A DNA stretch of 64,000 nt from Chloroflexota bacterium (GTDB lineage: Bacteria; Chloroflexota; Anaerolineae; Aggregatilineales; Phototrophicaceae): contig JAIUNI010000001.1 in NCBI GenBank assembly GCA_020161935.1, forward strand, positions 1,426,001 through 1,490,000, in the 5' to 3' direction. Below are positions 1 through 64,000 of the stretch, piece by piece (position 1 is the first letter of the stretch; every line of letters begins with the position of its first letter). The notes under the pieces were generated by a model. The model had not been told where the DNA came from, searched no databases, and saw nothing but the letters and a program-made list of their open reading frames with translations. A program made the position numbers and the translations under genes.

Positions 1-528
1 GACCTGCCCCCTGCCGTCCCTATTACCGCGCAAAGTCTGTTCGGGCTGCTCGATCTGGCTTACGACTGCGACACCAAAATGATCTATGCCTCGTCGGTGC
101 TAGGTTCGACGCAAACCCAGATGGCAGGGCGGATTTATCAGATTGACCCCGCAACCCGCAGCGTGAAAGCTATCCTAGAAGGGATTGATGGATTCGGCCT
201 CGGCATCTTCAACGATATGCGCGGCAAGCGCCTGTACATCGGCCTCGCCCGTTCGCCGGAGATTTACTCGGTTGGCTTGAGCAACAACGGCGACATGGGG
301 AACGACTTGCGCTATGAAATGTCGATCACGGACGTATCGGAGGCTTATGTGGATGACCGCGCACGGTCGATTGTATTCCAGAGCCAAACGCAGATGGTGA
401 TCAAAACGCTCAAGTTTAACTACAACCTTGTCGCACCGTCGGAAACACGTCAAACGATCCTCGTGTATACCTATGACTCCAACGCGGACAACTGGCAGTA
501 CACCAGTTCGCAAGTCACCAGCGAGTAA
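1..528 (+). CDS. C-terminal part of a hypothetical secreted/beta-propeller-like protein (cut by left edge)
   Basis: The reading frame is open from base 1, so only the last 175 residues are visible and the true start lies outside the window. The visible part alternates short beta-strand-like segments with turns: residues ~18-35 (LAYDCDTKMIYASSVL) are followed by GRIYQIDPATRSV and later GKRLYIGLA and EIYSVGL. That spacing is typical of beta-propeller or WD40-like extracellular repeats. No catalytic motif or membrane segment is visible in the fragment. The gene ends with TAA at 526-528, immediately before a strong hairpin terminator shared with the convergent GH4 gene. The function is unknown; the propeller reading is an inference from strand pattern only. 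Confidence 0.6.
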   Translation, partial: DLPPAVPITAQSLFGLLDLAYDCDTKMIYASSVLGSTQTQMAGRIYQIDPATRSVKAILEGIDGFGLGIFNDMRGKRLYIGLARSPEIYSVGLSNNGDMGNDLRYEMSITDVSEAYVDDRARSIVFQSQTQMVIKTLKFNYNLVAPSETRQTILVYTYDSNADNWQYTSSQVTSE

Positions 529-532
529 ACAA

Positions 533-556
533 AAAGGCGCAAGTGTTTGCGCCTTT
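533..556. terminator. Bidirectional rho-independent terminator
   Basis: A perfect 10-bp stem (AAAGGCGCAA / TTGCGCCTTT) with a GTGT loop lies between two convergent genes. On the minus strand it runs into a T tract and on the plus strand it follows an A tract, so it can end both the gene at 1-528 and the GH4 gene. Confidence 0.85.
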
Positions 557-579
557 AAGGTGCTCAATCCCAAAAACGA

Positions 580-1875
580 TTAGTGGTATTCCGGCAGCCA
601 GCTACCGTGAGCCTCAATCAGGTCATCGACCAGTGACCAAATTTGGTCGAGGCTGAGTTCGGCGGCGGTGTGCGGGTCGAGCATCGCAGCATGGTAAATA
701 TGCTCGCGCTTTTGGGTAAGCGCGGCTTCCACCACCAGCGACTGCACATTCAAGTTGGTTTGCATCAGCGCGGCTAACTGCGGCGGCAGTGTGCCAATGT
801 GTGTCGGCTGCAAGCCGCTCTTGTCGACCAGTACCGGCACTTCGACGCAGCAGCCATCCGGCAGGTTGTCGATCAAGCCACGGTTCGGTACGTTACCATA
901 CACAACACGCGGGATGCCGGTTTCTTGGCTGTGGATAATCAACGAGCCGTATTCCATGCTGCGGTGAACCTCAATCGGTGCGCCACCTTCGAGCGCGGAA
1001 CGCTGCTTTTCCCAATTGGCGATCTGCACTTCGCAGCGGCGAATGTACTCGTCCAGCGGAATGTTAAATTCCTCGATCAAATCAGGACGGTCACGCTTGA
1101 TGAAGTATGGTGTATATTCGCTGAAGTGTTCGCTGCTTTCGGTGACGAAGTAACCCAAACGCTTAAGCATCTCGTAGCGCACGCGGTTCCAATCGGGTTG
1201 GCGGCCGTCTGCCAGCACCTTACGGATTTGCGGGTACAAATCCTCGCCGTTACGTTCGAACTTCAGGTAGAACGCCATGTGGTTAATGCCAGCGGCGACA
1301 TAGTTGATCTCGTCAATCGGGATGCCGATGTCGTCCGCCAACTGCCCTGCCGTCCCCTGTACGCTGTGGCACAAGCCGACCGTCTTGATCGTGCTGGCGC
1401 GGCTGATCGCCCAGCAGTTCATCACCATCGGGTTCACATACTGGAGGAAGGTGACATCCGGGCAAAGTTCTTCCATGTCGCGGCACATATCCAGCAGCAC
1501 GGGAATGGTTCGCAGCCCGCGCATGATACCGCCGATGCCGAGGGTGTCGGCAATCGTCTGGCGCAAACCGTACTTCTTCGGGATTTCAAAGTCCACAACC
1601 GTACCCGGCTTGTACCCCGCTACCTGAATCATGCTGATGGCATAGTCCGCGCCGTCCAGCGCTTCGCGGCGGTTGGTGGTCGCGGTGATGGTCGGGTTAG
1701 CACCAATCGCCTCGGCAACACGGTGGGCGACGACTTCCGACGTTTGCAAACGGGTTTCGTCAATATCGTGCAGCGCAATGTGGCTGTTCGCCAGTTCAGG
1801 GAACGAGAGAATATCGCCCATCAGGTTTTTGGCGAAAACCGTACTCCCTGCCCCAATAAATGTAATCTTCGGCAT
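580..1875 (-). CDS. GH4 family alpha-galactosidase/6-phospho-glycosidase-type glycosidase (MelA-like)
   Basis: A 431-residue protein, the usual length for glycoside hydrolase family 4. The N-terminus is a Rossmann dinucleotide site (ITFIGAGST, residues 4-12). The family's metal-binding motif is present as CHSVQGT with Cys169, and a second metal ligand as GINHM with His199. GH4 enzymes use NAD+ and a divalent metal such as Mn2+ for redox-assisted cleavage. The motif CHSVQGT and the length are closest to the MelA alpha-galactosidase branch, but substrate (alpha-galactoside, galacturonide or alpha-glucoside) cannot be fixed from sequence alone. There is no signal peptide, so it acts in the cytoplasm on imported sugar. 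The start ATG is at 1873-1875 and the gene stands alone, with no transporter beside it. Confidence 0.88.
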   Translation of the reverse strand: MPKITFIGAGSTVFAKNLMGDILSFPELANSHIALHDIDETRLQTSEVVAHRVAEAIGANPTITATTNRREALDGADYAISMIQVAGYKPGTVVDFEIPKKYGLRQTIADTLGIGGIMRGLRTIPVLLDMCRDMEELCPDVTFLQYVNPMVMNCWAISRASTIKTVGLCHSVQGTAGQLADDIGIPIDEINYVAAGINHMAFYLKFERNGEDLYPQIRKVLADGRQPDWNRVRYEMLKRLGYFVTESSEHFSEYTPYFIKRDRPDLIEEFNIPLDEYIRRCEVQIANWEKQRSALEGGAPIEVHRSMEYGSLIIHSQETGIPRVVYGNVPNRGLIDNLPDGCCVEVPVLVDKSGLQPTHIGTLPPQLAALMQTNLNVQSLVVEAALTQKREHIYHAAMLDPHTAAELSLDQIWSLVDDLIEAHGSWLPEYH

Positions 1876-2084
1876 TTTAGCTTAAACCCTTTCTAAGGTA
1901 TGTAAAACAATGAAGTGCATCCAAACGGGAACAACAAATTCGTGTCGGCTCAATAATGAGTTCATCTCCATACTATCGCGTATTCGAAATACACACTAAG
2001 CTAACACAAGGTACGTAAAAAAGCACCTGTACCACACGTCTAAAGTGATAGACGCAATCAGCCAGAGAATTGGCGCGTCACCCC

Positions 2085-2113
2085 TTGTCAGGCAGGAGCA
2101 AATCTGATAACCT
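2085..2113 (+). promoter_or_regulatory. Predicted sigma-A promoter of the metal ABC operon
   Basis: TTGTCA at 2085-2090 and TAACCT at 2108-2113 are separated by 17 bases. The predicted start of transcription falls on the palindrome at 2120-2136. The rest of 1876-2174 between the divergent genes holds nothing else that I recognise. Confidence 0.5.
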
Positions 2114-2119
2114 GCATGG

Positions 2120-2136
2120 ATGATACACAGTATCAT
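2120..2136. promoter_or_regulatory. Perfect palindrome, candidate metal-responsive operator
   Basis: ATGATAC-ACA-GTATCAT is a perfect 7-3-7 inverted repeat located just downstream of the predicted -10 element and ~39 bases before the TTG start of the ABC ATPase. A repressor bound here would cover the transcription start. Mn/Zn/Fe ABC operons are commonly controlled by DtxR/MntR- or Fur/Zur-type repressors. Which family binds here cannot be read from the site. Confidence 0.5.
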
Positions 2137-2174
2137 TTAACTTGTTTTTGTCCACAGATCTAGGTGAAGTCACG

Positions 2175-2978
2175 TTGTCGGTCATTCCGTTTTTCCCGTA
2201 TAAAAAATATAGCGGCGCTTCCAGCAAAGCAACCGCTGCACCCTTCGCGGTGGATGTTGACCAGTTAAGCGTTGGGTATCCCAGCGGCGATCAAATGTAC
2301 GCGCTGGATAATGTCAGCTTGCAGGTGCCGTCCGGCGCACGAATCGCCCTCGTTGGCCCCAACGGCGCGGGTAAATCCACCCTGCTAAAGGCCATCGCGG
2401 GGCTGTTAAAAGTCCAATCCGGCAGCATTCATCTATACGGCAATCCGGTCGGTGCGGAACCGCAGCGTGTGGCTTACCTCCCGCAGCGTGGCGAAATCGA
2501 CTGGCGCTTCCCCATCAGCTTGCATAAGCTGGTCGTCACCGGTCGCTATGTTCACCTCGGCTGGTTCCGGCGACCGTCCGCTGATGACCACAAAAAGGCT
2601 GATGAAATGATCCGGCGGTTGGGCTTGAGCGCCCTCGCCGACCGCCAAATCGGGCAGCTTTCCGGGGGGCAGCAGCAGCGTGCCTTACTCGCCCGTGCGC
2701 TTACCCAGAACGCTGACTTGCTCCTACTCGATGAACCTCTAAACGCGGTTGACTCCCAAACCCGCGCTGTCATCGCCGATGTCTTGAACCAACTCCAGCG
2801 CGAGGGTAAAACAGTCCTCGCCGCCACGCACGACTTAGGCCGCCTCGAAACCGACTACGACGATGCCATGTATCTGGCGGAAGGTCGTGAAGTCGCCCCA
2901 CCCCCCGGCGCATTCACGGGTCAAGTTCGCACCAAACTCGCCCAACCGAAACCCACATTCACGCATAAGGCGGGCTAA
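2175..2978 (+). CDS. Metal (Mn/Zn/Fe-type) ABC transporter ATP-binding protein
   Basis: This is the ATPase of a high-affinity divalent-metal importer, energising the membrane permease encoded next. It has Walker A (GPNGAGKST, residues 61-69), the signature LSGGQQQR, Walker B LLLLDEP and the H-loop ATHD. The stretch IDWRFPISL...GRYVHLGW is characteristic of the Mn/Zn/Fe branch (SitB/PsaB/MntB type). I chose the TTG start at 2175 because AGGTGA (2162-2167) lies 7 bases upstream; an in-frame TTG at 2142 would add 11 residues without a ribosome site and would overlap the operator region more closely. The stop codon overlaps the permease start by one base (TAATG), so the two are translationally coupled. 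No periplasmic metal-binding protein gene is present here. Confidence 0.88.
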   Translation: MSVIPFFPYKKYSGASSKATAAPFAVDVDQLSVGYPSGDQMYALDNVSLQVPSGARIALVGPNGAGKSTLLKAIAGLLKVQSGSIHLYGNPVGAEPQRVAYLPQRGEIDWRFPISLHKLVVTGRYVHLGWFRRPSADDHKKADEMIRRLGLSALADRQIGQLSGGQQQRALLARALTQNADLLLLDEPLNAVDSQTRAVIADVLNQLQREGKTVLAATHDLGRLETDYDDAMYLAEGREVAPPPGAFTGQVRTKLAQPKPTFTHKAG

Positions 2979-3814
2979 TGGACTGGCTGATCGAACCACT
3001 GCGTTATTCATTCATGCAAACCGCTATTTTGGCGGCTGTGCTTGTCGGCGCAACCTGTGCAACCATCGGCGTGTACGTCGTGCTGCGGCGGATGGCCTTT
3101 ATCGGTGATGCTCTCGCGCATACCGCCCTACCCGGCTTAGTGGTCGCCTATCTCAACGGCTGGAACTTGTTCGGCGGCGCGGTGGTCGCAGGGTTACTCA
3201 CAGCACTCGGCATCGGCTGGCTGTCGCGGCGGGAAGAAGTGCGCGAGGACACCGCAATCGGCATTCTGTTTACCGGTATGTTCGCCCTCGGCATCCTGCT
3301 CATCAGCACCACCCGTTCCTTCCGTGATCTCACCCATATCCTATTCGGCAATATCCTCGGCGTAACGACGAGTGACCTGCTGCTCATTGGCATTGTGACC
3401 GTCATCACATTGGTTGCCCTCGTCGCCTTCCACAAGGAGTTCGAACTCACCTCATTCGACCCCATCCACGCCGAAGTCATCGGCCTCCGTGCTGACCGGC
3501 TGCGTTACCTGCTGCTCATCCTACTCTCGCTCACGGTTGTCACCAGTATTCAGGTCGTCGGGGTTGTCCTCACCAGCGCCATGTTGGTGACACCCGCCGC
3601 CACCGCCGCGCTGCTCACCAATCGGCTACCCCGTATGATGCTCATTGCCGCGCTGATTGCGATTGCGTCCGGCGTGATCGGCCTCTATATCTCGTTCTAT
3701 CAGAATGTTGCTTCGGGCGCGGCCATCGTGTTGGTGGCGACCGTGTGCTTCGGCCTCGCGTGGGTTGTGCGGATCATCAAAAGCCGAATGGCAGCCAAAA
3801 CAATTCCCGCTTAA
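2978..3814 (+). CDS. Metal ABC transporter permease (ZnuB/MntC family)
   Basis: A 278-residue, strongly hydrophobic protein with about eight predicted membrane helices. It matches the ABC-3 family of Mn/Zn/Fe permeases: it begins with the typical ...FMQTAILAAVLVG segment and has the conserved RRMAFIGDALAHTALPG loop in the first third. This loop contacts the ATPase. The gene starts inside the stop codon of the ATPase gene (TAATG at 2976-2980), so both subunits should be made together. The transport complex still needs a solute-binding protein, which must be encoded outside this window. Confidence 0.9.
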   Translation: MDWLIEPLRYSFMQTAILAAVLVGATCATIGVYVVLRRMAFIGDALAHTALPGLVVAYLNGWNLFGGAVVAGLLTALGIGWLSRREEVREDTAIGILFTGMFALGILLISTTRSFRDLTHILFGNILGVTTSDLLLIGIVTVITLVALVAFHKEFELTSFDPIHAEVIGLRADRLRYLLLILLSLTVVTSIQVVGVVLTSAMLVTPAATAALLTNRLPRMMLIAALIAIASGVIGLYISFYQNVASGAAIVLVATVCFGLAWVVRIIKSRMAAKTIPA

Positions 3815-3863
3815 TTTGATCCATTGCCTGCGCTATAATAGGTACGGCACATTCGGAGTGATT

Positions 3864-4091
3864 ATGTCAAATTCGCCGTCCCCTATGAACAAAAATAATC
3901 TCACCCGCGCGGGTGTCGCGGGCGCGTTACTCGCCGTTTTCGGTATCGTCCTCTTTATCGTCCTGTGGGTGCTGCTGGGTTCCGCCCAAGTCGCGTCGTT
4001 ACCGCGTTTATTCACGTCGCTGTGCGTCCCACCAGCCGTCATCGCGGCCATCATCGGCGCATACATCCTCATCAAACGCCCGCACAAATAA
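3864..4091 (+). CDS. Small hypothetical membrane protein, two helices
   Basis: A 75-residue protein starting at ATG 3864, with GGAGTG (3855-3860) upstream. A polar N-terminus of about 18 residues is followed by a long hydrophobic helix (about residues 18-41, GALLAVFGIVLFIVLWVLL) and a second one (about residues 50-68, PPAVIAAIIGAYILI), ending in a basic tail KRPHK. A TATAAT-like hexamer at 3834-3839 may be its -10 element. I do not recognise the family. Its last 84 bases overlap, on the opposite strand, the 3' end of the methyltransferase gene, which is unusual; either the overlap is real or the methyltransferase has lost its original stop. Confidence 0.5.
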   Translation: MSNSPSPMNKNNLTRAGVAGALLAVFGIVLFIVLWVLLGSAQVASLPRLFTSLCVPPAVIAAIIGAYILIKRPHK

Positions 4092-4790
4092 CCGTCGAGC
4101 CTTACGGAAGCGATAAACAATGACGACCGGTGTACCTAAACGTGCATCATCGTCTTGAAAGCGCACGCTTGCATCCTGCCCCAAACGCGGCTCCAAAACG
4201 CCGTCAATCACCAGTCCCGCTTTTTCAGCCGCAGCGTGATAATCCGCATACAGGTGAACATGATGCTCGACCGCGAACGTTTTCCCTGCTGCGTCGGTAA
4301 AGGTTCTGCGCTGCCCATTCAGGAAGATGAAAGGGTGGAAGTCACTCACCAGCGCATGACCGCCCTGTTTCAGCACCCTGCCGATTTCCGAAAGGCTGGC
4401 ATCCAACGCCGGCAGATGCCCCAACGCCAACCCGCACAACATCACATCGACGGATGCTGAGGCTAACGGTATCGCCTCGGTCGTACTCACGGCCTTCGCC
4501 GCGTGTGGGTTCACCCGCAGCATCGGTGGGCTGTTATCAAACCCGACGGCACTCGCCGCGCCTTGTTGTAGAGCAATTTGAGTATACCTTCCGCTGCCAC
4601 ACGCCAAATCCAACACGCGCATCCCACCCAGCGGCGGACACAACCGCAGCATGGCCGCTTCTTCAGCCTGCATCAGCACGTTATGGGCATATGGCGGGTA
4701 ACTGGCTGCCCACCGTTCGTAGGCGGCTACACTTGGCAGCGTGACCGGCGCGACAGATGGACGCAAGCGGCGCAACAAAGATTTCAGCAT
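4008..4790 (-). CDS. Class I SAM-dependent methyltransferase
   Basis: A 260-residue protein with a Methyltransf_11-like core. The SAM motif I is VLDLACGSGRYT (residues 59-70), with an acidic residue at the end of strand 2 (VGFDNS) and the post-motif segment VLKQGGHALVSDFHP. The substrate is unknown. The protein is the third gene of a minus-strand cassette (radical SAM, membrane protein, methyltransferase) with gaps of only 3-4 bases, so it probably modifies the same product or small molecule. The last ~28 residues (rich in Arg, Asp and Trp) do not look like the family and lie antisense to the small membrane protein at 3864-4091, suggesting that the reading frame runs on past its ancestral stop. 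Confidence 0.78.
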   Translation of the reverse strand: MLKSLLRRLRPSVAPVTLPSVAAYERWAASYPPYAHNVLMQAEEAAMLRLCPPLGGMRVLDLACGSGRYTQIALQQGAASAVGFDNSPPMLRVNPHAAKAVSTTEAIPLASASVDVMLCGLALGHLPALDASLSEIGRVLKQGGHALVSDFHPFIFLNGQRRTFTDAAGKTFAVEHHVHLYADYHAAAEKAGLVIDGVLEPRLGQDASVRFQDDDARLGTPVVIVYRFRKARRLFVRAFDEDVCADDGRDDGWWDAQRRE

Positions 4791-4793
4791 GAA

Positions 4794-5327
4794 TTAGTGA
4801 CCTGTGTAAAAGAATTCTTCGTCGCGCGGGTTGGGTTCTTCTTCCCGTATGGTTCCCATGATGACAAAATCCGCCCACAGCAGGAAAAGGGAGTCGCTGC
4901 TGTTATAGGTCAACCGTGCCCGAAGCGGCAAATGCAGCCACATATAACCGATGCGGCGGCGTTCATAACGGGTTGTGCGCTCACGGAGTTCATGGTACCA
5001 ACGCGGAAACCGCATCAGTTTGAGGTTAATTTTCTTTGAGATTTGCGGATAGGTATAACTTGCGCCGACGAGAAAGATCAAGAACACGCCCACGGTGCTG
5101 AGGGTAAACGACAAGCTGGAATAACCCGTCGCCCATAAGCCGCCGCAAAAACACAGGATACCCGTCCATAAAAAGAGCGACTGCGCGGGCATATAAAGTT
5201 TTTCGTCCGGCCCATATTCGGAAAATGTCTTGATAATCGGTTCTTTGTACGTGCCAATGATGATGAGTGTAACCCGTATCAAGAACCCCAGACAAACCGC
5301 CGTTAACAATGCGAGAATAACGGTCAT
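4794..5327 (-). CDS. Hypothetical membrane protein of the radical SAM cassette
   Basis: A 177-residue protein that I do not recognise. It begins with a hydrophobic helix (residues ~2-24, VILALLTAVCLGFLIRVTLI), followed by a polar loop and two more helices (about 48-70 and 75-95). The C-terminal half is basic and aromatic (RFPRWYHELRERTTRYERR) and ends in an acidic tail. The topology suggests three membrane helices and a cytoplasmic C-terminal domain. It sits 4 bases after the radical SAM gene and 3 bases before the methyltransferase gene, so all three are probably one transcript. A role as membrane anchor or exporter for the cassette's product is possible, but nothing in the sequence proves it. 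Confidence 0.6.
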   Translation of the reverse strand: MTVILALLTAVCLGFLIRVTLIIIGTYKEPIIKTFSEYGPDEKLYMPAQSLFLWTGILCFCGGLWATGYSSLSFTLSTVGVFLIFLVGASYTYPQISKKINLKLMRFPRWYHELRERTTRYERRRIGYMWLHLPLRARLTYNSSDSLFLLWADFVIMGTIREEEPNPRDEEFFYTGH

Positions 5328-5331
5328 ACCG

Positions 5332-6402
5332 TTACATCCTCAATAGTGCGCGAGGCCCCTTATACAACGGGCAAACACAGCGCTCGCATTCCGCCCGCTG
5401 GCCGGACTTATACGCTTGCCGCAGTGCTTGTGCCACCGGCGTATTAATTGCCTTGGATAAATTTTCACCAACCGAAAGCCGCCCATACGAGGGTAAAAAG
5501 TAGCAGGGTCTCAAGGTGCCGTCCACTTCAATTACCGTCGAAATGTGTGGCGAATTGCAGCGCGGGCGTGGAAAATCTGCTTCGCCATTCAGCGCCGCGA
5601 AGTAGCGCACCATCGACCGGAATTTCGCTGGCGACTCAGCGATCAATCCGCTGTCAAAATCGTCGGCGAAATCCGTAATCACCTGCTCGACAACCTGCTC
5701 AAATGCCGCTACATCATTTAGATCGAGCGCCGTTGGTGCGGGCGCTTGCATCACAGGGATAGCAGCGCCGCCCCCACCTGCAAGCTGTAACGCCGGATCA
5801 GCCACGAAACGCGGGCCAAAGGCGTATTGGTTGCTGACATCGACCGTCAAGAAGCTGACGCGGTTCGCACCGGCTTGCTTCGCCGCTTCGATGATCTGCG
5901 GCATCTCGCGGAAATTCGAACGCTGTATCGTCGTACGAATGGCAACCGGAATGCCACGCGCCCGCGCCGCGCGAATGCCATCTAAAATGAGGTCAAACGC
6001 ATCGACCCCGCGTATTGCGTCATACGTGTTGGCAGTCCCGCCGTCTAAGCTGACGATCACTTCATCCACATTCCCAACCAGATCATCCGCCTGTTTGCGA
6101 AGCAGCAAGCCGTTGGTCAGCAGCATGACGAACGTGCCTTCATCGCGGAAGCGCCGCGCGATCTGCGGCCATTGGGGGTGCTGCATTGCCTCGCCACCGC
6201 TTAGGAGTACCCACCGTGTTTGCAATTCCTCAAAGGCGGAGGCAATTTCGTCTACTAATTCCATTTTCATATTACGGCGCGGATTACGCCAGATGTCACA
6301 GGTTACGCAGCGGCTGTTACAACCATCCGTCAGATAGAGAACAACCAGTGGCAGGGTATAGAGTTGGTCGCTAACGAGGTTGAGAAGGTGTTTCGGTTTC
6401 AT
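5332..6402 (-). CDS. Radical SAM protein with C-terminal SPASM-like cysteines
   Basis: A 356-residue protein. The radical SAM 4Fe-4S motif is CNSRCVTC (Cys28, Cys32, Cys35), followed by the glycine motif LLSGGEAMQHP. These enzymes cleave S-adenosylmethionine to a 5'-deoxyadenosyl radical. The C-terminal third holds additional cysteines (a CN, a CYF and a final CERCVC group), a pattern like SPASM or twitch domains that bind extra Fe-S clusters and often act on peptides or proteins. An unusual Gly/Ala/Pro-rich insertion (AGGGGAAIPV) lies near the middle. It heads the minus-strand cassette with a membrane protein and a methyltransferase. The substrate is unknown, and no short precursor-peptide gene is evident next to it. 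Confidence 0.82.
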   Translation of the reverse strand: MKPKHLLNLVSDQLYTLPLVVLYLTDGCNSRCVTCDIWRNPRRNMKMELVDEIASAFEELQTRWVLLSGGEAMQHPQWPQIARRFRDEGTFVMLLTNGLLLRKQADDLVGNVDEVIVSLDGGTANTYDAIRGVDAFDLILDGIRAARARGIPVAIRTTIQRSNFREMPQIIEAAKQAGANRVSFLTVDVSNQYAFGPRFVADPALQLAGGGGAAIPVMQAPAPTALDLNDVAAFEQVVEQVITDFADDFDSGLIAESPAKFRSMVRYFAALNGEADFPRPRCNSPHISTVIEVDGTLRPCYFLPSYGRLSVGENLSKAINTPVAQALRQAYKSGQRAECERCVCPLYKGPRALLRM

Positions 6403-6523
6403 AATTATGCAGTATACCCCGAATATCCCATCAACGCAGACTATCCCTCGTGGTATTCTATGTTAGAATGAATCACTAAAACATCCGTGCGGGCAACCTA
6501 CGCCCACAATCAATTTAGAAATT

Positions 6524-7897
6524 ATGGCAAATCTCGACCTGATAAAATCTGAGCAGGGGCCGCGTCTCGCGTTCCTCGAAAAAGCCGAAGTCAACGCTAT
6601 CGCCGAAACGCTGGTGGCCTTTGCCAACACCGAAGGCGGTACGATTGTTTTCGGCTTGAAGGACGATGGCGAAATCGCGCCCAAGAAGATTGAAACCAAA
6701 GCCCTCGAAAAAGCGCTGCGCGAGGCGGACACCGCCTGTAACCCGCCGGTGGTCGTTGGGAATTGGGAAGAGATCGAGAGTGAAAAAGGCACGGTGTTTA
6801 CGGTCCGTGTGCCGCGCAGCATCGAACTCCATGCCCTATCCGATGGGCGGGTACTCATCCGCAGCGGTGTGAAAAATCGCCCCCTCGGCGGTCAAGAAAT
6901 CCTAAAACTCGCCAGCGCCAAGAACACAGGCGACTTTGAAACCGAAACCGTCCCCGGCGCGACGATTGACGACTTCAGCAACAAAATGATTACCGAATAT
7001 CTGGCGAAACGCGCCGAGCGTACCAAGCGCCCTTATAACGGTAAGGTCGCGGATCTGCTCAAAGAAATCGGCGCGACCGATAAGGACGGCAAAGCGACCG
7101 TCAACGGCATTCTCATGTTCAGCGAGTACCCGCAGCATTGGATACCGCAAAGCAGCGTCGTGTTTGCCAAGTTCGTCGGCAAAACCCCGCGCGGCGAAAA
7201 TGGCCTCGCCGGTTATACCCGCCGTGAAGAACTGACCGGCCCCCTGCCCCGCCTAATTGAGAACGCATGGAACTTGATCTGGAGCGAAATGGCCGTGAGC
7301 GCGGTCGTTAAAGGCTTGGAGCGCGAAGAAACCTACGAATATCCGCAGTTCGCCGTCCGCGAAGCCATCGTGAACGCCATCTGCCACCGCGATTACCGGC
7401 TGAAGGGTCGGCGCATCGAAATCCGCATGTATTCCGACCGTCTTGAAGTCATCTCCCCCGGTGGCCTGCCGGGTTTCATCACCGTCGAGAATATCGTCGA
7501 GGAACATTTCAGCCGCAACCCGCGCATCGTGAACGGTCTATTCCAGTGGGGTTACATCGAAGAACTCGGTTTGGGTATCGACCGCATGATGGAAGTCATG
7601 CAGCAAGCCGGGCATAAGCCGCCGTATTTCGATGCCCGCCCCTACAGTTTTGCCGTGACGCTGTACAACGAGCGCGAGAAGCAAAAAGCGCCCGAATGGT
7701 CACGCAACACCAATCACCGCCAAGCCCGCGCCCTGCAATACATCCGCGATCACGGCTCGATCACCAACCGCGAATACCGCAGTTTGTGTCAGGGCGTATC
7801 TGCCGAAACACTGCGTCTCGATCTGGCTGATATGGTGGAGCAAGGAATTTTGCTTAAAGTAGGCTCTAAGAAGGGTACCTACTATATTCTGAAATAA
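6524..7897 (+). CDS. AlbA_2 (Schlafen/AAA-4-like) domain transcriptional regulator-type protein
   Basis: A 457-residue protein with the architecture usually annotated as a RecG-like putative DNA-binding protein. The AlbA_2 domain occupies about residues 10-130 and carries the motif VAFANTEGGTIVFGLKDDG. The middle contains the HATPase_c_4-type segment with EAIVNAICHRDY, the stretch RLEVISPGGLPG and the closing motif NPRIVNGLFQWGYIEELGLGI. A C-terminal winged helix (about residues 405-457, NREYRSLCQG...GSKKGTYYIL) likely binds DNA. Such proteins are widespread and poorly understood, and some are linked to defence or stress control. It is followed by a hairpin and then by the histidine kinase gene in the same direction. 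Confidence 0.8.
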   Translation: MANLDLIKSEQGPRLAFLEKAEVNAIAETLVAFANTEGGTIVFGLKDDGEIAPKKIETKALEKALREADTACNPPVVVGNWEEIESEKGTVFTVRVPRSIELHALSDGRVLIRSGVKNRPLGGQEILKLASAKNTGDFETETVPGATIDDFSNKMITEYLAKRAERTKRPYNGKVADLLKEIGATDKDGKATVNGILMFSEYPQHWIPQSSVVFAKFVGKTPRGENGLAGYTRREELTGPLPRLIENAWNLIWSEMAVSAVVKGLEREETYEYPQFAVREAIVNAICHRDYRLKGRRIEIRMYSDRLEVISPGGLPGFITVENIVEEHFSRNPRIVNGLFQWGYIEELGLGIDRMMEVMQQAGHKPPYFDARPYSFAVTLYNEREKQKAPEWSRNTNHRQARALQYIRDHGSITNREYRSLCQGVSAETLRLDLADMVEQGILLKVGSKKGTYYILK

Positions 7898-7901
7898 AGG
7901 A

Positions 7902-7934
7902 GTCCTGACCAATCCGTTGTCCTTCGGTCAGGAC
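7902..7934 (+). terminator. Hairpin between AlbA_2 gene and histidine kinase gene
   Basis: GTCCTGACC and GGTCAGGAC form a 9-bp stem with a 15-base loop, followed by AAGGTTTTG. The T run is short, so this may be a partial terminator or an intergenic processing hairpin rather than a full stop. Confidence 0.5.
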
Positions 7935-7950
7935 AAGGTTTTGTAAGGCT

Positions 7951-10239
7951 ATGGACTCGATATTCAACGCAGCCATCGCTATCAGCACAGGACTTTACGC
8001 TGTCCTGCTCGTCTATGTGCAGTTGCATCACCGGCAGCTTCGGGTCGGGCGATTATGGCTTTCCGCGCTCCTCGTTCTGGCATCCTTGGGCGATTTACTC
8101 CTTATCCCGCAGCTCCAAACCAGCGAATTCTCATTTAACCGTGGCTTCGGCGAAGTCATCGTTCTGATCGGTTTGATCGGGGTTTATGGCTATATCATGC
8201 TCTACGACATACGCGGAAAAAACCGACCCGCGCCGCGTCTCTGGCTCGCGTGGAGCGCCCTGTGGATGATCGCTTTCATCGCTGCCGGTTTCGCCACCAC
8301 ACCGCTGGATGTGAGCGCCGAAGGTTGGATCATCGACGCGGCGAAGTCGCCGGATGCCAGCGCCCTCATTCTGGTAATCGGCTTCGTACTGAGCGCGTTG
8401 TACCTGCTCGGCACAGCCTTATGGTCGTACAGCCGTCGGTTGCTGCCTGAAATCGCCAACCGCGTCTTATTCTGGCTGATTAATTGCAGCACCCTGCTCC
8501 TAGCCTGTCTGCTCCTGATGAGCGGCAGTTCGCTGTTCGTCGCCCTCGGTATCGTGACGCTCATCGTCGGATGCAGCGGTGCGGTTTACGCGGCCACCTC
8601 CTATCAGGTGTTCGATATTCGTGCTGGCTTCAATCTCGCCATACGGACAACGTTACTGGTCGGCTTAACCGCGCTCATCGTGTTCGTCGCGCTCTACATC
8701 ACCAACAACCTCGAAATCCCCCTAAATTTGGATGGCACACTGCTCCTGATAGTGATCGCCCTTCTTGTGGGTGCGGTTTACCTCCCACTGCGGAAGGGTG
8801 TTGAACTCATCATCAACCCCATCCTCAAGGGAACACTGCCCGACAGCGCTTCGATAACGCGCCAGTTCAGCCAACAGGTTTCACAAGATGTTGAACTCAA
8901 CGCGCTTATCAAGTCAGCAACCGAAACGCTCAATAAAACGCTGCGTGTGCGCCGTTCAGGCATTCTGCTTGTGAACAACACGGGCGAAGGTAAGGTTGAA
9001 CTCCACCTGCCCCAACCCTCAGCGGACAAGAACGAGCCGCAGGGTATCTTGTACCTCAAAAGCCCGATTTACCAGCAGCTTGCAACCAACCAAGCGCCAG
9101 TCAGCCAGTTTGAACTGGAGTACAACCCGAAGTACGCCGAAGTACTCGACGTTGAACGGGAATTTTTTCACGGCCTACAAGCCAGCGCCTACGCACCGAT
9201 CATCATTGAAAATAAGCTCACGGGTATCTTGTTTTGCGGGGCAAAGCTCGGCGACTCGCCGTTCTACCCCCGCGACCTAGAACTGCTTGCAACCCTCGCC
9301 AACCAGATTGGTATCGCCCTGCGGAACGCCCGCCTTGTAGCCGATCTACGCCGCTTGAACGAAAACACCGAACGCCTCAACAGCGGGTTAGCCAGCGCCA
9401 ACCAGCAGATGGGCAAACTCGACGCGGTAAAAACCGACTTCGTTACCATCGCCAGCCACGAACTGCGAACGCCCCTCGCCCAGATGCGCGGCTATATCGA
9501 CATTATGGGTGCGCTCAACGAGCAAGGCATGTTGGATCAAGATCGCACGACAGGCATGGTTGACAACCTCCGTAAAGCCACCGAACGCATGGAAGAACTC
9601 ATCGCCGCCATGCTGGATGTCAGCCAACTCGATGTAGACGCGATGGACTTACGCTTCGCACCCACGACCATTGAAACCGTCGTGCGGATGGCGATTGACC
9701 CGCTGACGGATGCGATCAAGCAGCGCAAACTCACGCTCTCGGCACGCGGCTTAAAAGGCTTGCCCGCCATCGAAGCCGACTTGCAGCGCCTCGTCCAAGC
9801 CTTCCGCAATGTCGTCGTCAACGCCATCAAATTCACGCCGGATAAAGGCCGCATCGAACTCACGGCGAGTTTGCAATCCGCCGAAAACGCTAATGGCGAG
9901 CCGTCAATCTTGGTCGCCATTACCGATACCGGCGTGGGCATCAGCGCGGAAAATGTCGAGTTGATCTTTCAGAAATTTTATCGTGGCTACGACCCCGGTT
10001 TGCACTCCACCGGCACCTACAAATTTATGGGCGCGGGGCCGGGCTTAGGACTGACCATCGCGCAGGGTGTCATCGAAGGTCACGGCGGCAAAATCTGGGC
10101 GGAAAGCCCCGGCAACGACCCCGAAAACTTCCCCGGCAGCACCTTCTATATCCTCATTCCGATTAAGTCGCCCGAAACCAAACGGCGGGTAGAGATGGAA
10201 GGGTTAACCGATGTGGCAGCCAAAAAGGCGGTTCAATAG
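7951..10239 (+). CDS. Membrane sensor histidine kinase (N-terminal multi-TM, GAF, HisKA, HATPase)
   Basis: A 762-residue sensor kinase. Residues 1-270 hold about eight hydrophobic helices of the histidine-kinase N-terminal 7TM type. Residues ~295-450 form a GAF-like domain (PIIIENKLTGILFCGAK...LLATLANQIGIALRNARL). A short coiled coil follows, and then the HisKA helix with the phosphorylated histidine in ASHELRTPL at about residue 503. The ATP-binding domain has the N box (FRNVVVNAIKFTPD), G1 (DTGVGI) and G2 (GAGPGLGLTIAQG). It autophosphorylates and should pass the phosphate to a receiver protein. No partner response regulator lies directly beside it, so it is an orphan kinase in this window. 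Its 3' end overlaps the convergent murI gene by 7 bases. Confidence 0.88.
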   Translation: MDSIFNAAIAISTGLYAVLLVYVQLHHRQLRVGRLWLSALLVLASLGDLLLIPQLQTSEFSFNRGFGEVIVLIGLIGVYGYIMLYDIRGKNRPAPRLWLAWSALWMIAFIAAGFATTPLDVSAEGWIIDAAKSPDASALILVIGFVLSALYLLGTALWSYSRRLLPEIANRVLFWLINCSTLLLACLLLMSGSSLFVALGIVTLIVGCSGAVYAATSYQVFDIRAGFNLAIRTTLLVGLTALIVFVALYITNNLEIPLNLDGTLLLIVIALLVGAVYLPLRKGVELIINPILKGTLPDSASITRQFSQQVSQDVELNALIKSATETLNKTLRVRRSGILLVNNTGEGKVELHLPQPSADKNEPQGILYLKSPIYQQLATNQAPVSQFELEYNPKYAEVLDVEREFFHGLQASAYAPIIIENKLTGILFCGAKLGDSPFYPRDLELLATLANQIGIALRNARLVADLRRLNENTERLNSGLASANQQMGKLDAVKTDFVTIASHELRTPLAQMRGYIDIMGALNEQGMLDQDRTTGMVDNLRKATERMEELIAAMLDVSQLDVDAMDLRFAPTTIETVVRMAIDPLTDAIKQRKLTLSARGLKGLPAIEADLQRLVQAFRNVVVNAIKFTPDKGRIELTASLQSAENANGEPSILVAITDTGVGISAENVELIFQKFYRGYDPGLHSTGTYKFMGAGPGLGLTIAQGVIEGHGGKIWAESPGNDPENFPGSTFYILIPIKSPETKRRVEMEGLTDVAAKKAVQ

Positions 10240-11018
10240 AACATAAAAGCAGCGGGAGCTTCAACGCCAGTAAGCAGCTTTAGGCTTTCCTGAAATCCCT
10301 CTACATCCCCCGACGTGTAATAACTATTCTCTGCTCGTTCAGGTACTGCGTCGCTGGGCCACAACCGCGCGGTTTGGCGGGCGACAGCGGGGCTGGGATC
10401 AACCAGTGTGATGCCCTCCCCCGCGATCTCCTGAATCGCATCCGCCAAAAACGGAAAGTGCGTACACGCGAGGACGATTTGATCCGCGCCGCCATTCATC
10501 ATCGGCCACACGTAATCCGCAATAATCGCGCGGCTGGCCGCCGTATGCTGGCTCTGCTCCTCGGCGATCCGCACCAGTTCAGGCGCAACTTGCGTAATCA
10601 CCCGCTTGTCCTCAGCATAGCGTTCGAGCAGCCGCTTATACAACGTGCCTTCCGCCGTGGCGCGGGTCGAAAGCATCCCCACCACGCCTGTTTTCGAGGC
10701 TTCGAGCGCTGGCTTGATCGCCGGTTCCATCCCGACGAACGGCACCTGTGGATATTTGGCACGCAGATATTCGAGGCTAGCGGCGCTGGCGGTATTACAA
10801 GCGATCACAATCACCACGCACCCCTGCGCGATCAAGAAGCGGGTAATGTGGTCGGTAAACGATTGAATTTCGCTAATAGGACGCGGGCCGTACGGCAGGT
10901 TGGCTTGGTCGGCGACGTATACCGTTGGATGAGCGGGGAGCAGATGGTGAATTTCGCGCAGCACCGATAATCCACCGATGCCGGAGTCAAAAACACCGAT
11001 TTTAGGCGGTAGCGCCAC
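10233..11018 (-). CDS. murI: Glutamate racemase
   Basis: MurI converts L-glutamate to D-glutamate for peptidoglycan synthesis in the cytoplasm. The protein has the N-terminal VFDSGIGGLSV motif, the first catalytic cysteine in ACNTASA and the second in LACTHFPFL. I prefer the GTG start at 11018, with GAGG 9 bases upstream; the TTG at 11036 would add six residues (MLRPLL) that are not part of the family. The 5' end overlaps the upstream amidotransferase gene (stop at 11002) and the 3' end overlaps the convergent kinase gene by 7 bases. Confidence 0.92.
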   Translation of the reverse strand: MALPPKIGVFDSGIGGLSVLREIHHLLPAHPTVYVADQANLPYGPRPISEIQSFTDHITRFLIAQGCVVIVIACNTASAASLEYLRAKYPQVPFVGMEPAIKPALEASKTGVVGMLSTRATAEGTLYKRLLERYAEDKRVITQVAPELVRIAEEQSQHTAASRAIIADYVWPMMNGGADQIVLACTHFPFLADAIQEIAGEGITLVDPSPAVARQTARLWPSDAVPERAENSYYTSGDVEGFQESLKLLTGVEAPAAFMFY

Positions 11019-11727
11019 CAGCAGCGGCCTCAACAAACGACTTAAACAGCCGCTTCATCGCGGGGTCGTCGCGGTACAGGTCTTCGGGGTGCCACTGAAC
11101 GCTGAGAACGAACTTCTTATCCGGCATTTCCAGCGCTTCCACCACCCCATCCGATGAATACGCCGTCACGCACACATCCGGCGCGGGCTTTTCAACCGAC
11201 TGGTGATGCAAGCTGTTGACCTTGACCGTCGTCGAACCGAGAATGCTGGCAAGACGGCTGCCGGGGTCAATATTGACTTCATGGGCGCGGGTATCTCGCG
11301 GGACGGTGATGTTGTGGTTCACGCCCTCGCCAATTTCCGACGGCACATCTTGGATGAGCGTCCCTCCCAGCGCCACATTGACGACCTGATGCCCGCGGCA
11401 GATGCCCAACACCGGAATATCGTCATCCACCGCCCAGCGGGTGATCTCAATTTCGGCGCGGTCACGCGCGTCATCAATGTTGTCGGTCAGGGGGTTCATC
11501 TCTGCGCCGTACAGGTTAGGGCGAACATCACCCCCACCCGGCAGGAGAACGGCATCGAGACGCTCGTAAATAGCACGCAGCGCCTCGTTATGAATGCTTA
11601 TAGGGATGAGAACAGGTAAGCCACCGGCTTCTTCAACCGCCTGTATGATGGCGACATAGGCACGGTTATATTCCCAACCAGCTTCGGAAGTGTAGCTGGA
11701 GGTGGTAACGCCGATGAGTGGCTTCAT
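11002..11727 (-). CDS. Class I glutamine amidotransferase-like peptidase C26 (PuuD family)
   Basis: A 241-residue protein of the gamma-glutamyl-gamma-aminobutyrate hydrolase (PuuD/peptidase C26) family. The signature LLPGGGDV lies at about residues 61-68, the nucleophile cysteine sits in GICRGHQVVN at about residue 109, and the catalytic His/Glu pair in SVQWHPED near residue 214. Such enzymes hydrolyse gamma-glutamyl amide bonds, for example in putrescine breakdown, but no other puu genes are nearby. It overlaps murI and follows rplS by 6 bases on the same strand, so all three may be co-transcribed from the rplS promoter. The exact substrate is unknown. Confidence 0.85.
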   Translation of the reverse strand: MKPLIGVTTSSYTSEAGWEYNRAYVAIIQAVEEAGGLPVLIPISIHNEALRAIYERLDAVLLPGGGDVRPNLYGAEMNPLTDNIDDARDRAEIEITRWAVDDDIPVLGICRGHQVVNVALGGTLIQDVPSEIGEGVNHNITVPRDTRAHEVNIDPGSRLASILGSTTVKVNSLHHQSVEKPAPDVCVTAYSSDGVVEALEMPDKKFVLSVQWHPEDLYRDDPAMKRLFKSFVEAAAGGATA

Positions 11728-11733
11728 GTGAAA

Positions 11734-12078
11734 TTAGCCCCGGCGTTCCTTCAGGCGGGCAGCCTTACCACGCAGGTCGCGGAGGTAATACAACTGTGCG
11801 CGGCGCACTTTCGAACGGCGGACAATTTCGATCTTTTCAATACGCGGGCTGGCGAACAGGAATGTACGCTCCACGCCGATGCTGTTGCTCGCGATACGGC
11901 GGACGGTGAAGTTGAGGTTGTTTCCACCCCCACGCAGGCGGATGACCACGCCCTGAAAGACCTGAATACGTTCACGGTCGCCTTCAACAATGCGAACGTG
12001 AACCTTAACCGTGTCGCCCGGCGCGAGTTCGGGATGTTCCGGCGCTGCGACCTGTAAGGAGTTTAACAACTCATTCAT
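11734..12078 (-). CDS. rplS: 50S ribosomal protein L19
   Basis: The 114-residue length and the conserved segments ([16 protein letters not shown]-like start, [50 protein letters not shown]) identify L19, which sits at the 30S-50S interface. A good promoter and a small hairpin lie upstream on the same strand. Unlike the common bacterial order, trmD and rimM are not adjacent; instead a PuuD-like gene and murI follow. Confidence 0.97.
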
Positions 12079-12103
12079 TTGGATTCGTCCTTCCGAACAA
12101 AAT

Positions 12104-12117
12104 GCGCCTACAGGCGC
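12104..12117 (-). promoter_or_regulatory. Hairpin in the rplS 5' leader
   Basis: GCGCCT and AGGCGC form a perfect 6-bp stem with a two-base centre, about 26 bases before the rplS start codon and inside the predicted transcript. Ribosomal-protein leaders often bind their own product; this is only a position-based suggestion. Confidence 0.4.
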
Positions 12118-12145
12118 AACTCAGTTCTCTATCTAATTAGGGTGC

Positions 12146-12174
12146 ATTATAGCAGTCGAATGTTAGGGCTTCAA
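12146..12174 (-). promoter_or_regulatory. Predicted promoter of rplS
   Basis: On the minus strand, TTGAAG (12174-12169) and a perfect TATAAT (12151-12146) are 17 bases apart. The predicted leader is about 60 bases long and contains the GCGCCT hairpin. Confidence 0.75.
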
Positions 12175-12252
12175 GGGAACAAATTTGGGGATTAAGCATC
12201 GTCACGAGGATACGCTTTCTCGTGAATACAAAATGGATAAATCGAATACACA

Positions 12253-12281
12253 ATTGACAGGTTAGAGCAAGCACCGTAGGC
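12253..12281 (+). promoter_or_regulatory. Predicted promoter of the SGNH hydrolase gene
   Basis: TTGACA (12253-12258) and TAGGCT (12276-12281) are 17 bases apart, giving a leader of about 30 bases. A separate 7-bp inverted repeat (TCACGAG / CTCGTGA, 12202-12225) lies upstream, between the divergent promoters. Confidence 0.5.
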
Positions 12282-12318
12282 TGAAAGTGGTTTCGCCAGC
12301 ACGTTAGGATAGGTCGAG

Positions 12319-13332
12319 ATGCTCGGATTCGCTATCGGTTTTATAGGACTTGGCGCGGCGCTCATCGCGTTGGGTATCCAGAAGCGGGTGCTGTGGTTGC
12401 AACGTGCGGCACTCGGCTTACTGGTGACGTATTTCACCATCGCCCTCCTGCTCCTTATCGGTGAAGCCTACTTCCGCTTCGTTTATGCCGAATCCGATGG
12501 CCTCCCGACCCTCGCCTCCCGCAACTGGTTAGCCCGCTACTGGCAAACGAACACTGACGGTTACCGCGACATCGAGTGGACAGACGAACAGCTTATTGGG
12601 CGTAAAACAGTGTTGATCCTCGGTGATTCCTTCGCCGCCGGTTGGGGCATCGACAATCCCGAACAGCGCTTCGGTAATGTGTTAGCGCAGCAGTTGGGTG
12701 ATAACTACGCCGTCGTTAATCTCGGTAAAGAAGGCGCGAGTACCGTTGTAGAAACCGCTAACTTACTTGCCTATCCTGCCGCCACAGCCGAGGTCGTCGT
12801 CCTACAATACTATCTCAACGACATCGAAACCGCCGCCCTGAGCATCGGCCTCAACCCGCAGCTTGACCCGACAGGAGATATGCCCGCATGGGTGAATGAG
12901 TCCTATCTCGCGAACTTCCTCTACTGGCGCTTAGTTGCCCGCTTCCGCCCGCAGCAGCAGGGAACCCAAACCTATTGGGATTGGCTGTACTCGATGTACG
13001 ACAACGCAACCGTGTGGTCCATTCACGCGGAGCAGCTAAAAGCCTTTGCCGATGCGGTTGAGTCCAAAGGGGCAAAATTAATCATCGTCATCTTCCCCAA
13101 CATGCTCGACCCCACCCGCAGCGTACCCTATGTTGACCGTGTAGCCCAAGCGTTTGAAGCATGGGGTTATGACAGCGCGAACATCATCAAACTGTTCGAC
13201 GCAACAGCAGCCATGCCCCTTCAAGAACGCATTGTCTCCGAGCGCGATGCCCACGCCAGCGCCGCCTTCAACCGCATCGTCGGCGATATGCTCTACACAC
13301 GCATTCAAGCGATGGAGACTGCCGCCGATTAA
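12319..13332 (+). CDS. Membrane-anchored SGNH/GDSL hydrolase
   Basis: A 337-residue protein with two N-terminal hydrophobic helices (about residues 2-18 and 30-52), which should anchor it with the catalytic domain outside the membrane. The nucleophile serine is in the block-I motif ILGDSFAAGWG at about residue 100. The Asp/His pair is in DAHAS near residue 315. This family removes acyl groups from carbohydrates, lipids or cell-wall polymers; the architecture resembles AlgX/DltD-type or polysaccharide acyl esterases, but substrate is not readable. The 3' end overlaps the convergent NUDIX gene by 4 bases. Confidence 0.78.
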   Translation: MLGFAIGFIGLGAALIALGIQKRVLWLQRAALGLLVTYFTIALLLLIGEAYFRFVYAESDGLPTLASRNWLARYWQTNTDGYRDIEWTDEQLIGRKTVLILGDSFAAGWGIDNPEQRFGNVLAQQLGDNYAVVNLGKEGASTVVETANLLAYPAATAEVVVLQYYLNDIETAALSIGLNPQLDPTGDMPAWVNESYLANFLYWRLVARFRPQQQGTQTYWDWLYSMYDNATVWSIHAEQLKAFADAVESKGAKLIIVIFPNMLDPTRSVPYVDRVAQAFEAWGYDSANIIKLFDATAAMPLQERIVSERDAHASAAFNRIVGDMLYTRIQAMETAAD

Positions 13333-13862
13333 GGACTGCCAATCCGCTGCGCCACCAACAAAATCGCGATGATCGTCTTGGCATCCGTAATCTCGCCGCT
13401 TTGAATCAGCGCCATCACCTCGCTAATCGTCAGCCGCTCAACCTCGATAAACTCGTCCTCATCCCCCGCCAAACGCGACTCCACCAATCCTGTCGCGAAA
13501 TACAGGTTGATATATTCGGTCGTGTACCCCGGCGCGGTATGGAAACCACCGAGCGGCTCAATATGCGTCGGCTTATAACCCGTTTCCTCTTGGAATTCGC
13601 GCACCGCCGCCGCCATCGGGTCTTCAGCCGGATTCAGCAACCCCGCCGGAATTTCCAGCATCACCTTAGCCGCAGCCACGCGGTACTGCCGCACCAACAG
13701 CACACGACTGTCTTCATCCAGCGCCACCACGGCACTCGCCCCCGAATGCCGGATGATCTCGCGCTTCTGGTGTTTACCGTCCGGTAGTTCCACCTGCGAC
13801 ACCTCAAGGTTGACAACCCGCCCGCTGTAAATACGTTCAGTCGAAAGTATTTTTTCAATCAT
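13329..13862 (-). CDS. NUDIX hydrolase, ADP-ribose pyrophosphatase type
   Basis: A 177-residue protein with a complete NUDIX box: Gly, five residues, Glu, seven residues, then REFQEETGY (within residues ~77-99). The sequence before it, LVRQYRVAAAKVMLEIPAG, is the pattern of the ADP-ribose/sugar-nucleotide pyrophosphatase (NudF) branch, which splits ADP-ribose to AMP and ribose 5-phosphate. It is cytoplasmic. It is preceded on its strand by a terminator, so it likely has its own promoter in 13863-13900. Confidence 0.88.
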   Translation of the reverse strand: MIEKILSTERIYSGRVVNLEVSQVELPDGKHQKREIIRHSGASAVVALDEDSRVLLVRQYRVAAAKVMLEIPAGLLNPAEDPMAAAVREFQEETGYKPTHIEPLGGFHTAPGYTTEYINLYFATGLVESRLAGDEDEFIEVERLTISEVMALIQSGEITDAKTIIAILLVAQRIGSP

Positions 13863-13892
13863 TATTCACCCCATCAGTGTTACTTAAAATGC

Positions 13893-13928
13893 CTAAACAA
13901 AAACAGGGCAGCCGTGGCTACCCTGTTT
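13893..13928 (-). terminator. Rho-independent terminator of the LysM lipoprotein gene
   Basis: On the minus strand AAACAGGGTAGCC pairs with GGCTGCCCTGTTT (one mismatch) and is followed by TTGTTT. It lies directly after the stop of the LysM gene and before the NUDIX gene. Confidence 0.85.
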
Positions 13929-13944
13929 GTCAGATCAAATTGAC

Positions 13945-14790
13945 TTAGGCTGGCGGAATAACCAACTGCTGATTAATCACAATCAGGTTGATATTCGAGA
14001 TACCGTTCGCGTTGGCAATCGACACCACCGGCACGCCGAACTGCTGCGAAATCTTGAATAGCGTATCCCCCTGCACCACCACGTACGTCTGCCCGACCAA
14101 GCCGCCCGTGCCGCCAGTACCGTCACTGGGTACAGAGGTCGCGGCCACACCCGTACCGCAGTTCGGAATGGTCAATTCCTGCCCGACGTAAATCAAGTTC
14201 ATGTTCGCCAAACCGCTGGCCGTCGCGATCTCCTGTGGGGTCGCATTGTAGTTGAGCGAAATACGATACAGGTTGCTATCAGTGGCCGTTACCGTGTGAA
14301 TACAAGTGCCGGTACCACCTACCACGCCACCCGTACTAGGGGTAGCCGTCGCGAACAACGCCGCTTCCGTTGCCGTCGGGATACCGAAGATCGCCTGTGC
14401 CGTCTGTGTCAGTTGGATACCGGCGGTGTCGGTCGCCTGCTGCACGATGAACGTCGCCGTCATTTCCAGCGGGTCAAGAACCACGCCTGTTTGTTGATCT
14501 TGAGGAATAGTAAAGCCGTTCGGGTCAGTCGTCGGGATAGCGATACCGAGTGTGTTCGGGTCTTGCGTTGGGAATTCAGCAAAAATCGCGTTCGGGTCAG
14601 GGGTCGCCGTAACGATCACTTCTTGGACAATCGGTGGATCAGTCGGGAACGGCGTAAACGTCGGCCCCGCATTCTGCGCGACCGAGAACCCGGAATTATC
14701 GCCACCGGCGGATTGGAAGCAGCCTGCGAGCGTCAAAAGAAGGGCAGCCGAGCCAAGAAAAACGAGGCTTTTATTCCAGTATGATCGCAT
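13945..14790 (-). CDS. LysM-domain lipoprotein
   Basis: A 281-residue exported protein. The N-terminus is a lipoprotein signal peptide (hydrophobic residues 8-20, lipobox TLAGC with Cys24). A Thr/Pro/Gln-rich low-complexity linker covers about residues 40-165. Two LysM domains follow, at about 168-212 and 234-279, each ending in a characteristic QELTIP or QQLVIP. LysM binds N-acetylglucosamine polymers such as peptidoglycan, so the protein probably tethers the envelope to the cell wall. No catalytic domain is attached. A perfect 9-bp inverted repeat lies just upstream of its ribosome-binding site, suggesting regulation. Confidence 0.85.
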   Translation of the reverse strand: MRSYWNKSLVFLGSAALLLTLAGCFQSAGGDNSGFSVAQNAGPTFTPFPTDPPIVQEVIVTATPDPNAIFAEFPTQDPNTLGIAIPTTDPNGFTIPQDQQTGVVLDPLEMTATFIVQQATDTAGIQLTQTAQAIFGIPTATEAALFATATPSTGGVVGGTGTCIHTVTATDSNLYRISLNYNATPQEIATASGLANMNLIYVGQELTIPNCGTGVAATSVPSDGTGGTGGLVGQTYVVVQGDTLFKISQQFGVPVVSIANANGISNINLIVINQQLVIPPA

Positions 14791-14807
14791 GAATGTCGCC
14801 CTCCTTG

Positions 14808-14828
14808 AAGTCTAAACAATTTAGACTT
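14808..14828. promoter_or_regulatory. Perfect inverted repeat before the LysM gene
   Basis: AAGTCTAAA-CAA-TTTAGACTT is a perfect 9-3-9 inverted repeat, immediately upstream of the AAGGAG ribosome site (minus strand) of the LysM gene. It could be a repressor site near the transcription start or an RNA hairpin limiting access to the ribosome site. Confidence 0.5.
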
Positions 14829-14896
14829 ATGAAATAATGTCAGTCTACCATTCAAGCGAATTCTCAGCAAGCAAAAGTGCAAACTGCTTGGGGCGG

Positions 14897-16036
14897 TTAA
14901 CCTTTCACATTATCGCGGTCATACTCCCAGCTCGGCACTGCGGGCAGTTGAATAGTGATACGTGTATATTGGTCAGGAACGCTCTCAATATGGAACTTGC
15001 CGTTGTGCAGTTGGATCGAACGGGTGACGATTGCCAGCCCGAAGCCCGAACCCTGCTGTTCGAAATACTTACGCCCGAACTGCATGAACGCGCCGATGCT
15101 GTCGATCTGGTTGGTGGTCATCCCCCGCCCGTAATCGGTAATCGTCAGTTGGTAATAGTCATCAAGCAGCACGCCGGAAATCTCGACCGCCGAACCCGCT
15201 TGCGAGAACTTGAAGGCGTTGTCCGAAAGTTCCTCGATCAACTTCTTGAGGTTGTCGTCAATCATCCGAATCGCCACATCGTCACTGACGTTCAACTGCA
15301 AATCAGCCTCGCGGTGATAAAACTGCGCCCGCTGGTAAGCAATATCCTCGATCAGCGAACGCGGGTTAACCGTGACGAAACTCCGCATCGCCTCGATTCG
15401 CGCGTTATCCGTTTTCAGCACTTCAAGCTGCGTATACACCACATAGTTTTCCGTCAGCCGGTACAGCCGTTGTGCCGCGCTGTGGATGTGCCGCGCCATC
15501 TCGCTCACCTTGTCCGGCGACATCACATCCGCGTCCATCAGCAGAATGTCCGAGAAACCGAGGATGCCTGTCAGCGGCGTACGCAGTTCGTGGGGCAGCG
15601 CCAGAATGATATTCTCGCGCAGTTCGTTTAAGCGGTCAGCCGTCAAATCCTCACGCGCGGCCTTCAGGTCAAGACGCTTACGCACGCAGGTGATGAGTTC
15701 AACGGCGGTAAAAGGCTTCGTCAGGTAATCATCCGCGCCAGAGTTCATGCCGCTGCGAATTTCGCTCTTATCCGAACGGGCGGTGAGGAAGACAAACGGA
15801 ATAGTGATACCCGCCCCATCTTTCCGCAGTTCCGCCAGTACACCAAAGCCGTCCATTTGCGGCATCATAATGTCGCAGATGATGAGGTCAGGGCGGTTTT
15901 CCCGTGCGCGGCGCACGCCTTCCAAACCATCGGCGGCTCCGGTGACATCAAAACCTTCGAAAGTCAGCATTTCGATGATGTCTTTACGAAGCGCATCAGC
16001 ATCTTCGATGACCAGAATTTTCGCGGGGATTTCCAT
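14897..16036 (-). CDS. Response regulator-histidine kinase hybrid (REC-HisKA-HATPase)
   Basis: A 379-residue soluble protein. A complete receiver domain comes first (residues ~5-120): acidic pair ED near residue 12, phospho-acceptor Asp in LIICDIMMPQMDG, and the lysine in YLTKPF. The HisKA helix follows, with LPHELRTPLTGILGF near residue 155. The ATPase domain has an N box (LIEELSDNAFKFS), G1 (DYGRGM) and G2 (GSGFGLAIV). With the receiver in front of the kinase core and no sensor domain, its kinase activity is probably set by phosphorylation from another kinase. It stands alone on the minus strand. The next gene upstream, uppP, is on the same strand but 128 bases away. Confidence 0.88.
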   Translation of the reverse strand: MEIPAKILVIEDADALRKDIIEMLTFEGFDVTGAADGLEGVRRARENRPDLIICDIMMPQMDGFGVLAELRKDGAGITIPFVFLTARSDKSEIRSGMNSGADDYLTKPFTAVELITCVRKRLDLKAAREDLTADRLNELRENIILALPHELRTPLTGILGFSDILLMDADVMSPDKVSEMARHIHSAAQRLYRLTENYVVYTQLEVLKTDNARIEAMRSFVTVNPRSLIEDIAYQRAQFYHREADLQLNVSDDVAIRMIDDNLKKLIEELSDNAFKFSQAGSAVEISGVLLDDYYQLTITDYGRGMTTNQIDSIGAFMQFGRKYFEQQGSGFGLAIVTRSIQLHNGKFHIESVPDQYTRITIQLPAVPSWEYDRDNVKG

Positions 16037-16164
16037 ACCAGTTCCTCATCAATAACATAGTATTACCGAAACCTTTGACGGGGAGAGGATGGATCATGAA
16101 ACCCAATTCACCTCATCTTCCCAAATTGTAAATCCAGACTCGGATTGATGAGTATTGAGAAATG

Positions 16165-16983
16165 TTACACGGGTAAGACATTAACTATTATCAGTACGAT
16201 AATAATAACCCCGGCCAAAATTCGGTAATATCCGAACGCCACGAAGGTGTTCCGCGCCACATAATTCAGCAGCCACCGCACCGCGATCCACGCCACGATC
16301 CCCGAGACAATCGCACCGACGATCAAGTTCACAAGGTCGCCCGATTGAATCAGATCAAGGTCTTTCACCAGTGAATACAGGGACGCGATGCCGAGCGTTG
16401 GAATGGCGAGGTAGAATGAGAACTTGGTCGCCACCGCGCGGTCAAGCCCGAACAACATCCCGCCGATAATCGTTGACCCTGAGCGCGACACACCGGGAAT
16501 CAGTGCCGTAATCTGCGAAAGGCCAACCGCCAGCGCTTGCCGTGGGGTCATCGTTTCGAGCGACACCGTTTGCGTAGTCGCCGGTGCGCGGCGCTCAACC
16601 AGCAGGAAGATCACGCCGCCGATAATCAACGACGCGGCAACCACCACCGGACGAAACAGCACGTCGGTAATCCAATCGTTGAACAGGAAACCCAGCCCCG
16701 CCGCCGGAATAAACGCGATGATGATATTCAACCATAACCGTTGAACACCCTTATCGTCTTTCACCGTCGCCACTTGCTTCAGTAGTTCCGCGCGGAAGAA
16801 AATGATGACTGCCACAACCGCGCCCAATTGGATGAAAATCTCAAACGTGCCGCCCAGCGCATTCCGAAAATCCAGCAGCGCCGAGGCGACAATGAGATGT
16901 CCGGTCGAGGATATGGGCAGAAATTCCGTCAACCCTTCAACGATACCTAAGATGATAACTTTAATAATATCCAGCATAACCAT
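16165..16983 (-). CDS. uppP: Undecaprenyl-diphosphatase
   Basis: UppP (BacA) removes a phosphate from undecaprenyl diphosphate so that the lipid carrier can be reused in peptidoglycan synthesis; loss raises bacitracin sensitivity. The 272-residue protein has about eight membrane helices and both active-site motifs: EGLTEFLPISSTGHL (residues ~16-30) and PGVSRSGSTI (around residue 164). The length is normal for the family. It is a single gene. Confidence 0.95.
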   Translation of the reverse strand: MVMLDIIKVIILGIVEGLTEFLPISSTGHLIVASALLDFRNALGGTFEIFIQLGAVVAVIIFFRAELLKQVATVKDDKGVQRLWLNIIIAFIPAAGLGFLFNDWITDVLFRPVVVAASLIIGGVIFLLVERRAPATTQTVSLETMTPRQALAVGLSQITALIPGVSRSGSTIIGGMLFGLDRAVATKFSFYLAIPTLGIASLYSLVKDLDLIQSGDLVNLIVGAIVSGIVAWIAVRWLLNYVARNTFVAFGYYRILAGVIIIVLIIVNVLPV

Positions 16984-17127
16984 ACACTCCTCATCAGGTT
17001 GACACGCTCAACGGCAAAACGCGCTCCATTCTACCGCACGATACCCAAAACGCCCCATGTGGATTTACGTGGCTCACCGCAGATGTGGTAGGCTAAAGTC
17101 AATATTTTGATAAGATGAGGGTTTAGA

Positions 17128-18465
17128 GTGCGTTCATATATTACGTTACTTCGGCAAAATCCCGGTTTTGCGCGCCTCTGGTACGCGCAGGTCATTAGTC
17201 TTTTTGGCGACTGGTTTAATATTATCGCCCTGTCCGGTTTGGTCACCCAATATACTGATAAATCCGGCTTGGCCGTCAGCGGCCTTCTGCTCGCGCGTGT
17301 GCTGCCCCCCTTCATCGTCAGCCCCTTTGCTGGTGTACTCATCGACCGCTTCGACCGTAAACGCTTGCTCATCATCAGCGATGTCATGCGAACACTCATC
17401 GGCCTCTCGCTGTTCTTCGCAACCTCCCCCGAACGCCTGTGGATCATCTACGCCGCCACCATCGTGCAGTTCATGTTCTCCGCCCTGTTCGAGCCAGCCC
17501 GTTCCGCCTTGATGCCCGGTTTGCTCCCGCCCAAAGACTTGCTGAAGGCCAATGTCCTCAGCAACGTCACATGGTCGGTCATGCTCGCCGTTGGTGCGAT
17601 GATCGGTGGCGTAATTACCGCTGTCTTCGGCATCACAGTGGCGCTGATCGTGGATTGCGCCAGCTTCGCCCTATCTGCCTTTCTGCTGACGACCATTCGT
17701 GTACCCGTTCAGTCCATTGAGGTCAACAATCCTGATCTGCCGCGCAAAGCATCCAAAGGCTTTACCGACGGCCTTGCCTATGCGAGGCAGCGTCCGAATA
17801 TCCTCATTGTGTTGTTGGTCAAAGCCGGTCTCAGTGTCGGCAGTGTGGATACGCTCATCATCGCCTACGGAACCTCGTTGTTCGTCATTGGCGAAAACGG
17901 CACCGGTTCGATGGGCATCCTCTACACCTTCTTTGGTTTGGGTGCGCTCCTCGGCCCTGCCCTGCTTAACCGCTTCAATAACGGGCAGGTCGTCACCATG
18001 CGCCGCCTGATGATCCTCAGTTTTGCGTGGGTCACTGTCGGTTGGATCTTGCTCGGCGCAGCCCCCACCATCTGGCTCGCCAGCATTGCCTTGCTGATAC
18101 GCGCGATGGGTGGTTCCGCCACTTGGACGTACAGTTCCACCATTATCCAGATGAGCACCGACAACGCCTACTTAGGGCGCATGTTCTCGCTCGATTGGGC
18201 AGCCTTCTACCTCGTGATAACCATCAGCACCTTGCTCACCGGACAGGTACTAGAAACGCAGGGTAACGAAGCCGCTCACAGTGTCGCCCTCGTCATCGGC
18301 GTACTCAGCATCATTCCCTTGATCGCGTGGGCGGTCGCGGTGCGCTGGGTCGAGAAGCATATGCCAATCATGCCAGTCGTAGAAACGGAACCTACACCAT
18401 CCGCAGAATCCGGGGCTGTCGGCGTACAGCCAACGGCCGCCCATCAATCCGATTTTGGCGTATGA
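17128..18465 (+). CDS. MFS transporter (MFS_3/EntS-type exporter)
   Basis: A 445-residue protein with 12 predicted helices. The opening FARLWYAQVISLFGDWFNIIAL and the loop PFAGVLIDRFDRKRLLIISD are typical of the MFS_3 group, which exports drugs, macrolides or siderophores using the proton gradient. The start is GTG at 17128. The C-terminal ~35 residues are a polar Pro/Ser/Thr tail. It is followed after 44 bases by an FAD-dependent monooxygenase on the same strand, so the pair may form a modify-and-export unit, but substrates are unknown. Confidence 0.85.
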   Translation: MRSYITLLRQNPGFARLWYAQVISLFGDWFNIIALSGLVTQYTDKSGLAVSGLLLARVLPPFIVSPFAGVLIDRFDRKRLLIISDVMRTLIGLSLFFATSPERLWIIYAATIVQFMFSALFEPARSALMPGLLPPKDLLKANVLSNVTWSVMLAVGAMIGGVITAVFGITVALIVDCASFALSAFLLTTIRVPVQSIEVNNPDLPRKASKGFTDGLAYARQRPNILIVLLVKAGLSVGSVDTLIIAYGTSLFVIGENGTGSMGILYTFFGLGALLGPALLNRFNNGQVVTMRRLMILSFAWVTVGWILLGAAPTIWLASIALLIRAMGGSATWTYSSTIIQMSTDNAYLGRMFSLDWAAFYLVITISTLLTGQVLETQGNEAAHSVALVIGVLSIIPLIAWAVAVRWVEKHMPIMPVVETEPTPSAESGAVGVQPTAAHQSDFGV

Positions 18466-18474
18466 TACGTATCA
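18463..18474. promoter_or_regulatory. Perfect 12-bp palindrome between MFS and monooxygenase genes
   Basis: TGATACGTATCA is a perfect palindrome that begins in the stop codon of the MFS gene and lies 36 bases before the monooxygenase start. Its half-site TGATAC is the same as in the operator at 2120-2136, but here without a spacer. It may be a regulator site for the monooxygenase. Confidence 0.35.
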
Positions 18475-18509
18475 AAGAGAAACGCAGCGCATTCGAGAGG
18501 ATATGAACG

Positions 18510-19928
18510 ATGGAGGCACTTCGGCAGCACGCGGTTGTGATCGGCGGCAGCATGACCGGTATGCTCACCGCGCAGGTTCTAACTCATCACTATGCGAAGG
18601 TCACGATCATCGAGCGCGACCAACTGCCGGATGAAGCCGAAATACGCGATGGCGCACCACAAGCCCGCCACCTTCACGTCCTGCTCGCAAAAGGTCTCGA
18701 AATCGTCGAAAAGCTGCTGCCGGGGATCGAAGCCGAAATGGTCGCCCACGGTGCAACTACCCAATTCTGGGGACGCGACACCACCATGTATATGGAACGC
18801 GGTTGGATGCCATCCTTCGAGAGTGAAATGAAGACGCACGGCATCAGCCGCGTCCTGTTGGAATGGCTCGTCCGTAAGCGTATTCGTGCCAACACCAAAA
18901 TCACCATCATGGAGCGCACCGTCGTCAAGCAGCTTCTAACGAACGATAGCCGTCAGCAGGTGACCGGTGTTGAAATTCAACCCAAAGGCACGATGACCAC
19001 CAGCACCATCCATGCCGATCTGGTGATCGATGCCAGTGGGCGCGGTTCAAACGCCGCCGAATGGCTGACCAGCTTCGGCTATGAACAGGTGACTGAAACC
19101 GTCGTCAACTCCTTCCTCGGTTATGCCACCCGCCGTTACAAGCGCCCTGCCAACTTCCCCGCCCATCTCAAGATGATTACCATCCAATCGCTGCCCCCTG
19201 TACACCTCAGCGGCGGCGTGATTATGGAAGTCGAAAACGGTGAGTGCCTCGTAACCGTCGCCGGTGTCAACAAAAATTATCCGCCGACCGACGAAGCTGG
19301 ATTTGTAGAATTTGTGCGTACCCTGCTCTCCCCTGTCATCTACGACCTCATTCGTGATGCCGAGCCACTTTCCAAAGTCTACGGTTATCAACGCACCGAA
19401 AACCGCATCCGCCATTACGAACGCTTCACCCGCTGGCCGGATGGCTTTATCGTGCTGGGCGATGCCGCCTGTGCCTTCAACCCCATCTATGGTCAGGGCA
19501 TGACCACCGGCGCGATGGAAGCCGACGACCTCGGCAAACTTCTCGATGAATATAAAGGTCGCGATCAAACAGGCATGGCGAAAGCCTTCCAAAAACGCTT
19601 GGCAAAGTTGATCGAAACGCCGTGGCTCATGGCGACTAGCGAAGACTTGCGCTACCCCGCCACCGAAGGCGCAGCCCCCAACTGGCGCATCCGCTTGGTG
19701 CAGCAGTACATCCAGCGCATCATCGCCATCATGCCCGACCACCCCGAAGCCGCCGATGTATTCCTGCACGTCATGAACCTCGTGCAGCCGCCTACTCAGC
19801 TCTTTCGCCCCAGTCTGCTCGTCAAGGTGCTGGGCAGCTTGCTCACCAAAAAGAAGACTGCCCAAAATCATACCGCCATTCCCGCCGCCCTCTCCCAACC
19901 GCACACATCATCTTCCCTTAGGAGATAG
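18510..19928 (+). CDS. FAD-dependent monooxygenase/oxidoreductase (UbiH/PHBH-like fold)
   Basis: A 472-residue flavoprotein. The N-terminal dinucleotide fold is VVIGGSMTGMLTAQVL, followed by an acidic end of strand 2 (IIERD). The middle has DASGRGSNAAEWL, and the FAD-binding GD motif is IVLGDAACAFNPIYGQGMT at about residue 320. Enzymes of this type hydroxylate or epoxidise aromatic or isoprenoid substrates with NAD(P)H and O2. The C-terminal 40 residues are a low-complexity Lys/Thr/Ser tail. The TAG stop at 19926-19928 falls at the start of the first hairpin of the adjoining repeat array, and the last residues (TSSSLRR) may therefore be repeat-derived. Confidence 0.8.
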   Translation: MEALRQHAVVIGGSMTGMLTAQVLTHHYAKVTIIERDQLPDEAEIRDGAPQARHLHVLLAKGLEIVEKLLPGIEAEMVAHGATTQFWGRDTTMYMERGWMPSFESEMKTHGISRVLLEWLVRKRIRANTKITIMERTVVKQLLTNDSRQQVTGVEIQPKGTMTTSTIHADLVIDASGRGSNAAEWLTSFGYEQVTETVVNSFLGYATRRYKRPANFPAHLKMITIQSLPPVHLSGGVIMEVENGECLVTVAGVNKNYPPTDEAGFVEFVRTLLSPVIYDLIRDAEPLSKVYGYQRTENRIRHYERFTRWPDGFIVLGDAACAFNPIYGQGMTTGAMEADDLGKLLDEYKGRDQTGMAKAFQKRLAKLIETPWLMATSEDLRYPATEGAAPNWRIRLVQQYIQRIIAIMPDHPEAADVFLHVMNLVQPPTQLFRPSLLVKVLGSLLTKKKTAQNHTAIPAALSQPHTSSSLRR

Positions 19929-20590
19929 GGACGAGATACTTCTCGTCCGCATCACCCACCGCAATCATCCCCACGGGTGTAGGGACAGCAGACAGGCTGT
20001 CCGCCTCTAAAACCTCGACAATTCTTAACTTGCTGCAAGTGAGAGCCATCATGCTCTGCCCTCATCACCAACCACAAACACCGTCTTTTCGTAGGGACGA
20101 GATACTTCTCGTCCGCGCCACCCTCACCAACCATCTTCTCGTAGAGACGTACGCCGTTGCAACCTCTGTCACCAACCACAAACACTGTCTTTTCGTAAGG
20201 ACGAGATACTTCTCGTCCGCATCACCCACCGCAATCATCCCCACGGGTGTAGGGACAGCAGACAGGCTGTCCGCCTCTAAAACCTCGGCAATCCTTAACT
20301 TGCTGCAAGGGAGAGCCATCATGCTCTGCCCTCATCACCAACCACAAACACCGTCTTCTCGTAGGGACGAGATACTTCTCGTCCGCACCACCTCCCCGAC
20401 CGATCATCTTCTCGTAAATACACGCGCCGTTGCGCCCTCTGTCACCGACTACAAACACCGTCTTTTCGGAGGGACGAAATACTTCTCGTCTGCGCCACCC
20501 TCACCAACCATCTTCTCGTAGCGGAGGGTCTGAGATCCTCTCGCGCATTTTATCCTCCATCGCTTGCGGAGGAGGTGTCGCGTCAGCGAC
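19923..20590. repeat. Tandem ~270-bp repeat array full of small hairpins
   Basis: Two nearly complete copies with a 270-base period (for example AGGGACAGCAGACAGG at 19981 and 20251) and a degenerate partial third copy. Each unit carries two hairpins with stem GGACGAGA / TCTCGTCC and loop TACT (19929, 20095, 20199, 20365, and a decayed one at ~20472), one with stem GGACAGC / GCTGTCC (19983, 20253) and one with stem AGAGC / GCTCT (20042, 20312). The right end has further hairpins: GAGGGTC / GATCCTC (20524), TCCTCC / GGAGGA (20553) and GTCGC / GCGAC (20577). Most are preceded by GTAGGG or TAGGG. Open frames across the array show no family resemblance. This is a clustered, REP/MITE-like palindromic repeat. 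Confidence 0.85.
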
Positions 20591-21127
20591 GGAGGGGATT
20601 ATTGCTCCATTCTAACCTCTAAAATCACCCTGCACTGCCCACCATTTTCTAACCCTCTTCCAAACCATTTTCAAACTTGACTTTTTAGACCCTTTGTTCT
20701 ACACTGTATATGTGCATATCTCTCTATATTCTTTGTGCCTTTGTGGTAAAAACGCATTCATGGCGCTCCACTGCCGCCGCCGCCGCCAATGCCGCCACAA
20801 ACGCCTTAGTGTTCTTGCCAACTTGTCCTGAATGACCAACTGACATTACCGACACTGACGACATTTCCGACATAAAATGCACTGTGAAATTGCAGAATTT
20901 GAAGAATTTTGTGCATATTCAGCAAATTGCTCCCTCAATCCCGCCTTCTAAAACCGTTGCCGCATTTGCGGAATTCGCAGCTTTTGTGACCGAAGGAAAT
21001 CCTTTAGGGCAGCTTTTGGCGGTTCGCTCCCGTGCAGCCGCCGTCCAAAACACGTTGTAACAACAACAGCAACTGCAACAACTGCATTATTTTCAATATT
21101 TCGAACATTTTGAACGTTTGAGGAATC
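20591..21127. other. Non-coding stretch with no recognisable gene
   Basis: About 540 bases without a convincing reading frame. It has simple-sequence patches (CCGCCGCCGCCGCC near 20775, CAACAACAGCAACTGC near 21060) and a pyrimidine-rich left part. A promoter-like pair lies at 20677-20705. Nothing else can be supported. Confidence 0.5.
20677..20705 (+). promoter_or_regulatory. Orphan promoter-like sequence
   Basis: TTGACT (20677-20682) and TACACT (20700-20705) are 17 bases apart, followed by the inverted repeat ATATG-TG-CATAT. No plus-strand gene follows for 2.5 kb, so this is either chance or the promoter of an unrecognised RNA. Confidence 0.25.
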
Positions 21128-21155
21128 AAAAAGGGCAAGCACTTGGCTCGCCCTT
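21128..21155 (-). terminator. Terminator of the Gfo/Idh oxidoreductase operon
   Basis: On the minus strand AAGGGCGAGC pairs with GCTTGCCCTT around a five-base loop, followed by TTTTTG. It lies 20 bases after the oxidoreductase stop codon. Confidence 0.85.
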
Positions 21156-21174
21156 CGGACTTAAAACCTGTCAC

Positions 21175-22284
21175 CTAGCTGTCGAGCGTACCCTTCTTCA
21201 GCCCAACCGGCAGCGCCGCTGGCTGCACCACGGTACTCGTCAGGGTCACGTGCGTCCCTTGGCTGGAAGCCTCGTGGAAGCTCTGCATCAGGTCGAGAAC
21301 ATGGAACGCCAATTGCCCGCTGGCACGGTGCGCCCGTCCACTGCGGATCGCGTAAGCCATGTCAGCCACGCCCGTACCACGCCCGATCTCGTCGCTGTGC
21401 GAAAGTTTGATCTCGCGCCAGTCCTTCTCGTCCCAGCGCCGTACCAAAACCTTACCGCCGAAGTTGTTCGGATCAGGCACGTTCATCGAACCTTCCGACC
21501 CGTAAATTTCGATCAACGGCAGGTTGTGCGACCATGTATCGAAGCTCGTGATGATCGTCCCCACCGCGCCCGACGCGAAGTCCATAATACCCGCGACGTA
21601 GGTTGGCACATCAACCGTAATCTTCAGCCCGTTCTTCTCTTTGCTGGTCGCAATACGTTCCGGGAACGAAATCTGCGCCGAACCGGTCACACGCTTGATC
21701 GGCCCCATCAGGTTAATCAGCGCCGTCAGGTAATACGGCCCCATATCGAACATCGGGCCACCGCCGAGCTTGTAATAGAACTCAGGGTTCGGGTGCCATG
21801 ACTCTGGCCCATGCCCTGCCATACACGCTGTCGCCGCGATTAGCCGCCCAATTAGCCCGTCGTCAATCACCTTACGCGCCGTTTGGATACCACCACCGAG
21901 GAAGGTATCCGGCGCGGAACCCACCAGCAAACCCTTCGCCGAAGCCGAGGCCAAAATCTGTGCGCCCTCGTCACGGTTCAGCGCCAGCGGCTTCTCACCG
22001 TAAGCATGTTTGCCCGCGTTCAAAATCACCAGCGTCACTTCAGCGTGTGCTTGCGGAACGGTCAGGTTCACCACAATCTCGATAGAGGGGTCAGCCAGCA
22101 GTTCGGAAACCGAGTAGGCATGAGGAATATTAAATTCCTTCGCCCGTGCCTGTGCGCGGCTCAAATCCATATCGGCAACGGCAGCGACCTCAAGAATTTC
22201 GTAGTTACGAAGCCCCTTCATGTACGCGGGGAAAATGTTACCGCAGCCAATGATGCCGACGTTGACTTTATCGACCATGTGCAT
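21175..22284 (-). CDS. Gfo/Idh/MocA family NAD(P)-dependent oxidoreductase
   Basis: A 369-residue two-domain dehydrogenase. The N-terminal Rossmann fold contains VGIIGCGNIFPAYMKGL (residues ~9-25). The conserved EKP motif is AYGEKPLALN near residue 95. The C-terminal alpha/beta substrate domain includes GGPMFDMGPYYLTALINLMG. The family oxidises or reduces sugars, inositols and sugar derivatives. It overlaps by 17 bases with the TIM-barrel isomerase gene upstream on the same strand; the pair is typical of inositol-like or keto-sugar catabolism. Substrate is unknown. Confidence 0.9.
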   Translation of the reverse strand: MHMVDKVNVGIIGCGNIFPAYMKGLRNYEILEVAAVADMDLSRAQARAKEFNIPHAYSVSELLADPSIEIVVNLTVPQAHAEVTLVILNAGKHAYGEKPLALNRDEGAQILASASAKGLLVGSAPDTFLGGGIQTARKVIDDGLIGRLIAATACMAGHGPESWHPNPEFYYKLGGGPMFDMGPYYLTALINLMGPIKRVTGSAQISFPERIATSKEKNGLKITVDVPTYVAGIMDFASGAVGTIITSFDTWSHNLPLIEIYGSEGSMNVPDPNNFGGKVLVRRWDEKDWREIKLSHSDEIGRGTGVADMAYAIRSGRAHRASGQLAFHVLDLMQSFHEASSQGTHVTLTSTVVQPAALPVGLKKGTLDS

Positions 22285-23020
22285 AACCTTTCGAGGTCAA
22301 GAAGGTATAGCTCTTGGTTACCGCCTCCACCATATCCGTCGCGCAGCGATCCAATTCCACAATCAGCCATTCTGCGTGGGAAGCGGGGATAATCGTCGCC
22401 CAGTCCATCACCCCGTCACCCACCGCCACCATCGGCTGGTGCTCATCCGCTGGGCCGTCCTTAATATGCAGCAGGGGTACGCTTGCGCCGAGCTTGTTCA
22501 GCACCGCCACCACATCACTCCCGCCCGTTTGCGTCCAATACGTGTCGATCTCAAACCCGACGCTGGGGGCAAGATGCGCCACCATGGTCTCGAAAGCGGG
22601 CTTACCATCTACCTGCTGGCGGAATTCCCACCAGTGGTTGTGGTAAAGCAGCGTCAAGCCGTTGGCGCGGGCAATCGCGTCGGCTTCGTTAATCCGTTCA
22701 CAGTTCGCCTTAATGCGGTCAGCCGTCGCGAAATCCTCAGCCGGCAGGAACGGCAGCACCACATACTTCGCGCCTAGCGCCGCCATCGTATCCAGTACCT
22801 TATTCTGGTCATCGCCCAACGGCAGCGGACCATGAGCGCTCGACACTTTCAAACCAAGTTCAGCGAACAACTTGGTCGCGGCCTCCAGCGTCGAGCCATT
22901 AAAACCAGCGGTTTCGACACCGGCATACCCCATGTCGGCGACTTTGCGTATCGTTCCATCAAAATCTTTTGCAAGTTCATCTCGTAATGAATAAAGCTGT
23001 ACAGCGATTGGAGCAGACAC
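22268..23020 (-). CDS. Sugar phosphate isomerase/epimerase-type TIM-barrel protein (xylose isomerase-like)
   Basis: A 250-residue single-domain protein of the AP endonuclease 2/xylose-isomerase-like superfamily. It opens with the family's VQLYSLRDELAKDFDGTIRKVADMGYAGVE. Metal-ligand residues are in LLYHNHWWEF and in FEIDTYW, and a late LLHIKDG contributes another histidine. Members isomerise or epimerise keto sugars and inosose. It is the first gene of a two-gene operon with the Gfo/Idh oxidoreductase. No transporter or other catabolic gene is attached. Confidence 0.86.
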   Translation of the reverse strand: MSAPIAVQLYSLRDELAKDFDGTIRKVADMGYAGVETAGFNGSTLEAATKLFAELGLKVSSAHGPLPLGDDQNKVLDTMAALGAKYVVLPFLPAEDFATADRIKANCERINEADAIARANGLTLLYHNHWWEFRQQVDGKPAFETMVAHLAPSVGFEIDTYWTQTGGSDVVAVLNKLGASVPLLHIKDGPADEHQPMVAVGDGVMDWATIIPASHAEWLIVELDRCATDMVEAVTKSYTFLTSKGYAHGR

Positions 23021-23234
23021 AAAACCTCCCTATTTCTACCAAATGGAACGTGGTAAACCCACGCCAAAACGGATTGATTCTACTCCGCTCAGGGTAGCCT
23101 AGCAAGGACAGATGGATAGTAATGGGCAAACGTCAGTCAGGCAGTGATGGAGCGCGTTGCGGGGGGTAACAGGCGGTGATAGAATGCAGCTATGAAGTGT
23201 TCCATAATGTTGTGGTTGCAATCGGGGTAAGTGA

Positions 23235-24380
23235 ATGAACCGTTACATGCGACTTGTACTCATACTCATTGTTCTCGCGGTTGGCGGATGCAACCTATCC
23301 TCTCAACCACCGACGAGCGAACCAATCGATGTTCCAACCTCTCAAGCGGGCGGGCGGCCTACCGTCACCATTACCTCGCCGGCAGACGGTGCCGAGGTCA
23401 TGTCCGGCACGCAGGTTTTCGTCACGGCAACCGCCACCGACGCGGTAGGTGTAACCCGTATGCAGTTGCTCGCCAACAACCAGATTGTCAAAACGATTTC
23501 TTCTGAGTCCCCAGCGGGTCAGCGGAACTTCGAAGTCATTTTGGATTACACGCCGCGCCAAGAGGGCGAAGTCAACTTACAAGTCGTGGCTTACCGTGGC
23601 GCGATTGCCAGCGATCCGGCTTCGGTCGACATCAACGTCAAAGCGCAAGCGTCTCAGGTGCAGCCGACCCAGCAGCAGTCCTCAGGCGGGAATAGCGGAG
23701 GCAGCGGCGTTCCCGCTATCGACCCGAATGACCCCACCTGCCGCGCCCTCACCAATACCGGCTTGAACCTCCGCAGTGGGCCGGGAACGGTTTATGATCG
23801 CGTCGGCTTGGTCGCGGGTGGCGCAGTTGTCCCGATTATCGGGCGCGTCGGCGATAATTCGTGGTGGCAGGTGCGCTACGGCATCACAGTTGGCTGGATC
23901 AGCGGTCAATACACGTCCATCTATGGGATTTGCTCATCCATTCCGGTCATCAGCATCCCGCCGACACCGACCCCAACCGGCAGTACACCAACGGCGGTGC
24001 CAACCGTTACCCGCACCCCACCACCTGTACCGACCATCACCGTGACCCCCGGCAAGGCGGATCTTGTTATATCGAGCATCGCTGGCCCGACCAGCACAAC
24101 AGTCGCCGCGAGTCCCGTGACCTACTCGGTGACCATCACCAATACTGGCAGCGGCCCAAGCGGCACCTTTAACAATAAGATCCGGCTGCCAAACGGCATG
24201 GATACCGACTTGGGTGTCGTCTCCAACTTGAATGCTGGTGAAAGCATCAGCCTCACTATTGAAATCACCTACACCGCCGCGACCTCCTACACACTTGTCG
24301 CGATGGTCGATACCGGTAGTCAGGTCAACGAAGTGAGCGAGGTCAACAACACCGCTACCTTGCTCATAACCGTATCCTAA
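23235..24380 (+). CDS. Lipoprotein with Ig-like, SH3b and CARDB domains
   Basis: A 381-residue exported lipoprotein. The signal peptide ends in a lipobox (LAVGGC, Cys19). A bacterial Ig-like domain runs from about residue 43 to 135 (VTITSPADGAEVMSG...). After a Gln/Ser/Gly linker, an SH3b domain spans about 165-235 (LNLRSGPGTVYDRVG...WWQVRYG...GWISGQYTSIYG). A Thr/Pro-rich linker leads to a C-terminal CARDB adhesion-like domain (about 275-381). SH3b domains often bind peptidoglycan, and CARDB and Ig-like domains occur in cell-surface adhesins. It probably sits on the outer face of the cytoplasmic membrane or envelope. It is a single gene with its own terminator. Confidence 0.85.
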   Translation: MNRYMRLVLILIVLAVGGCNLSSQPPTSEPIDVPTSQAGGRPTVTITSPADGAEVMSGTQVFVTATATDAVGVTRMQLLANNQIVKTISSESPAGQRNFEVILDYTPRQEGEVNLQVVAYRGAIASDPASVDINVKAQASQVQPTQQQSSGGNSGGSGVPAIDPNDPTCRALTNTGLNLRSGPGTVYDRVGLVAGGAVVPIIGRVGDNSWWQVRYGITVGWISGQYTSIYGICSSIPVISIPPTPTPTGSTPTAVPTVTRTPPPVPTITVTPGKADLVISSIAGPTSTTVAASPVTYSVTITNTGSGPSGTFNNKIRLPNGMDTDLGVVSNLNAGESISLTIEITYTAATSYTLVAMVDTGSQVNEVSEVNNTATLLITVS

Positions 24381-24387
24381 TGAATAT

Positions 24388-24417
24388 GGGCAGGGAACAG
24401 TGTTTCCCTGCCCCTTC
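24388..24417 (+). terminator. Terminator after the SH3/CARDB lipoprotein gene
   Basis: GGGCAGGGAA and TTCCCTGCCC form a perfect 10-bp stem with a six-base loop, followed by CCTTCT. It starts 8 bases after the stop codon. Confidence 0.8.
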
Positions 24418-24462
24418 TACAATGTTCTAAATCCGAATTCGATATGAATTTTTTCGGTTAAA

Positions 24463-24491
24463 TTGACTTCAAATTGAAGCACCTATAGAAT
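24463..24491 (+). promoter_or_regulatory. Promoter of the pseudo-receiver/Y1 gene, with spacer inverted repeat
   Basis: TTGACT (24463-24468) and TAGAAT (24486-24491) are 17 bases apart. The predicted transcription start coincides with the ATG at 24498, so the mRNA would be leaderless, and no ribosome site is visible. The spacer holds a perfect inverted repeat, CTTCAA-A-TTGAAG (24467-24479), well placed for a repressor. Confidence 0.7.
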
Positions 24492-24497
24492 GCACTT

Positions 24498-27400
24498 ATG
24501 GCAACACGACTACTCGTCATTCACCGTCAGTTGGTTTTCGCCGTCACCATCAAGCAGGCGCTTGAACAGACCGGCGGCTTTGCTGTGCATCCGTTCACCA
24601 AAGCCGAGGCCGCGTTCGACTTCCTGCGGGATCATCCACAAGATATAGCGCTGGTTGACTTCAATCTACCGGGGCGTTCCGGTGCGAAAATCATTCAGCA
24701 GCTTCGCAGTTTGCAGCCCGACATCGCCATCATCGTCACCCCCCAGCTCTCGGCGGACGACCAACGCTCATACGGCGTGCAAGGCTCACTCAATTCGCCG
24801 TTTAGCGCGCGCGACCTCCTACCTTTATTACAAGATGCGCTTGACGAAGCACCGAATGAAAACCTACGAGACTCTGCGCCGCTCTCCGGTGGGCAAATGA
24901 CCACCAGCAACCTCGGCGACCAGAAGCGCATCAAACGCCAACAGATGGGTACGACCCAGAATTTGGGTAGCGAAGCGCCTGAAAATAAAAATGAGCCATC
25001 ACAAACGCATCTGCTCAATACTGAAGAAAATAAGCCCGAAACGCGGCAGCTAGGCGAGCTACCCAGTCAACCGCCGCAGCGTCCCTTCGTTGCGGATAGT
25101 GAACGCCCATCAGGTCGCCCGACGACGCGCCCCTTCACCGGTGAACCGGACTACAGCGCACCTCCGCCACCGCAGCCGACGCGCAAGCCGGTTGATCCGT
25201 TCAAAACACGCAACTTCGAGGATGATTTCGAACTCAACGATTTGCGTCCGCCAAAGACGGAACCCTTAGTATCGAAGGAAGCACCGCCACCCACCATGCC
25301 GGAGGTTGACCGCTTCCAAACACGCAACTTGCAAGATCAGTCACCGGAACCGGAAGAACCTAACTATGGCACGCACATCCTGCCGGATATTCCCACCGGC
25401 AGCGAAGAGGATTCGTGGCAACCATACCAGTCAACAGATGATGAACCCGATCCTTACGACGATCCGGTACAAACACGCAACTTGGATCGGCAAGACCCGT
25501 TCGGCACACGCCCATTAGATGGTGGCGGAACAACCCCACTGCCCCCTTCCCCGCCGGAATTCTCATCGCTCGACCGCGTATTGCAGAGTTTCGCGATGGA
25601 AGAACCCTTAGCAGACGACATGGATACCCCTGCCGTCCCCACGAAGGACTCTGATGCGCTGCGTCAGTTCATGGCGACCAGCAGCAGCAGTGAAGACGCA
25701 GGCTTCTTTGATGATGTGCTGGGCGCGATTGAACCTGACCTTTCTGAAAAGCCGAAGCAGCAGCGTCAGGTTGACTTTGAAGGTTTGGTTAAGTCGATGC
25801 AGCGGAACGAACCGCAAAGCCGCTTACCAGATCGTCAGCAGCAGTTAATGGATTTCGTATTAACCAGCGGCATGGACTCGGTTTTGGAAGAAATCGAGAA
25901 AACCAAAACAGGCAAACTGCCGAAGTTAGCCGACCAACCACCCGAAACGCGACCGCTGCCGCGCTCAACCACGCCACCGCCTTCCATATCGAACGCGAAC
26001 TTCGAAAAGTTGGCACTAGAGGAGCCGCCGCTCCCGACGCTGGAGGAAAACGGAACCGTCAGTGATTTGCTCGTCGGTATTGCCGACAGTAACTTCCGCG
26101 ACGTGCTGGCACTCCTCAACGACTCGCCGGGTGAACCGAGCGCCCCAACGCCGCCGCGTATGCCGAAGGCAGCCACACCGCCACCCTTACCGGCTGTACA
26201 AACCGACAGCCAGTACTTGGATGACTTTCTACAATCGACCGATGTTGACTCGGACTCGGTTCGCACAGCACCACCACCGCGCCCGCAGGCTGACCGAACT
26301 TACGACTTCAACTTTGACTACGACGATGATGACGACGGCGCAACCGTCGCCGGTGTCGTGCTGCGTTCGACCACCGAAAACACCACAATGCCGGGTGAGT
26401 TTTCGCTCGACCAGTTAATGTCGGACATTAACGACCGGTTGACCAGCCACAAGTTAAAGGTCAAACCGCTGCCGTCGTGGGATATGGATACGACCGCCTT
26501 CCACGCACCGGTTACGGATGTTCCGCCACCGCCTGCGGTACCGATGAGTCCGAGTAAGCGGATGCCGGGTGAGCCGAGCTTCCTGCCTGAAATGTTCCCG
26601 GTAGAGGAAATGATCCCGCCGGAACTGCCCGAACTCGAAGCCGAAGTTGCCGAAGTCTGGACAACGCGGGCTTCCGAACCCAGCTTGGAAACCATCGAAG
26701 AAGTGGATGCCAACGCCGAAACAATGGTCGAAATGGGTTACTTTGACGAACCGCAGGTCGAAGAAGAAATACCCGAAGCCCCTGCTGCGATTGACGCGGA
26801 TATGTTCTCTGGCATCTTCGATGAAGCCACCCAATATGACGACGATACGCCGCGCTACGACAGCGAAGCCGAATCCTCCAGCCAGCAACCCATTTACGGT
26901 TGGGGCGAACCGCTCGTTGAAACTGATATTGACGTAACCGCCGCGTGGCAAGAACCCGAAATACCCGACGAAGCAACACCCCAGTGGATTACGGCGGACG
27001 TTCAACCGGAAGCCATTCTTCCCCCTGAACCGAGCATCGCCGAGGATTGGGATACGCTCGAATCAGTTCCCACATTCGACGAACCGGTCGCGGATTTCAC
27101 TGAGTATCCGACCTATGAGGAACCGATAGCCGCTGAAACACTTGAAAGCGACTGGGATACAGGTTGGGACGTTTCGCAGACGATTGCCGAGCCACCCGTC
27201 GAACCGATCAGCGTTGCGTGGGATGAACCACAAGCGGCTGCTGAAACACCAACTATCAGTCTGACCGAAGAAGCCAAGATCGCCCAATTGGCTTTGAACC
27301 TCACACAAGTCTCGTTGGAAGTCAGCGCTGAAGGTACAATCCTAACGCGCGATAACGGCATCATCGCGGTCGCTGGACACCTCTCTCAAGACGATGTGAT

Positions 27401-28046
27401 TGAACTCGCCACAACCATCAATAACGATTGGGGAACTGGTGGGCAAGGTGCGCGTCTGCGCTTCATTACCCTGCCAAGCAGCGGCAAAGAATACATGCTC
27501 TACTCGACCGGAACCGAAGACGATCTCATTCTGTCGATGATCTTTGCCGGCTCGACCCCGCTGCGGGTCATCCGTCAGCAGGGTCAGCGCTTGGTGAAGG
27601 CGCTGGGCGAAGTACCGGAACCGGAAATTCGGCTGGCGAATCCCGAAGTGTTCGCGCCGAAACGCGAAGTCCAGCCCGTGGAAGAAGCACTAGAACCCTA
27701 TGCCTACGTGTGGCTCGTACAAAATCCCGAGCAGCCGTTAACCAGCGCCGTCGCGCAATCCATTAGCGCGGGCTTAACGATCCAACTGAGCGAGATGAAC
27801 TGGCAAATCGAACAGTTGCAGGTTCGCGACGAGTATATCTACCTGTTGGCGAACATCCCCGGTGAAGAACCATCCTATTCCGTCGTTCGAGACCTGAAAC
27901 AGCGAGCAGCATCCATCGCCCAAAAGCAGGATAGTGAGCTAATCAACCAAGATATGTGGGCGGATAGCTATCTCGTGTTGTCCCCCGGTCGCGAGTTAGC
28001 GCCAGACGAAATTCAAGAGTTTATCGACTTCCAACGCATGATGTAA
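24498..28046 (+). CDS. Pseudo-receiver protein with long acidic linker, roadblock-like domain and C-terminal degenerate IS200/Y1 transposase-like domain
   Basis: An 1182-residue protein of unknown function. Residues 1-120 resemble a CheY receiver: Asp in DIALVDFNLPGRSG is kept, but the acidic pair is VIHRQ and the lysine position reads NSPF, so phosphorylation chemistry is probably lost. Residues ~120-920 are low-complexity, acidic and Pro-rich, with a short motif of type TR-[NPQ]-[LF] repeated about eight times before residue 490. About 923-1040 looks like a Roadblock/LC7 fold (LEVSAEGTILTRDNGIIAVA...). About 1062-1182 follows the IS200/REP-transposase order (AYVWLVQNPEQPLTSAV, EYIYLLANIPG, SVVRDLKQRAASIA, MWADSYLV), but the HUH histidines are replaced by Tyr (YIY). 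The domain calls are by eye. A scaffold or signalling role is an inference. Confidence 0.7.
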   Translation: MATRLLVIHRQLVFAVTIKQALEQTGGFAVHPFTKAEAAFDFLRDHPQDIALVDFNLPGRSGAKIIQQLRSLQPDIAIIVTPQLSADDQRSYGVQGSLNSPFSARDLLPLLQDALDEAPNENLRDSAPLSGGQMTTSNLGDQKRIKRQQMGTTQNLGSEAPENKNEPSQTHLLNTEENKPETRQLGELPSQPPQRPFVADSERPSGRPTTRPFTGEPDYSAPPPPQPTRKPVDPFKTRNFEDDFELNDLRPPKTEPLVSKEAPPPTMPEVDRFQTRNLQDQSPEPEEPNYGTHILPDIPTGSEEDSWQPYQSTDDEPDPYDDPVQTRNLDRQDPFGTRPLDGGGTTPLPPSPPEFSSLDRVLQSFAMEEPLADDMDTPAVPTKDSDALRQFMATSSSSEDAGFFDDVLGAIEPDLSEKPKQQRQVDFEGLVKSMQRNEPQSRLPDRQQQLMDFVLTSGMDSVLEEIEKTKTGKLPKLADQPPETRPLPRSTTPPPSISNANFEKLALEEPPLPTLEENGTVSDLLVGIADSNFRDVLALLNDSPGEPSAPTPPRMPKAATPPPLPAVQTDSQYLDDFLQSTDVDSDSVRTAPPPRPQADRTYDFNFDYDDDDDGATVAGVVLRSTTENTTMPGEFSLDQLMSDINDRLTSHKLKVKPLPSWDMDTTAFHAPVTDVPPPPAVPMSPSKRMPGEPSFLPEMFPVEEMIPPELPELEAEVAEVWTTRASEPSLETIEEVDANAETMVEMGYFDEPQVEEEIPEAPAAIDADMFSGIFDEATQYDDDTPRYDSEAESSSQQPIYGWGEPLVETDIDVTAAWQEPEIPDEATPQWITADVQPEAILPPEPSIAEDWDTLESVPTFDEPVADFTEYPTYEEPIAAETLESDWDTGWDVSQTIAEPPVEPISVAWDEPQAAAETPTISLTEEAKIAQLALNLTQVSLEVSAEGTILTRDNGIIAVAGHLSQDDVIELATTINNDWGTGGQGARLRFITLPSSGKEYMLYSTGTEDDLILSMIFAGSTPLRVIRQQGQRLVKALGEVPEPEIRLANPEVFAPKREVQPVEEALEPYAYVWLVQNPEQPLTSAVAQSISAGLTIQLSEMNWQIEQLQVRDEYIYLLANIPGEEPSYSVVRDLKQRAASIAQKQDSELINQDMWADSYLVLSPGRELAPDEIQEFIDFQRMM

Positions 28047-28063
28047 CCGCCCGTAAAAATAGT

Positions 28064-28091
28064 GAGAGCTGCGGTGTAAACGGCAGCTCTC
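28064..28091 (+). terminator. Hairpin after the pseudo-receiver gene
   Basis: GAGAGCTGC and GCAGCTCTC form a perfect 9-bp stem with a ten-base loop, 18 bases after the stop codon. No clear T tract follows, so termination may be weak. Confidence 0.55.
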
Positions 28092-28171
28092 AAATCGACC
28101 AATTGCCGATCCCGAATAAAACGACTACAATTAGCCCAAATGTTCACAACACCTTACCCTAAGGATGTCCT

Positions 28172-30928
28172 ATGGCCTCGCGTCCCATGTTTTACATTAT
28201 CGACGGTTATGCCTTGGCTTATCGGCAGTTCTTTGCCCTACCGGTTGCCAGCTTCAGCACCCGCAGCGGCGAACCGACCAATGCGGTCTATGGGTTTGCC
28301 CGCACCATTCTCGATATTATGCAGCGCAACCAACCGGAATATATCGCGGTCAGCTTTGATCGCGGTCTCAGCGGACGTGAAACGTGGTACGGCGATTATA
28401 AGGGTACGCGCGAAAAGATGCCGGGGGAACTCCTCACGCAGATTGACCGCATCGCTCAACTGGTTGAAGCCTTCAATATGCCCCTCTTGGCGATGGACGG
28501 TTACGAGGCCGACGATGTGATTGGCAGTGTCGCGCCACAGGCCGAAGCCCAAGGAGTTGATATTCGCGTGGTGACTGGCGACCGTGACATTCTGCAACTG
28601 CTGACCGATCACGTCACTGTCCAACTGCCCCGCAAAGGCGAAGCGGATGTCGTCTTTGACGTGGCTAAATTCCGTGAAGAGTATCAACTCGAACCGTGGC
28701 AGCTTGTCGAATGGAAAGGTCTAGTCGGCGACACCTCCGACAACATCCCCGGTGTAAAAGGCATCGGTGACAAAGGTGCGACCAAACTGCTCCAGCAGTA
28801 CCAGACCGTCGCCAATATTTACGACCATATTGACGAGATCACCGGCGCGACACAGAAAAAGCTGATCGAAGGCAAAGACTCTGCCTTCCTCAGCCAGCGC
28901 TTGGCGACCATTCAAAAAGATGTGCCGATCACCCTGAACCTGCAAGCCTGTACCGCCCACGACTATGACCTTCGTAAAGTCGATGAATTATTCGGCCTGC
29001 TGGAATTCCGCCAGCTTCGCGACCGCTTGCCCAAAGCCAGCGCTCAGATGAGCCTGTTTGATACAGCAGCGATCAGCGATATTCCGGCTGAGGAGGAAAA
29101 GAGGCCACCAGTCGTTGAAACGATCATCGTTCAAGACGAAGCCGGTTTACAAGCCCTCGTGGAAACACTGAATGCTGCCAAAACCATTAGCTGGGATACC
29201 GAAACCACCGGAACTGACCCGATGTCAGCCGCGCTCGTAGGCATTTCGGTCGCCGTTGATGGCGATAAAGGCTACTACATCCCGGTGGGCCACAAGGATG
29301 GCACACAGCTACCCTTAGAAACAGTGATGAATGCTCTGCGCGAGCCGTTGAATAATCCCGCCATCGGCAAACAGGGACACAATGCCGACTACGACCTGCT
29401 TATGCTCCAGCGGTATGGTGTGGATGTGAAACCCGTAACCTTCGACACCATGATCGCCGAGTGGTTACGCAGTCCCGACAGCAAATTCCTCGGTCTAAAA
29501 AACCTTGCCCGTCAAGAACTACAGGTCGATATGACCGAAATCAGCGAACTCATTGGCACAGGCAAGAAGCAAATCACGATGGACTCGGTATCCATTGAAC
29601 GCGCCGCCCCTTACGCCGCAGCCGATGCAGCCTTGACTCACCGTTTGGCCGATTTACTACGCCCGAAGCTCGAAGAAATGAGCCTGATGGGGCTTTATCA
29701 CGACTTGGAGTTGCCACTGATTCCCGTGATTGCCGCCATCGAGCGCGTCGGTGTCGTCCTTGATAAGCAGCACCTTGCCGAACTCAGCACCCGCTTGAAT
29801 GAGATGTTGGCGCAGGTTGAGGAAGAAATCTATACCGTCAGCGGCTATGGCAAGTTCAACATCAACAGCCCCAAACAACTCAATGATGTGCTATTCGGCA
29901 AACTTGGTCTTTCAGTCGAAGGTTTGAAAAAGACGACGCACGGCTACTCGACTGATGCGACAGTGTTGGAAAGCCTCAGCGGTCAGCACATCGTCGTCGA
30001 TAAAATCCTCAACTACCGCGAAGTGAGCAAGCTGAAAAGCACCTACGTCGAGGCTCTCCCTACGCTAATTAATCCCCTCACCGGACGGGTTCATACCAGC
30101 TACAACCAAACAGGAACCGTAACGGGGCGCATTAGCAGTAACAGCCCTAACCTGCAAAACATTCCGGTCCGTACCGAATTAGGGCGCGAGGTACGCCGTG
30201 CGTTTGTCGCCGCCGAAGGGACGAAATTGCTATCAGTCGACTACAGCCAAGTCGAACTCCGTATCCTCGCCCATATCAGTCAAGATAAAACCCTTTTGGA
30301 AGCCTTCGCTGCCGGTCAGGACATTCACGCCGCGACCGCTGCCGCTGTTTATGGCATCCCCGTTGAAGCAGTCACCAAAGCACAGCGTTCATTCGCCAAG
30401 CGCGTGAACTTCGGTTTGATCTACGGCATGGGTGCATACCGCTTGGCGCGGGATAGCGAACTCACACTGGCAGAAGCGCGTGAGTTTATTAAGACCTACT
30501 TTGAACGGCTGCCCGGTGTCGAAAAATACCTCGACGACACCAAACAAGCCGCACGGCAAGGCCCGATTACAACGCTGTTTGGTCGCCGCCGTGAATTTGG
30601 GCTGCTGCGCCGTGCCGACTCGACCAGCAATAAGGTCGCGGTGCAGGCGGAAGAACGTGTCGCCATCAACATGCCCATTCAGGGTACAGCCGCCGACATT
30701 ATGAAGCAGGCCATGATTAACCTGTACGGCGAGTTGCAAGCCAAAAAGCTCACTGGCAAGATGATCTTGCAGGTACATGATGAACTCGTCCTTGAAGTGC
30801 CGGATGCCGAAGTTGCCGAAACGCGAGATGTGGTCGTTCGTGTCATGGAAGATGCTTATAAGTTGGACGCACCGTTACGCGCCAACGCCAACGTGGGCGA
30901 TAACTGGCGGGATATGATCAGTATCTAA
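28172..30928 (+). CDS. polA: DNA polymerase I
   Basis: A 918-residue, full-length Pol I for gap filling and primer removal. The N-terminal 5' nuclease domain (about 1-290) includes YEADDVIGSVA and GDRDILQLL, then WKGLVGDTSDNIPGVKGIG. The 3'-5' exonuclease domain (about 310-500) keeps the metal-binding motif SWDTETTGTDP, so proofreading is probably active. The polymerase domain has motif A (LLSVDYSQVELRILAHIS), the O-helix (RSFAKRVNFGLIYGMG) and motif C (QVHDELVLEVP). AAGGA lies 9 bases before the ATG. Confidence 0.97.
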   Translation: MASRPMFYIIDGYALAYRQFFALPVASFSTRSGEPTNAVYGFARTILDIMQRNQPEYIAVSFDRGLSGRETWYGDYKGTREKMPGELLTQIDRIAQLVEAFNMPLLAMDGYEADDVIGSVAPQAEAQGVDIRVVTGDRDILQLLTDHVTVQLPRKGEADVVFDVAKFREEYQLEPWQLVEWKGLVGDTSDNIPGVKGIGDKGATKLLQQYQTVANIYDHIDEITGATQKKLIEGKDSAFLSQRLATIQKDVPITLNLQACTAHDYDLRKVDELFGLLEFRQLRDRLPKASAQMSLFDTAAISDIPAEEEKRPPVVETIIVQDEAGLQALVETLNAAKTISWDTETTGTDPMSAALVGISVAVDGDKGYYIPVGHKDGTQLPLETVMNALREPLNNPAIGKQGHNADYDLLMLQRYGVDVKPVTFDTMIAEWLRSPDSKFLGLKNLARQELQVDMTEISELIGTGKKQITMDSVSIERAAPYAAADAALTHRLADLLRPKLEEMSLMGLYHDLELPLIPVIAAIERVGVVLDKQHLAELSTRLNEMLAQVEEEIYTVSGYGKFNINSPKQLNDVLFGKLGLSVEGLKKTTHGYSTDATVLESLSGQHIVVDKILNYREVSKLKSTYVEALPTLINPLTGRVHTSYNQTGTVTGRISSNSPNLQNIPVRTELGREVRRAFVAAEGTKLLSVDYSQVELRILAHISQDKTLLEAFAAGQDIHAATAAAVYGIPVEAVTKAQRSFAKRVNFGLIYGMGAYRLARDSELTLAEAREFIKTYFERLPGVEKYLDDTKQAARQGPITTLFGRRREFGLLRRADSTSNKVAVQAEERVAINMPIQGTAADIMKQAMINLYGELQAKKLTGKMILQVHDELVLEVPDAEVAETRDVVVRVMEDAYKLDAPLRANANVGDNWRDMISI

Positions 30929-30987
30929 ATTTACGGGACAAAATTAACCGAGTGCAAAGGCGTTTACATTTCGCCAGCCCGTTATCT

Positions 30988-31010
30988 ATGCTATACTGCC
31001 CATATAGCAT
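30988..31010. promoter_or_regulatory. Inverted repeat over the argF extended -10 promoter
   Basis: ATGCTATA-CTGCCCA-TATAGCAT is a perfect 8-7-8 inverted repeat. Its left arm includes an extended -10 element (TG-C-TATACT, 30989-30997). It does not resemble the ArgR box of enteric bacteria. A repressor bound here would block argF transcription. Confidence 0.5.
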
Positions 31011-31048
31011 GGATTATTTGCTTTACAATCTCAATAACGCGGAACAAC

Positions 31049-31966
31049 ATGAAAGACTTCCTCACGCTAGCCGATTGGTCAACCAAAGAACTATGGGGGC
31101 TAATTGATCTCGCAGTACATTTAAAGTTTGAGTGGAAATCAGGCGGAAATCGTCCGGTGATGCACGGCAAAGTGCTAGCAATGGTTTTTGAAAAACCGTC
31201 ACTGCGTACGCGCGTATCGTTTGAAGTCGCAATGAAGCAGCTTGGCGGCGACGCGATGCGACTTGGGCCAGATGAAGTCGGCCTCGGCAAGCGTGAAAGT
31301 ATTGCCGATGTGGCGCGTGTGCTGTCGGTTTATACACAAGGGATCATGGCTCGCGTATTTGACCATCAATATGTGGTGGACTTGGCGAAGTGGGCAAATA
31401 TTCCGGTTATCAATGGCTTGAGTGATGCCCATCATCCCTGTCAGGCGATGGGCGACATGCTTACGATTTATGAGCATTTTGGTCGGCTCGAACGCCTAAA
31501 AATAGCTTACGTTGGGGATGGGAACAATGTCGCCGCTTCACTGGTGCTGGCTGCTGCACACTTCGGTATGCACTTCACCATTGCCTCACCGGATGGATAT
31601 ACACTGTCAGAAGACGCGCTGGAAGATGCTGCCCCGATTGCCGAACGCAACGGCGGTAAGATTGAAGTCTTTAACGATCCCGTGAAAGCGGTTGAAAGCG
31701 CCGACATCATCTACACCGATACATGGGTCAGCATGGGACAAGAGAAGGAAACAGCACAGCGTATGGAGATGCTGCAACCGTATCAGGTGAATCAAGCGCT
31801 GGTTGACCACGCCAATAAATACGCCATCGTCATGCACTGTTTACCGGCTCACCGCGGGCAAGAAATCACCGACGATGTAGCGGATGGCACGCATTCAGTC
31901 ATCTTCCCGCAGGCGGAAAATCGCCTTCATATGCAAAAAGCAATTTTGGTCGAATTAATGGGTTAG
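31049..31966 (+). CDS. argF: Ornithine carbamoyltransferase
   Basis: ArgF makes citrulline from ornithine and carbamoyl phosphate in arginine synthesis. The 305-residue length is standard. The carbamoyl-phosphate site is EKPSLRTRVSFE (the usual STRTR reads SLRTR), with HPCQAMGD near residue 130, and the ornithine-binding motif MHCLPAHRG near residue 268. DTWVSMGQE, also typical of the family, is present. No other arg gene lies next to it; a TPR protein gene follows by 23 bases and may be co-transcribed. Confidence 0.96.
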   Translation: MKDFLTLADWSTKELWGLIDLAVHLKFEWKSGGNRPVMHGKVLAMVFEKPSLRTRVSFEVAMKQLGGDAMRLGPDEVGLGKRESIADVARVLSVYTQGIMARVFDHQYVVDLAKWANIPVINGLSDAHHPCQAMGDMLTIYEHFGRLERLKIAYVGDGNNVAASLVLAAAHFGMHFTIASPDGYTLSEDALEDAAPIAERNGGKIEVFNDPVKAVESADIIYTDTWVSMGQEKETAQRMEMLQPYQVNQALVDHANKYAIVMHCLPAHRGQEITDDVADGTHSVIFPQAENRLHMQKAILVELMG

Positions 31967-31989
31967 TCAATAGACTCTGGATAGAAACT

Positions 31990-34221
31990 ATGCCCGCAAA
32001 CCGAGAACTTTACGAACGCGCAATGAATGCCGGCTATAATGCCGCATGGGATAAGGATTGGCCGCAAGCCATCGCTGCTTATGGTCAAGCGATTCAAGAA
32101 TTCCCGGATGACCATGAAGCGCATATCAACTTAGGATTGGCGCTTCTCGAAGTCGGGCGCTTGGACGATGCACTACGGGTCTACACTCGCGCCCACCAAA
32201 TTAACCCGAACGACCCCATTCCGCTGGAAAAAAGTGCGGATGTGCTGGAAAAAGTCGGGCGGCTCAAGGAAGCGGCACAGCAGTATATCAACGTCGCCGA
32301 GGTCTACCTCACCCAGCGCGACCTTGATAAAGCCATCTTCAACTGGCAGCAAGCTACCCGCCTGACACCCGGTATGGTAGCCATCCATGCCAAGCTCGCT
32401 CAAGCCTACGAACGACTGGGGCAAAAGGGCAAATCAATCCGTGAGTATCTTGTTCTCGCGCAGAACTTCCAGCGTCTAGGCGAAAATAACAAAGCGCTGG
32501 TCGCCGCTCAACGCGCCCTCAAACTCGACCCCAAAAATGTCACCATTTTGAATGCGCTCCGCGCGTTGGAAAGTGGGTCAGAGCTATCGCTGCCGACACT
32601 GGATAAAGCCGATGCAGCGCCAGCCAAAAATGATAGCAACAGCAGCACATCTAAAATTCAGCAGGTCATTGAGGCTGATCCACTCGGACCAATGGGCGAA
32701 ACCATGAGCTATGCGATGGCGATGCTCGCAAGTTTCGTCATGGAAGGCGGTGCGCTGGATGCATCGGGTGGTGATGCATTACAAGCGTTGGAACTCCAAC
32801 GGCAGAGTATCAACGATCAAGCGATTCAAGCCTACCAAAGAGCCGAGTCACGCTTGAATCATCCTGCTCTAAAAATGAACTTAGGTGGTTTGTTAGTGCT
32901 GGCAAATCGGAACGATGAATCAATCAAATTGCTGGGCGAAGCGGCTATGCACCCGCAGCTTGCACCCGGCGCTTTCCATGCACTCGGTAAAGCCTATTTT
33001 GCGCTGAATAAGCACAAGCAGGCCATCAACTATCTGCTCCAAGCTGCTCAAGCGGTTGACTCGGCTCACGCTATGTCCAGCGAAACGGATATGCAAATCG
33101 CCGATTCATACGAACACCTACTCGAAGTACTGCAAAATCGACCGGTCGAAACCTTAACTGCTATCAACAAACGCTTTACCGACCTGCTAACTGGCAAAGA
33201 ATGGAAACAGCGTATCGGCGAAACACGCCGCCAGTTGGAGGACACACTCCGCAGTCAGGGCGAGCAAGGTGTTGTCGATATTCTGATCGCCAACCGCAGC
33301 AACGAACTCACCGAAGCCGTCGCCCGCATTGACCGTTACACCCGTCAGGGTTTATACACGCTGGCGATGGACGAGGCGCATCGTGCGGTCGAATTCTCGG
33401 CCTTCTACCTGCCTGTCCATGTCCGAATGGCCGAAATCATGATGAAGGAAGGCCGCGTTCGTCAGGCAATCAATAAGTACAATATGATCGCCAAGACCTA
33501 CTTAGTTCGCGGCGAAAATGACCGTGCTGCCTCCATCCTCAGCGAAGTACTGGAGATGGCTCCGCTCGATATTTCGGTCCGCGAAAGCCTGATCGAACTG
33601 CTGGAAAGTGAACAGCGTTGGGACGAAGCCCTCGATCAATATGTTGATTTGGCGGATACCCATCATCAGCTCGGCAACTTCGATATGTCGCGCGATATTT
33701 TCGGCGCAGCAGAACGCCTAGCCAACCGCGTCGGTGCAACGCCGGATAAAATTGTCCGCATCAAACATCGCATCGCCGACATTGACCAGATGCGTTTGGA
33801 TATTCGTAAGGCGCAGAAAACCTACGACGAAATTATCCAGCTCGTGCCGGATGACGAACGCGCTCACCGCATGTTGGTTGACCTGCACTACCGTCAAGGT
33901 AGCCCGTCTGAAGCCATTAAGAAACTCGACGCGCTGCTGAGAATATATGCAAAGAACAAGCAGCCCAACCGCATCACCCAATTGTTGGAAGAACTGGTCA
34001 CCACCTACCCCAACGATACCGGCCTGCGTTCGCGATTAGCGGCCATCTACACGCAGCTTAAGCGCAAGAATGATGCCATTCGCCAGTTGGACGCGCTGGG
34101 CGAACTTCAACTTGAAGCGGGCGCGCATCAAGAAGCAACCAATACCATTCGCCAAATCATTGCGCTCAACCCGGACGGTGTTGAGGATTACCGTAAGTTA
34201 CTCATGCAACTCGGTGGCTAA
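31990..34221 (+). CDS. Large tetratricopeptide-repeat (TPR) protein
   Basis: A 743-residue soluble protein built of TPR helices. Clear repeats run through the N-terminal ~200 residues (AWDKDWPQAIAAYGQAIQEFPDDHEAHINLGLALLEVGRLDDAL...) and again from about 300 to the end. A Ser/Thr/Asn-rich spacer sits around residue 215. There is no signal peptide or catalytic motif. TPR proteins act as interaction scaffolds. It ends 2 bases before the GTG start of cdaA, so it is likely co-expressed with the c-di-AMP synthase and could be a partner, though that is inference. Confidence 0.85.
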   Translation: MPANRELYERAMNAGYNAAWDKDWPQAIAAYGQAIQEFPDDHEAHINLGLALLEVGRLDDALRVYTRAHQINPNDPIPLEKSADVLEKVGRLKEAAQQYINVAEVYLTQRDLDKAIFNWQQATRLTPGMVAIHAKLAQAYERLGQKGKSIREYLVLAQNFQRLGENNKALVAAQRALKLDPKNVTILNALRALESGSELSLPTLDKADAAPAKNDSNSSTSKIQQVIEADPLGPMGETMSYAMAMLASFVMEGGALDASGGDALQALELQRQSINDQAIQAYQRAESRLNHPALKMNLGGLLVLANRNDESIKLLGEAAMHPQLAPGAFHALGKAYFALNKHKQAINYLLQAAQAVDSAHAMSSETDMQIADSYEHLLEVLQNRPVETLTAINKRFTDLLTGKEWKQRIGETRRQLEDTLRSQGEQGVVDILIANRSNELTEAVARIDRYTRQGLYTLAMDEAHRAVEFSAFYLPVHVRMAEIMMKEGRVRQAINKYNMIAKTYLVRGENDRAASILSEVLEMAPLDISVRESLIELLESEQRWDEALDQYVDLADTHHQLGNFDMSRDIFGAAERLANRVGATPDKIVRIKHRIADIDQMRLDIRKAQKTYDEIIQLVPDDERAHRMLVDLHYRQGSPSEAIKKLDALLRIYAKNKQPNRITQLLEELVTTYPNDTGLRSRLAAIYTQLKRKNDAIRQLDALGELQLEAGAHQEATNTIRQIIALNPDGVEDYRKLLMQLGG

Positions 34222-34223
34222 CT

Positions 34224-35087
34224 GTGGAACTGCTGTGGGCGCTCGATAACCTAACTTGGAAAGCCTTACTGGATATTCTCCTAGTTGGGTTAGTCTTTTT
34301 CGGGGCGAGTTTCCTCTTTAGAGGAACACAAGCCATCGCGCTGCTTCGGGGCTTGCTCGTCCTGCTCGTTGGGCTGTTGGTTGTCTCCAGCGTGCTCGAT
34401 TTACAGGCACTGCGGTGGATACTCCAGAATTTACTCCTCGTAATGGGCTTGGCTATTCCGGTTATCTTCCAGCCGGAGCTTCGGCGAGCGCTCGAACGCT
34501 TGGGACGCGCAGGTACGCTACTGAACCGTCAAGCACCCGAAAGCATACGGGCGCGGGTGATTGAGGAAATCAGTGTCGCGGCTGAAAAACTCTCTGAACG
34601 GCGGCATGGCGCACTAGTCGTCCTACAGCGCCGCAGCAGCTTGGAAGAATATATTAAGACAGGTATTCCCCTGCATAGTGATGTCACTTCCCAACTTTTG
34701 CTGACCGTATTCTGGCCGAAAACCGAGCTGCATGACGGAGCCGCCATCATTGACGAAACCGGACGTGTAGCCTCAGCCGCATCCGTATTACCACTAACAG
34801 CCAGCCGCAATCTGCCCGACCCCAAACTCGGCACGCGCCATCGTGCAGCATTGGGGATTAGTGAAGTCAGCGATGCCATCTGCATTGTCGTCTCGGAGGA
34901 GACTGGACGCATTTCAATTACCAGCGCAGGACGCATGATTCCGAAACTCGATAGCAAGCGCCTGCGAACCATCCTGACCGCCTTCTATGGCGATGAACGT
35001 AAAAACTCCACAACCACCTTAGGACAGTTCATCGAACGCAGCCAAGACTACCTAACATCCCTACGAGAACGTCGCAAACAGGCATAA
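34224..35087 (+). CDS. cdaA: Diadenylate cyclase CdaA
   Basis: CdaA makes cyclic di-AMP from two ATP at the membrane. The 287-residue protein has three N-terminal membrane helices (about residues 13-35, 38-56 and 65-85). The DAC domain carries the catalytic motifs DGA (in ELHDGAAIID) and RHR (in TRHRAALGISE). The start is GTG, 2 bases after the TPR gene stop. It overlaps cdaR by one base (TAATG), the usual cdaA-cdaR coupling. Cyclic di-AMP controls potassium and osmolyte balance and the cell wall in many bacteria. Confidence 0.95.
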   Translation: MELLWALDNLTWKALLDILLVGLVFFGASFLFRGTQAIALLRGLLVLLVGLLVVSSVLDLQALRWILQNLLLVMGLAIPVIFQPELRRALERLGRAGTLLNRQAPESIRARVIEEISVAAEKLSERRHGALVVLQRRSSLEEYIKTGIPLHSDVTSQLLLTVFWPKTELHDGAAIIDETGRVASAASVLPLTASRNLPDPKLGTRHRAALGISEVSDAICIVVSEETGRISITSAGRMIPKLDSKRLRTILTAFYGDERKNSTTTLGQFIERSQDYLTSLRERRKQA

Positions 35088-36370
35088 TGCAAAGGCAAAA
35101 TACCCGTAATCTAATCCTCGACAACATGCTCTGGTTCATTGGCTCAATGGTACTGGCGTTCTTCGTCTGGATGATTGCCACCTTCCAGTCAGACCCGATC
35201 CAGCAGCAGCGCTTCGGCGAACGTGTACCGATACGCATGAATCCCGATGCCGGTCTGCTCGTCACGTTACCGACAGTCGCAAACCGGCAGGCGAGTGTCG
35301 TCATCCGTGCGCCGAATTCGGTGATGGAGCTGCTGACGGGGGATGAAATATTAGTCACCGCTGACCTCACCGGACTTCCGGCTGGAGAACACACCGTCGA
35401 GTTGAAAGCGTCGCTGGCGCGCCAGCAAACCAGTATCGTCGATTTCTCGCCCCACCAGATGCACATTACGCTAGAAGAAGCAGCGCAGCGTCAAGTCCCT
35501 CTGCGTGCCATCATCATTAACGAACCGCCAGCAGGGTATTCACGAGACGAACCGACCTTTAACGTCAACCTCAATCAAGTGTTGGTGAGTGGGGCGGCAT
35601 CTAAAGTCAACTCAGTGGTCGCTGCTCAGGTTGAACTCGACTTGTTGCAGCGTCGTAACCCCATTGAGGTCGATCTCAAACTCACGCCGGTTGATGCTGA
35701 TGGCAACGTCGTCACAGATGTCACCCTTGACCCGCAGACGGTTCGCGTGAATGTCAACATCCGTCGTAGAGACGATGTCCGCGAAATCAGCGTACGCCCC
35801 AATGTACAGGGAACTCCGCCTGAAGGTTATGTTCTGAATGCATTGAGCTATGAACCGCAGTCGGTACTCGTGAGCGGTACGCCCAGCGAATTAGCCGCGT
35901 TAGCCGATACGCTTTCGACTCAACCTATCGATTTAAGCAGTCAAACAGCGAGTTTTGAGGTGTCGATTCCTATCGTCCTACCAAACCCCAATCTGGTTGT
36001 CATATCCGGTCAAAACATTACGGTCTCGGTCGAAATCGCGCCGCTAACAACCAGTCGACAATTTGAAAATATTCCAATTAAGGTACTGGGCTTAGGCACA
36101 AATCTTAGCGCGATCCTCGTACCAAATACGGTATCCGTTCTCGTGAACGGCCCACAGGCAGCCGTGAATGATCTGAGCGAAAGTGATGTAAATGTCATCC
36201 TCGACTTAAATGGATTAGCACCCGGCAACTATACCCTGCCCCTAACCATTTCTGTCGGGCAGGGCGAAATAGCAAAAGAAGGGGTCTCGGTGCTTCCCGG
36301 CGAAGTCGACGTTCAAATCATTGATAACACGATTCCCACCCCGACCATCGAACCAACACCAACTTCTTAA
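35087..36370 (+). CDS. cdaR: YbbR-domain protein, CdaA regulator
   Basis: A 427-residue protein with one N-terminal membrane helix (residues ~13-32, MLWFIGSMVLAFFVWMIAT) and four extracytoplasmic YbbR repeats. Typical repeat segments are VPIRMNPDAGLLVTLP, VPLRAIIINEPPAGYSRDEP, EISVRPNVQGTPPEGYVLN and IPIKVLGLGTN. In Firmicutes, CdaR binds CdaA and adjusts its activity. It overlaps cdaA by one base. The tail is a Thr/Pro stretch. Confidence 0.92.
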   Translation: MQRQNTRNLILDNMLWFIGSMVLAFFVWMIATFQSDPIQQQRFGERVPIRMNPDAGLLVTLPTVANRQASVVIRAPNSVMELLTGDEILVTADLTGLPAGEHTVELKASLARQQTSIVDFSPHQMHITLEEAAQRQVPLRAIIINEPPAGYSRDEPTFNVNLNQVLVSGAASKVNSVVAAQVELDLLQRRNPIEVDLKLTPVDADGNVVTDVTLDPQTVRVNVNIRRRDDVREISVRPNVQGTPPEGYVLNALSYEPQSVLVSGTPSELAALADTLSTQPIDLSSQTASFEVSIPIVLPNPNLVVISGQNITVSVEIAPLTTSRQFENIPIKVLGLGTNLSAILVPNTVSVLVNGPQAAVNDLSESDVNVILDLNGLAPGNYTLPLTISVGQGEIAKEGVSVLPGEVDVQIIDNTIPTPTIEPTPTS

Positions 36371-36414
36371 CGTCTCCACCTACGAAACCTTCCAATCATC
36401 TGATAAAATAATCG

Positions 36415-36441
36415 TAGGGGCGTGTCGCTGACATGCCCCTA
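36415..36441. repeat. Solitary TAGGG-type hairpin before der
   Basis: TAGGGGCGTGTC and GACATGCCCCTA form a 12-bp stem (one G-T pair) around the loop GCT, preceded by CG. It shares the GTAGGG start and small-loop design of the hairpins in the 19.9-20.6 kb array, so it is probably a dispersed member of the same palindrome type. Confidence 0.6.
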
Positions 36442-36469
36442 TTCATGTTGGATGAAAGGCAAATGGATT

Positions 36470-37876
36470 ATGGCGCGTAAACCGTTGGTCGCGCTGGTTG
36501 GTCGCCCAAACACGGGCAAAAGTACACTTTTTAACCGGTTGGTTGGTGAACGTATGGCAGTCACCGATCCGATTCCCGGAACAACACGTGATCGCATTCA
36601 ATCGGAATGCGAATGGACGGGTGCGACATTTAATGTAGTTGATACCGGCGGTATCGAAGTCTATCAACCGAAAGGCACGCGCGACACATCTCCGCTCGCC
36701 GAAGGTAGCATCGATTTCGTTCCCCAGATCAAAGCTCAGGCGATGCTTGCTATTCAAGAAGCCGATGTTGTCATCATGCTGGTGGATTCGACCCACGGTA
36801 TTACCGCAGCCGATGAGGAAATCGCCCAGATTTTACGGCGCAACGAAGGTAAACCCATTATCGTCGCCGCAAATAAAGCCGATAATTTATCGCGTACCGA
36901 TGATGCGTTTGAATTTTATGGGCTTGGTTTGGGTGAAGTTTATGCCATTAGTGCGATCCACGGCCTCGGCGTTGGCGACCTATTGGATGCAGTCGTCGCA
37001 GCCTTTAAGGACTTGCCGGGAATCAATGAAGACGACGACGAAGAGATCTTACGTATCGCAATCGTTGGTCGCCCGAATGTCGGTAAAAGCAGCTTACTCA
37101 ATCTGCTGATTGGCGAAGAACGGGTAATTGTAAGTCCTCATGCCGGAACCACACGCGACGCAATTGACACGGAAATCACTTGGCATGGTGAACCGGTCAG
37201 GTTAATTGATACGGCTGGTATCCGCCGCCGCGGGAAAATCGAACCGGGTGTCGAAAAACACAGCGTCTTACGTACGATGCAAGCCCTTGAGCGCAGCGAT
37301 GTTGCCCTGCTGCTCATCGATGGTGCTGACGGCATCACCGATCAGGATCAGCATATCGCGGGTTACATCAAAGATGCCTTCAAGAGCGTGGTATTAATCG
37401 TCAACAAATGGGACATCGTAGAAAAAGACGAACACACGATGAACCAGTTCTTAGATGACATTCGCATGAAGTTCGACTTCCTACCCGAGCCGCCTGTGAT
37501 CTTCATCAGCGCTCTTACTGGTCAACGTGTGCATCAAGTTTTGGAAACGGCTCACCGCGTCTGGCAAGCGCGATACCAGCGCATCCAAACCTCGGAACTC
37601 AACCGGCTTCTACGTGCGGCTGTGCAAAAGCACCCTGCCCCGACGAAGGGTACAAAGCGCCTGAAGTTGCTATACCTAACACAGGTTGCGGTCAACCCGC
37701 CGGTATTCCTATTCCATGTGAACGATACACGCTTGGTACACTTTACCTACAAACGGTATCTGGAAAACCAGATTCGAGCCGAGTTTCCCTTTGAAGGGAC
37801 ACCCATTCGCTTGAGCTTCCGCCCACGTGACGGCATGTTGGAAGACACCAAAAAGCCAAAGAAAATGGGCTTATAA
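36470..37876 (+). CDS. der: Ribosome biogenesis GTPase Der (EngA)
   Basis: Der is a double GTPase needed for 50S subunit assembly. Domain 1 has GRPNTGKSTLF and DTGGIE, domain 2 has GRPNVGKSSLL, DTAGIRRRGK and NKWD, and a KH-like C-terminal domain follows (about residues 355-468). I chose ATG 36470 (MARKPLVALVGRPN) with GAAAGG 10 bases upstream; an upstream in-frame ATG at 36452 and a GTG would only add residues read from the repeat hairpin. There is a small insertion after the first G3 motif (residues ~62-85). Confidence 0.96.
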   Translation: MARKPLVALVGRPNTGKSTLFNRLVGERMAVTDPIPGTTRDRIQSECEWTGATFNVVDTGGIEVYQPKGTRDTSPLAEGSIDFVPQIKAQAMLAIQEADVVIMLVDSTHGITAADEEIAQILRRNEGKPIIVAANKADNLSRTDDAFEFYGLGLGEVYAISAIHGLGVGDLLDAVVAAFKDLPGINEDDDEEILRIAIVGRPNVGKSSLLNLLIGEERVIVSPHAGTTRDAIDTEITWHGEPVRLIDTAGIRRRGKIEPGVEKHSVLRTMQALERSDVALLLIDGADGITDQDQHIAGYIKDAFKSVVLIVNKWDIVEKDEHTMNQFLDDIRMKFDFLPEPPVIFISALTGQRVHQVLETAHRVWQARYQRIQTSELNRLLRAAVQKHPAPTKGTKRLKLLYLTQVAVNPPVFLFHVNDTRLVHFTYKRYLENQIRAEFPFEGTPIRLSFRPRDGMLEDTKKPKKMGL

Positions 37877-37877
37877 G

Positions 37878-37913
37878 AAAACAGGCGTTGCTGGTCTAGC
37901 AACGCCTGTTTTT
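37878..37913. terminator. Strong bidirectional terminator after der
   Basis: A 15-bp stem (AACAGGCGTTGCT with its complement) and a five-base loop GGTCT are followed by a T tract on the plus strand, with an A tract on the other side. It separates der from the convergent cyclase gene. Confidence 0.95.
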
Positions 37914-37929
37914 ATCAGATCAAACGTGA

Positions 37930-39513
37930 TTACTTCGGTGTGGCATTTAATCCGATCAAGTCGTAGGCAAAAGCGGGTTTCTTCTTATTTCGCATTTTGA
38001 TCTCGCCTAACGGGTTAGCCTGTATCATATTACCCAACCGCTCCACAATCGCCGACTCAACCCATATTTTCCCGGCGGGAGCGAGTTCTTGCAACCGTTT
38101 AGCCGTGTTCACGACATCACCGATTGCCGTATAGTTGACCGCCCGGTCGGTACCTATAAAACCGACGACAGCCTCACCAACATTGACACCAATACTGTAT
38201 GACAAATCATCGCCACGACGGGCGCGCATTTCTTCACCGGCCTTCATGAGGGCAATCGCCGCGTCCGCCGCTCGATGTACGTGGTCGTTTTGCTCGTTCG
38301 GGGCGTTAAAAATCGCCATCAAACCATCACCGAAGAACTTATCCAGTGTGCCGTTCCATGCAAGGATGACTTCAGCCGCGAGGCTCAGGTAATCATTCAG
38401 CATTTCGATAACTTTTTCAGGCGGGGCGTTTTCGCTCCACGAGGTATATCCGCGTATATCAGCGAACAAAACACTGATCTCTTGCCGTGTACCGCCGAGT
38501 TTCAAATCCTCAGGATTAGCCAGCACACGGTCAACAACCGAGGGCGGCACAAAACGCTCGAATGTCCCACGTAGCTGCTCATGTTCACGTTCTTTGGTTT
38601 CGCGCAGCGCCGCAAAGTTACGCGCGTTCTCAATCGCGATAGCCGCATAATCGGTCAAGGTACTGAGCAAGGCTGCGTCATGTTTCGTGAAAGTATGTGA
38701 GTCCGACGTGATATTGCTTACACCCAAGATACCCATCACTTGATTACGCAGCGTCATCGGTGCATAGGCCATCGCGTAAGTCTTTTGTCCCTGCTGCTTT
38801 AGTTGGTCAGCGTCAAGTAGTACAGGCTTACCATGCCGGATAACCTGCACCGCAACCGGGTCAAGTGGCTCGAAATCAGCAGGTCTCGCCCGCCCAGTAT
38901 TTAGACGCTTATGAGCACGGCAAATAAGGCGTTCCCCTTCGAGTAGATAGATATAGCTTTCCTCGGCCTGTGCGATGTGTGAAGCCGCATCCACAATTCG
39001 GGGCAGCAGTTCATTCATATTCGTTAATTCGGTAACACTTTTACCAACCGTATATAGTACATCCAACTCTTTCAGACGAACTTGGAGATCGCGATTGGCC
39101 TGTAACAAGCGTTCCGTGAGCGCTTCCTTCTCTTTACGAAGGCGCACCTCCGTCAAACTACGCTCAATCGCTTCTGTCATTTCCTCGACAGTATACGGTT
39201 TCTTGACGTAATCACGAACGCCTAGCCGGTAAACTTCAATCGCAATTTCTTCTGAACCGTGAAAGGTCATCAAGATAACCGGAATATCAGCCTCAGCAGC
39301 CGACAAATGCTCCAAAACCTCGATACCGTTCATCTTTGGCATTTGCAGGTCAAGCAGAATCAAATCGGGTCGCTCTTGTAGAGCGATTTGCAGCCCTTCC
39401 TGTCCATCACGCCCGATTAGAGGAACGTAGCCATTAGGCTGGATGACATATTCGACAATAAAATCGCGGTTTTCGCGACCATCATCCACGATCAGTATGC
39501 GTTCACCTGCCAA
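37930..39513 (-). CDS. Response regulator with GAF and class III adenylate/guanylate cyclase domain
   Basis: A ~527-residue soluble protein. The receiver (about 1-120) has DD near the N-terminus, phospho-acceptor in LILLDLQMPKMNG and lysine in YVKKPY. A coiled coil and a GAF domain (about 165-320) follow. The cyclase domain starts about residue 345: metal-binding Asp residues in VLFADIRGYT and FGDGLM, the substrate-base lysine in LDKFFGDG, and transition-state residues in GDVVNTAKRLQ. It should make cAMP (or cGMP) in response to phosphorylation and a GAF ligand. I prefer the TTG at 39513 (GCGAGG six bases upstream); a TTG at 39537 would add eight residues. Confidence 0.88.
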   Translation of the reverse strand: MAGERILIVDDGRENRDFIVEYVIQPNGYVPLIGRDGQEGLQIALQERPDLILLDLQMPKMNGIEVLEHLSAAEADIPVILMTFHGSEEIAIEVYRLGVRDYVKKPYTVEEMTEAIERSLTEVRLRKEKEALTERLLQANRDLQVRLKELDVLYTVGKSVTELTNMNELLPRIVDAASHIAQAEESYIYLLEGERLICRAHKRLNTGRARPADFEPLDPVAVQVIRHGKPVLLDADQLKQQGQKTYAMAYAPMTLRNQVMGILGVSNITSDSHTFTKHDAALLSTLTDYAAIAIENARNFAALRETKEREHEQLRGTFERFVPPSVVDRVLANPEDLKLGGTRQEISVLFADIRGYTSWSENAPPEKVIEMLNDYLSLAAEVILAWNGTLDKFFGDGLMAIFNAPNEQNDHVHRAADAAIALMKAGEEMRARRGDDLSYSIGVNVGEAVVGFIGTDRAVNYTAIGDVVNTAKRLQELAPAGKIWVESAIVERLGNMIQANPLGEIKMRNKKKPAFAYDLIGLNATPK

Positions 39514-39645
39514 AATATGCCTCGCACAGTGTATCAATAATCTTGCGACATTTGAGATATTCTAACACTCAGTATAGTACATACCACGAATTTCCACACT
39601 TAAGTACGAATAAAGTCCGTAAAGGATTAGAATTTGGGCATAGGA

Positions 39646-39675
39646 TTGTCTCTGTTAGCGCGTAGGGATTATAAT
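39646..39675 (+). promoter_or_regulatory. Promoter of the signal peptidase genes
   Basis: TTGTCT (39646-39651) and a perfect TATAAT (39670-39675) are 18 bases apart. Transcription would start near 39682, giving an 80-base leader that begins with a hairpin. Confidence 0.7.
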
Positions 39676-39681
39676 GAACCC

Positions 39682-39716
39682 GCGTGTTTATACAGCGTTG
39701 TAAACGGTAAACACGC
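39682..39716 (+). promoter_or_regulatory. Structured 5' leader hairpin before lepB
   Basis: GCGTGTTTA and TAAACACGC form a perfect 9-bp stem. The loop contains a second copy of TAAAC that could pair with GTTTA instead, so two mutually exclusive structures are possible. The hairpin starts at the predicted transcription start. Confidence 0.4.
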
Positions 39717-39761
39717 CTCATTACCCATTTCAAATCACACATCTGCAATCGAGAACAGCTT

Positions 39762-40400
39762 TTGGAAACAACGACAAACCCTACGATGGTTCAAGAAACA
39801 GAAACGCCCGCTCTCCCCGCTACGGTTCAACGTCCAAACTTACGTCAGCATGGTTACGGGCGAGAAATCATTGAAACGATTATCCTCATCGGCGCAATTT
39901 ATGCGCTGGTTAATCTCGCCACGGTGCGGTTTATCGTCGAGGGGCCAAGTATGCAGCCTACTTTCCACACGGGTCAGGTCTTGATGATTAGCCGTGTCAA
40001 CTACCTGTTCGGTAATCCCCAACGTGGACAGGTGATTGTCTTCAACGCACCGGGCAAACCCGCCACTGAGCCGCCCTATATTAAGCGTGTCATCGGCTTG
40101 CCGGGCGAATTGGTCGAGGTACGGGATATGAAAGTCTATATAAACGGTCAAGAACTATACGAGCCGTATATCAATGAGCCGTGTACAGCAGGGAGCTGCC
40201 CCAACCGCACATGGCAGCTCGGCGAAGATGAATACTTCTTTATGGGCGATAACCGCAATCACAGCCTCGACTCGCGTTCGTTCGGCGGTGTCAAACGCGA
40301 GCGCGTGATCGGTGAGGCACTGGTGCGCTATTGGCCGCCGCAAGATTGGGGAATTGTAGGGACTCTCAATTATCCGGCTGATCCATTCGCTGCGCCGTAA
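39762..40400 (+). CDS. lepB: Signal peptidase I (first of two)
   Basis: Signal peptidase I cleaves signal peptides from exported proteins outside the membrane. The 212-residue protein has one N-terminal membrane helix (about residues 37-55), the nucleophile serine in VEGPSMQPT, the general-base lysine in YIKRVIGLPGE, and the box E motif MGDNRNHSLDSR. The start is TTG at 39762; ATG at 39786 is an alternative. A second, similar gene follows after 12 bases. Confidence 0.92.
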   Translation: METTTNPTMVQETETPALPATVQRPNLRQHGYGREIIETIILIGAIYALVNLATVRFIVEGPSMQPTFHTGQVLMISRVNYLFGNPQRGQVIVFNAPGKPATEPPYIKRVIGLPGELVEVRDMKVYINGQELYEPYINEPCTAGSCPNRTWQLGEDEYFFMGDNRNHSLDSRSFGGVKRERVIGEALVRYWPPQDWGIVGTLNYPADPFAAP

Positions 40401-40412
40401 TTTGGATACGGC

Positions 40413-41006
40413 ATGTCACAAACACCTAGCAAGTTTATTCGTCCGCGCCTACAGCGTAAGACTCGACTGCGAGAAATCGCGAACTTATTGCTGTTCCTGA
40501 TAGCGGTGTACACCTTGCTTGAGATGGCAGCCCCTCGTTCGGTTGTCCTTTCAACCAGTATGCAGCCCAACTTGGTCGAAGGGCAGCGCTTGCTCATTAG
40601 CCGTGTCCACTACTTATTTGGTAAGCCTCAACGCGGTGACATCGTCGTATTTGAACCGGCACCTTTCCAAGAAGATCAGGATCGGCTCATTAAAAGGCTC
40701 ATTGGGCTGCCCGGCGAAACGATTGAATTCCGCGAACAATCGGTTTATATTAACGGTAAACTGCTGGAAGAATCTTACTTAAACGAACCCTGTAAATCAG
40801 CCTTTTGCCCGGACGAAGCATGGGACTTAGCAGCCGACGAATACTTTATGATGGGGGACAACCGTAACCGAAGTCGCGATTCACGGGCATTCGGCCCAAT
40901 CAAGCACCAGCAAATTGTCGGGCGTGCAATTGTGCGCTGGTGGCCTCCGGCAATGTGGGGGTTTTTAACGTATACTTATGGTGAGACAACGACTGCTGCA
41001 CCATGA
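40413..41006 (+). CDS. lepB: Signal peptidase I (second, tandem paralogue)
   Basis: A 197-residue type I signal peptidase with one N-terminal membrane helix (about residues 22-42), Ser in VVLSTSMQPNL, Lys in LIKRLIGLPGE and box E MGDNRNRSRDSR. It shares much of its sequence with the neighbouring gene (NYLFGNPQRG versus HYLFGKPQRG), which indicates a local duplication. The serine motif differs (STSMQP instead of EGPSMQP), so the two may cut different signal peptides. It ends 21 bases before the zinc-finger gene that opens the BMC locus, so it may share its transcript. Confidence 0.9.
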   Translation: MSQTPSKFIRPRLQRKTRLREIANLLLFLIAVYTLLEMAAPRSVVLSTSMQPNLVEGQRLLISRVHYLFGKPQRGDIVVFEPAPFQEDQDRLIKRLIGLPGETIEFREQSVYINGKLLEESYLNEPCKSAFCPDEAWDLAADEYFMMGDNRNRSRDSRAFGPIKHQQIVGRAIVRWWPPAMWGFLTYTYGETTTAAP

Positions 41007-41027
41007 CTATTCCCAAAGTGAGGGATC

Positions 41028-41315
41028 ATGATAGACTCTAGCGAATTTCCATGCCCGAATTGTCAAATCGGCATTTGCCAACCGAAGAAAACAACCTATC
41101 TAACCATTTATGATGGTATGTTAGTCAGCGTTCCCAATACGCCTGTCTGGCAGTGTGACATTTGCCAGTACCAAGAATTTGAACATCAAGCCATTAGCCG
41201 GCTCGAAACCTTGTTGGGTTTACAGGACTCGCAGCCGGAGCAAACCCGCAGTGCCGTTAAAGTGGCACCAATTGAACCTACTGAAGCCACTACCGTTCGG
41301 AGGATTAAGCCGTGA
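41028..41315 (+). CDS. YgiT-type zinc-finger protein at the head of the BMC locus
   Basis: A 95-residue protein with two CxxC pairs, CPNC (residues 9-12) and CDIC (residues 44-47), spaced as in YgiT/MqsA N-terminal zinc fingers, which usually carry a zinc ion. No DNA-binding HTH follows (MqsA has one), and the C-terminal 40 residues are polar. The last four bases overlap the GTG start of the BMC-T gene (GTGA), so the two proteins are coupled in translation. A role in regulation or assembly of the compartment is possible but unproven. Confidence 0.7.
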
Positions 41316-41950
41316 GTGTTGATCTACGCAGTTATGTTTTTCTCGATACTTTACAACCGCAGCACGCGGCCTTCATGGGAACGGTATCAAAAGGCTTCTT
41401 ACCAGTTCCCGGCGATGCCTCATTATGGATTGAAATTTCTCCCGGTATCGAAATTAACCGGATTACGGATATTGCGCTCAAATCAACCAACGTCCGCCCC
41501 GGAATGCAAATCGTTGAACGCCTATATGGGCTGCTGGAAGTCCATTCAGGCAGCCAAGCCGAAACACGGGCGGCGGGTGAAGCCATTTTAGAAGCGCTGG
41601 GTGTACGTGAGCAAGATCGCCTGAAACCGCGCATTATTTCGAGCCAGATTATTCGCAATATTGATGCTTACCAGACTCAACTGATTAACCGCCTTCGGCA
41701 TGGTCAGATGATCCTAGCCGGACAAACCATGTATGTACTAGAAGTCGAACCCGCAGCCTACGCCGCGTTAGCCGCTAACGAAGCCGAGAAAGCCGCCAAT
41801 ATCAATATCCTTGAAGTACAGGCCTTCGGCAGTTTTGGTCGTGTCTATCTTGGTGGTGATGAACAAGACATCATGGCGGGATACGGTGCTGCGGTAGCCG
41901 CGATTGAGGGCGTTGTCGGGCGCGAAATTGGTGGTGGGCGTAAGGAATAA
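41312..41950 (+). CDS. Divergent tandem-domain BMC shell protein (BMC-T)
   Basis: A 212-residue protein that looks like two fused BMC folds. The first (about residues 37-98) reads [20 protein letters not shown] then [19 protein letters not shown]. The second (about 140-205) reads [20 protein letters not shown], then [17 protein letters not shown] and [15 protein letters not shown] proteins form trimers that tile the facets of microcompartments and often have a larger gated pore. GTG start, overlapping the zinc-finger gene by four bases. The BMC-P gene follows after 6 bases. The domain assignment is by eye and rests on this context too. Confidence 0.75.
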
Positions 41951-41956
41951 ATAGTC

Positions 41957-42268
41957 ATGATTATCGGCGTGGTTACCGGTTCAGTCATCGCCAGCCAACA
42001 TACTCAAAACATGACTGGCCTACCCCTCCGCGTTGTGCAGCGAGTCGATCCAACGGGCAGTATCAGCGACAGCTATCTCGTGGCCGTTGATGTGCTAGGC
42101 GCTGCTCCCGGCGAGTATGTGTTGATCGCTTCTGGTAGCACTGCCCGCCAAACCACGATGACGGATGGCAAACCAATTGATGCCATCATTATCGGAATTA
42201 TCGATACGTGGCAAATTGATGGTAAAGCGCGTTACGAGAAAACGAGCGCATCCATGACAAGCACCTAA
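41957..42268 (+). CDS. BMC-P vertex protein (EutN/CcmL family)
   Basis: A 103-residue protein with the pentamer fold of EutN/CcmL, which caps the vertices of bacterial microcompartments. The opening MIIGVVTGSVIASQHTQNMT, the central VAVDVLGAAPGEYVLIASGS and the end AIIIGIIDTW are the conserved core. The length is typical. Only one BMC-P gene is visible. It follows the BMC-T gene by 6 bases and precedes the signalling genes after a 165-base gap. Confidence 0.92.
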   Translation: MIIGVVTGSVIASQHTQNMTGLPLRVVQRVDPTGSISDSYLVAVDVLGAAPGEYVLIASGSTARQTTMTDGKPIDAIIIGIIDTWQIDGKARYEKTSASMTST

Positions 42269-42433
42269 AAATCCCCTCATGGAAAAGTGTAAAGTCTGCT
42301 GAGTTGCCAGAAAGTCGCTTTTCCATTGCTTCTCAATACGCTTGCCGTTCAATTTTAGAGAAGCAGCAACTCGTAATTAATGTTATGATAGCGTGATAGC
42401 TAGTGGTCGCTTTAGGGGAAGCAAGTATTCACA
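42269..42433 (+). promoter_or_regulatory. Structured intergenic region inside the BMC locus
   Basis: Two long-loop hairpins follow the BMC-P stop. The first pairs ATGGAAAAGTG (42279-42289) with CGCTTTTCCAT (42316-42326); the second pairs GCTTCTC (42328-42334) with GAGAAGC (42358-42364). They are followed by an A/T-rich stretch with TATGATAG (about 42386), possibly a promoter for the receiver gene. An attenuator or processing site is likely. Confidence 0.45.
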
Positions 42434-42811
42434 ATGAATAATCGGCGGATTCTTGTTGTGGAAGACAACCGCGATAATATGACATTAATCACCGACATAC
42501 TCGAAGCAGCTGATTACACGGTCATTTCGGCAGATGATGGTCAACAAGGTGTGTCTCTAGCGGCTTCAGAGCAGCCCAATTTGATACTCATGGATTTGTC
42601 TTTGCCGATTATGGATGGTTGGACAGCCACTCGCGAAATTAAACGGAACGTTGCGCTCAGAAATATCCCTATCATCGCCTTAACAGCGCACGCTATGTCT
42701 GGAGATCGTGAGCAAGCACTGAATGCAGGTTGTGATGATTACGTCACCAAACCAATAAATGTCGCCGAATTACTTATAAAGATCACCAAACTACTGGCAG
42801 CGAAGCAATAA
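42434..42811 (+). CDS. Single-domain response regulator (CheY/DivK-like)
   Basis: A 125-residue receiver with no output domain. The acidic pair is ED in VVEDN (residues 9-10), the phospho-acceptor is in LILMDLSLPIMDG, the switch Thr in ALTAHAM, and the lysine in YVTKPI. It should pass or buffer phosphate in a relay. It overlaps the next gene by one base (TAATG), forming a relay set with the receiver-cyclase and the kinase inside the BMC locus. Confidence 0.93.
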   Translation: MNNRRILVVEDNRDNMTLITDILEAADYTVISADDGQQGVSLAASEQPNLILMDLSLPIMDGWTATREIKRNVALRNIPIIALTAHAMSGDREQALNAGCDDYVTKPINVAELLIKITKLLAAKQ

Positions 42812-43854
42812 TGTCGAAAATACTAGTTGCAGAAGATAACCCGAATGCACGGCAGCTCGTGCATGATATTTTAGAAAGTCTTGGGTATGAATCAGTTCTT
42901 GCCGTCGATGGCCCAAGTGCGGTTGCTGCTGCTCAGTCTCAAGTTCCTGATTTAATCATCCTTGATGTCAATATGCCCGGCATGAGCGGATTTGAAGTGT
43001 GCCGGATTATTAAGTCAGATGTCAAACTCGCGCATATTCCAGTATTGATGCTTACGGCACAAAGCGATGTCGAAAGCCGTGTAACGGGACTTGGCCTCGG
43101 TGCTGATGATTATATTGGCAAGCCCTTTAGCCCACGTGAATTAGCCGCCCGTGTTGAAGCGCGTATTCGCGCAAAAAGTGAAAATGATAATCTTCGCCGT
43201 ACTCAAGAAATAATCCGCCAAACTTTCGAACGCTATGTTTCGCCGAACGTGGTCGAAAAATTGCTCGAATCACCTTCTGATGTCCAGCTTGGCGGCAAGC
43301 TCCAAGAAATTACGGTGTTATTTAGTGACTTAGAAGGTTTTACCAGCGTCTCAGAAAAAACAGACCCCCAGAAGCTGCTCGGCATCCTCAACCTCTATCA
43401 CGAACTGGTGGTCGGCATTATCCAAAGTGAAGGCGGCACCGTAGATAAGTTCATCGGTGACGGGGTAATGTCGCTCTACAACACACCTCTGGCGCAACCT
43501 GACCATGCCTTACGCGCCATCCGTACCGCGCTCAACATTCGCCGTGAACTCGTCAATTTCTCCCAACAGTTCGAACCCATTTACCGGATGAAAATTAACT
43601 TTGGGATTAATACTGGAACCGCTGTCGTCGGTAATGTAGGCACAAACCGAATTATGAACTTTACGGCTGTGGGTGACACGGTAAACCTTGCTTCCCGGCT
43701 GCAAGCACTGAGCAACAACGAAAAAATACTATTAAGTCAAGCAACATACGATCAACTGAATGGGCAAGTTCATGTCAATCCGCTTGGCGCTCGCAGCGTC
43801 AAAGGACGTATCGAACCTGTTATGGTTTATGAAGCACTAGAACTCGTTTCATAA
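42811..43854 (+). CDS. Response regulator-class III adenylate cyclase fusion
   Basis: A 347-residue protein. The receiver (about 1-120) has EDN, LIILDVNMPGMSG and YIGKPF. A short coiled coil (about 125-150) leads into a class III cyclase domain (about 160-347) with metal-binding Asp residues in LFSDLEGFT and IGDGVM, the lysine DKFIGDG, and transition-state Asn/Arg in GDTVNLASRLQ. Phosphorylation should turn cAMP synthesis up or down. It is similar to the cyclase at 37930-39513 but lacks a GAF domain. It lies between the single receiver and the kinase in the BMC locus. Confidence 0.9.
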   Translation: MSKILVAEDNPNARQLVHDILESLGYESVLAVDGPSAVAAAQSQVPDLIILDVNMPGMSGFEVCRIIKSDVKLAHIPVLMLTAQSDVESRVTGLGLGADDYIGKPFSPRELAARVEARIRAKSENDNLRRTQEIIRQTFERYVSPNVVEKLLESPSDVQLGGKLQEITVLFSDLEGFTSVSEKTDPQKLLGILNLYHELVVGIIQSEGGTVDKFIGDGVMSLYNTPLAQPDHALRAIRTALNIRRELVNFSQQFEPIYRMKINFGINTGTAVVGNVGTNRIMNFTAVGDTVNLASRLQALSNNEKILLSQATYDQLNGQVHVNPLGARSVKGRIEPVMVYEALELVS

Positions 43855-43872
43855 CATAAGAATGGAATATTG

Positions 43873-44640
43873 ATGACGCAAACCACCTCCGCGACCCAAC
43901 ATTTACTCGGTGATGGCGAAAAAGATATTACCGGCACCACATGGCTGTTAGGACATGATCTCAAAAGCCCGACTGCGATCATCATTAGCACGTTAGAAAT
44001 GGTCATTGCGCTGCATGAAGACGATGAGGAGATGGCACACACGGTACGGTTGCTGCGTGGCGCATTAGTGGCCGCACGACGCGAGTACAACATGGTGTGC
44101 GATATGCTCGATCTAGCACGCTTCGAACTCAATCAATACCAATTAAACCGTGAACCCTGTGATCTCAAAGCGCTACTTGAACAAAATGTTGAAGACGAAG
44201 CCTATAGCATCGAGATTAAAAAGCTAAAGGTTGAACTCGATATACCAGCCGACCAAAACTTTATCACTAATGTCGATACCGAACTCATGGAACGGGTTTT
44301 TAGCGGCCTGATCGATAACACAATCAAATTTACAGTGCGGGACGACAGTTTAACGATCAAAGCGCAGCGTATTAAAGATACTATTGAAATCACATTCACG
44401 GATACCGGCCGCCCGATCTTCCCCGAATTTGAGCAATCCCTCATTAAACGTGCCCCGCAATGGGAAAACCGGCAGGCAGGCAGCCGTTCGAGCGTTGGTA
44501 TGGGTATTCCGTTTATCAACGCGGTGATCCATGCTCATGGTGGCGCTTTTAATGCCAAGAGTGATACCTCTACCGGATTAACACAATTCAAGATAACATT
44601 ACCTGTGCTAACCACCGATGAAGGTTTTAAACATGGCTGA
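43873..44640 (+). CDS. Soluble histidine kinase (HisKA-HATPase), divergent
   Basis: A 255-residue kinase core with no sensor or membrane segment. The phospho-histidine is in LLGHDLKSPTAII near residue 27. The N box reads VFSGLIDNTIKF. The G1 motif is DTGRPI rather than DxGxGI, so ATP binding may be altered. G2 reads RSSVGMGIPF. I chose ATG 43873; a TTG at 43870 directly precedes it. It overlaps the aldehyde dehydrogenase gene by 8 bases, so signalling and enzyme genes share a transcript. It probably phosphorylates the two receivers encoded just upstream. Confidence 0.82.
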   Translation: MTQTTSATQHLLGDGEKDITGTTWLLGHDLKSPTAIIISTLEMVIALHEDDEEMAHTVRLLRGALVAARREYNMVCDMLDLARFELNQYQLNREPCDLKALLEQNVEDEAYSIEIKKLKVELDIPADQNFITNVDTELMERVFSGLIDNTIKFTVRDDSLTIKAQRIKDTIEITFTDTGRPIFPEFEQSLIKRAPQWENRQAGSRSSVGMGIPFINAVIHAHGGAFNAKSDTSTGLTQFKITLPVLTTDEGFKHG

Positions 44641-46096
44641 TTCACACCCTATAGATGACTCACAAATCAATCGCATCATCAACAATGTGATGCGCGAGTT
44701 ATCCGAACCCTCATTTTCAGCACCCTCCCCTGCAAAAGCGAGCAAGCCAATCCGCATTCAAGCGAGTGCTGGCGATGGCTTATTTCCCGACCCCGACAGC
44801 GCAGTGGACGCGGCTCAATCCGCTTATGAACAACTCAGTGACCTACCGCTTGACCTTCGTAAGCAGATGGTAGCAGCGATGCGCGCAACCGCCCGCGAAC
44901 ATGCGGAAGTTCTAGCACAGTTTGCCCACGAAGAGACAGGCATGGGCCGCTTTGAAGATAAAGTTCAAAAGAACCTCTTAACGGCCAACAAAACACCCGG
45001 CCCAGAATTTCTTGAGCCGCACGTTTGGACAGGTGATGATGGCTTAACGCTCACCGAGTATGCACCCTACGGGGTAATTGCCGCGATTGCACCCACAACG
45101 AACCCCACCAGCACGATCATCAACAATAGTATCAGCATGATTAGTGCAGGGAACGCCGTTACGTTCAATGCTCACCCCGGTGCGAAACAATGCAGCGCAT
45201 ACACCATTCAACTCCTCAATCGCGCCATTCAAAGTGTGGGTGGCCCTGCTAATCTCCTGACCTGTGTAACAGAACCAACGATTGAGTCGGCACAAGCCCT
45301 TATGGTGCATAAAAAGATACGCTTAATCGCTGTTACGGGTGGGATTGGTGTGGTTCGGCAAGCGATGAAAAGTGGCAAACGTGCCGTCTGCGCTGGCCCC
45401 GGCAACCCGCCCGTCGTCGTTGATGATACCGCCGACATCGAACAAGCAGGTCGCGATGTGGTACGGGGTGGCAGTTTTGACAATAACCTCGTATGCGTAA
45501 CCGAAAAAACCTGCTTAGTGGTTGAAAGTGTCGCGGATGCGCTGGTCGAAGCGATGACCCGCCACGGTGGTTACTTGATTACCTCGTGGCAGCTCCGACG
45601 CTTGATGAAGTCCATATTTGAAGAAGATCACGGACCCGGTAAAGCAGCGCTGATGAATAAGTCGTTCATCGGTCAAAACGCGAGCGTGCTTCTAAAAGAA
45701 ATCGGTGTCAATGTCGGCAGCGAAGTGCGGCAAATCGTCGCGGTTGTCGAACCCGATCATCAATTGGTTTGGTCGGAACAAATGATGCCGATTATGCCTG
45801 TTGTCCCGATGCCGGATGTCGACGCGGCAATTGACCTCGCTGTACAGTCGGAATATGGCTTCCGGCATACCGCAGTGATGCACAGTAAGAATATCGATCA
45901 CCTCACGCAAATGGCGCGTGCCATCGACAGCTCAATTTTTGTAAAAAATGCGCCCAGTTTGGCAGGTTTAGGTTGGGGTGGCGAAGGTTATACGTCGTTC
46001 ACCATCGCCAGTCCAACGGGCGAAGGCTTAACAACCTGCCGCAGTTTTAGCCGCTTACGTCGCTGTACATTGAAAGACAGCTTCCGCATCGTTTAA
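44633..46096 (+). CDS. CoA-acylating aldehyde dehydrogenase (EutE/PduP type) with encapsulation peptide
   Basis: A 487-residue enzyme that oxidises an aldehyde to acyl-CoA with NAD+. The start at 44633 (GAAGG eight bases upstream) gives an N-terminus with an amphipathic helix (residues ~7-23, DDSQINRIINNVMREL) followed by a Ser/Pro/Ala linker. This is the arrangement of encapsulation peptides that carry cargo into microcompartments. The catalytic cysteine is in FDNNLVCVTEK at about residue 288, and AIAPTTNPTST is the cofactor-binding segment. It overlaps the kinase gene by 8 bases. It is the signature cargo enzyme of an aldehyde-oxidising BMC. Confidence 0.92.
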   Translation: MADSHPIDDSQINRIINNVMRELSEPSFSAPSPAKASKPIRIQASAGDGLFPDPDSAVDAAQSAYEQLSDLPLDLRKQMVAAMRATAREHAEVLAQFAHEETGMGRFEDKVQKNLLTANKTPGPEFLEPHVWTGDDGLTLTEYAPYGVIAAIAPTTNPTSTIINNSISMISAGNAVTFNAHPGAKQCSAYTIQLLNRAIQSVGGPANLLTCVTEPTIESAQALMVHKKIRLIAVTGGIGVVRQAMKSGKRAVCAGPGNPPVVVDDTADIEQAGRDVVRGGSFDNNLVCVTEKTCLVVESVADALVEAMTRHGGYLITSWQLRRLMKSIFEEDHGPGKAALMNKSFIGQNASVLLKEIGVNVGSEVRQIVAVVEPDHQLVWSEQMMPIMPVVPMPDVDAAIDLAVQSEYGFRHTAVMHSKNIDHLTQMARAIDSSIFVKNAPSLAGLGWGGEGYTSFTIASPTGEGLTTCRSFSRLRRCTLKDSFRIV

Positions 46097-46106
46097 TAGG
46101 TCACAC

Positions 46107-47222
46107 ATGAAAATTACAAAACTGGAAACGATTTTTGTTAAGCCGCGCTGGCTCTTTCTCAAAGTTCATACGGATGAGGGCATCATCGGTTTAGGTGAAC
46201 CTATTGTTGAAGGCCGCGCCCAAACAGTCGCGGCAGCCGTTCATGAAATTGGTCGCTATTTAATCGGGCAAGACCCGCTGAGAATCGAGCATCATTGGCA
46301 AGCGATTTATCGCGGGCAGTTTTATCGTGGCGGGCCGGTTCTGTGCAGTGCGCTCTCCGGTATCGAACAAGCCCTTTGGGACATTACCGGTAAATGGATG
46401 GGACAGCCAGTTTATAAGTTGCTAGGCGGCGCTACCCGTGACCGCATCCGTATGTACGGGTGGGTCGGTGGCGAAACCTATGGCGATTACATTAGCAGCG
46501 CGAAGGTTTCAGCCAATGCGGGCTTCACGGCCTTAAAAGTCGGTCTGTTCGGGGCGATGGATATTGTCGATACACAGGCCGTCCTCGAAGACTGTGTGCA
46601 GCGTTTTGCAGATTTGCGACAAGCGGTTGGCCCGAAAGTGGACATTGGTATCGACTTCCACGGGAGAGTTAGTCCGGCGATGGCAGTGCGTTTAGCAAAA
46701 GCGCTTGAACCTTATTACCCGATGTTCATTGAAGAGCCGGTGTTACCCGAAAATGTGGATGCAATGGTCACAGTCGCTCGAAGCACGACCATTCCAATCG
46801 CGACAGGTGAACGCCTTTTCGCGAAATGGGGCTTCCGCGAAGTCATCGAGAAACAGGCCGCCGTTATTCTGCAACCTGATATTTCACACGCAGGTGGCAT
46901 CTTGGAGTGTAAGAAGATCGCTGCGATGGCGGAAACGTATTACAGCGCGATTGCTCCCCACTGCCCTCTTGGCCCCATTGCCCTAGCGTCCTGCTTACAG
47001 CTCGATGCTTGCATCCCCAACTTCCTTGTACAAGAACACGTTACAACGGGCGAAGGCTATCTCAAAGAGCCGTTTAAGATCGTAAATGGTTATATCGACT
47101 TGCCAACCAAACCGGGCTTAGGCATCGAGCTTGATGAAGAAGCCCTTGCCGATAAGCTCGATGATGGTTCGTGGGAGACACCCCGGCTTTGGCATAAAGA
47201 CGGCTCAGTGGCGGATTGGTAA
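46107..47222 (+). CDS. dgoD: D-galactonate dehydratase-type enolase-superfamily enzyme
   Basis: A 371-residue member of the mandelate racemase group of the enolase superfamily. Predicted metal ligands Asp183, Glu209 and Glu235 (in IDFHGR, IEEPV, TGER) and the catalytic His185 and His285 (FHGR, APHCPLGPIA) sit at the same numbers as in E. coli DgoD as I remember it. It opens with MKITKLETIFVKPRW and ends TKPGLG...SVADW, also DgoD-like. DgoD dehydrates D-galactonate to 2-keto-3-deoxygalactonate. A related sugar acid such as a 6-deoxy aldonate cannot be excluded. No encapsulation helix is obvious. It lies 10 bases after the aldehyde dehydrogenase gene. Confidence 0.85.
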   Translation: MKITKLETIFVKPRWLFLKVHTDEGIIGLGEPIVEGRAQTVAAAVHEIGRYLIGQDPLRIEHHWQAIYRGQFYRGGPVLCSALSGIEQALWDITGKWMGQPVYKLLGGATRDRIRMYGWVGGETYGDYISSAKVSANAGFTALKVGLFGAMDIVDTQAVLEDCVQRFADLRQAVGPKVDIGIDFHGRVSPAMAVRLAKALEPYYPMFIEEPVLPENVDAMVTVARSTTIPIATGERLFAKWGFREVIEKQAAVILQPDISHAGGILECKKIAAMAETYYSAIAPHCPLGPIALASCLQLDACIPNFLVQEHVTTGEGYLKEPFKIVNGYIDLPTKPGLGIELDEEALADKLDDGSWETPRLWHKDGSVADW

Positions 47223-47230
47223 ACACCGTT

Positions 47231-47872
47231 ATGGCGCAAAAAGAAATCACGCCAGCGCAACCTTTAGTCATTGAACCGGCACTTGCACTGCTAGAAATCA
47301 GCAGCATTGCCATCGGGATTTTGACTGTCGATGCAATGGTCAAGCGTACTGCCCTTGAGGTGGTACATGCTGGCACCGTACATCCCGGTCACTTTTTGAT
47401 CTTGGTTGGTGGCCCTGTCGCGGAAGTTGAAGAGGCCATCACGGTTGCCAAAGAAATGGCCGCTGACACACTAACGGAAAGTCTATTCTTAGCAAATGTG
47501 CATCCCGATGTTGTCAGTGCTATCGGCAGTAACCGTAAAAAGCCAGTTGGTGACGCGCTTGGCATTATCGAGACCTATCATGTCCCTGCCGCTATACAAG
47601 CTGCCGATGCAGGTATCAAAGGTGCGGAAGTAAGGTTACTTGAAGTCAGACTAGCCGAGGGGTTACACGGCAAAGGTCTCGTATTCTTTAACGGCGATGT
47701 ATCTGATGTAGAGGCCTCCGTCGAGATGGCGACAGGGGTTCTAAAAACCGATCAAATTGTCCGTAAAATTGTTATCCCACAGCTTCACGCCGAAGTGATG
47801 GACATTCTCATTGGAAGTACACGTTTTGGTGTGCAGATTGGTTGGGCGGTAGGGAATACCGATGACGACTAG
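47231..47872 (+). CDS. Tandem-domain BMC shell protein (BMC-T), second
   Basis: A 213-residue protein with two BMC domains. The first (about 12-90) reads ALALLEISSIAIGILTVDAM then GHFLILVGGPVAEVEEAI. The second (about 115-200) reads ALGIIETYHVPAAIQAADAG then GKGLVFFNGDVSDVEASVEM. This is a canonical, readily recognised shell trimer, closer to the family norm than the gene at 41312. The ATG at 47231 lies 8 bases after the dehydratase stop; a TTG at 47216 inside the dehydratase gene is an alternative. It overlaps the methyltransferase gene by 11 bases. Confidence 0.92.
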   Translation: MAQKEITPAQPLVIEPALALLEISSIAIGILTVDAMVKRTALEVVHAGTVHPGHFLILVGGPVAEVEEAITVAKEMAADTLTESLFLANVHPDVVSAIGSNRKKPVGDALGIIETYHVPAAIQAADAGIKGAEVRLLEVRLAEGLHGKGLVFFNGDVSDVEASVEMATGVLKTDQIVRKIVIPQLHAEVMDILIGSTRFGVQIGWAVGNTDDD

Positions 47873-48602
47873 ACAAACCGATCAAGTATGGCAGTCAGTC
47901 GAGGTCGCACATGGCTACCTAGAAGGAATGCGCGGCGCTATCCCGTTAGCCGCCGAACAACTCGATGTCATGATGCGAATCATTCGCGCAGCACGGCCAG
48001 AGTTGACGACTTTTCTTGACATTGGCTGTGGTGACGGCATCTTGGGTCATACCATTCTCGCGCACTACCCTGATGCAACGGGAGTACTACTCGATTTTTC
48101 TGAACCCATGATTGAAGCAGCACGTCGCAAACTTGCACCAAACCGCAACCAGCTTCAATTTATCACCCAAGATTATGGCGAGCCTGAATGGACTGCGTCT
48201 GTTCAGACATACGCCCCATTTGATGCAATAGTTTCTGGCTTTTCAATTCATCACCAACCTGATGATCGAAAACAGAGCATCTATCAAGAGATTTTTAGCC
48301 TCCTTAAACCGGGTGGCGTGTTTATCAATATTGAGCATGTCGAACCCGAAAGTCACTGGATTGAGGAGCGTTTCAATGAGTTGTTTGTTGATACGCTTAT
48401 TGCTCATAATCAACGACAAGGTGTTGATCTTACACCTGAGGAAGTTGATCGCCGCTTTCGAGAACGTGAACACAAAGATGCAAATATCCTCGCCCCACTT
48501 GACTCCCAACTCGATTGGTTGAGAGAAATCGGTTACCAACACGTTGCTTGCTACCTCAAAATGTTTGAACTAGCGGTGTTCGGGGGTATACGTCCAGAAT
48601 GA
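47862..48602 (+). CDS. Class I SAM-dependent methyltransferase in the BMC locus
   Basis: A 246-residue methyltransferase with motif I FLDIGCGDGILGH (about residues 47-59), an acidic strand-2 end (LLDFSEP), the post-motif IVSGFSIHH and the core motif LLKPGGVFINIEHV. Its substrate is unknown. It overlaps the BMC-T gene by 11 bases and the aldolase gene by four (ATGA), so it belongs to the same operon. Methyltransferases are not standard BMC enzymes, which makes its presence notable. Confidence 0.85.
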   Translation: MTTRQTDQVWQSVEVAHGYLEGMRGAIPLAAEQLDVMMRIIRAARPELTTFLDIGCGDGILGHTILAHYPDATGVLLDFSEPMIEAARRKLAPNRNQLQFITQDYGEPEWTASVQTYAPFDAIVSGFSIHHQPDDRKQSIYQEIFSLLKPGGVFINIEHVEPESHWIEERFNELFVDTLIAHNQRQGVDLTPEEVDRRFREREHKDANILAPLDSQLDWLREIGYQHVACYLKMFELAVFGGIRPE

Positions 48603-49297
48603 CGGAAGCCGAGTTGCGCGAGCAAATGTGTCTCATCGGTCGACTGATGCATCAGAATGGTTACGTAGATGGTGCAGGCGGCAATATTAGTGCTCGGCTT
48701 GATCGTAATCACATTCTGACCACGCCCAGTGGTATCGCCAAAGGGTTTATGAAACCCGAACAAATGCTTGTGGTCGATCTAGATGGTAATCCAGTTAAAA
48801 CATCCTCCAATACCAACACACGCCCCACATCTGAACTCATTATGCATTTAGAGTGCTATCGCCAACGTCCTGATATTCACGGGGTTGTCCATGCTCATCC
48901 ACCGACCACTGTTGCACTGAGCATTTCAGGTCATTTATTTACGGAACTGATGCTACCAGAAGTCCTAATTCTACTTGGGCCTATTCCTATTCTTCCTTAT
49001 GCAACCCCAGCAAGTGATGAAAATCGAAATCTGATTAGTCAAGCTATTCAAGATCACGATGTATTGGTGTTAGCCTATCACGGTTCACTAACAGTCGCGA
49101 AAACCGTATGGGATGCCTATTTAAGGCTAGAAAATCTAGAACACACCGCAAAAATCCTGTATATGGTGCGGCAACTGGGTGGCCCAAAATCATTTCTAAG
49201 TGAGCAGCAGACTGAACAGCTTATCAATATTCGTGAACGTTTGGGTTTACTGCGCCCCGGTCAGCGCGAAATCCTCATGAAAGTGACACACCAGTAA
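48599..49297 (+). CDS. Class II (AraD/FucA-type) aldolase of the BMC locus
   Basis: A 232-residue zinc aldolase or epimerase of the FucA/AraD/RhaD fold. Zinc ligands are His98 and His100 (VVHAHPP) and His161 (AYHGSLTV), and the acid/base glutamate is Glu79 (RPTSELIMH). NIS and TPSGIAKGF bind the substrate's phosphate or carboxylate. FucA cleaves L-fuculose 1-phosphate to DHAP and L-lactaldehyde; in this locus it more likely provides an aldehyde for the dehydrogenase. The C-terminal ~30 residues (SEQQTEQLINIRERLGLL...) form an amphipathic helix that could be an encapsulation signal. It overlaps the methyltransferase gene by four bases and is the last BMC gene. Confidence 0.88.
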   Translation: MTEAELREQMCLIGRLMHQNGYVDGAGGNISARLDRNHILTTPSGIAKGFMKPEQMLVVDLDGNPVKTSSNTNTRPTSELIMHLECYRQRPDIHGVVHAHPPTTVALSISGHLFTELMLPEVLILLGPIPILPYATPASDENRNLISQAIQDHDVLVLAYHGSLTVAKTVWDAYLRLENLEHTAKILYMVRQLGGPKSFLSEQQTEQLINIRERLGLLRPGQREILMKVTHQ

Positions 49298-49306
49298 GTT
49301 TTGACC

Positions 49307-49335
49307 TTGACGCAAACCAAAGCGATTGATAGAAT
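49307..49335 (+). promoter_or_regulatory. Promoter of the tRNA-Glu gene
   Basis: TTGACG (49307-49312) and TAGAAT (49330-49335) are 17 bases apart. Transcription would start about 4 bases before the tRNA. Confidence 0.75.
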
Positions 49336-49345
49336 GCTTCTTATT

Positions 49346-49418
49346 GGTCCCATCGTCTAGCGGCCTAGGATGTCACCCTTTCAAGGTGAAGACACGGGTT
49401 CGAGTCCCGTTGGGACTA
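49346..49418 (+). tRNA. tRNA-Glu (anticodon UUC)
   Basis: A 73-base tRNA. The acceptor stem pairs GGTCCCA with TGGGACT, the D arm has the usual CGTCTAGCGGCCTAGGA form, the anticodon stem-loop reads CACCCTTTCAAGGTG with anticodon TTC, and the T arm is ACGGGTTCGAGTCCCGT. The CCA tail is not encoded. It marks the left edge of the accessory island. Confidence 0.97.
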
Positions 49419-49442
49419 CAGTACATATCCTAAATAAATGTG

Positions 49443-49477
49443 AAAGCGGGAAGGTATAAAAAATACTTCCCGCTTTT
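49443..49477 (+). terminator. Terminator after tRNA-Glu
   Basis: AAAGCGGGAAG and CTTCCCGCTTT form a perfect 11-bp stem, extended by TAT/ATA, ending in a T run. Confidence 0.9.
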
Positions 49478-49534
49478 GCATTTATCACAATTTTCGCTAC
49501 GAATTGCCGTATCGCTTGTCTTGAGACTTCAAGA

Positions 49535-50797
49535 TGAACTTGCCCCGATTCAGTGGAGGAAAACTGAAGAGACAGGTAGCCTGAATCGAGGAGCAGAAAA
49601 CCATGATAACAGAACGCAGGCAGTACACGGAAGAATTCAAGCGGGAAGCCGTGCGGCTGATGGAAAGCAGTAGCAAACCGATTGCTGACTGGCGCGTGAT
49701 CTGGGGAACAACGACAACAATCTGTATCGCTGGCGGGGTTGTATAGCAACCAGACGCAAGCCAATACCAATGGCGGCGTGGTCGAGATGGAAGCGGAACT
49801 GGAACAGTTGCGGCGCGAGGTGGAAGTGCTGCAAGCGAAGCGCGACATTTTAAAAAAGGCTATGAGCATTGTGAGCTGAAACCAGCCATGAGCTACCCCA
49901 TCATCGAGGCGAACCATGAGGTGGGCAATGTCGAGACGCTGTGCGGCGCGTTAGGCGTGTCGGTGAGCGGGTACTACGCCTAGCGCAGCCGAGAACCGAG
50001 CCGGCGCCAACAGCAGGATGGCGATCTACTGGAACCTATTCGGGCAGCGTATCAGGCCGGACGGGGCTTGTACGGTAGCCCTCGTATTTACGCTGTGTTG
50101 CGTCAACAGGGTGTACGCTGCTGCCGCAAGCGCGTGACTCGCCTCATGCGGCAGCACGGTATTCACTCGCGTCGCCGTCCAAAAAGACGCATGTGTACCA
50201 TCGACAGTCGGCACAACCGTCCGGTTGTACCTAACCTGCTCCAGCGTGATTTCAGTGCCGACGCACCCAACGAGAAATGGGTGAGCCACATCGTGGGGAT
50301 TTGAACCGATGAAGGCTGGTTGTTTCTGGCCGCTTTGCTGGACACCTATTCACGCTTTATAGTCGGCTGGGCGATGAACGTCTACCGTGATGAAGTGCTG
50401 GTGACGGCTGCCTTACGGATGGCATTAGCCCGGCGAGAACTGCCTGAAGACAGCGATTTGATCTAGCATACGGTCACGGCAGCCAGTACACCGCCGATGA
50501 GTATCTGGCACGCCTGAAGACACATGACATTCAGATGAGCATGAGTGGCAAAGGCGACCCGTACGACAATGCATGATGGAGAGTTTCTTCAGCACCTTGC
50601 GGGCGGGACTGACCGACTTAGAACGCTTTGCCACCCGCTAGGCAGTGCGCACCGCCGTATTCGAGTTCATTGAAGTGTTTTATAATCGTCATCGGTTACA
50701 CTCGTCGCTGGACTATCGCAGTCCGGCAGACTTTGAAACTGCCCATTTATCCTGAAAGTGTCTCTTATTCATCCTCCACCAAAGTGGGGCAAGACCA
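49535..50797 (+). mobile_element. Decayed IS3-family insertion sequence
   Basis: About 1263 bases with matching ends: TGAACTTGCCCC on the left and GGGGCAAGACCA on the right, and further shared terminal bases (TGGAGGA and AGAGACA). The ends begin and finish with TG and CA, as in the IS3 family. A slippery A6G run near 49850 between the two frames fits the family's programmed frameshift. I see no target-site duplication. The transposase frames carry several stops, so it is not active on its own. Confidence 0.85.
49603..50756 (+). pseudogene. Broken IS3-type transposase (orfA and orfB remains)
   Basis: OrfA starts at 49603 (MITERRQYTEEFKREAVRLM), loses frame after about 30 codons, and reappears as RDLG..NNLYRWR and then EMEAELEQLRREVEVLQAKR. 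OrfB follows (about 49889 onward): the HTH and RLYGSP-like region LYGSPRIYAVLRQQG, then the DDE integrase core (TDEGWLFLAALLDTYSRFIVGW, GSQYTADEYLARLK, SMSGKGDPYDNA). In-frame stops (for example at 49981 and 50302) and at least two frameshifts break it. Confidence 0.9.
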
Positions 50798-50858
50798 ATT
50801 GTAGAAATTTTTAACCGTGCTTGATACAATCTGATTTCTTACTTACCACATTATATGA

Positions 50859-51893
50859 ATGCTCATTATGCCCAATGAAATTTTAATTACACAGCTTGAT
50901 GAACTTCGAGACTCATATGTCCAACAGCAAAAAGCCATTATAGCAGTGCACTCTGCTTTCAAAGCAAATACGGATGCGCAGAACAAAACGCTTAAGGCAC
51001 TTAAGGACTACAACGCCGCCGTTGACATTAGTGCTGCACAAGATGCATTTGCACAATCACGCCTAAAAGAAGAGGTTATTGATCCTCTAGTACCCGATTT
51101 ACGTCGCGAATTAAAGACCGTGACAACTGTTATTGGGGCATTGAAAGACGCTTCTGTCGCATTACGGGGTGAACCTGTTGATGTGATAAAACTTGATAAA
51201 GGAGTCTCGCTCCTGCGGGCAGCAAATCAGCAAAACCTTGTTGATTTGCTGCCAGAATTATCTACTGAGCTTGAACTGGCTCAGCTTGCACTAAGTGATG
51301 AATTCGGTCAGAAATTACGTGATATCTTGGCACAAGAAGGTGTCATAATGACTAGGAGTGGTTCAAAGTTTGTGATAGGACGCTTTGAACTGGAAGCTAA
51401 TTTCTCAAAGCGCTTTATAGTACTGCGCTATGGTAAAGATGTAGTTGTTCCTCGTGTGCCTGTTACTGTAGATGCGGCCTTAAAAGCCTATCAGACTGCC
51501 TCGAAACTGATTGTTGGACGTAACCAAGAGGGCAAATCTTGGATTGCCCGATTTTACGAAGCATATCAAAACCTTCAACGTAAACAAGGTGGGGATAATT
51601 TGCGGATTAATATTGTGGACTGTTACGTTGAATTTGTAGTGCTCAATCAAGGACGTAATTTTTTTAGTGAACCCAGCAAGCGCACGTTCAAAGATTACAG
51701 CAGAGCCGAATTTATTTATGATTTTTATGAATTTGTGGATCGTCAACGGCTCGCACACAACGGGCTGGTTGTCAAAGCTCACAGTGCCATGAAATCACAG
51801 ACGGATAATCCTACAAAAAGTATGTGGGTTGTCGAAGGTGACACACCTTACGATGGTCGTTATATCGCTGATGTGGAATGGGAGAAAGAATAG
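50859..51893 (+). CDS. Unknown coiled-coil protein, first gene of the island ATPase/helicase operon
   Basis: A 344-residue protein that I do not recognise. Residues ~5-75 form a likely coiled coil (LDELRDSYVQQQKAIIAVHS...), and a second helical stretch covers about 80-150. The rest is mixed alpha/beta with aromatic-rich segments such as FEFVDRQR-like YDFYEFVDRQR and a final VVEGDTPYDGRYIADVEW. No nuclease, protease or TIR motif is visible. It ends 3 bases before the first ATPase gene and so belongs to the operon. An in-frame ATG at 50868 is a possible later start. It may be the recognition or effector subunit, which is an inference from position. Confidence 0.65.
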   Translation: MLIMPNEILITQLDELRDSYVQQQKAIIAVHSAFKANTDAQNKTLKALKDYNAAVDISAAQDAFAQSRLKEEVIDPLVPDLRRELKTVTTVIGALKDASVALRGEPVDVIKLDKGVSLLRAANQQNLVDLLPELSTELELAQLALSDEFGQKLRDILAQEGVIMTRSGSKFVIGRFELEANFSKRFIVLRYGKDVVVPRVPVTVDAALKAYQTASKLIVGRNQEGKSWIARFYEAYQNLQRKQGGDNLRINIVDCYVEFVVLNQGRNFFSEPSKRTFKDYSRAEFIYDFYEFVDRQRLAHNGLVVKAHSAMKSQTDNPTKSMWVVEGDTPYDGRYIADVEWEKE

Positions 51894-51896
51894 CTT

Positions 51897-53195
51897 ATGC
51901 TGCCAGAACCCCGTCTCGCTCGGCAAATTATTGAAACATTAGGACAGTCTGGTACACCAGTCTCTAAGGGTGTAAGTTATTACAATGCAGGCAATGAGTC
52001 GCTGCTGAATGCCATCGACACACATTACCTCGGCTCATACCTTGCTGATGGTGGTGCTGTATTTAAGTTGGTGGTGGGTGATTACGGCAGTGGTAAATCG
52101 CACTTCTTGTATTGCGTACGGGATCGGGCGTGGCAGCGAAATTTTGCCGTGAGCAAAGTAGAACTAAGCCCTAAAGAAAGTCCATATGATGACCAACGAC
52201 GTGTTTATGCGGCGGTTGCTTCATCGCTGATGTGGCACGAACTAGGAAGCCTGAATGAAGACGAACATGGTCTGAGTCGTTTCCTTGAAGGAACACTACG
52301 TCGTTTGGTCAACCCGCACGGCTTGGATTTGCAAGATGAAGGGGTTGAGAATATACATGAAGTGCGGGCTTTCCTGCATACTCTCGCAACCAGTAATGCC
52401 GATAGCTTGAGTTTTCATAAAGCTGTACAAGGTTTCTTTAATGCCTTACTGCGAGGACAGGAACGCCGTGTAGAGTCATTGGAACGATGGTTGCATGGTG
52501 AGGAAGTAAGTCCCGAAGATATGCGAGACTTACGCATGATTGGGGTCACGGAAAAGATCAATAAGAATAACGCCTTTAAAATGCTGCGTTCCTTATGTCA
52601 AACGGTACGAGCGCTGGGCTATACAGGATTGGTGTTATTGTTTGATGAAGGTGATCGTATGTTGAGTATCGGTGGCAAGGCTGAAAAGGTCGCTACCGAT
52701 AACTTGCGTGAAGTTATTGATCGCTGTCGTGAAGATTTGCCCGGGGCGCTTTTCATGTACGCAGTTCCGCCTGATTTTCTACATACCGTTGTCCCGAAAT
52801 ATCCGGCATTACAGCAGCGTATTCAAGCGGCAAACTACTTCTCACGCGCAAATCCCTTCAGTCCACAGATTAATCTCGAACATCTTGATGTTCCAGATGA
52901 AGAATTGCTGGAACAGATTGGTTATCGACTTCTGTCTATTTTTGAAATTGCTTATGATGTAAAGCTGGATCGGGATACGCAATTAGCCAATATTCAGGTG
53001 TTCTCCGAAGCAGCGCGTAATTCTTATTTGGCAATCAGTCATCGTCGGTTGTTCGTAAAAGCATTAGTGACGGAGTGGTTTCGCCAGAAAGAAAATGGCG
53101 AAACGGTTGTCCCGCCAGAATATGCTTCTGATGTCATCAAAGGGCAAAGCGAAGCACTCAATAAGCTGGCAGACGAAAAACAAAGTCCGTATTAG
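51897..53195 (+). CDS. BrxD/DUF2791-like P-loop ATPase
   Basis: A 432-residue ATPase. Walker A is VVGDYGSGKSHF (about residues 58-69), Walker B is LVLLFDEGDRML near residue 245, and the sensor region is GALFMYAVPPDFLHTVVPKYPALQQRI. The pattern matches the DUF2791/BrxD family of phage-defence ATPases, which bind DNA and drive other subunits. It lies 3 bases after the coiled-coil gene and 9 bases before the second ATPase. BREX core genes (pglX, pglZ, brxC) are not present in the window. Confidence 0.82.
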   Translation: MLPEPRLARQIIETLGQSGTPVSKGVSYYNAGNESLLNAIDTHYLGSYLADGGAVFKLVVGDYGSGKSHFLYCVRDRAWQRNFAVSKVELSPKESPYDDQRRVYAAVASSLMWHELGSLNEDEHGLSRFLEGTLRRLVNPHGLDLQDEGVENIHEVRAFLHTLATSNADSLSFHKAVQGFFNALLRGQERRVESLERWLHGEEVSPEDMRDLRMIGVTEKINKNNAFKMLRSLCQTVRALGYTGLVLLFDEGDRMLSIGGKAEKVATDNLREVIDRCREDLPGALFMYAVPPDFLHTVVPKYPALQQRIQAANYFSRANPFSPQINLEHLDVPDEELLEQIGYRLLSIFEIAYDVKLDRDTQLANIQVFSEAARNSYLAISHRRLFVKALVTEWFRQKENGETVVPPEYASDVIKGQSEALNKLADEKQSPY

Positions 53196-53204
53196 GGGTA
53201 TTTG

Positions 53205-54605
53205 GTGGAATCACAAACAGTCTATCATCCGCAATTTGGCGGTGGAAAACTGCTTAAGACTTACATGAGTGGCTTCGAATGGGAAGTGCAATTTGAGTCG
53301 GGGCGGCGTTTTCGTTTACCTGCGAAAGAATTCACTCAAGAATCGTTGGCTGTCATTCAAGGTCAACGTGTTGTATTGCCTACTCCCCAACGTACTGCAT
53401 CATTGGGAACGGATCAGTTTCGGGCGCGTCAGACATTAGAAGCATTGCGCGTCGGCATTGTTCCGGTGCAGGATGCCGAAACATTGACCATCGGACTAGA
53501 GGCCGAACGGGTTACACTGAATCGAGCCTTTGAGCGCAGTAGCGAACGCAGCGGTGATGTCATTGCTGTTATTGGTGATTATGGATTTGGGAAGAGTCAT
53601 TTTATTGAATTAGCAGCTCTACACGGCTTGCATAGCAATTTTATTATCGCCAGTGCTAGCCTTGACCTTGTGGAAGTGCCGCCAAGCAAAGCACATAAAA
53701 TCTATGAAGCACTGATTACATCGTTGCGCTATCCCGATACGACTGAGCATGGATTATCTCCACTTTTGAAAAAAGCTTTGGAAAACCCGACGGTGGTTAG
53801 CCAGTTTGTTGGCTTATGCCCACGTGAGCCAAAAGATTGCCCATTGGCTTCCGCATTGCTGGCATTGCAAAATTGTCCGAGCCAGAGTGCCTTTGATGAA
53901 ATCGTGCAGTGGCTCAGTGGTCAAGCGAAACCACAAACTGAGATGAAAACCTGCTTTAAGAAGCCACCACGTTTATACACAACCGGCGAAACGGCACGGC
54001 AATATAGTTATTTGTTATCCGGTATTAGCGTTTTAGCAACCTTAGTTGGCTATACCGGTTTGGCTGTATTGATTGACGAGTCGGAGCATTATTCTCTGCT
54101 TCGTACAAACCAACGAGAAAAGGCCGAGTCTTTTTTTAAAGCGATGATTACCGGCGCGTTAGGGTTGAATAATGGGCGCATTGATGCACGAGATATTCCT
54201 GAAAGCGTGCGTGTTGAATATCCACTGACCTATACCTCTGAACCTCGTTTGTTGTTCCTCTTTGCACTTACGGAGAGCGATGACCGAATGCCAGTAGGAA
54301 CGTGGCTCGCTCCGGCGCATATTGTCCGTTTAGATGATCGTTTTATCGAAAAAGATATACGTGAATTCTTTAAGAATTTGCTGCGTTATCATCTGTTAGC
54401 CTACAACTACACGGCTGCACAAGAACGTTACGAATCAATTGTTATGAATGTGTCTGCCCTGCTTTTTAGTGCTTTGAATAAACACCGCATCAATTTGCGA
54501 GAATTGATACGAGGTGCAGTAACCGTGTGCGATTTACTGTACTTGCATGCCGATTATTCACCTGAAGCGTTACTTGAAGATCTGAAGCGTGGTTTGAAGG
54601 TGTGA
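53205..54605 (+). CDS. Second BrxD/DUF2791-like ATPase with N-terminal SH3/Tudor-like domain
   Basis: A 466-residue paralogue-type ATPase. Residues ~3-45 (VYHPQFGGGKLLKTYMSG, then WEVQFESGRRFRL) resemble the small beta-barrel at the C-terminus of UvrD/PcrA helicases that contacts RNA polymerase. The ATPase domain has Walker A IGDYGFGKSHFIE near residue 125 and Walker B LAVLIDESEHYSLL near residue 288. I chose GTG 53205 with AGGGG six bases upstream; a TTG three bases earlier is possible. It overlaps the helicase gene by four bases (GTGA). The two ATPases probably form one complex with the helicase. Confidence 0.8.
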   Translation: MESQTVYHPQFGGGKLLKTYMSGFEWEVQFESGRRFRLPAKEFTQESLAVIQGQRVVLPTPQRTASLGTDQFRARQTLEALRVGIVPVQDAETLTIGLEAERVTLNRAFERSSERSGDVIAVIGDYGFGKSHFIELAALHGLHSNFIIASASLDLVEVPPSKAHKIYEALITSLRYPDTTEHGLSPLLKKALENPTVVSQFVGLCPREPKDCPLASALLALQNCPSQSAFDEIVQWLSGQAKPQTEMKTCFKKPPRLYTTGETARQYSYLLSGISVLATLVGYTGLAVLIDESEHYSLLRTNQREKAESFFKAMITGALGLNNGRIDARDIPESVRVEYPLTYTSEPRLLFLFALTESDDRMPVGTWLAPAHIVRLDDRFIEKDIREFFKNLLRYHLLAYNYTAAQERYESIVMNVSALLFSALNKHRINLRELIRGAVTVCDLLYLHADYSPEALLEDLKRGLKV

Positions 54606-56656
54606 ACGCCTACGCATTAAAGAATAGTCTGCCCCGCACATGGGGTGCGTTCTTTGGGCAACATGGCAATTTTACCTCTGCACAGATTGCTGCAATCCCG
54701 ACTGTTTTAGAGGGTAAAAATGTTTTACTCTGTGCGCCTACAGCTAGTGGTAAAACCGAGGCGGCAATTGCGCCACTCATCGAAAATTATTTACCAGCAT
54801 CTCGCGCCACTTCCGAACTAACAATCCTTTACCTATTGCCTACCCGCGCTTTAATTAATGATCTGTGGGCAAGACTCGCTGCCCCCTTTGATGCTTTGCA
54901 TATCTCCCTAACTGTACGAACACACGATTTCAATAATTTTAACCCGCAACATCCATCCGATGTGCTTTTAACGACACCTGAGTCTCTTGATGCGTTAATG
55001 TGTGCTCACGCTAAAGTGTTGTGTGGGGTTCGTGCCGTTATCATCGATGAACTACATATCTTTGAAGGGAGTGTGCGTGGGGATCAGCTTCGAACTCTTC
55101 TTCAACGCCTGCGACAAATTCGAACACATGCTTTTAAATTTGGCGATACCCCAAACGCGGCAATACAATATGTAGCTCTTTCTGCGACGCTCGCGCAACC
55201 AGATATTGTTGCGGCTCATTATTTTCAAGATCTATATGTGGTACATATCACAGGCAACCGAGCCACAGCGATAGAAAGTGTTGCGCTTGAGGCAGAATTA
55301 CCAACGGCATTGTTGGCTTATCTAAGTACTTTTCGGCAGCGAGGTTGGCGTAAAGCCTTGGCCTTTTGCAACACTCGTGCGGAGGTCGAAGCCTACGCAA
55401 CGGCCGTTCGCGCAGGTAATTCTCCCTTTGGCGAATCGGTATTTGTCCATTACTCTAATCTTGAACGGAAACGGCGACACGAAATTGAGCAGCAGTTCGC
55501 GCACGCGGAAACTGCAATCTGTTTTGCCAGCAGCACATTGGAATTGGGCATCGACATCGGCAATATTGATGTCTCCTTGCTTATCGGCCCACCGGGTAGT
55601 GCCGAAAGTTTTGTGCAGCGTATAGGACGCACAAATCGTCGCCAACCAAAAGCGAAGGCCGCCTGTTTTTATCGCTCACCCCTTGAACGGGCAATGTTTG
55701 AAGCACTACCCAATACCGTAATGCGTACTCCGTCGTCGTCTTTTCATCCCTCCGTCGTTATTCAGCAGATTTTTAGCATCCTCAAGCAAAGTCCTACTGC
55801 TGCCCTACGACTTAATCCCCTGTGTGATTTGTTCAAAGATTTCATTTCCCCTGATGATATACGAGCTATCTTAGGCGAACTTCAGGCTAAACAGTATTTG
55901 AAGAGTAGTCGCATGGATGAATGGCGCGCTGATGAACGATTGAACCGGCTGATCGACATGCAAACTTCCGAGCATACACCACTGAGTATCTACAGTAATA
56001 TCCAAACCAGCACTGGACAGTTGAAAATTCGCGATCAGAATACCCAACTCGTTGTGGCAAATGTAGATCGCCAATGGTTTCAGCGGGATGTATTAACCCT
56101 AGAAGGTCGCCCGTTGAACGTGACATGGTACGATGGCGAGGCGCTATGGGTATCATCTTATCGAGGCACGAATGCGGCAGGCTCGATTCGTTATCTTTCT
56201 GGACGGCAGATCTTAAGTTATGAGCTTGCCCAACAACTCGCTGTTCAGGCCGGACTCGAAACGGGCGCAATTCCCATCATTCAATGTGCTAATGGTTGGC
56301 TGTGTTTTCATTGGTTGGGTGACATTTATGGTCGCGTATTTCGTGATCTGGTTAGTTACACTTTATCGGTCGAGGAAACCAAACAACCGGGCTTATGTTT
56401 ACTGATTCATGAAGAACCACGGGCTTTACCGACTTGGACAGAAGAGCAAATTAAGCGTTACCTGCGTGACAATTATAGGCGCTACGAGTCGATGCTATCA
56501 TTAGGTGCTTATCAGCATTTGCTTCCAACCGAGCTTCGTCGGCGCACTGTGGTTGAGCAATTTAATGTGCCACACTTCATGCATGCGATACAAAGCCTAC
56601 ATATTGAACGCACTTACGAGGCACCTACAAACGATTTGGAAGCACTTCTGGAGTGA
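54602..56656 (+). CDS. Lhr/BrxHI-like DEAD/DEAH-box helicase
   Basis: A 684-residue superfamily 2 helicase. Motif I is CAPTASGKTEA (about residues 43-53), motif II DELH near residue 158, motif III SATLA near 199, motif V/VI ASSTLELGIDIG and QRIGRTNRRQ (about 308-350). The order and the ATASGKTEA form are typical of Lhr-like helicases, including BrxHI of BREX type 2. The C-terminal ~300 residues are a family-specific extension. GTG start overlapping the second ATPase gene. It probably unwinds or remodels invading DNA or RNA-DNA hybrids, which is an inference. Confidence 0.85.
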   Translation: MNAYALKNSLPRTWGAFFGQHGNFTSAQIAAIPTVLEGKNVLLCAPTASGKTEAAIAPLIENYLPASRATSELTILYLLPTRALINDLWARLAAPFDALHISLTVRTHDFNNFNPQHPSDVLLTTPESLDALMCAHAKVLCGVRAVIIDELHIFEGSVRGDQLRTLLQRLRQIRTHAFKFGDTPNAAIQYVALSATLAQPDIVAAHYFQDLYVVHITGNRATAIESVALEAELPTALLAYLSTFRQRGWRKALAFCNTRAEVEAYATAVRAGNSPFGESVFVHYSNLERKRRHEIEQQFAHAETAICFASSTLELGIDIGNIDVSLLIGPPGSAESFVQRIGRTNRRQPKAKAACFYRSPLERAMFEALPNTVMRTPSSSFHPSVVIQQIFSILKQSPTAALRLNPLCDLFKDFISPDDIRAILGELQAKQYLKSSRMDEWRADERLNRLIDMQTSEHTPLSIYSNIQTSTGQLKIRDQNTQLVVANVDRQWFQRDVLTLEGRPLNVTWYDGEALWVSSYRGTNAAGSIRYLSGRQILSYELAQQLAVQAGLETGAIPIIQCANGWLCFHWLGDIYGRVFRDLVSYTLSVEETKQPGLCLLIHEEPRALPTWTEEQIKRYLRDNYRRYESMLSLGAYQHLLPTELRRRTVVEQFNVPHFMHAIQSLHIERTYEAPTNDLEALLE

Positions 56657-56751
56657 AAGCAATACTAAGCGCTATGGCCAAGTTGAGTAGTAATGCGACC
56701 ACATGCAATCTTGCCAGAACATTCAATAAAAGTGCATGGTGTGAACAGACA

Positions 56752-56966
56752 TTAGAGGCAGGGATATTCACCGATTTCGGCTAACAGCTGACGGTTCTCA
56801 AGGCGGTCTTCATCATTCATTTGCAAAACCCATACCCTAGTACGTCCATGTGCGGTAAGACCTTATGACAAGGAACGGTACCAGCGGCGGCCGGTAGACG
56901 ACAGTATTCACAACAATTCCCGGCACGATTCCGGACAAACTGCTGCACTGCTTTCGCTAGTGTCAT
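56752..56966 (-). pseudogene. Remains of an HNH endonuclease gene
   Basis: On the minus strand, ATG at 56966 begins MTLAKAVQQFVRNRAGNCCE and continues YCRLP, the N-terminal signature of a common small HNH nuclease family. The reading frame then breaks, and another frame gives the family's C-terminus (RVWVLQMNDEDRLENRQLL ... stop at 56752). The central HNH core is deleted. The start overlaps the upstream gene's stop by four bases (ATGA), as in the intact two-gene cassette. The adjacent stretch 56657-56751 shows nothing recognisable. Confidence 0.7.
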
Positions 56967-57130
56967 GCTGAAGCGTTCCTAATCTTGAGCTTCATCTTGA
57001 CTTTAAGTAGCGACATCATTTCATCAACGCGGACAAAATCAAATATCTCGTCGCGTTCTTCAGGTGTTAGTTGGTCTTCGCCATTGCGTTCCAATAGTTC
57101 ATGTGCACGTGCTTGCAAATCTTCCGAAAG
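56963..57130 (-). pseudogene. 3' fragment of the HNH partner gene, cut by an IS element
   Basis: The last 55 codons of a small acidic helical protein (LSEDLQARAHELLERNGEDQ, then LTPEERDEIFDFV and a Lys-rich MSLLKVKMKLK) end at TGA 56963-56965. Proteins of this kind commonly precede HNH nucleases. The frame is cut exactly at 57130/57131, where the IS end begins; the 5' part is not found beyond the element. Confidence 0.7.
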
Positions 57131-57643
57131 TGGTCTACCCCCCAGTTATTTAGAGTAACAACTGCTCAGACGGCACGGCTGACAGGACGGTCATAACCGA
57201 TGCCCGAATGCAACCGCTCACGATTGTAGAAGACTTCACATAACGCTTCCACGCTCAGGCGGTTGGCGACTTGCTCCTGCTGGATCATTTCGTACCGTTC
57301 TTCTTGTCTTGGCTGGCGATCCCGATGGCCTTTTTAAACTTCAATCTGACCTTCGCACCGCTAGTGGACTCTCCAACTGCCGCGCTCGTGCTGAAAGTTC
57401 CTTGTCGCTGACTATGGACACATCCAACGGCACACCGTACTGTTTGATCCGTGCAGGCTCTTGTTGCTGATGCCCAGCTCGCGTGCCGTTTGAATGACGT
57501 TACCACTGGCTTCCGCCTTCGCTACCGCCTCGCGCTTGTAGCTTTCGCTGTAATCACTTTTGCGTCCCAATTGCTCCCCTGATAATGACCTATTCTACAA
57601 TCTCTGGGAGCAACTGTTACTCTATTTTAGCGGGGGTGGATCA
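57131..57643 (-). mobile_element. Internally deleted IS3-type element (513 bp)
   Basis: Both ends carry the same terminal inverted repeat: TGGTCTACCCCCC... on the left and the complement of TGATCCACCCCCG... on the right, sharing TAGAGTAACA and CTGCT or TTGCT further in. Inside, on the minus strand, the start of orfA (LGRKSDYSESYKREAVAKAE, from 57570) is joined, after frameshifts, to the last ~25 codons of orfB (EALCEVFYNRERLHSGIGYD ... stop at 57166). Most of the transposase is missing, so it is a MITE-like derivative. It interrupts the HNH partner gene. Confidence 0.85.
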
Positions 57644-57671
57644 GTATATTAGCTGTGACCTACTATAGGGT

Positions 57672-58832
57672 CTATACAACCGGCAACGATCCCTGTTTCA
57701 GCCTATTTTGCACGATGATATATTTGGCGTGCGTCCATAATAAGGGATTGGCGATCTCGCCTCGTTGAGCAACCCACCCCTGGTAAAAACTCGGGGCGAA
57801 CATGGCATTGTTCACTTGTTCAGGTAAGTTACCTTGTGCATCAACATGAGATTCCGTCCAATGAACCAACATGCGTGCTTTATTAGTATCACCTTGCTGA
57901 GTGTAATACCATGCCAACCATAACCCCAGCAGTATCCACGCCCCGCCACCATAATACGTGTCTTCCGTATGCCGGTGGACACCATGCCCGTCTGCTAACA
58001 GGTCACGCTCAATACGGGCGATAGTGCGTTTCATGAGGGGGTCATCAACCGCCAGTAAGCCGAAGTCCGGCAGGGCGGCCAGCAGCAGGTTTGCATCAAC
58101 CATATCCAGACCAACCGACTTCGCTAGTTCACTCGTTGGGGTCAATCCCTGCGTCAGGATGAAATCTTTAATTTCGGCCCGCTTCGTCTCAAAGTTCAGC
58201 GTGGGGACAAGCCGTTCAGCCGCGCCCAGTCCCGCGTAGATCGCGGCCATCGTACTGATATGGACATCACCGCCCCGTTCTTCCCAGCAGTCATAACACG
58301 GGGTTCGCCACAAGGCCGCCAGATAACGCGCGGCCAAATCAACCGCCTGCTGCCAATAGAGTGGTAGTGGCTTGACACGGCAGACCTCGACATACTTTTC
58401 TAACGCCCACAACCACAGGGCGGGTCCGTCCAACTGAAATTCCGGCCATTCCGCTGGCCCTGCGGCCCCTTCGTCGCGGTAGCGGGCGTTCAGAGTATCC
58501 GCGATCACTAACGGCTCACCGCGATTGGCGCGTTCGATACTGCGTTCGACGGCCTCAGCCCGTTCGTTAATCATCCGCGCGCACCACTGGTGGAACTTAC
58601 CGGCGCTGTCCCACTGTGCCGCGATCCCTGCCGGATGCGGGATAGGTGCATCCCTTCCGTCTAACGTCAGCGCATAGGCGATAAACGAGCCATCGCGGAA
58701 CCACGAGAATTGATAGTCAGGCATCATTGGACAGGCCAGATACCCGCCGCCGGACTGCTGGTTATCGAGGATCACTTGCTGGCTGCGGCTGTGCAGGCTT
58801 TCAGGTGCGAGAAACAGGTTTTCAGTTAGCAT
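57672..58832 (-). CDS. GH15-like glucoamylase/glucodextranase family protein
   Basis: A 386-residue alpha/alpha-barrel protein of the GH15 type. Conserved features are the opening GGYLACPMMPDYQFSWFRDGSF and the later QLDGPALWLWALEKYV, CWEERGGDVHISTMAAI (with an acid Glu) and HRHTEDTYYGGGAWILLG (catalytic base region). It has no signal peptide, so it acts in the cytoplasm and releases glucose from short alpha-glucans. ATG 58832 is preferred (GGAG seven bases before it); ATG 58850 is possible. It overlaps the GH66 gene by 11 bases and is the last gene of the operon. Confidence 0.86.
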   Translation of the reverse strand: MLTENLFLAPESLHSRSQQVILDNQQSGGGYLACPMMPDYQFSWFRDGSFIAYALTLDGRDAPIPHPAGIAAQWDSAGKFHQWCARMINERAEAVERSIERANRGEPLVIADTLNARYRDEGAAGPAEWPEFQLDGPALWLWALEKYVEVCRVKPLPLYWQQAVDLAARYLAALWRTPCYDCWEERGGDVHISTMAAIYAGLGAAERLVPTLNFETKRAEIKDFILTQGLTPTSELAKSVGLDMVDANLLLAALPDFGLLAVDDPLMKRTIARIERDLLADGHGVHRHTEDTYYGGGAWILLGLWLAWYYTQQGDTNKARMLVHWTESHVDAQGNLPEQVNNAMFAPSFYQGWVAQRGEIANPLLWTHAKYIIVQNRLKQGSLPVV

Positions 58833-60531
58833 CGTTGTACTCCACGACAAGCATCGTCCAATAATCGAGACGCGGGATCTGAAGTTTTAAATCACCGTTT
58901 TCGACGATAAATGGCAAGATTTGAGCATTCATACCGGCTGCATCATCCGGTGAGGCAGCCCAAACTTGCTTGACCGAGTGGCTAACCGGAATAGTGATCG
59001 CTAGGTCGGTAAACAGTGTGGGCGGAACAGTGGTCGGCGTGTTCCAATTCGACTCATCAATCCCCACGAAGTTGATCAGGCTGAACGTCTCAAAGCCCTG
59101 TCCCGTCCGCACGATGGGAACCACACGGTTCTTCGCACGGATACCGCCTATACGAATATCCTCGCCGAGGCTAATCGCACCAGCGCGTTCGTTGGAAGCG
59201 GCTTGCGTTTGCACCGAGAGTCGGTTTTCATAACGCACGAGAAAGTCATAATAACGCCCGTATAACTCCTGATCGGCCTCAGCGATAGCGCCGTACTTGG
59301 GGAAATAGGGGTCAGCCAGCATAGTTTCTGGTTCGCCCGTTTCAAGGTGGAAGCCGCCGCTGGCGAAAATAACAGCGTTCGCGAGATGCCAGTTGATCGT
59401 TCGTTCCGGTGGAATATAGGCAGCCAGAATAACAGGCTTCTCATTACCTAACCGCTGCGCGTTGGTGATAATCCGGTGGAGGTCGAGGTAGTCATCATGC
59501 GGCGGCCAAACTTCGATATACGAAGCGTCTTGGTTAGCTGGGGCAACCGCGTCAATCGGCCAATTGCCCACACAGTTAAACAACGTCGCGCCCGCGTCCC
59601 CGCGTTTGCTCTCGACAATCGCGGCAGTCTGGTTAATAAATTCAGGCATCACTTCCGCTAAATCAATCCGATTACCCGCCTCATCAAAGCCGATTTTGGG
59701 CGACCCATACTGGTCGATATGAATGCCATCGAATGCTGTTCGATCCAGCACATCAGTGAATTCGTTCATCAGGTGTGTATTCCACGCCGATCCAACAGCC
59801 GGATTCATAATGGCGATCAGATCACCGCCGAACATATACGGTTCGCTTTTGGCATCCAGCAGCGCCCAATCGGGGTGCTCGCGGAAGAATGGCATCGAAG
59901 CGCCGTAAATAGCCGTATATGGCATAGCACTGATGTCATGTTCGTGGAGCAGTTCGATCAAGCGGCGAACGGTTGCCATCGACTGCGGGCGACCCAGCCC
60001 ATCCGCGAACAAGTCCGTATCAGGGACGAGTTTTTCCCATCGGTACTGCCAGTCATAAAACTGCACACCGTTGATATGATGCCGGAGCATCCATTCAATC
60101 GTCTCGGTATCGTTCGACCGTTCAGCGCGGAAGTCGGTTAAAAAGCCGTAGCGTGGCGCGTCCGTCCAATGGTTCAGCACATCAAAGGCCGCATTCTGGC
60201 TCGTCAGCACCTGCCCGTTCTCGTCCAGCACATCGACCACTATACCGTAACCGCGCGGCGCGGTCGGCGGGGGCATCCACTCGACTATTGCTTTTCCACC
60301 CACCAACGGCGCACGGGTAACAGCAATCTTTTGATCGAGGTAAAAAATAGTGGCTTCAACCAAGCTGCCGGATGGCGAAACAGCTTGCAAATGAACGGCT
60401 TCATTCGGTCGATAAAAGCTCTTTTCAAATTGAATCTGAACCTGCGTTTCAACGGCGAACACAGCGCCTCCTCCTAAATTCAACATCAATAACATGACAA
60501 CCATGAATAGCGAGCAAAGGCGCACTTTCAT
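58822..60531 (-). CDS. GH66 family dextranase or cyclodextran glucanotransferase, secreted
   Basis: A 569-residue exported protein. A signal peptide covers residues 1-27 (hydrophobic core VVMLLMLNLGGGAV, cleavage after VFA). A beta-sandwich follows (about 30-125), then the TIM barrel of GH66 with HHINGVQFYDWQYRWEKLV and the nucleophile region FDGIHIDQYGSPK. GH66 enzymes cut alpha-1,6-glucan (dextran) or convert it to cyclic isomaltooligosaccharides. It overlaps the GalP-type permease gene upstream by four bases and fits with uptake of the oligosaccharides and GH15 hydrolysis inside. Confidence 0.87.
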   Translation of the reverse strand: MKVRLCSLFMVVMLLMLNLGGGAVFAVETQVQIQFEKSFYRPNEAVHLQAVSPSGSLVEATIFYLDQKIAVTRAPLVGGKAIVEWMPPPTAPRGYGIVVDVLDENGQVLTSQNAAFDVLNHWTDAPRYGFLTDFRAERSNDTETIEWMLRHHINGVQFYDWQYRWEKLVPDTDLFADGLGRPQSMATVRRLIELLHEHDISAMPYTAIYGASMPFFREHPDWALLDAKSEPYMFGGDLIAIMNPAVGSAWNTHLMNEFTDVLDRTAFDGIHIDQYGSPKIGFDEAGNRIDLAEVMPEFINQTAAIVESKRGDAGATLFNCVGNWPIDAVAPANQDASYIEVWPPHDDYLDLHRIITNAQRLGNEKPVILAAYIPPERTINWHLANAVIFASGGFHLETGEPETMLADPYFPKYGAIAEADQELYGRYYDFLVRYENRLSVQTQAASNERAGAISLGEDIRIGGIRAKNRVVPIVRTGQGFETFSLINFVGIDESNWNTPTTVPPTLFTDLAITIPVSHSVKQVWAASPDDAAGMNAQILPFIVENGDLKLQIPRLDYWTMLVVEYNDAN

Positions 60532-61373
60532 CCGCGAACCGCCCCACTGGTGATGCCCTGAATAAAGTAGCGTTGGAACACGATGAACAGCACCACGGTT
60601 GGTACAACTGCCGTCAGCGAACCCGCGAATACCAAACCCCAGTTGGTGCTGTGCTGCCCACGGAAATTCGCAATCGCAATCGGCAGCGTGCGAAGTGTTT
60701 CGTCGGTCAGGAAGTTCAGCGCGAGGACGTATTCATCCCACGCCCCCAAAAAGCTGAACACCGCCACTGTACTAATCGCCGGTGCGGCCAGCGGCAGCAT
60801 CACACGCCAGAAAACCGTGAACGAATTCGCGCCGTCGATGATCGCCGCTTCTTCAAGTTCACGCGGGAGGTTTTCAAAGAACCCGCGCAGTAAGAATGTG
60901 TTAAACGCCAATGGGCCGGCGCTGTACACCAGAATCAACCCCGGCAAGCTGTTCCGCAAACCTAAATTGCTCGCCAGAATGAATTGTGGGATGAGCAGCA
61001 CCACACCGGGGATCATCAGCATGATCAGCAAAACGCGGTAGATCGGGCGCTTACCACGGAACTCGAATCGCGCGAAGCTGTAAGCCATCGTCGCCGCCAG
61101 CATCGTTACTAAAACGCTCGTCGCGATAGCAACGATAGCACTGTTCAGGAACGCCCGACCAAAATTACGGCTGGTAAAAGCCGTCTCAAAGTTCTCAAGG
61201 GTGACGGTTTCCGGTATCAGCCGCGGCGGATATTCCTGCACATACGCCGAACCTTTAAACGCGGTTGAAATCATGTAAAACAACGGGGCGGCGGCAATCA
61301 CAACTCCGGCGCACAACACCAGAAAAACGAACAGATTGAACAACCGCTGCTGGCTGCGTGAAGTTGAGATCAT
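60528..61373 (-). CDS. Carbohydrate ABC transporter permease, MalG type
   Basis: A 281-residue permease with six membrane helices. The ATPase-contact loop EAA motif is RELEEAAIIDGANSFTVFWRVMLP near residue 180. It pairs with the MalF-type permease encoded 2 bases upstream and overlaps the GH66 gene by four bases. The transporter would import isomaltooligosaccharides. The ATP-binding subunit is not encoded here, so a shared MsmX/UgpC-like ATPase is expected elsewhere. Confidence 0.93.
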   Translation of the reverse strand: MISTSRSQQRLFNLFVFLVLCAGVVIAAAPLFYMISTAFKGSAYVQEYPPRLIPETVTLENFETAFTSRNFGRAFLNSAIVAIATSVLVTMLAATMAYSFARFEFRGKRPIYRVLLIMLMIPGVVLLIPQFILASNLGLRNSLPGLILVYSAGPLAFNTFLLRGFFENLPRELEEAAIIDGANSFTVFWRVMLPLAAPAISTVAVFSFLGAWDEYVLALNFLTDETLRTLPIAIANFRGQHSTNWGLVFAGSLTAVVPTVVLFIVFQRYFIQGITSGAVRG

Positions 61374-61375
61374 CG

Positions 61376-62338
61376 TTAATACTCCACTTCCTGACTCTGA
61401 CGACCGAACAGGCGTGTTTGCAGAACACTCACAATCACGATGACGATGGCGAGGATGTAACTCAATGCCGCGCCGTAGCCGAAGTTCAGCTTGCCGAACG
61501 CCTCATCAAACATATACGTCAGGGCGACTTCGGTGCGGTGCAGCGGCCCACCGCCGGTAAGCATCAGCACCGAGAGGAACACTTGGAACCCACCGATCAT
61601 CAGCGCCACGAATACGAACATCAACGTACGCTTAATCAACGGTATTGTCAGAAAGCGCAGTCGCCCAAACTCATCTGCGCCGTCAATCGCCGCCGCTTCA
61701 TAAAGCTCGGTCGGGATGCCTTGCAGGGCAGCGAGGAAAATGACCATCGCCCACCCCATTCCCTTCCAGATGCCCAGACTGTAGATCGCGATCCATGCGG
61801 TGTCCGCACCCGCCATCCACGAAATCGGTTTATCAATCGTGCCAAGCTGCAAGAGAATATAGTTGACCAAGCCAGAGTTGCCGGGGCTAAACAGGTAGAT
61901 AAAGAGAAAACTGACAACAATCCAGGATGTAACCACGGGTAAGTAATAAATCGTTCTAAAGAAACGTTTTCCAACTACCACCCGATGCACCAGTATCGCC
62001 AGTGCCAGCCCGACAATCATCTGTCCGGCGACCGTCACAATGGCGTATCCGGCAGTGTTCCGCATGGCGAGCCAGAATGTTTTATCGGCAAACGCCTCTT
62101 GATAATTAGCCAGCCCGACAAACTCACTAACTTGGCCGGGCATAATCTTCCAGTCAAAGAAACTGATATACAGTTGGTAAATGAGTGGGTAAACCGTCCA
62201 TAAGAAATAGAGCAGCAAACCCGGAATAAGGAACAGGTACGGCACATACGTCCGGTAATAGGGCTTTGCGCGGTCTTCCGACCGTTTTCGTGAAACAGGC
62301 GCGGCGTTTGAGTGGGACTGAGCCAGATTGATACTCAT
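61376..62338 (-). CDS. Carbohydrate ABC transporter permease, MalF type
   Basis: A 320-residue permease with six or seven membrane helices and the EAA loop PTELYEAAAIDGADEFGRLRF. I chose the ATG at 62338 (MSINLAQ), preceded by AGAGGTG; an in-frame start at 62395 would add 19 residues that read through an intergenic hairpin. The first ~30 residues are cytoplasmic and basic. Two bases separate it from the MalG-type gene. Confidence 0.93.
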   Translation of the reverse strand: MSINLAQSHSNAAPVSRKRSEDRAKPYYRTYVPYLFLIPGLLLYFLWTVYPLIYQLYISFFDWKIMPGQVSEFVGLANYQEAFADKTFWLAMRNTAGYAIVTVAGQMIVGLALAILVHRVVVGKRFFRTIYYLPVVTSWIVVSFLFIYLFSPGNSGLVNYILLQLGTIDKPISWMAGADTAWIAIYSLGIWKGMGWAMVIFLAALQGIPTELYEAAAIDGADEFGRLRFLTIPLIKRTLMFVFVALMIGGFQVFLSVLMLTGGGPLHRTEVALTYMFDEAFGKLNFGYGAALSYILAIVIVIVSVLQTRLFGRQSQEVEY

Positions 62339-62366
62339 AGTGAAAGCACCTCTTCTGCAAATCAAA

Positions 62367-62399
62367 TGGAGCGGCTTACCGCAAGTGTAAGCCACTCCA
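62367..62399 (-). promoter_or_regulatory. Intercistronic hairpin between binding protein and permease genes
   Basis: TGGAGTGGCTTAC and GTAAGCCGCTCCA (minus strand) form a 13-bp stem with one mismatch and a seven-base loop, without a T tract. It probably stabilises or partly terminates the mRNA so that more binding protein than permease is made, as in other sugar ABC operons. Confidence 0.65.
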
Positions 62400-62410
62400 C
62401 TAGAATGGGT

Positions 62411-63649
62411 TTAGCTTTCAGCCAATATTGCGTCGATTTCCTCTGCGGCGGCATCCATCGCTTCTTGCGCCGTCATCTCACCACGCAGCGCGAATTGTGC
62501 CGCGTCGTTCAACACACCTTCAATCTCGGTGTAACGTGGGTGCGGGGTACGGGCGCGGGCGGTTTGGAGCTGCTCAAGGAAAATGCCGTAGTAAGGATGG
62601 TCGGTGAAGTATTCATTTTCTAGCAGGGAGGTCAAAACGGTTAGCTGCCCTACCTTCGACATTTCCAACTGGTAGGCTTCGCTCTGGGTAAAGCGCAGGA
62701 ATTCCATCGCTTCTTCGGGATGCTTTGTGCCAGCCCCGATGACGATATTCTCACCACCAACAACTGAAATATGTCCGCCCTCACCAGCGGGCATCAAAGC
62801 TGCGCCAATTTCGAAGTCAGGGTATTGACCTTCTGCCGAAGGATACAACCACGGGCCTTCCAACATCGAGGCAATCGTACCGCCGAAGTAACCACCCCAT
62901 GTGTCAATCCCACTGCCGACAAACCCGTCGGAGAAGCAGCCGCTGTCGATCATCTCATGCAGGAAATCAATCGCCGCAACTGTCTTTTCGCCGTTGACGT
63001 AACCGGTCGAAGTTGTGATCGCTTCATCGGTAATGTCGCCACCAAAGCTCCAAATCCACGGCAGCAGATTCCAACCGGATGTACCACCATCGCTGAATAC
63101 GAACGCACTTTCGCCCGTCGCCTTCACCGCTTCGCATTGGGCACGTAGTTCGTCAATCGTTTCTGCTGGCTTCTCAATACCGGCCTTCGCCAACAACTCC
63201 GGGTTGTAAATGTAGACGCGGGTGTTTGTATCCAGCGGCAGCCCATAATACGCGCCATCATATGCATTCGTGGAGAGAGGCCCCGGGAATACAGCGGCTG
63301 CCAATTCATCGAAGTCCGGCATGTTCTCGCTGAGGTTCATCAGCACACCTTGTTCAGCGAATTCCGGCGACCAAATGATGTCCAAGCGCACCAGATCAGG
63401 GCCTTCGCCGCCCGCCGCCGAAGTCAGCAGTGCCTGACGGAAACCGTCGTAGGGATAGGGAACCGACTGCACCTTGATATTGGGATGGTCGGCTTCGAAC
63501 TGCGGAATCAGGGTATCGACGAGCGTTTGGTTTTCCGGCGAGACTTCGTTGTAGGTGTGCCAAAAAGTAATGGTAACGGGTTCTTGTGCAAGGCTAACCT
63601 GCACCAGACCGAGCATAAGTAGGCCGATAAGAAGAAACTTTGTTTTCAT
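62411..63649 (-). CDS. Extracellular solute-binding protein, family 1 (sugar)
   Basis: A 412-residue sugar-binding protein. Residues 1-21 form a signal peptide (LLIGLLMLGLVQVSLA, cleavage before QEP). The lobe motif VTITFWHTYNEVSPENQ opens the mature protein, and a later EGPWLYPSAEG is typical of family 1. There is no lipobox cysteine. AGGAG lies 6 bases before the ATG. It captures oligosaccharides for the MalF/MalG-type permeases. It is the first structural gene after the LacI regulator. Confidence 0.93.
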   Translation of the reverse strand: MKTKFLLIGLLMLGLVQVSLAQEPVTITFWHTYNEVSPENQTLVDTLIPQFEADHPNIKVQSVPYPYDGFRQALLTSAAGGEGPDLVRLDIIWSPEFAEQGVLMNLSENMPDFDELAAAVFPGPLSTNAYDGAYYGLPLDTNTRVYIYNPELLAKAGIEKPAETIDELRAQCEAVKATGESAFVFSDGGTSGWNLLPWIWSFGGDITDEAITTSTGYVNGEKTVAAIDFLHEMIDSGCFSDGFVGSGIDTWGGYFGGTIASMLEGPWLYPSAEGQYPDFEIGAALMPAGEGGHISVVGGENIVIGAGTKHPEEAMEFLRFTQSEAYQLEMSKVGQLTVLTSLLENEYFTDHPYYGIFLEQLQTARARTPHPRYTEIEGVLNDAAQFALRGEMTAQEAMDAAAEEIDAILAES

Positions 63650-63668
63650 GCTGTACTCCTAAATTTAT

Positions 63669-63727
63669 TCAAAACTGCTGTACTAGACGGCGATAAAAGT
63701 TTGTCACTGACTACCGATCACCTCCTA
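63669..63727 (-). other. Perfect Shine-Dalgarno-like sequence and 12-codon ORF before the binding-protein gene
   Basis: The minus strand reads TAGGAGGTGATC (63727-63716), a full-length complement to the end of 16S rRNA. A GTG (63707) opens a 12-codon frame, MTNFYRRLVQQF, ending at TGA 63669. The frame ends 17 bases before the SBP start. The spacing from AGGAGG to GTG is long (13 bases). It may be a leader peptide or a chance match. Confidence 0.3.
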
Positions 63728-63728
63728 A

Positions 63729-63744
63729 ATTGAACCGCTTCAAT
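63729..63744. promoter_or_regulatory. Candidate LacI-family operator
   Basis: ATTGAA-CCGC-TTCAAT is an inverted repeat with a central CG, the usual shape of LacI/CcpA-type operators. It lies between the lacI gene and the binding-protein gene, about 80 bases before the start codon, so the regulator probably controls this operon. Confidence 0.65.
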
Positions 63745-63758
63745 TCGCGGGTAAATTT

Positions 63759-64000
63759 TTAAGGGGCAGCACCGCTGGACTGCCGGACGTGCAATTCAGG
63801 CGCAAATAATTTTGCGCCTAAAGCATCGGTATTCTCACGATTGATAATTGCCAGCAGCAAATTGAAAAGCGCTTTACCGATGGTTTGTATGGGCTGACTC
63901 ACGGTTGTGAGCGCCGGGTGGCTGTAACGAGCGAGTGGAATATCATCAAACCCCACGACCGATATATCTTTGCCCACCGTCAATCTGCGCGCCTGTATCG
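63759..64000 (-). CDS. LacI family transcriptional regulator (C-terminal part, cut by right edge)
   Basis: The last 80 codons of a LacI-type repressor are visible and the frame is open to base 64000. DISVVGFDDIPLARYSHPAL is the family's conserved C-terminal motif, followed by TTVSQPIQTIGK and ELHVRQSSG. The DNA-binding N-terminus lies outside the window. It sits directly upstream of the sugar operon on the same strand and probably responds to its sugar. Confidence 0.9.
   Translation of the reverse strand, partial: IQARRLTVGKDISVVGFDDIPLARYSHPALTTVSQPIQTIGKALFNLLLAIINRENTDALGAKLFAPELHVRQSSGAAP

Follow-up and report, generated by a model that had tools for sequence, protein, structure and literature searches.

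The gene considered here occupies positions 24498 to 28046 (+) of the window, the 64,000-nucleotide stretch of DNA that was analysed. It is an intact open reading frame for a protein of 1182 amino acids, in which a degenerate receiver (REC), a long acidic linker, a Roadblock domain and a Y1 domain that appears to be dead follow each other. These coordinates and all domain calls of an initial annotation hold, including its atypical receiver (borne out by a Pfam Response_reg match above the cut-off in which the acidic pair and the conserved Lys are missing) and its probable Roadblock/LC7 domain (borne out by a profile match and a fold match to MglB). The fusion is thus as real as had been claimed; what had been taken for a single protein is instead a family that extends across several families of one class. 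It is a family of signalling proteins in one class of the Chloroflexota, the Anaerolineae, whose C-terminus is a former transposase domain.

The receiver comprises residues 1-117 (24498 to 24848, +), of which residues 14-87 match the Pfam model Response_reg (PF00072) with 35.5 bits against a cut-off of 30.2. The set of residues required for receiver phosphorylation (acidic pair, phospho-Asp, Thr/Ser, Lys) is incomplete in the window protein: D54 and T81 are kept, the acidic pair reads H9 R10, and the conserved Lys is replaced by S100. The pseudo-receiver of the window protein looks like a derived state, because a residue tally shows that several other families of the order possess a receiver with one Asp of the pair, the phospho-Asp and the Lys. 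The receiver model of the compact orthologue L106 has a pLDDT above 90.

The linker (residues 118-923; 24849 to 27266, +) is recognizable by its composition; its approximately 800 residues comprise 20% D/E and 14% P, amounting to a net charge of about -109. In orthologue L106, most of the linker has a model pLDDT below 50. Embedded in the linker of the window protein, at 24954 to 25958 (+), is an array of eight T-R/Q-x-L/F motifs with their Thr residues at T153, T182, T210, T237, T275, T326, T337 and T484. Only 0.66 such motifs are expected, so that the array is 12-fold over chance, and none of 2000 shuffles reached eight. Among 55 orthologues, 118 motifs were found against 18.5 expected, mostly in the genus of the window, while control motifs in the same comparison stayed near 1-3 fold and the other proteins of the window carry 9 motifs against 12.2 expected. 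The window genome has 45 FHA domain matches and 26 matches to Hanks-type kinases, and in the genus of the window the Thr residues of the array may be phosphorylated by such kinases and read by FHA domains. The array is missing from many orthologues and can therefore not serve a universal function of the family.

The Roadblock/LC7 domain is MglB-like and spans residues 924-1042 (27267 to 27623, +). No single-sequence match to the Pfam model PF03259 was obtained with the window protein, and the family list, drawn up over 28 orthologues with E values up to 1, contains none either; it is therefore a divergent member of the Roadblock group. A profile built from the 28 orthologues matches MglB (3t1r) in the PDB with an E value of 0.0013, and an AF2 model of residues 907-1182, computed with 29 orthologues, has a pLDDT of about 90 in this part. 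A fold search with the Roadblock part places MglB among the first matches (6izw, Z 11.3; 6h5b, Z 11.2), alongside further chains of the Roadblock type. Foldseek rows to Mon1-Ccz1 and CPLANE that covered both domains were rejected, as their rmsd near 19 Å marks them as one-domain matches stretched over two. Candidates for small GTPases are present in the genome, none of them adjoining the fusion gene, and a functional tie to MglA is unsupported by the gene neighbourhood.

The C-terminal Y1 domain (IS200-type transposase; residues 1064-1182; 27687 to 28043, +) is recognized at the level of both sequence and structure. Residues 1068-1177 match the Pfam model Y1_Tnp (PF01797, Transposase IS200 like) with 29.4 bits against a cut-off of 23 (E 9.3e-7, and E 1.5e-8 for the domain alone), the sequence of the window protein on its own retrieves the TnpA structures 2f4f (E 6e-6) and 2ec2 (E 1e-5) from the PDB, and the profile of 28 orthologues reaches 2f4f with an E value of 3.9e-15. 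In the AF2 model the Y1 part has a pLDDT of about 96, and when it is ranked against known structures the first 15 rows are all TnpAs (2fyx, Z 14.3; 2ec2, Z 14.1; 2f4f, Z 13.8). The initial annotation had named beforehand the predicted fold of the C-terminus as the point at which its reading could fail; both the AF2 model and the structural alignment give the Y1 fold.

Alignment to 2f4f reveals what has become of the catalytic site. The HUH motif (DHIHL in 2f4f) reads DEYIYLL in the window protein, with Y1113-I1114-Y1115 (27834 to 27842, +) in place of the histidines, as had been noted, and the catalytic Tyr, which lies within IKKYIEEQ in 2f4f, has been replaced as well, by F1175 (28020 to 28022, +) within IQEFIDFQ; the Gln at the Y+4 position (Q1179) remains. 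Among the alignments examined, no fusion Y1 domain possesses both HUH histidines together. The site mostly reads x-Y-V/I-Y in the family of the window; the first His alone is kept in L006, L045, L050 and L109, and the second His alone in the compact forms L147, L148, L149 and L153 of family f15 (KLVHLVV, LFIHMVV). Most members of family f9 read EYLQW at the HUH site and retain the Tyr, and L150 reads DYVQV; the families thus preserve different stages in the decay of the HUH motif. An intact relative, which the initial annotation had suggested looking for, is present in the genome of the window as an IS200/IS605 element: the TnpA encoded at L080 has both DHIHL and RYIAAQ, and its gene overlaps a tnpB gene. 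Hence, intact and dead Y1 relatives coexist in one genome. Within the fusion Y1 domains, W, Y and PGR positions are invariant. The isoelectric point lies between 4.1 (the value of the window protein) and 5.7 in all but one (7.0) of the 28 members from the order, most of which carry a net charge of -4 to -15 in this domain, as against a pI of 9.7 for the intact TnpA encoded in the window genome; the Y1 domains of family f9 are basic (pI 8-9.6).

Y1 proteins that lack the HUH motif are also found on their own. Three solo genes of family f9 encode proteins of 182-194 amino acids (L175:3327-3884, +; L176:8825-9370, -; L177:9617-10198, -), and in the tree described below these fall inside the group of fusion Y1 domains. 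Each of the three genes sits in a conserved cluster that also contains receiver-type regulators and further shared genes; they represent a possible second signalling use of the dead fold. A further solo lineage, in other Chloroflexota (L171:8274-8741, +; L172:8051-8524, -; also L142 and L145), has DRVYL in place of the HUH motif, is placed with the TnpAs in the tree, and adjoins an open reading frame of approximately 770 amino acids that starts with a CxxC zinc-finger-like motif (MQKCERC). This lineage looks like an independent domestication.

The fusion gene is preceded by a gene for a putative lipoprotein with Big_7, SH3_3 and CARDB domains (23235 to 24380, +), a neighbour conserved in synteny through much of the order, and is followed by the gene for DNA polymerase I (polA; 28172 to 30928, +; named from sequence) and by a conserved cluster of argF (also named from sequence), a TPR protein gene, cdaA, YbbR and der (31049 to 37876, +). 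This arrangement, from the lipoprotein gene to der, is common to many relatives, and the gene order in family f9 is fusion gene, polA, TPR. At 43 of the 60 loci with enough sequence, drawn from several families, polA is the next gene downstream on the same strand, mostly 4-130 nt away; it is not adjacent at the other 17. The linkage to polA is real and may point to shared transcription or to a role near replication. No mobile element surrounds the fusion gene, an earlier statement that is borne out by the housekeeping synteny conserved in relatives, and no tnpB gene lies beside it. A contig titled 'Bacteroidetes bacterium' (L081; JAPUDW010000104.1) carries the complete cluster, 80-97% identical to that of the window, and is probably a mislabelled metagenome-assembled genome (MAG). 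Farther downstream, the window contains two adjoining signal peptidase I (S26) genes (39762-41003), followed by a gene for a protein with a weak match to a BMC domain (41312-41947).

The fusion gene is present in one copy in the genome of the window, and a search among relatives gave a match in all 61 genomes, part of these matches being receiver-only. Complete REC-Roadblock-Y1 proteins occur in most genera of the family of the window and in several other families of the order, which, going by its named relatives, is the Aggregatilineales; named contigs of the same family belong to MAGs of Anaerolineae and Aggregatilineales. A profile of all 28 order members was too variable for scanning contigs, and a narrower one recovered 32 loci. 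Within the class, the complete architecture is also found in families f9, f12, f15 and f115. In the sample of genomes from the phylum, matches covering both Roadblock and Y1 are confined to the class, and hits from beyond it are to the Y1 part; the searches of class and phylum were both carried out on samples of genomes, within the phylum. REC-Roadblock proteins with a canonical receiver and without a Y1 domain (L070, L071, L151, L152, L154, L155, L157-L162 and L166) show the signalling core in sister families. One member of family f1 (L156; 7841-8668, +), which has the usual gene order with the CARDB lipoprotein gene in front of it, terminates with the Roadblock domain, showing that loss of Y1 can occur. 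In genome G042 there are two near-identical copies (L045:8901-10880 and L046:1239-3227), one of them an intact gene and the other split into a receiver reading frame and a Roadblock-Y1 reading frame.

In an unrooted tree of 84 Y1 domains, which rests on a short alignment of 121 columns, a single branch (support 94/87) parts all fusion domains from 20 TnpAs, with the three solo f9 genes on the side of the fusion domains and two other solo genes on the side of the TnpAs. Judged from these sequences, the simplest reading would be one capture followed by vertical descent. The Y1 domain is under strong purifying selection, with omega between 0.03 and 0.08: once pairs with saturated dS had been discarded, four usable pairs gave 0.027 (a rough value, as dS exceeds 2 in this pair), 0.076, 0.083 and 0.073, close to the values of the Roadblock domain in the same comparison (0.035-0.082).

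That the Y1 domain is a dead, domesticated transposase domain can be regarded as almost certain. We suggest that a REC-Roadblock signalling gene of the Anaerolineae acquired an IS200-type tnpA gene at its 3' end, apparently in a single event, and that the captured domain then lost its catalytic residues and became fixed as a non-catalytic part of the protein. Roadblock domains form dimers in MglB, which acts there as the GAP of a small GTPase, and Y1 domains form dimers in TnpA. The present protein would most likely be a dimeric signalling scaffold, loosely similar to RomR plus MglB, that the Roadblock and Y1 domains may hold together. Its (pseudo)receiver and long acidic linker would take input and recruit partners, the Roadblock domain may touch a small GTPase, the motif array in the genus of the window may add docking of FHA proteins after phosphorylation by Hanks-type kinases, and the dead Y1 domain would act as a partner-binding module. 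The initial annotation had proposed that the transposase fold was taken over for signalling or scaffolding. The takeover is supported by purifying selection, vertical inheritance, loss of both catalytic motifs and fusion to signalling domains; the function itself we infer. Taken as a whole, the combination of a domesticated dead Y1 domain with this scaffold mechanism is, in our view, somewhat better than an even proposition.

The linkage to polA is left unexplained by a scaffold for GTPases or FHA proteins, and it speaks for the strongest competing view, namely that a Y1 domain deprived of cleavage still binds single-stranded DNA or hairpins and that the protein, together with DNA polymerase I, couples signalling with the replication or repair of DNA. 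IS200 TnpA binds single-stranded DNA hairpins, and solved complexes of this kind are among the fold matches; polA lies co-oriented downstream at most loci, often at very short distance and in several families, and the Y1 domains of family f9 are basic, so that DNA binding stays possible there and partners may differ between families. However, the acidic nature of the Y1 domain in the order of the window disfavours DNA binding in that group and, when set against the basic intact TnpA, favours protein over DNA as the partner; moreover, polA is not adjacent at every locus. We consider this DNA-binding role rather unlikely.

The other explanations fare far worse than the scaffold that we prefer. 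A functionless, slowly decaying vestige would fit the loss of the Y1 domain in L156, but the omega values, which resemble those of the Roadblock domain, the presence of Y1 in most members of the order, and its invariant W, Y and PGR positions make such a vestige very improbable. One might also argue for a transposase that is still active, or was so until recently, and is degenerate in looks alone, given that the Pfam score exceeds the cut-off, that a tested f9 member exceeds the cut-off of the NCBIfam IS200 model, and that databases would label such proteins transposases; yet no member among those aligned has both histidines, the genome of the window holds one copy, housekeeping synteny is conserved and tnpB is missing beside the gene, so that hardly any weight can be given to this idea. 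Ferredoxin-like folds are common, and a chance resemblance to one of them might be suspected, but homology at the sequence level (E 3.9e-15 by profile, 1.5e-8 by Pfam on the domain), combined with a structural ranking headed by 15 TnpAs, refutes it for practical purposes and leaves it with a negligible probability. Going beyond the preferred scaffold, we tentatively raise the possibility, which we hold to be less probable than not, that pseudo-Y1 constitutes a new class of signalling domain, a transposase fold that has lost its catalysis and was recruited on more than one occasion as a binding module for signal transduction in the Chloroflexota, here coupled to the polA gene; an enzyme acting on single-stranded DNA may in this way have become a signal-dependent adaptor.

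Most accounts of domesticated transposases, such as those of the RAYTs or Cas1, describe proteins that retain their DNA chemistry. In the present family, a transposase fold of the IS200 type has been made catalytically inert and is held by strong selection within a signalling protein across a class, which would mean that the HUH/Y1 fold is able to work simply as an interaction domain. Automatic annotation with Pfam or NCBIfam can mislabel members of the family as transposases, and surveys that filter on HUH and on length miss such proteins; in one survey of Y1 proteins, sequences lacking the core motifs were excluded as non-functional and long fusions were dropped (PMC6006769). We saw no mention of a dead Y1 domain in a review of recruited mobile elements (PMC8987985), and our searches of the open-access literature yielded no account of a fusion between a Y1 domain and a REC or Roadblock domain, which is weak evidence of novelty.

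Among known systems, the TnpA proteins of IS200/IS605 elements (2f4f, 2ec2, ISDra2, IS608) share with the C-terminal domain the fold, homology over the whole length and, in the window protein, the Gln at Y+4. In contrast to them, the Y1 domain of the window protein lacks HUH and the catalytic Tyr, is acidic and is joined to REC, linker and Roadblock, and the fusion gene is present in single copy and stands in conserved synteny without tnpB; signs of mobility typical of IS200/IS605 (several copies, tnpB, patchy places) are not seen. The RAYT/TnpA-REP proteins are likewise Y1 proteins retained by their host outside an insertion sequence, but in the survey cited above they keep both HuH and Y (PMC6006769), neither of which is left in the window protein. 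Other REC-Roadblock proteins of the Anaerolineae, some of which are encoded beside polA (L070, L071), have the same receiver and Roadblock parts, yet they possess a canonical receiver and a shorter linker, and no Y1 domain. The nearest analogue, for which we claim no orthology, is the pair RomR and MglB of Myxococcus, in which RomR consists of a receiver followed by a disordered, Pro-rich acidic region, and MglB is a Roadblock protein that interacts with RomR (PMC12719032). Receiver, disordered acidic region and Roadblock domain are all found in the window protein as well; unlike in Myxococcus, no GTPase gene is adjacent, the three parts are united in one chain, and this chain ends in Roadblock and Y1, with the Y1 domain standing where RomR has its C-terminal helix.
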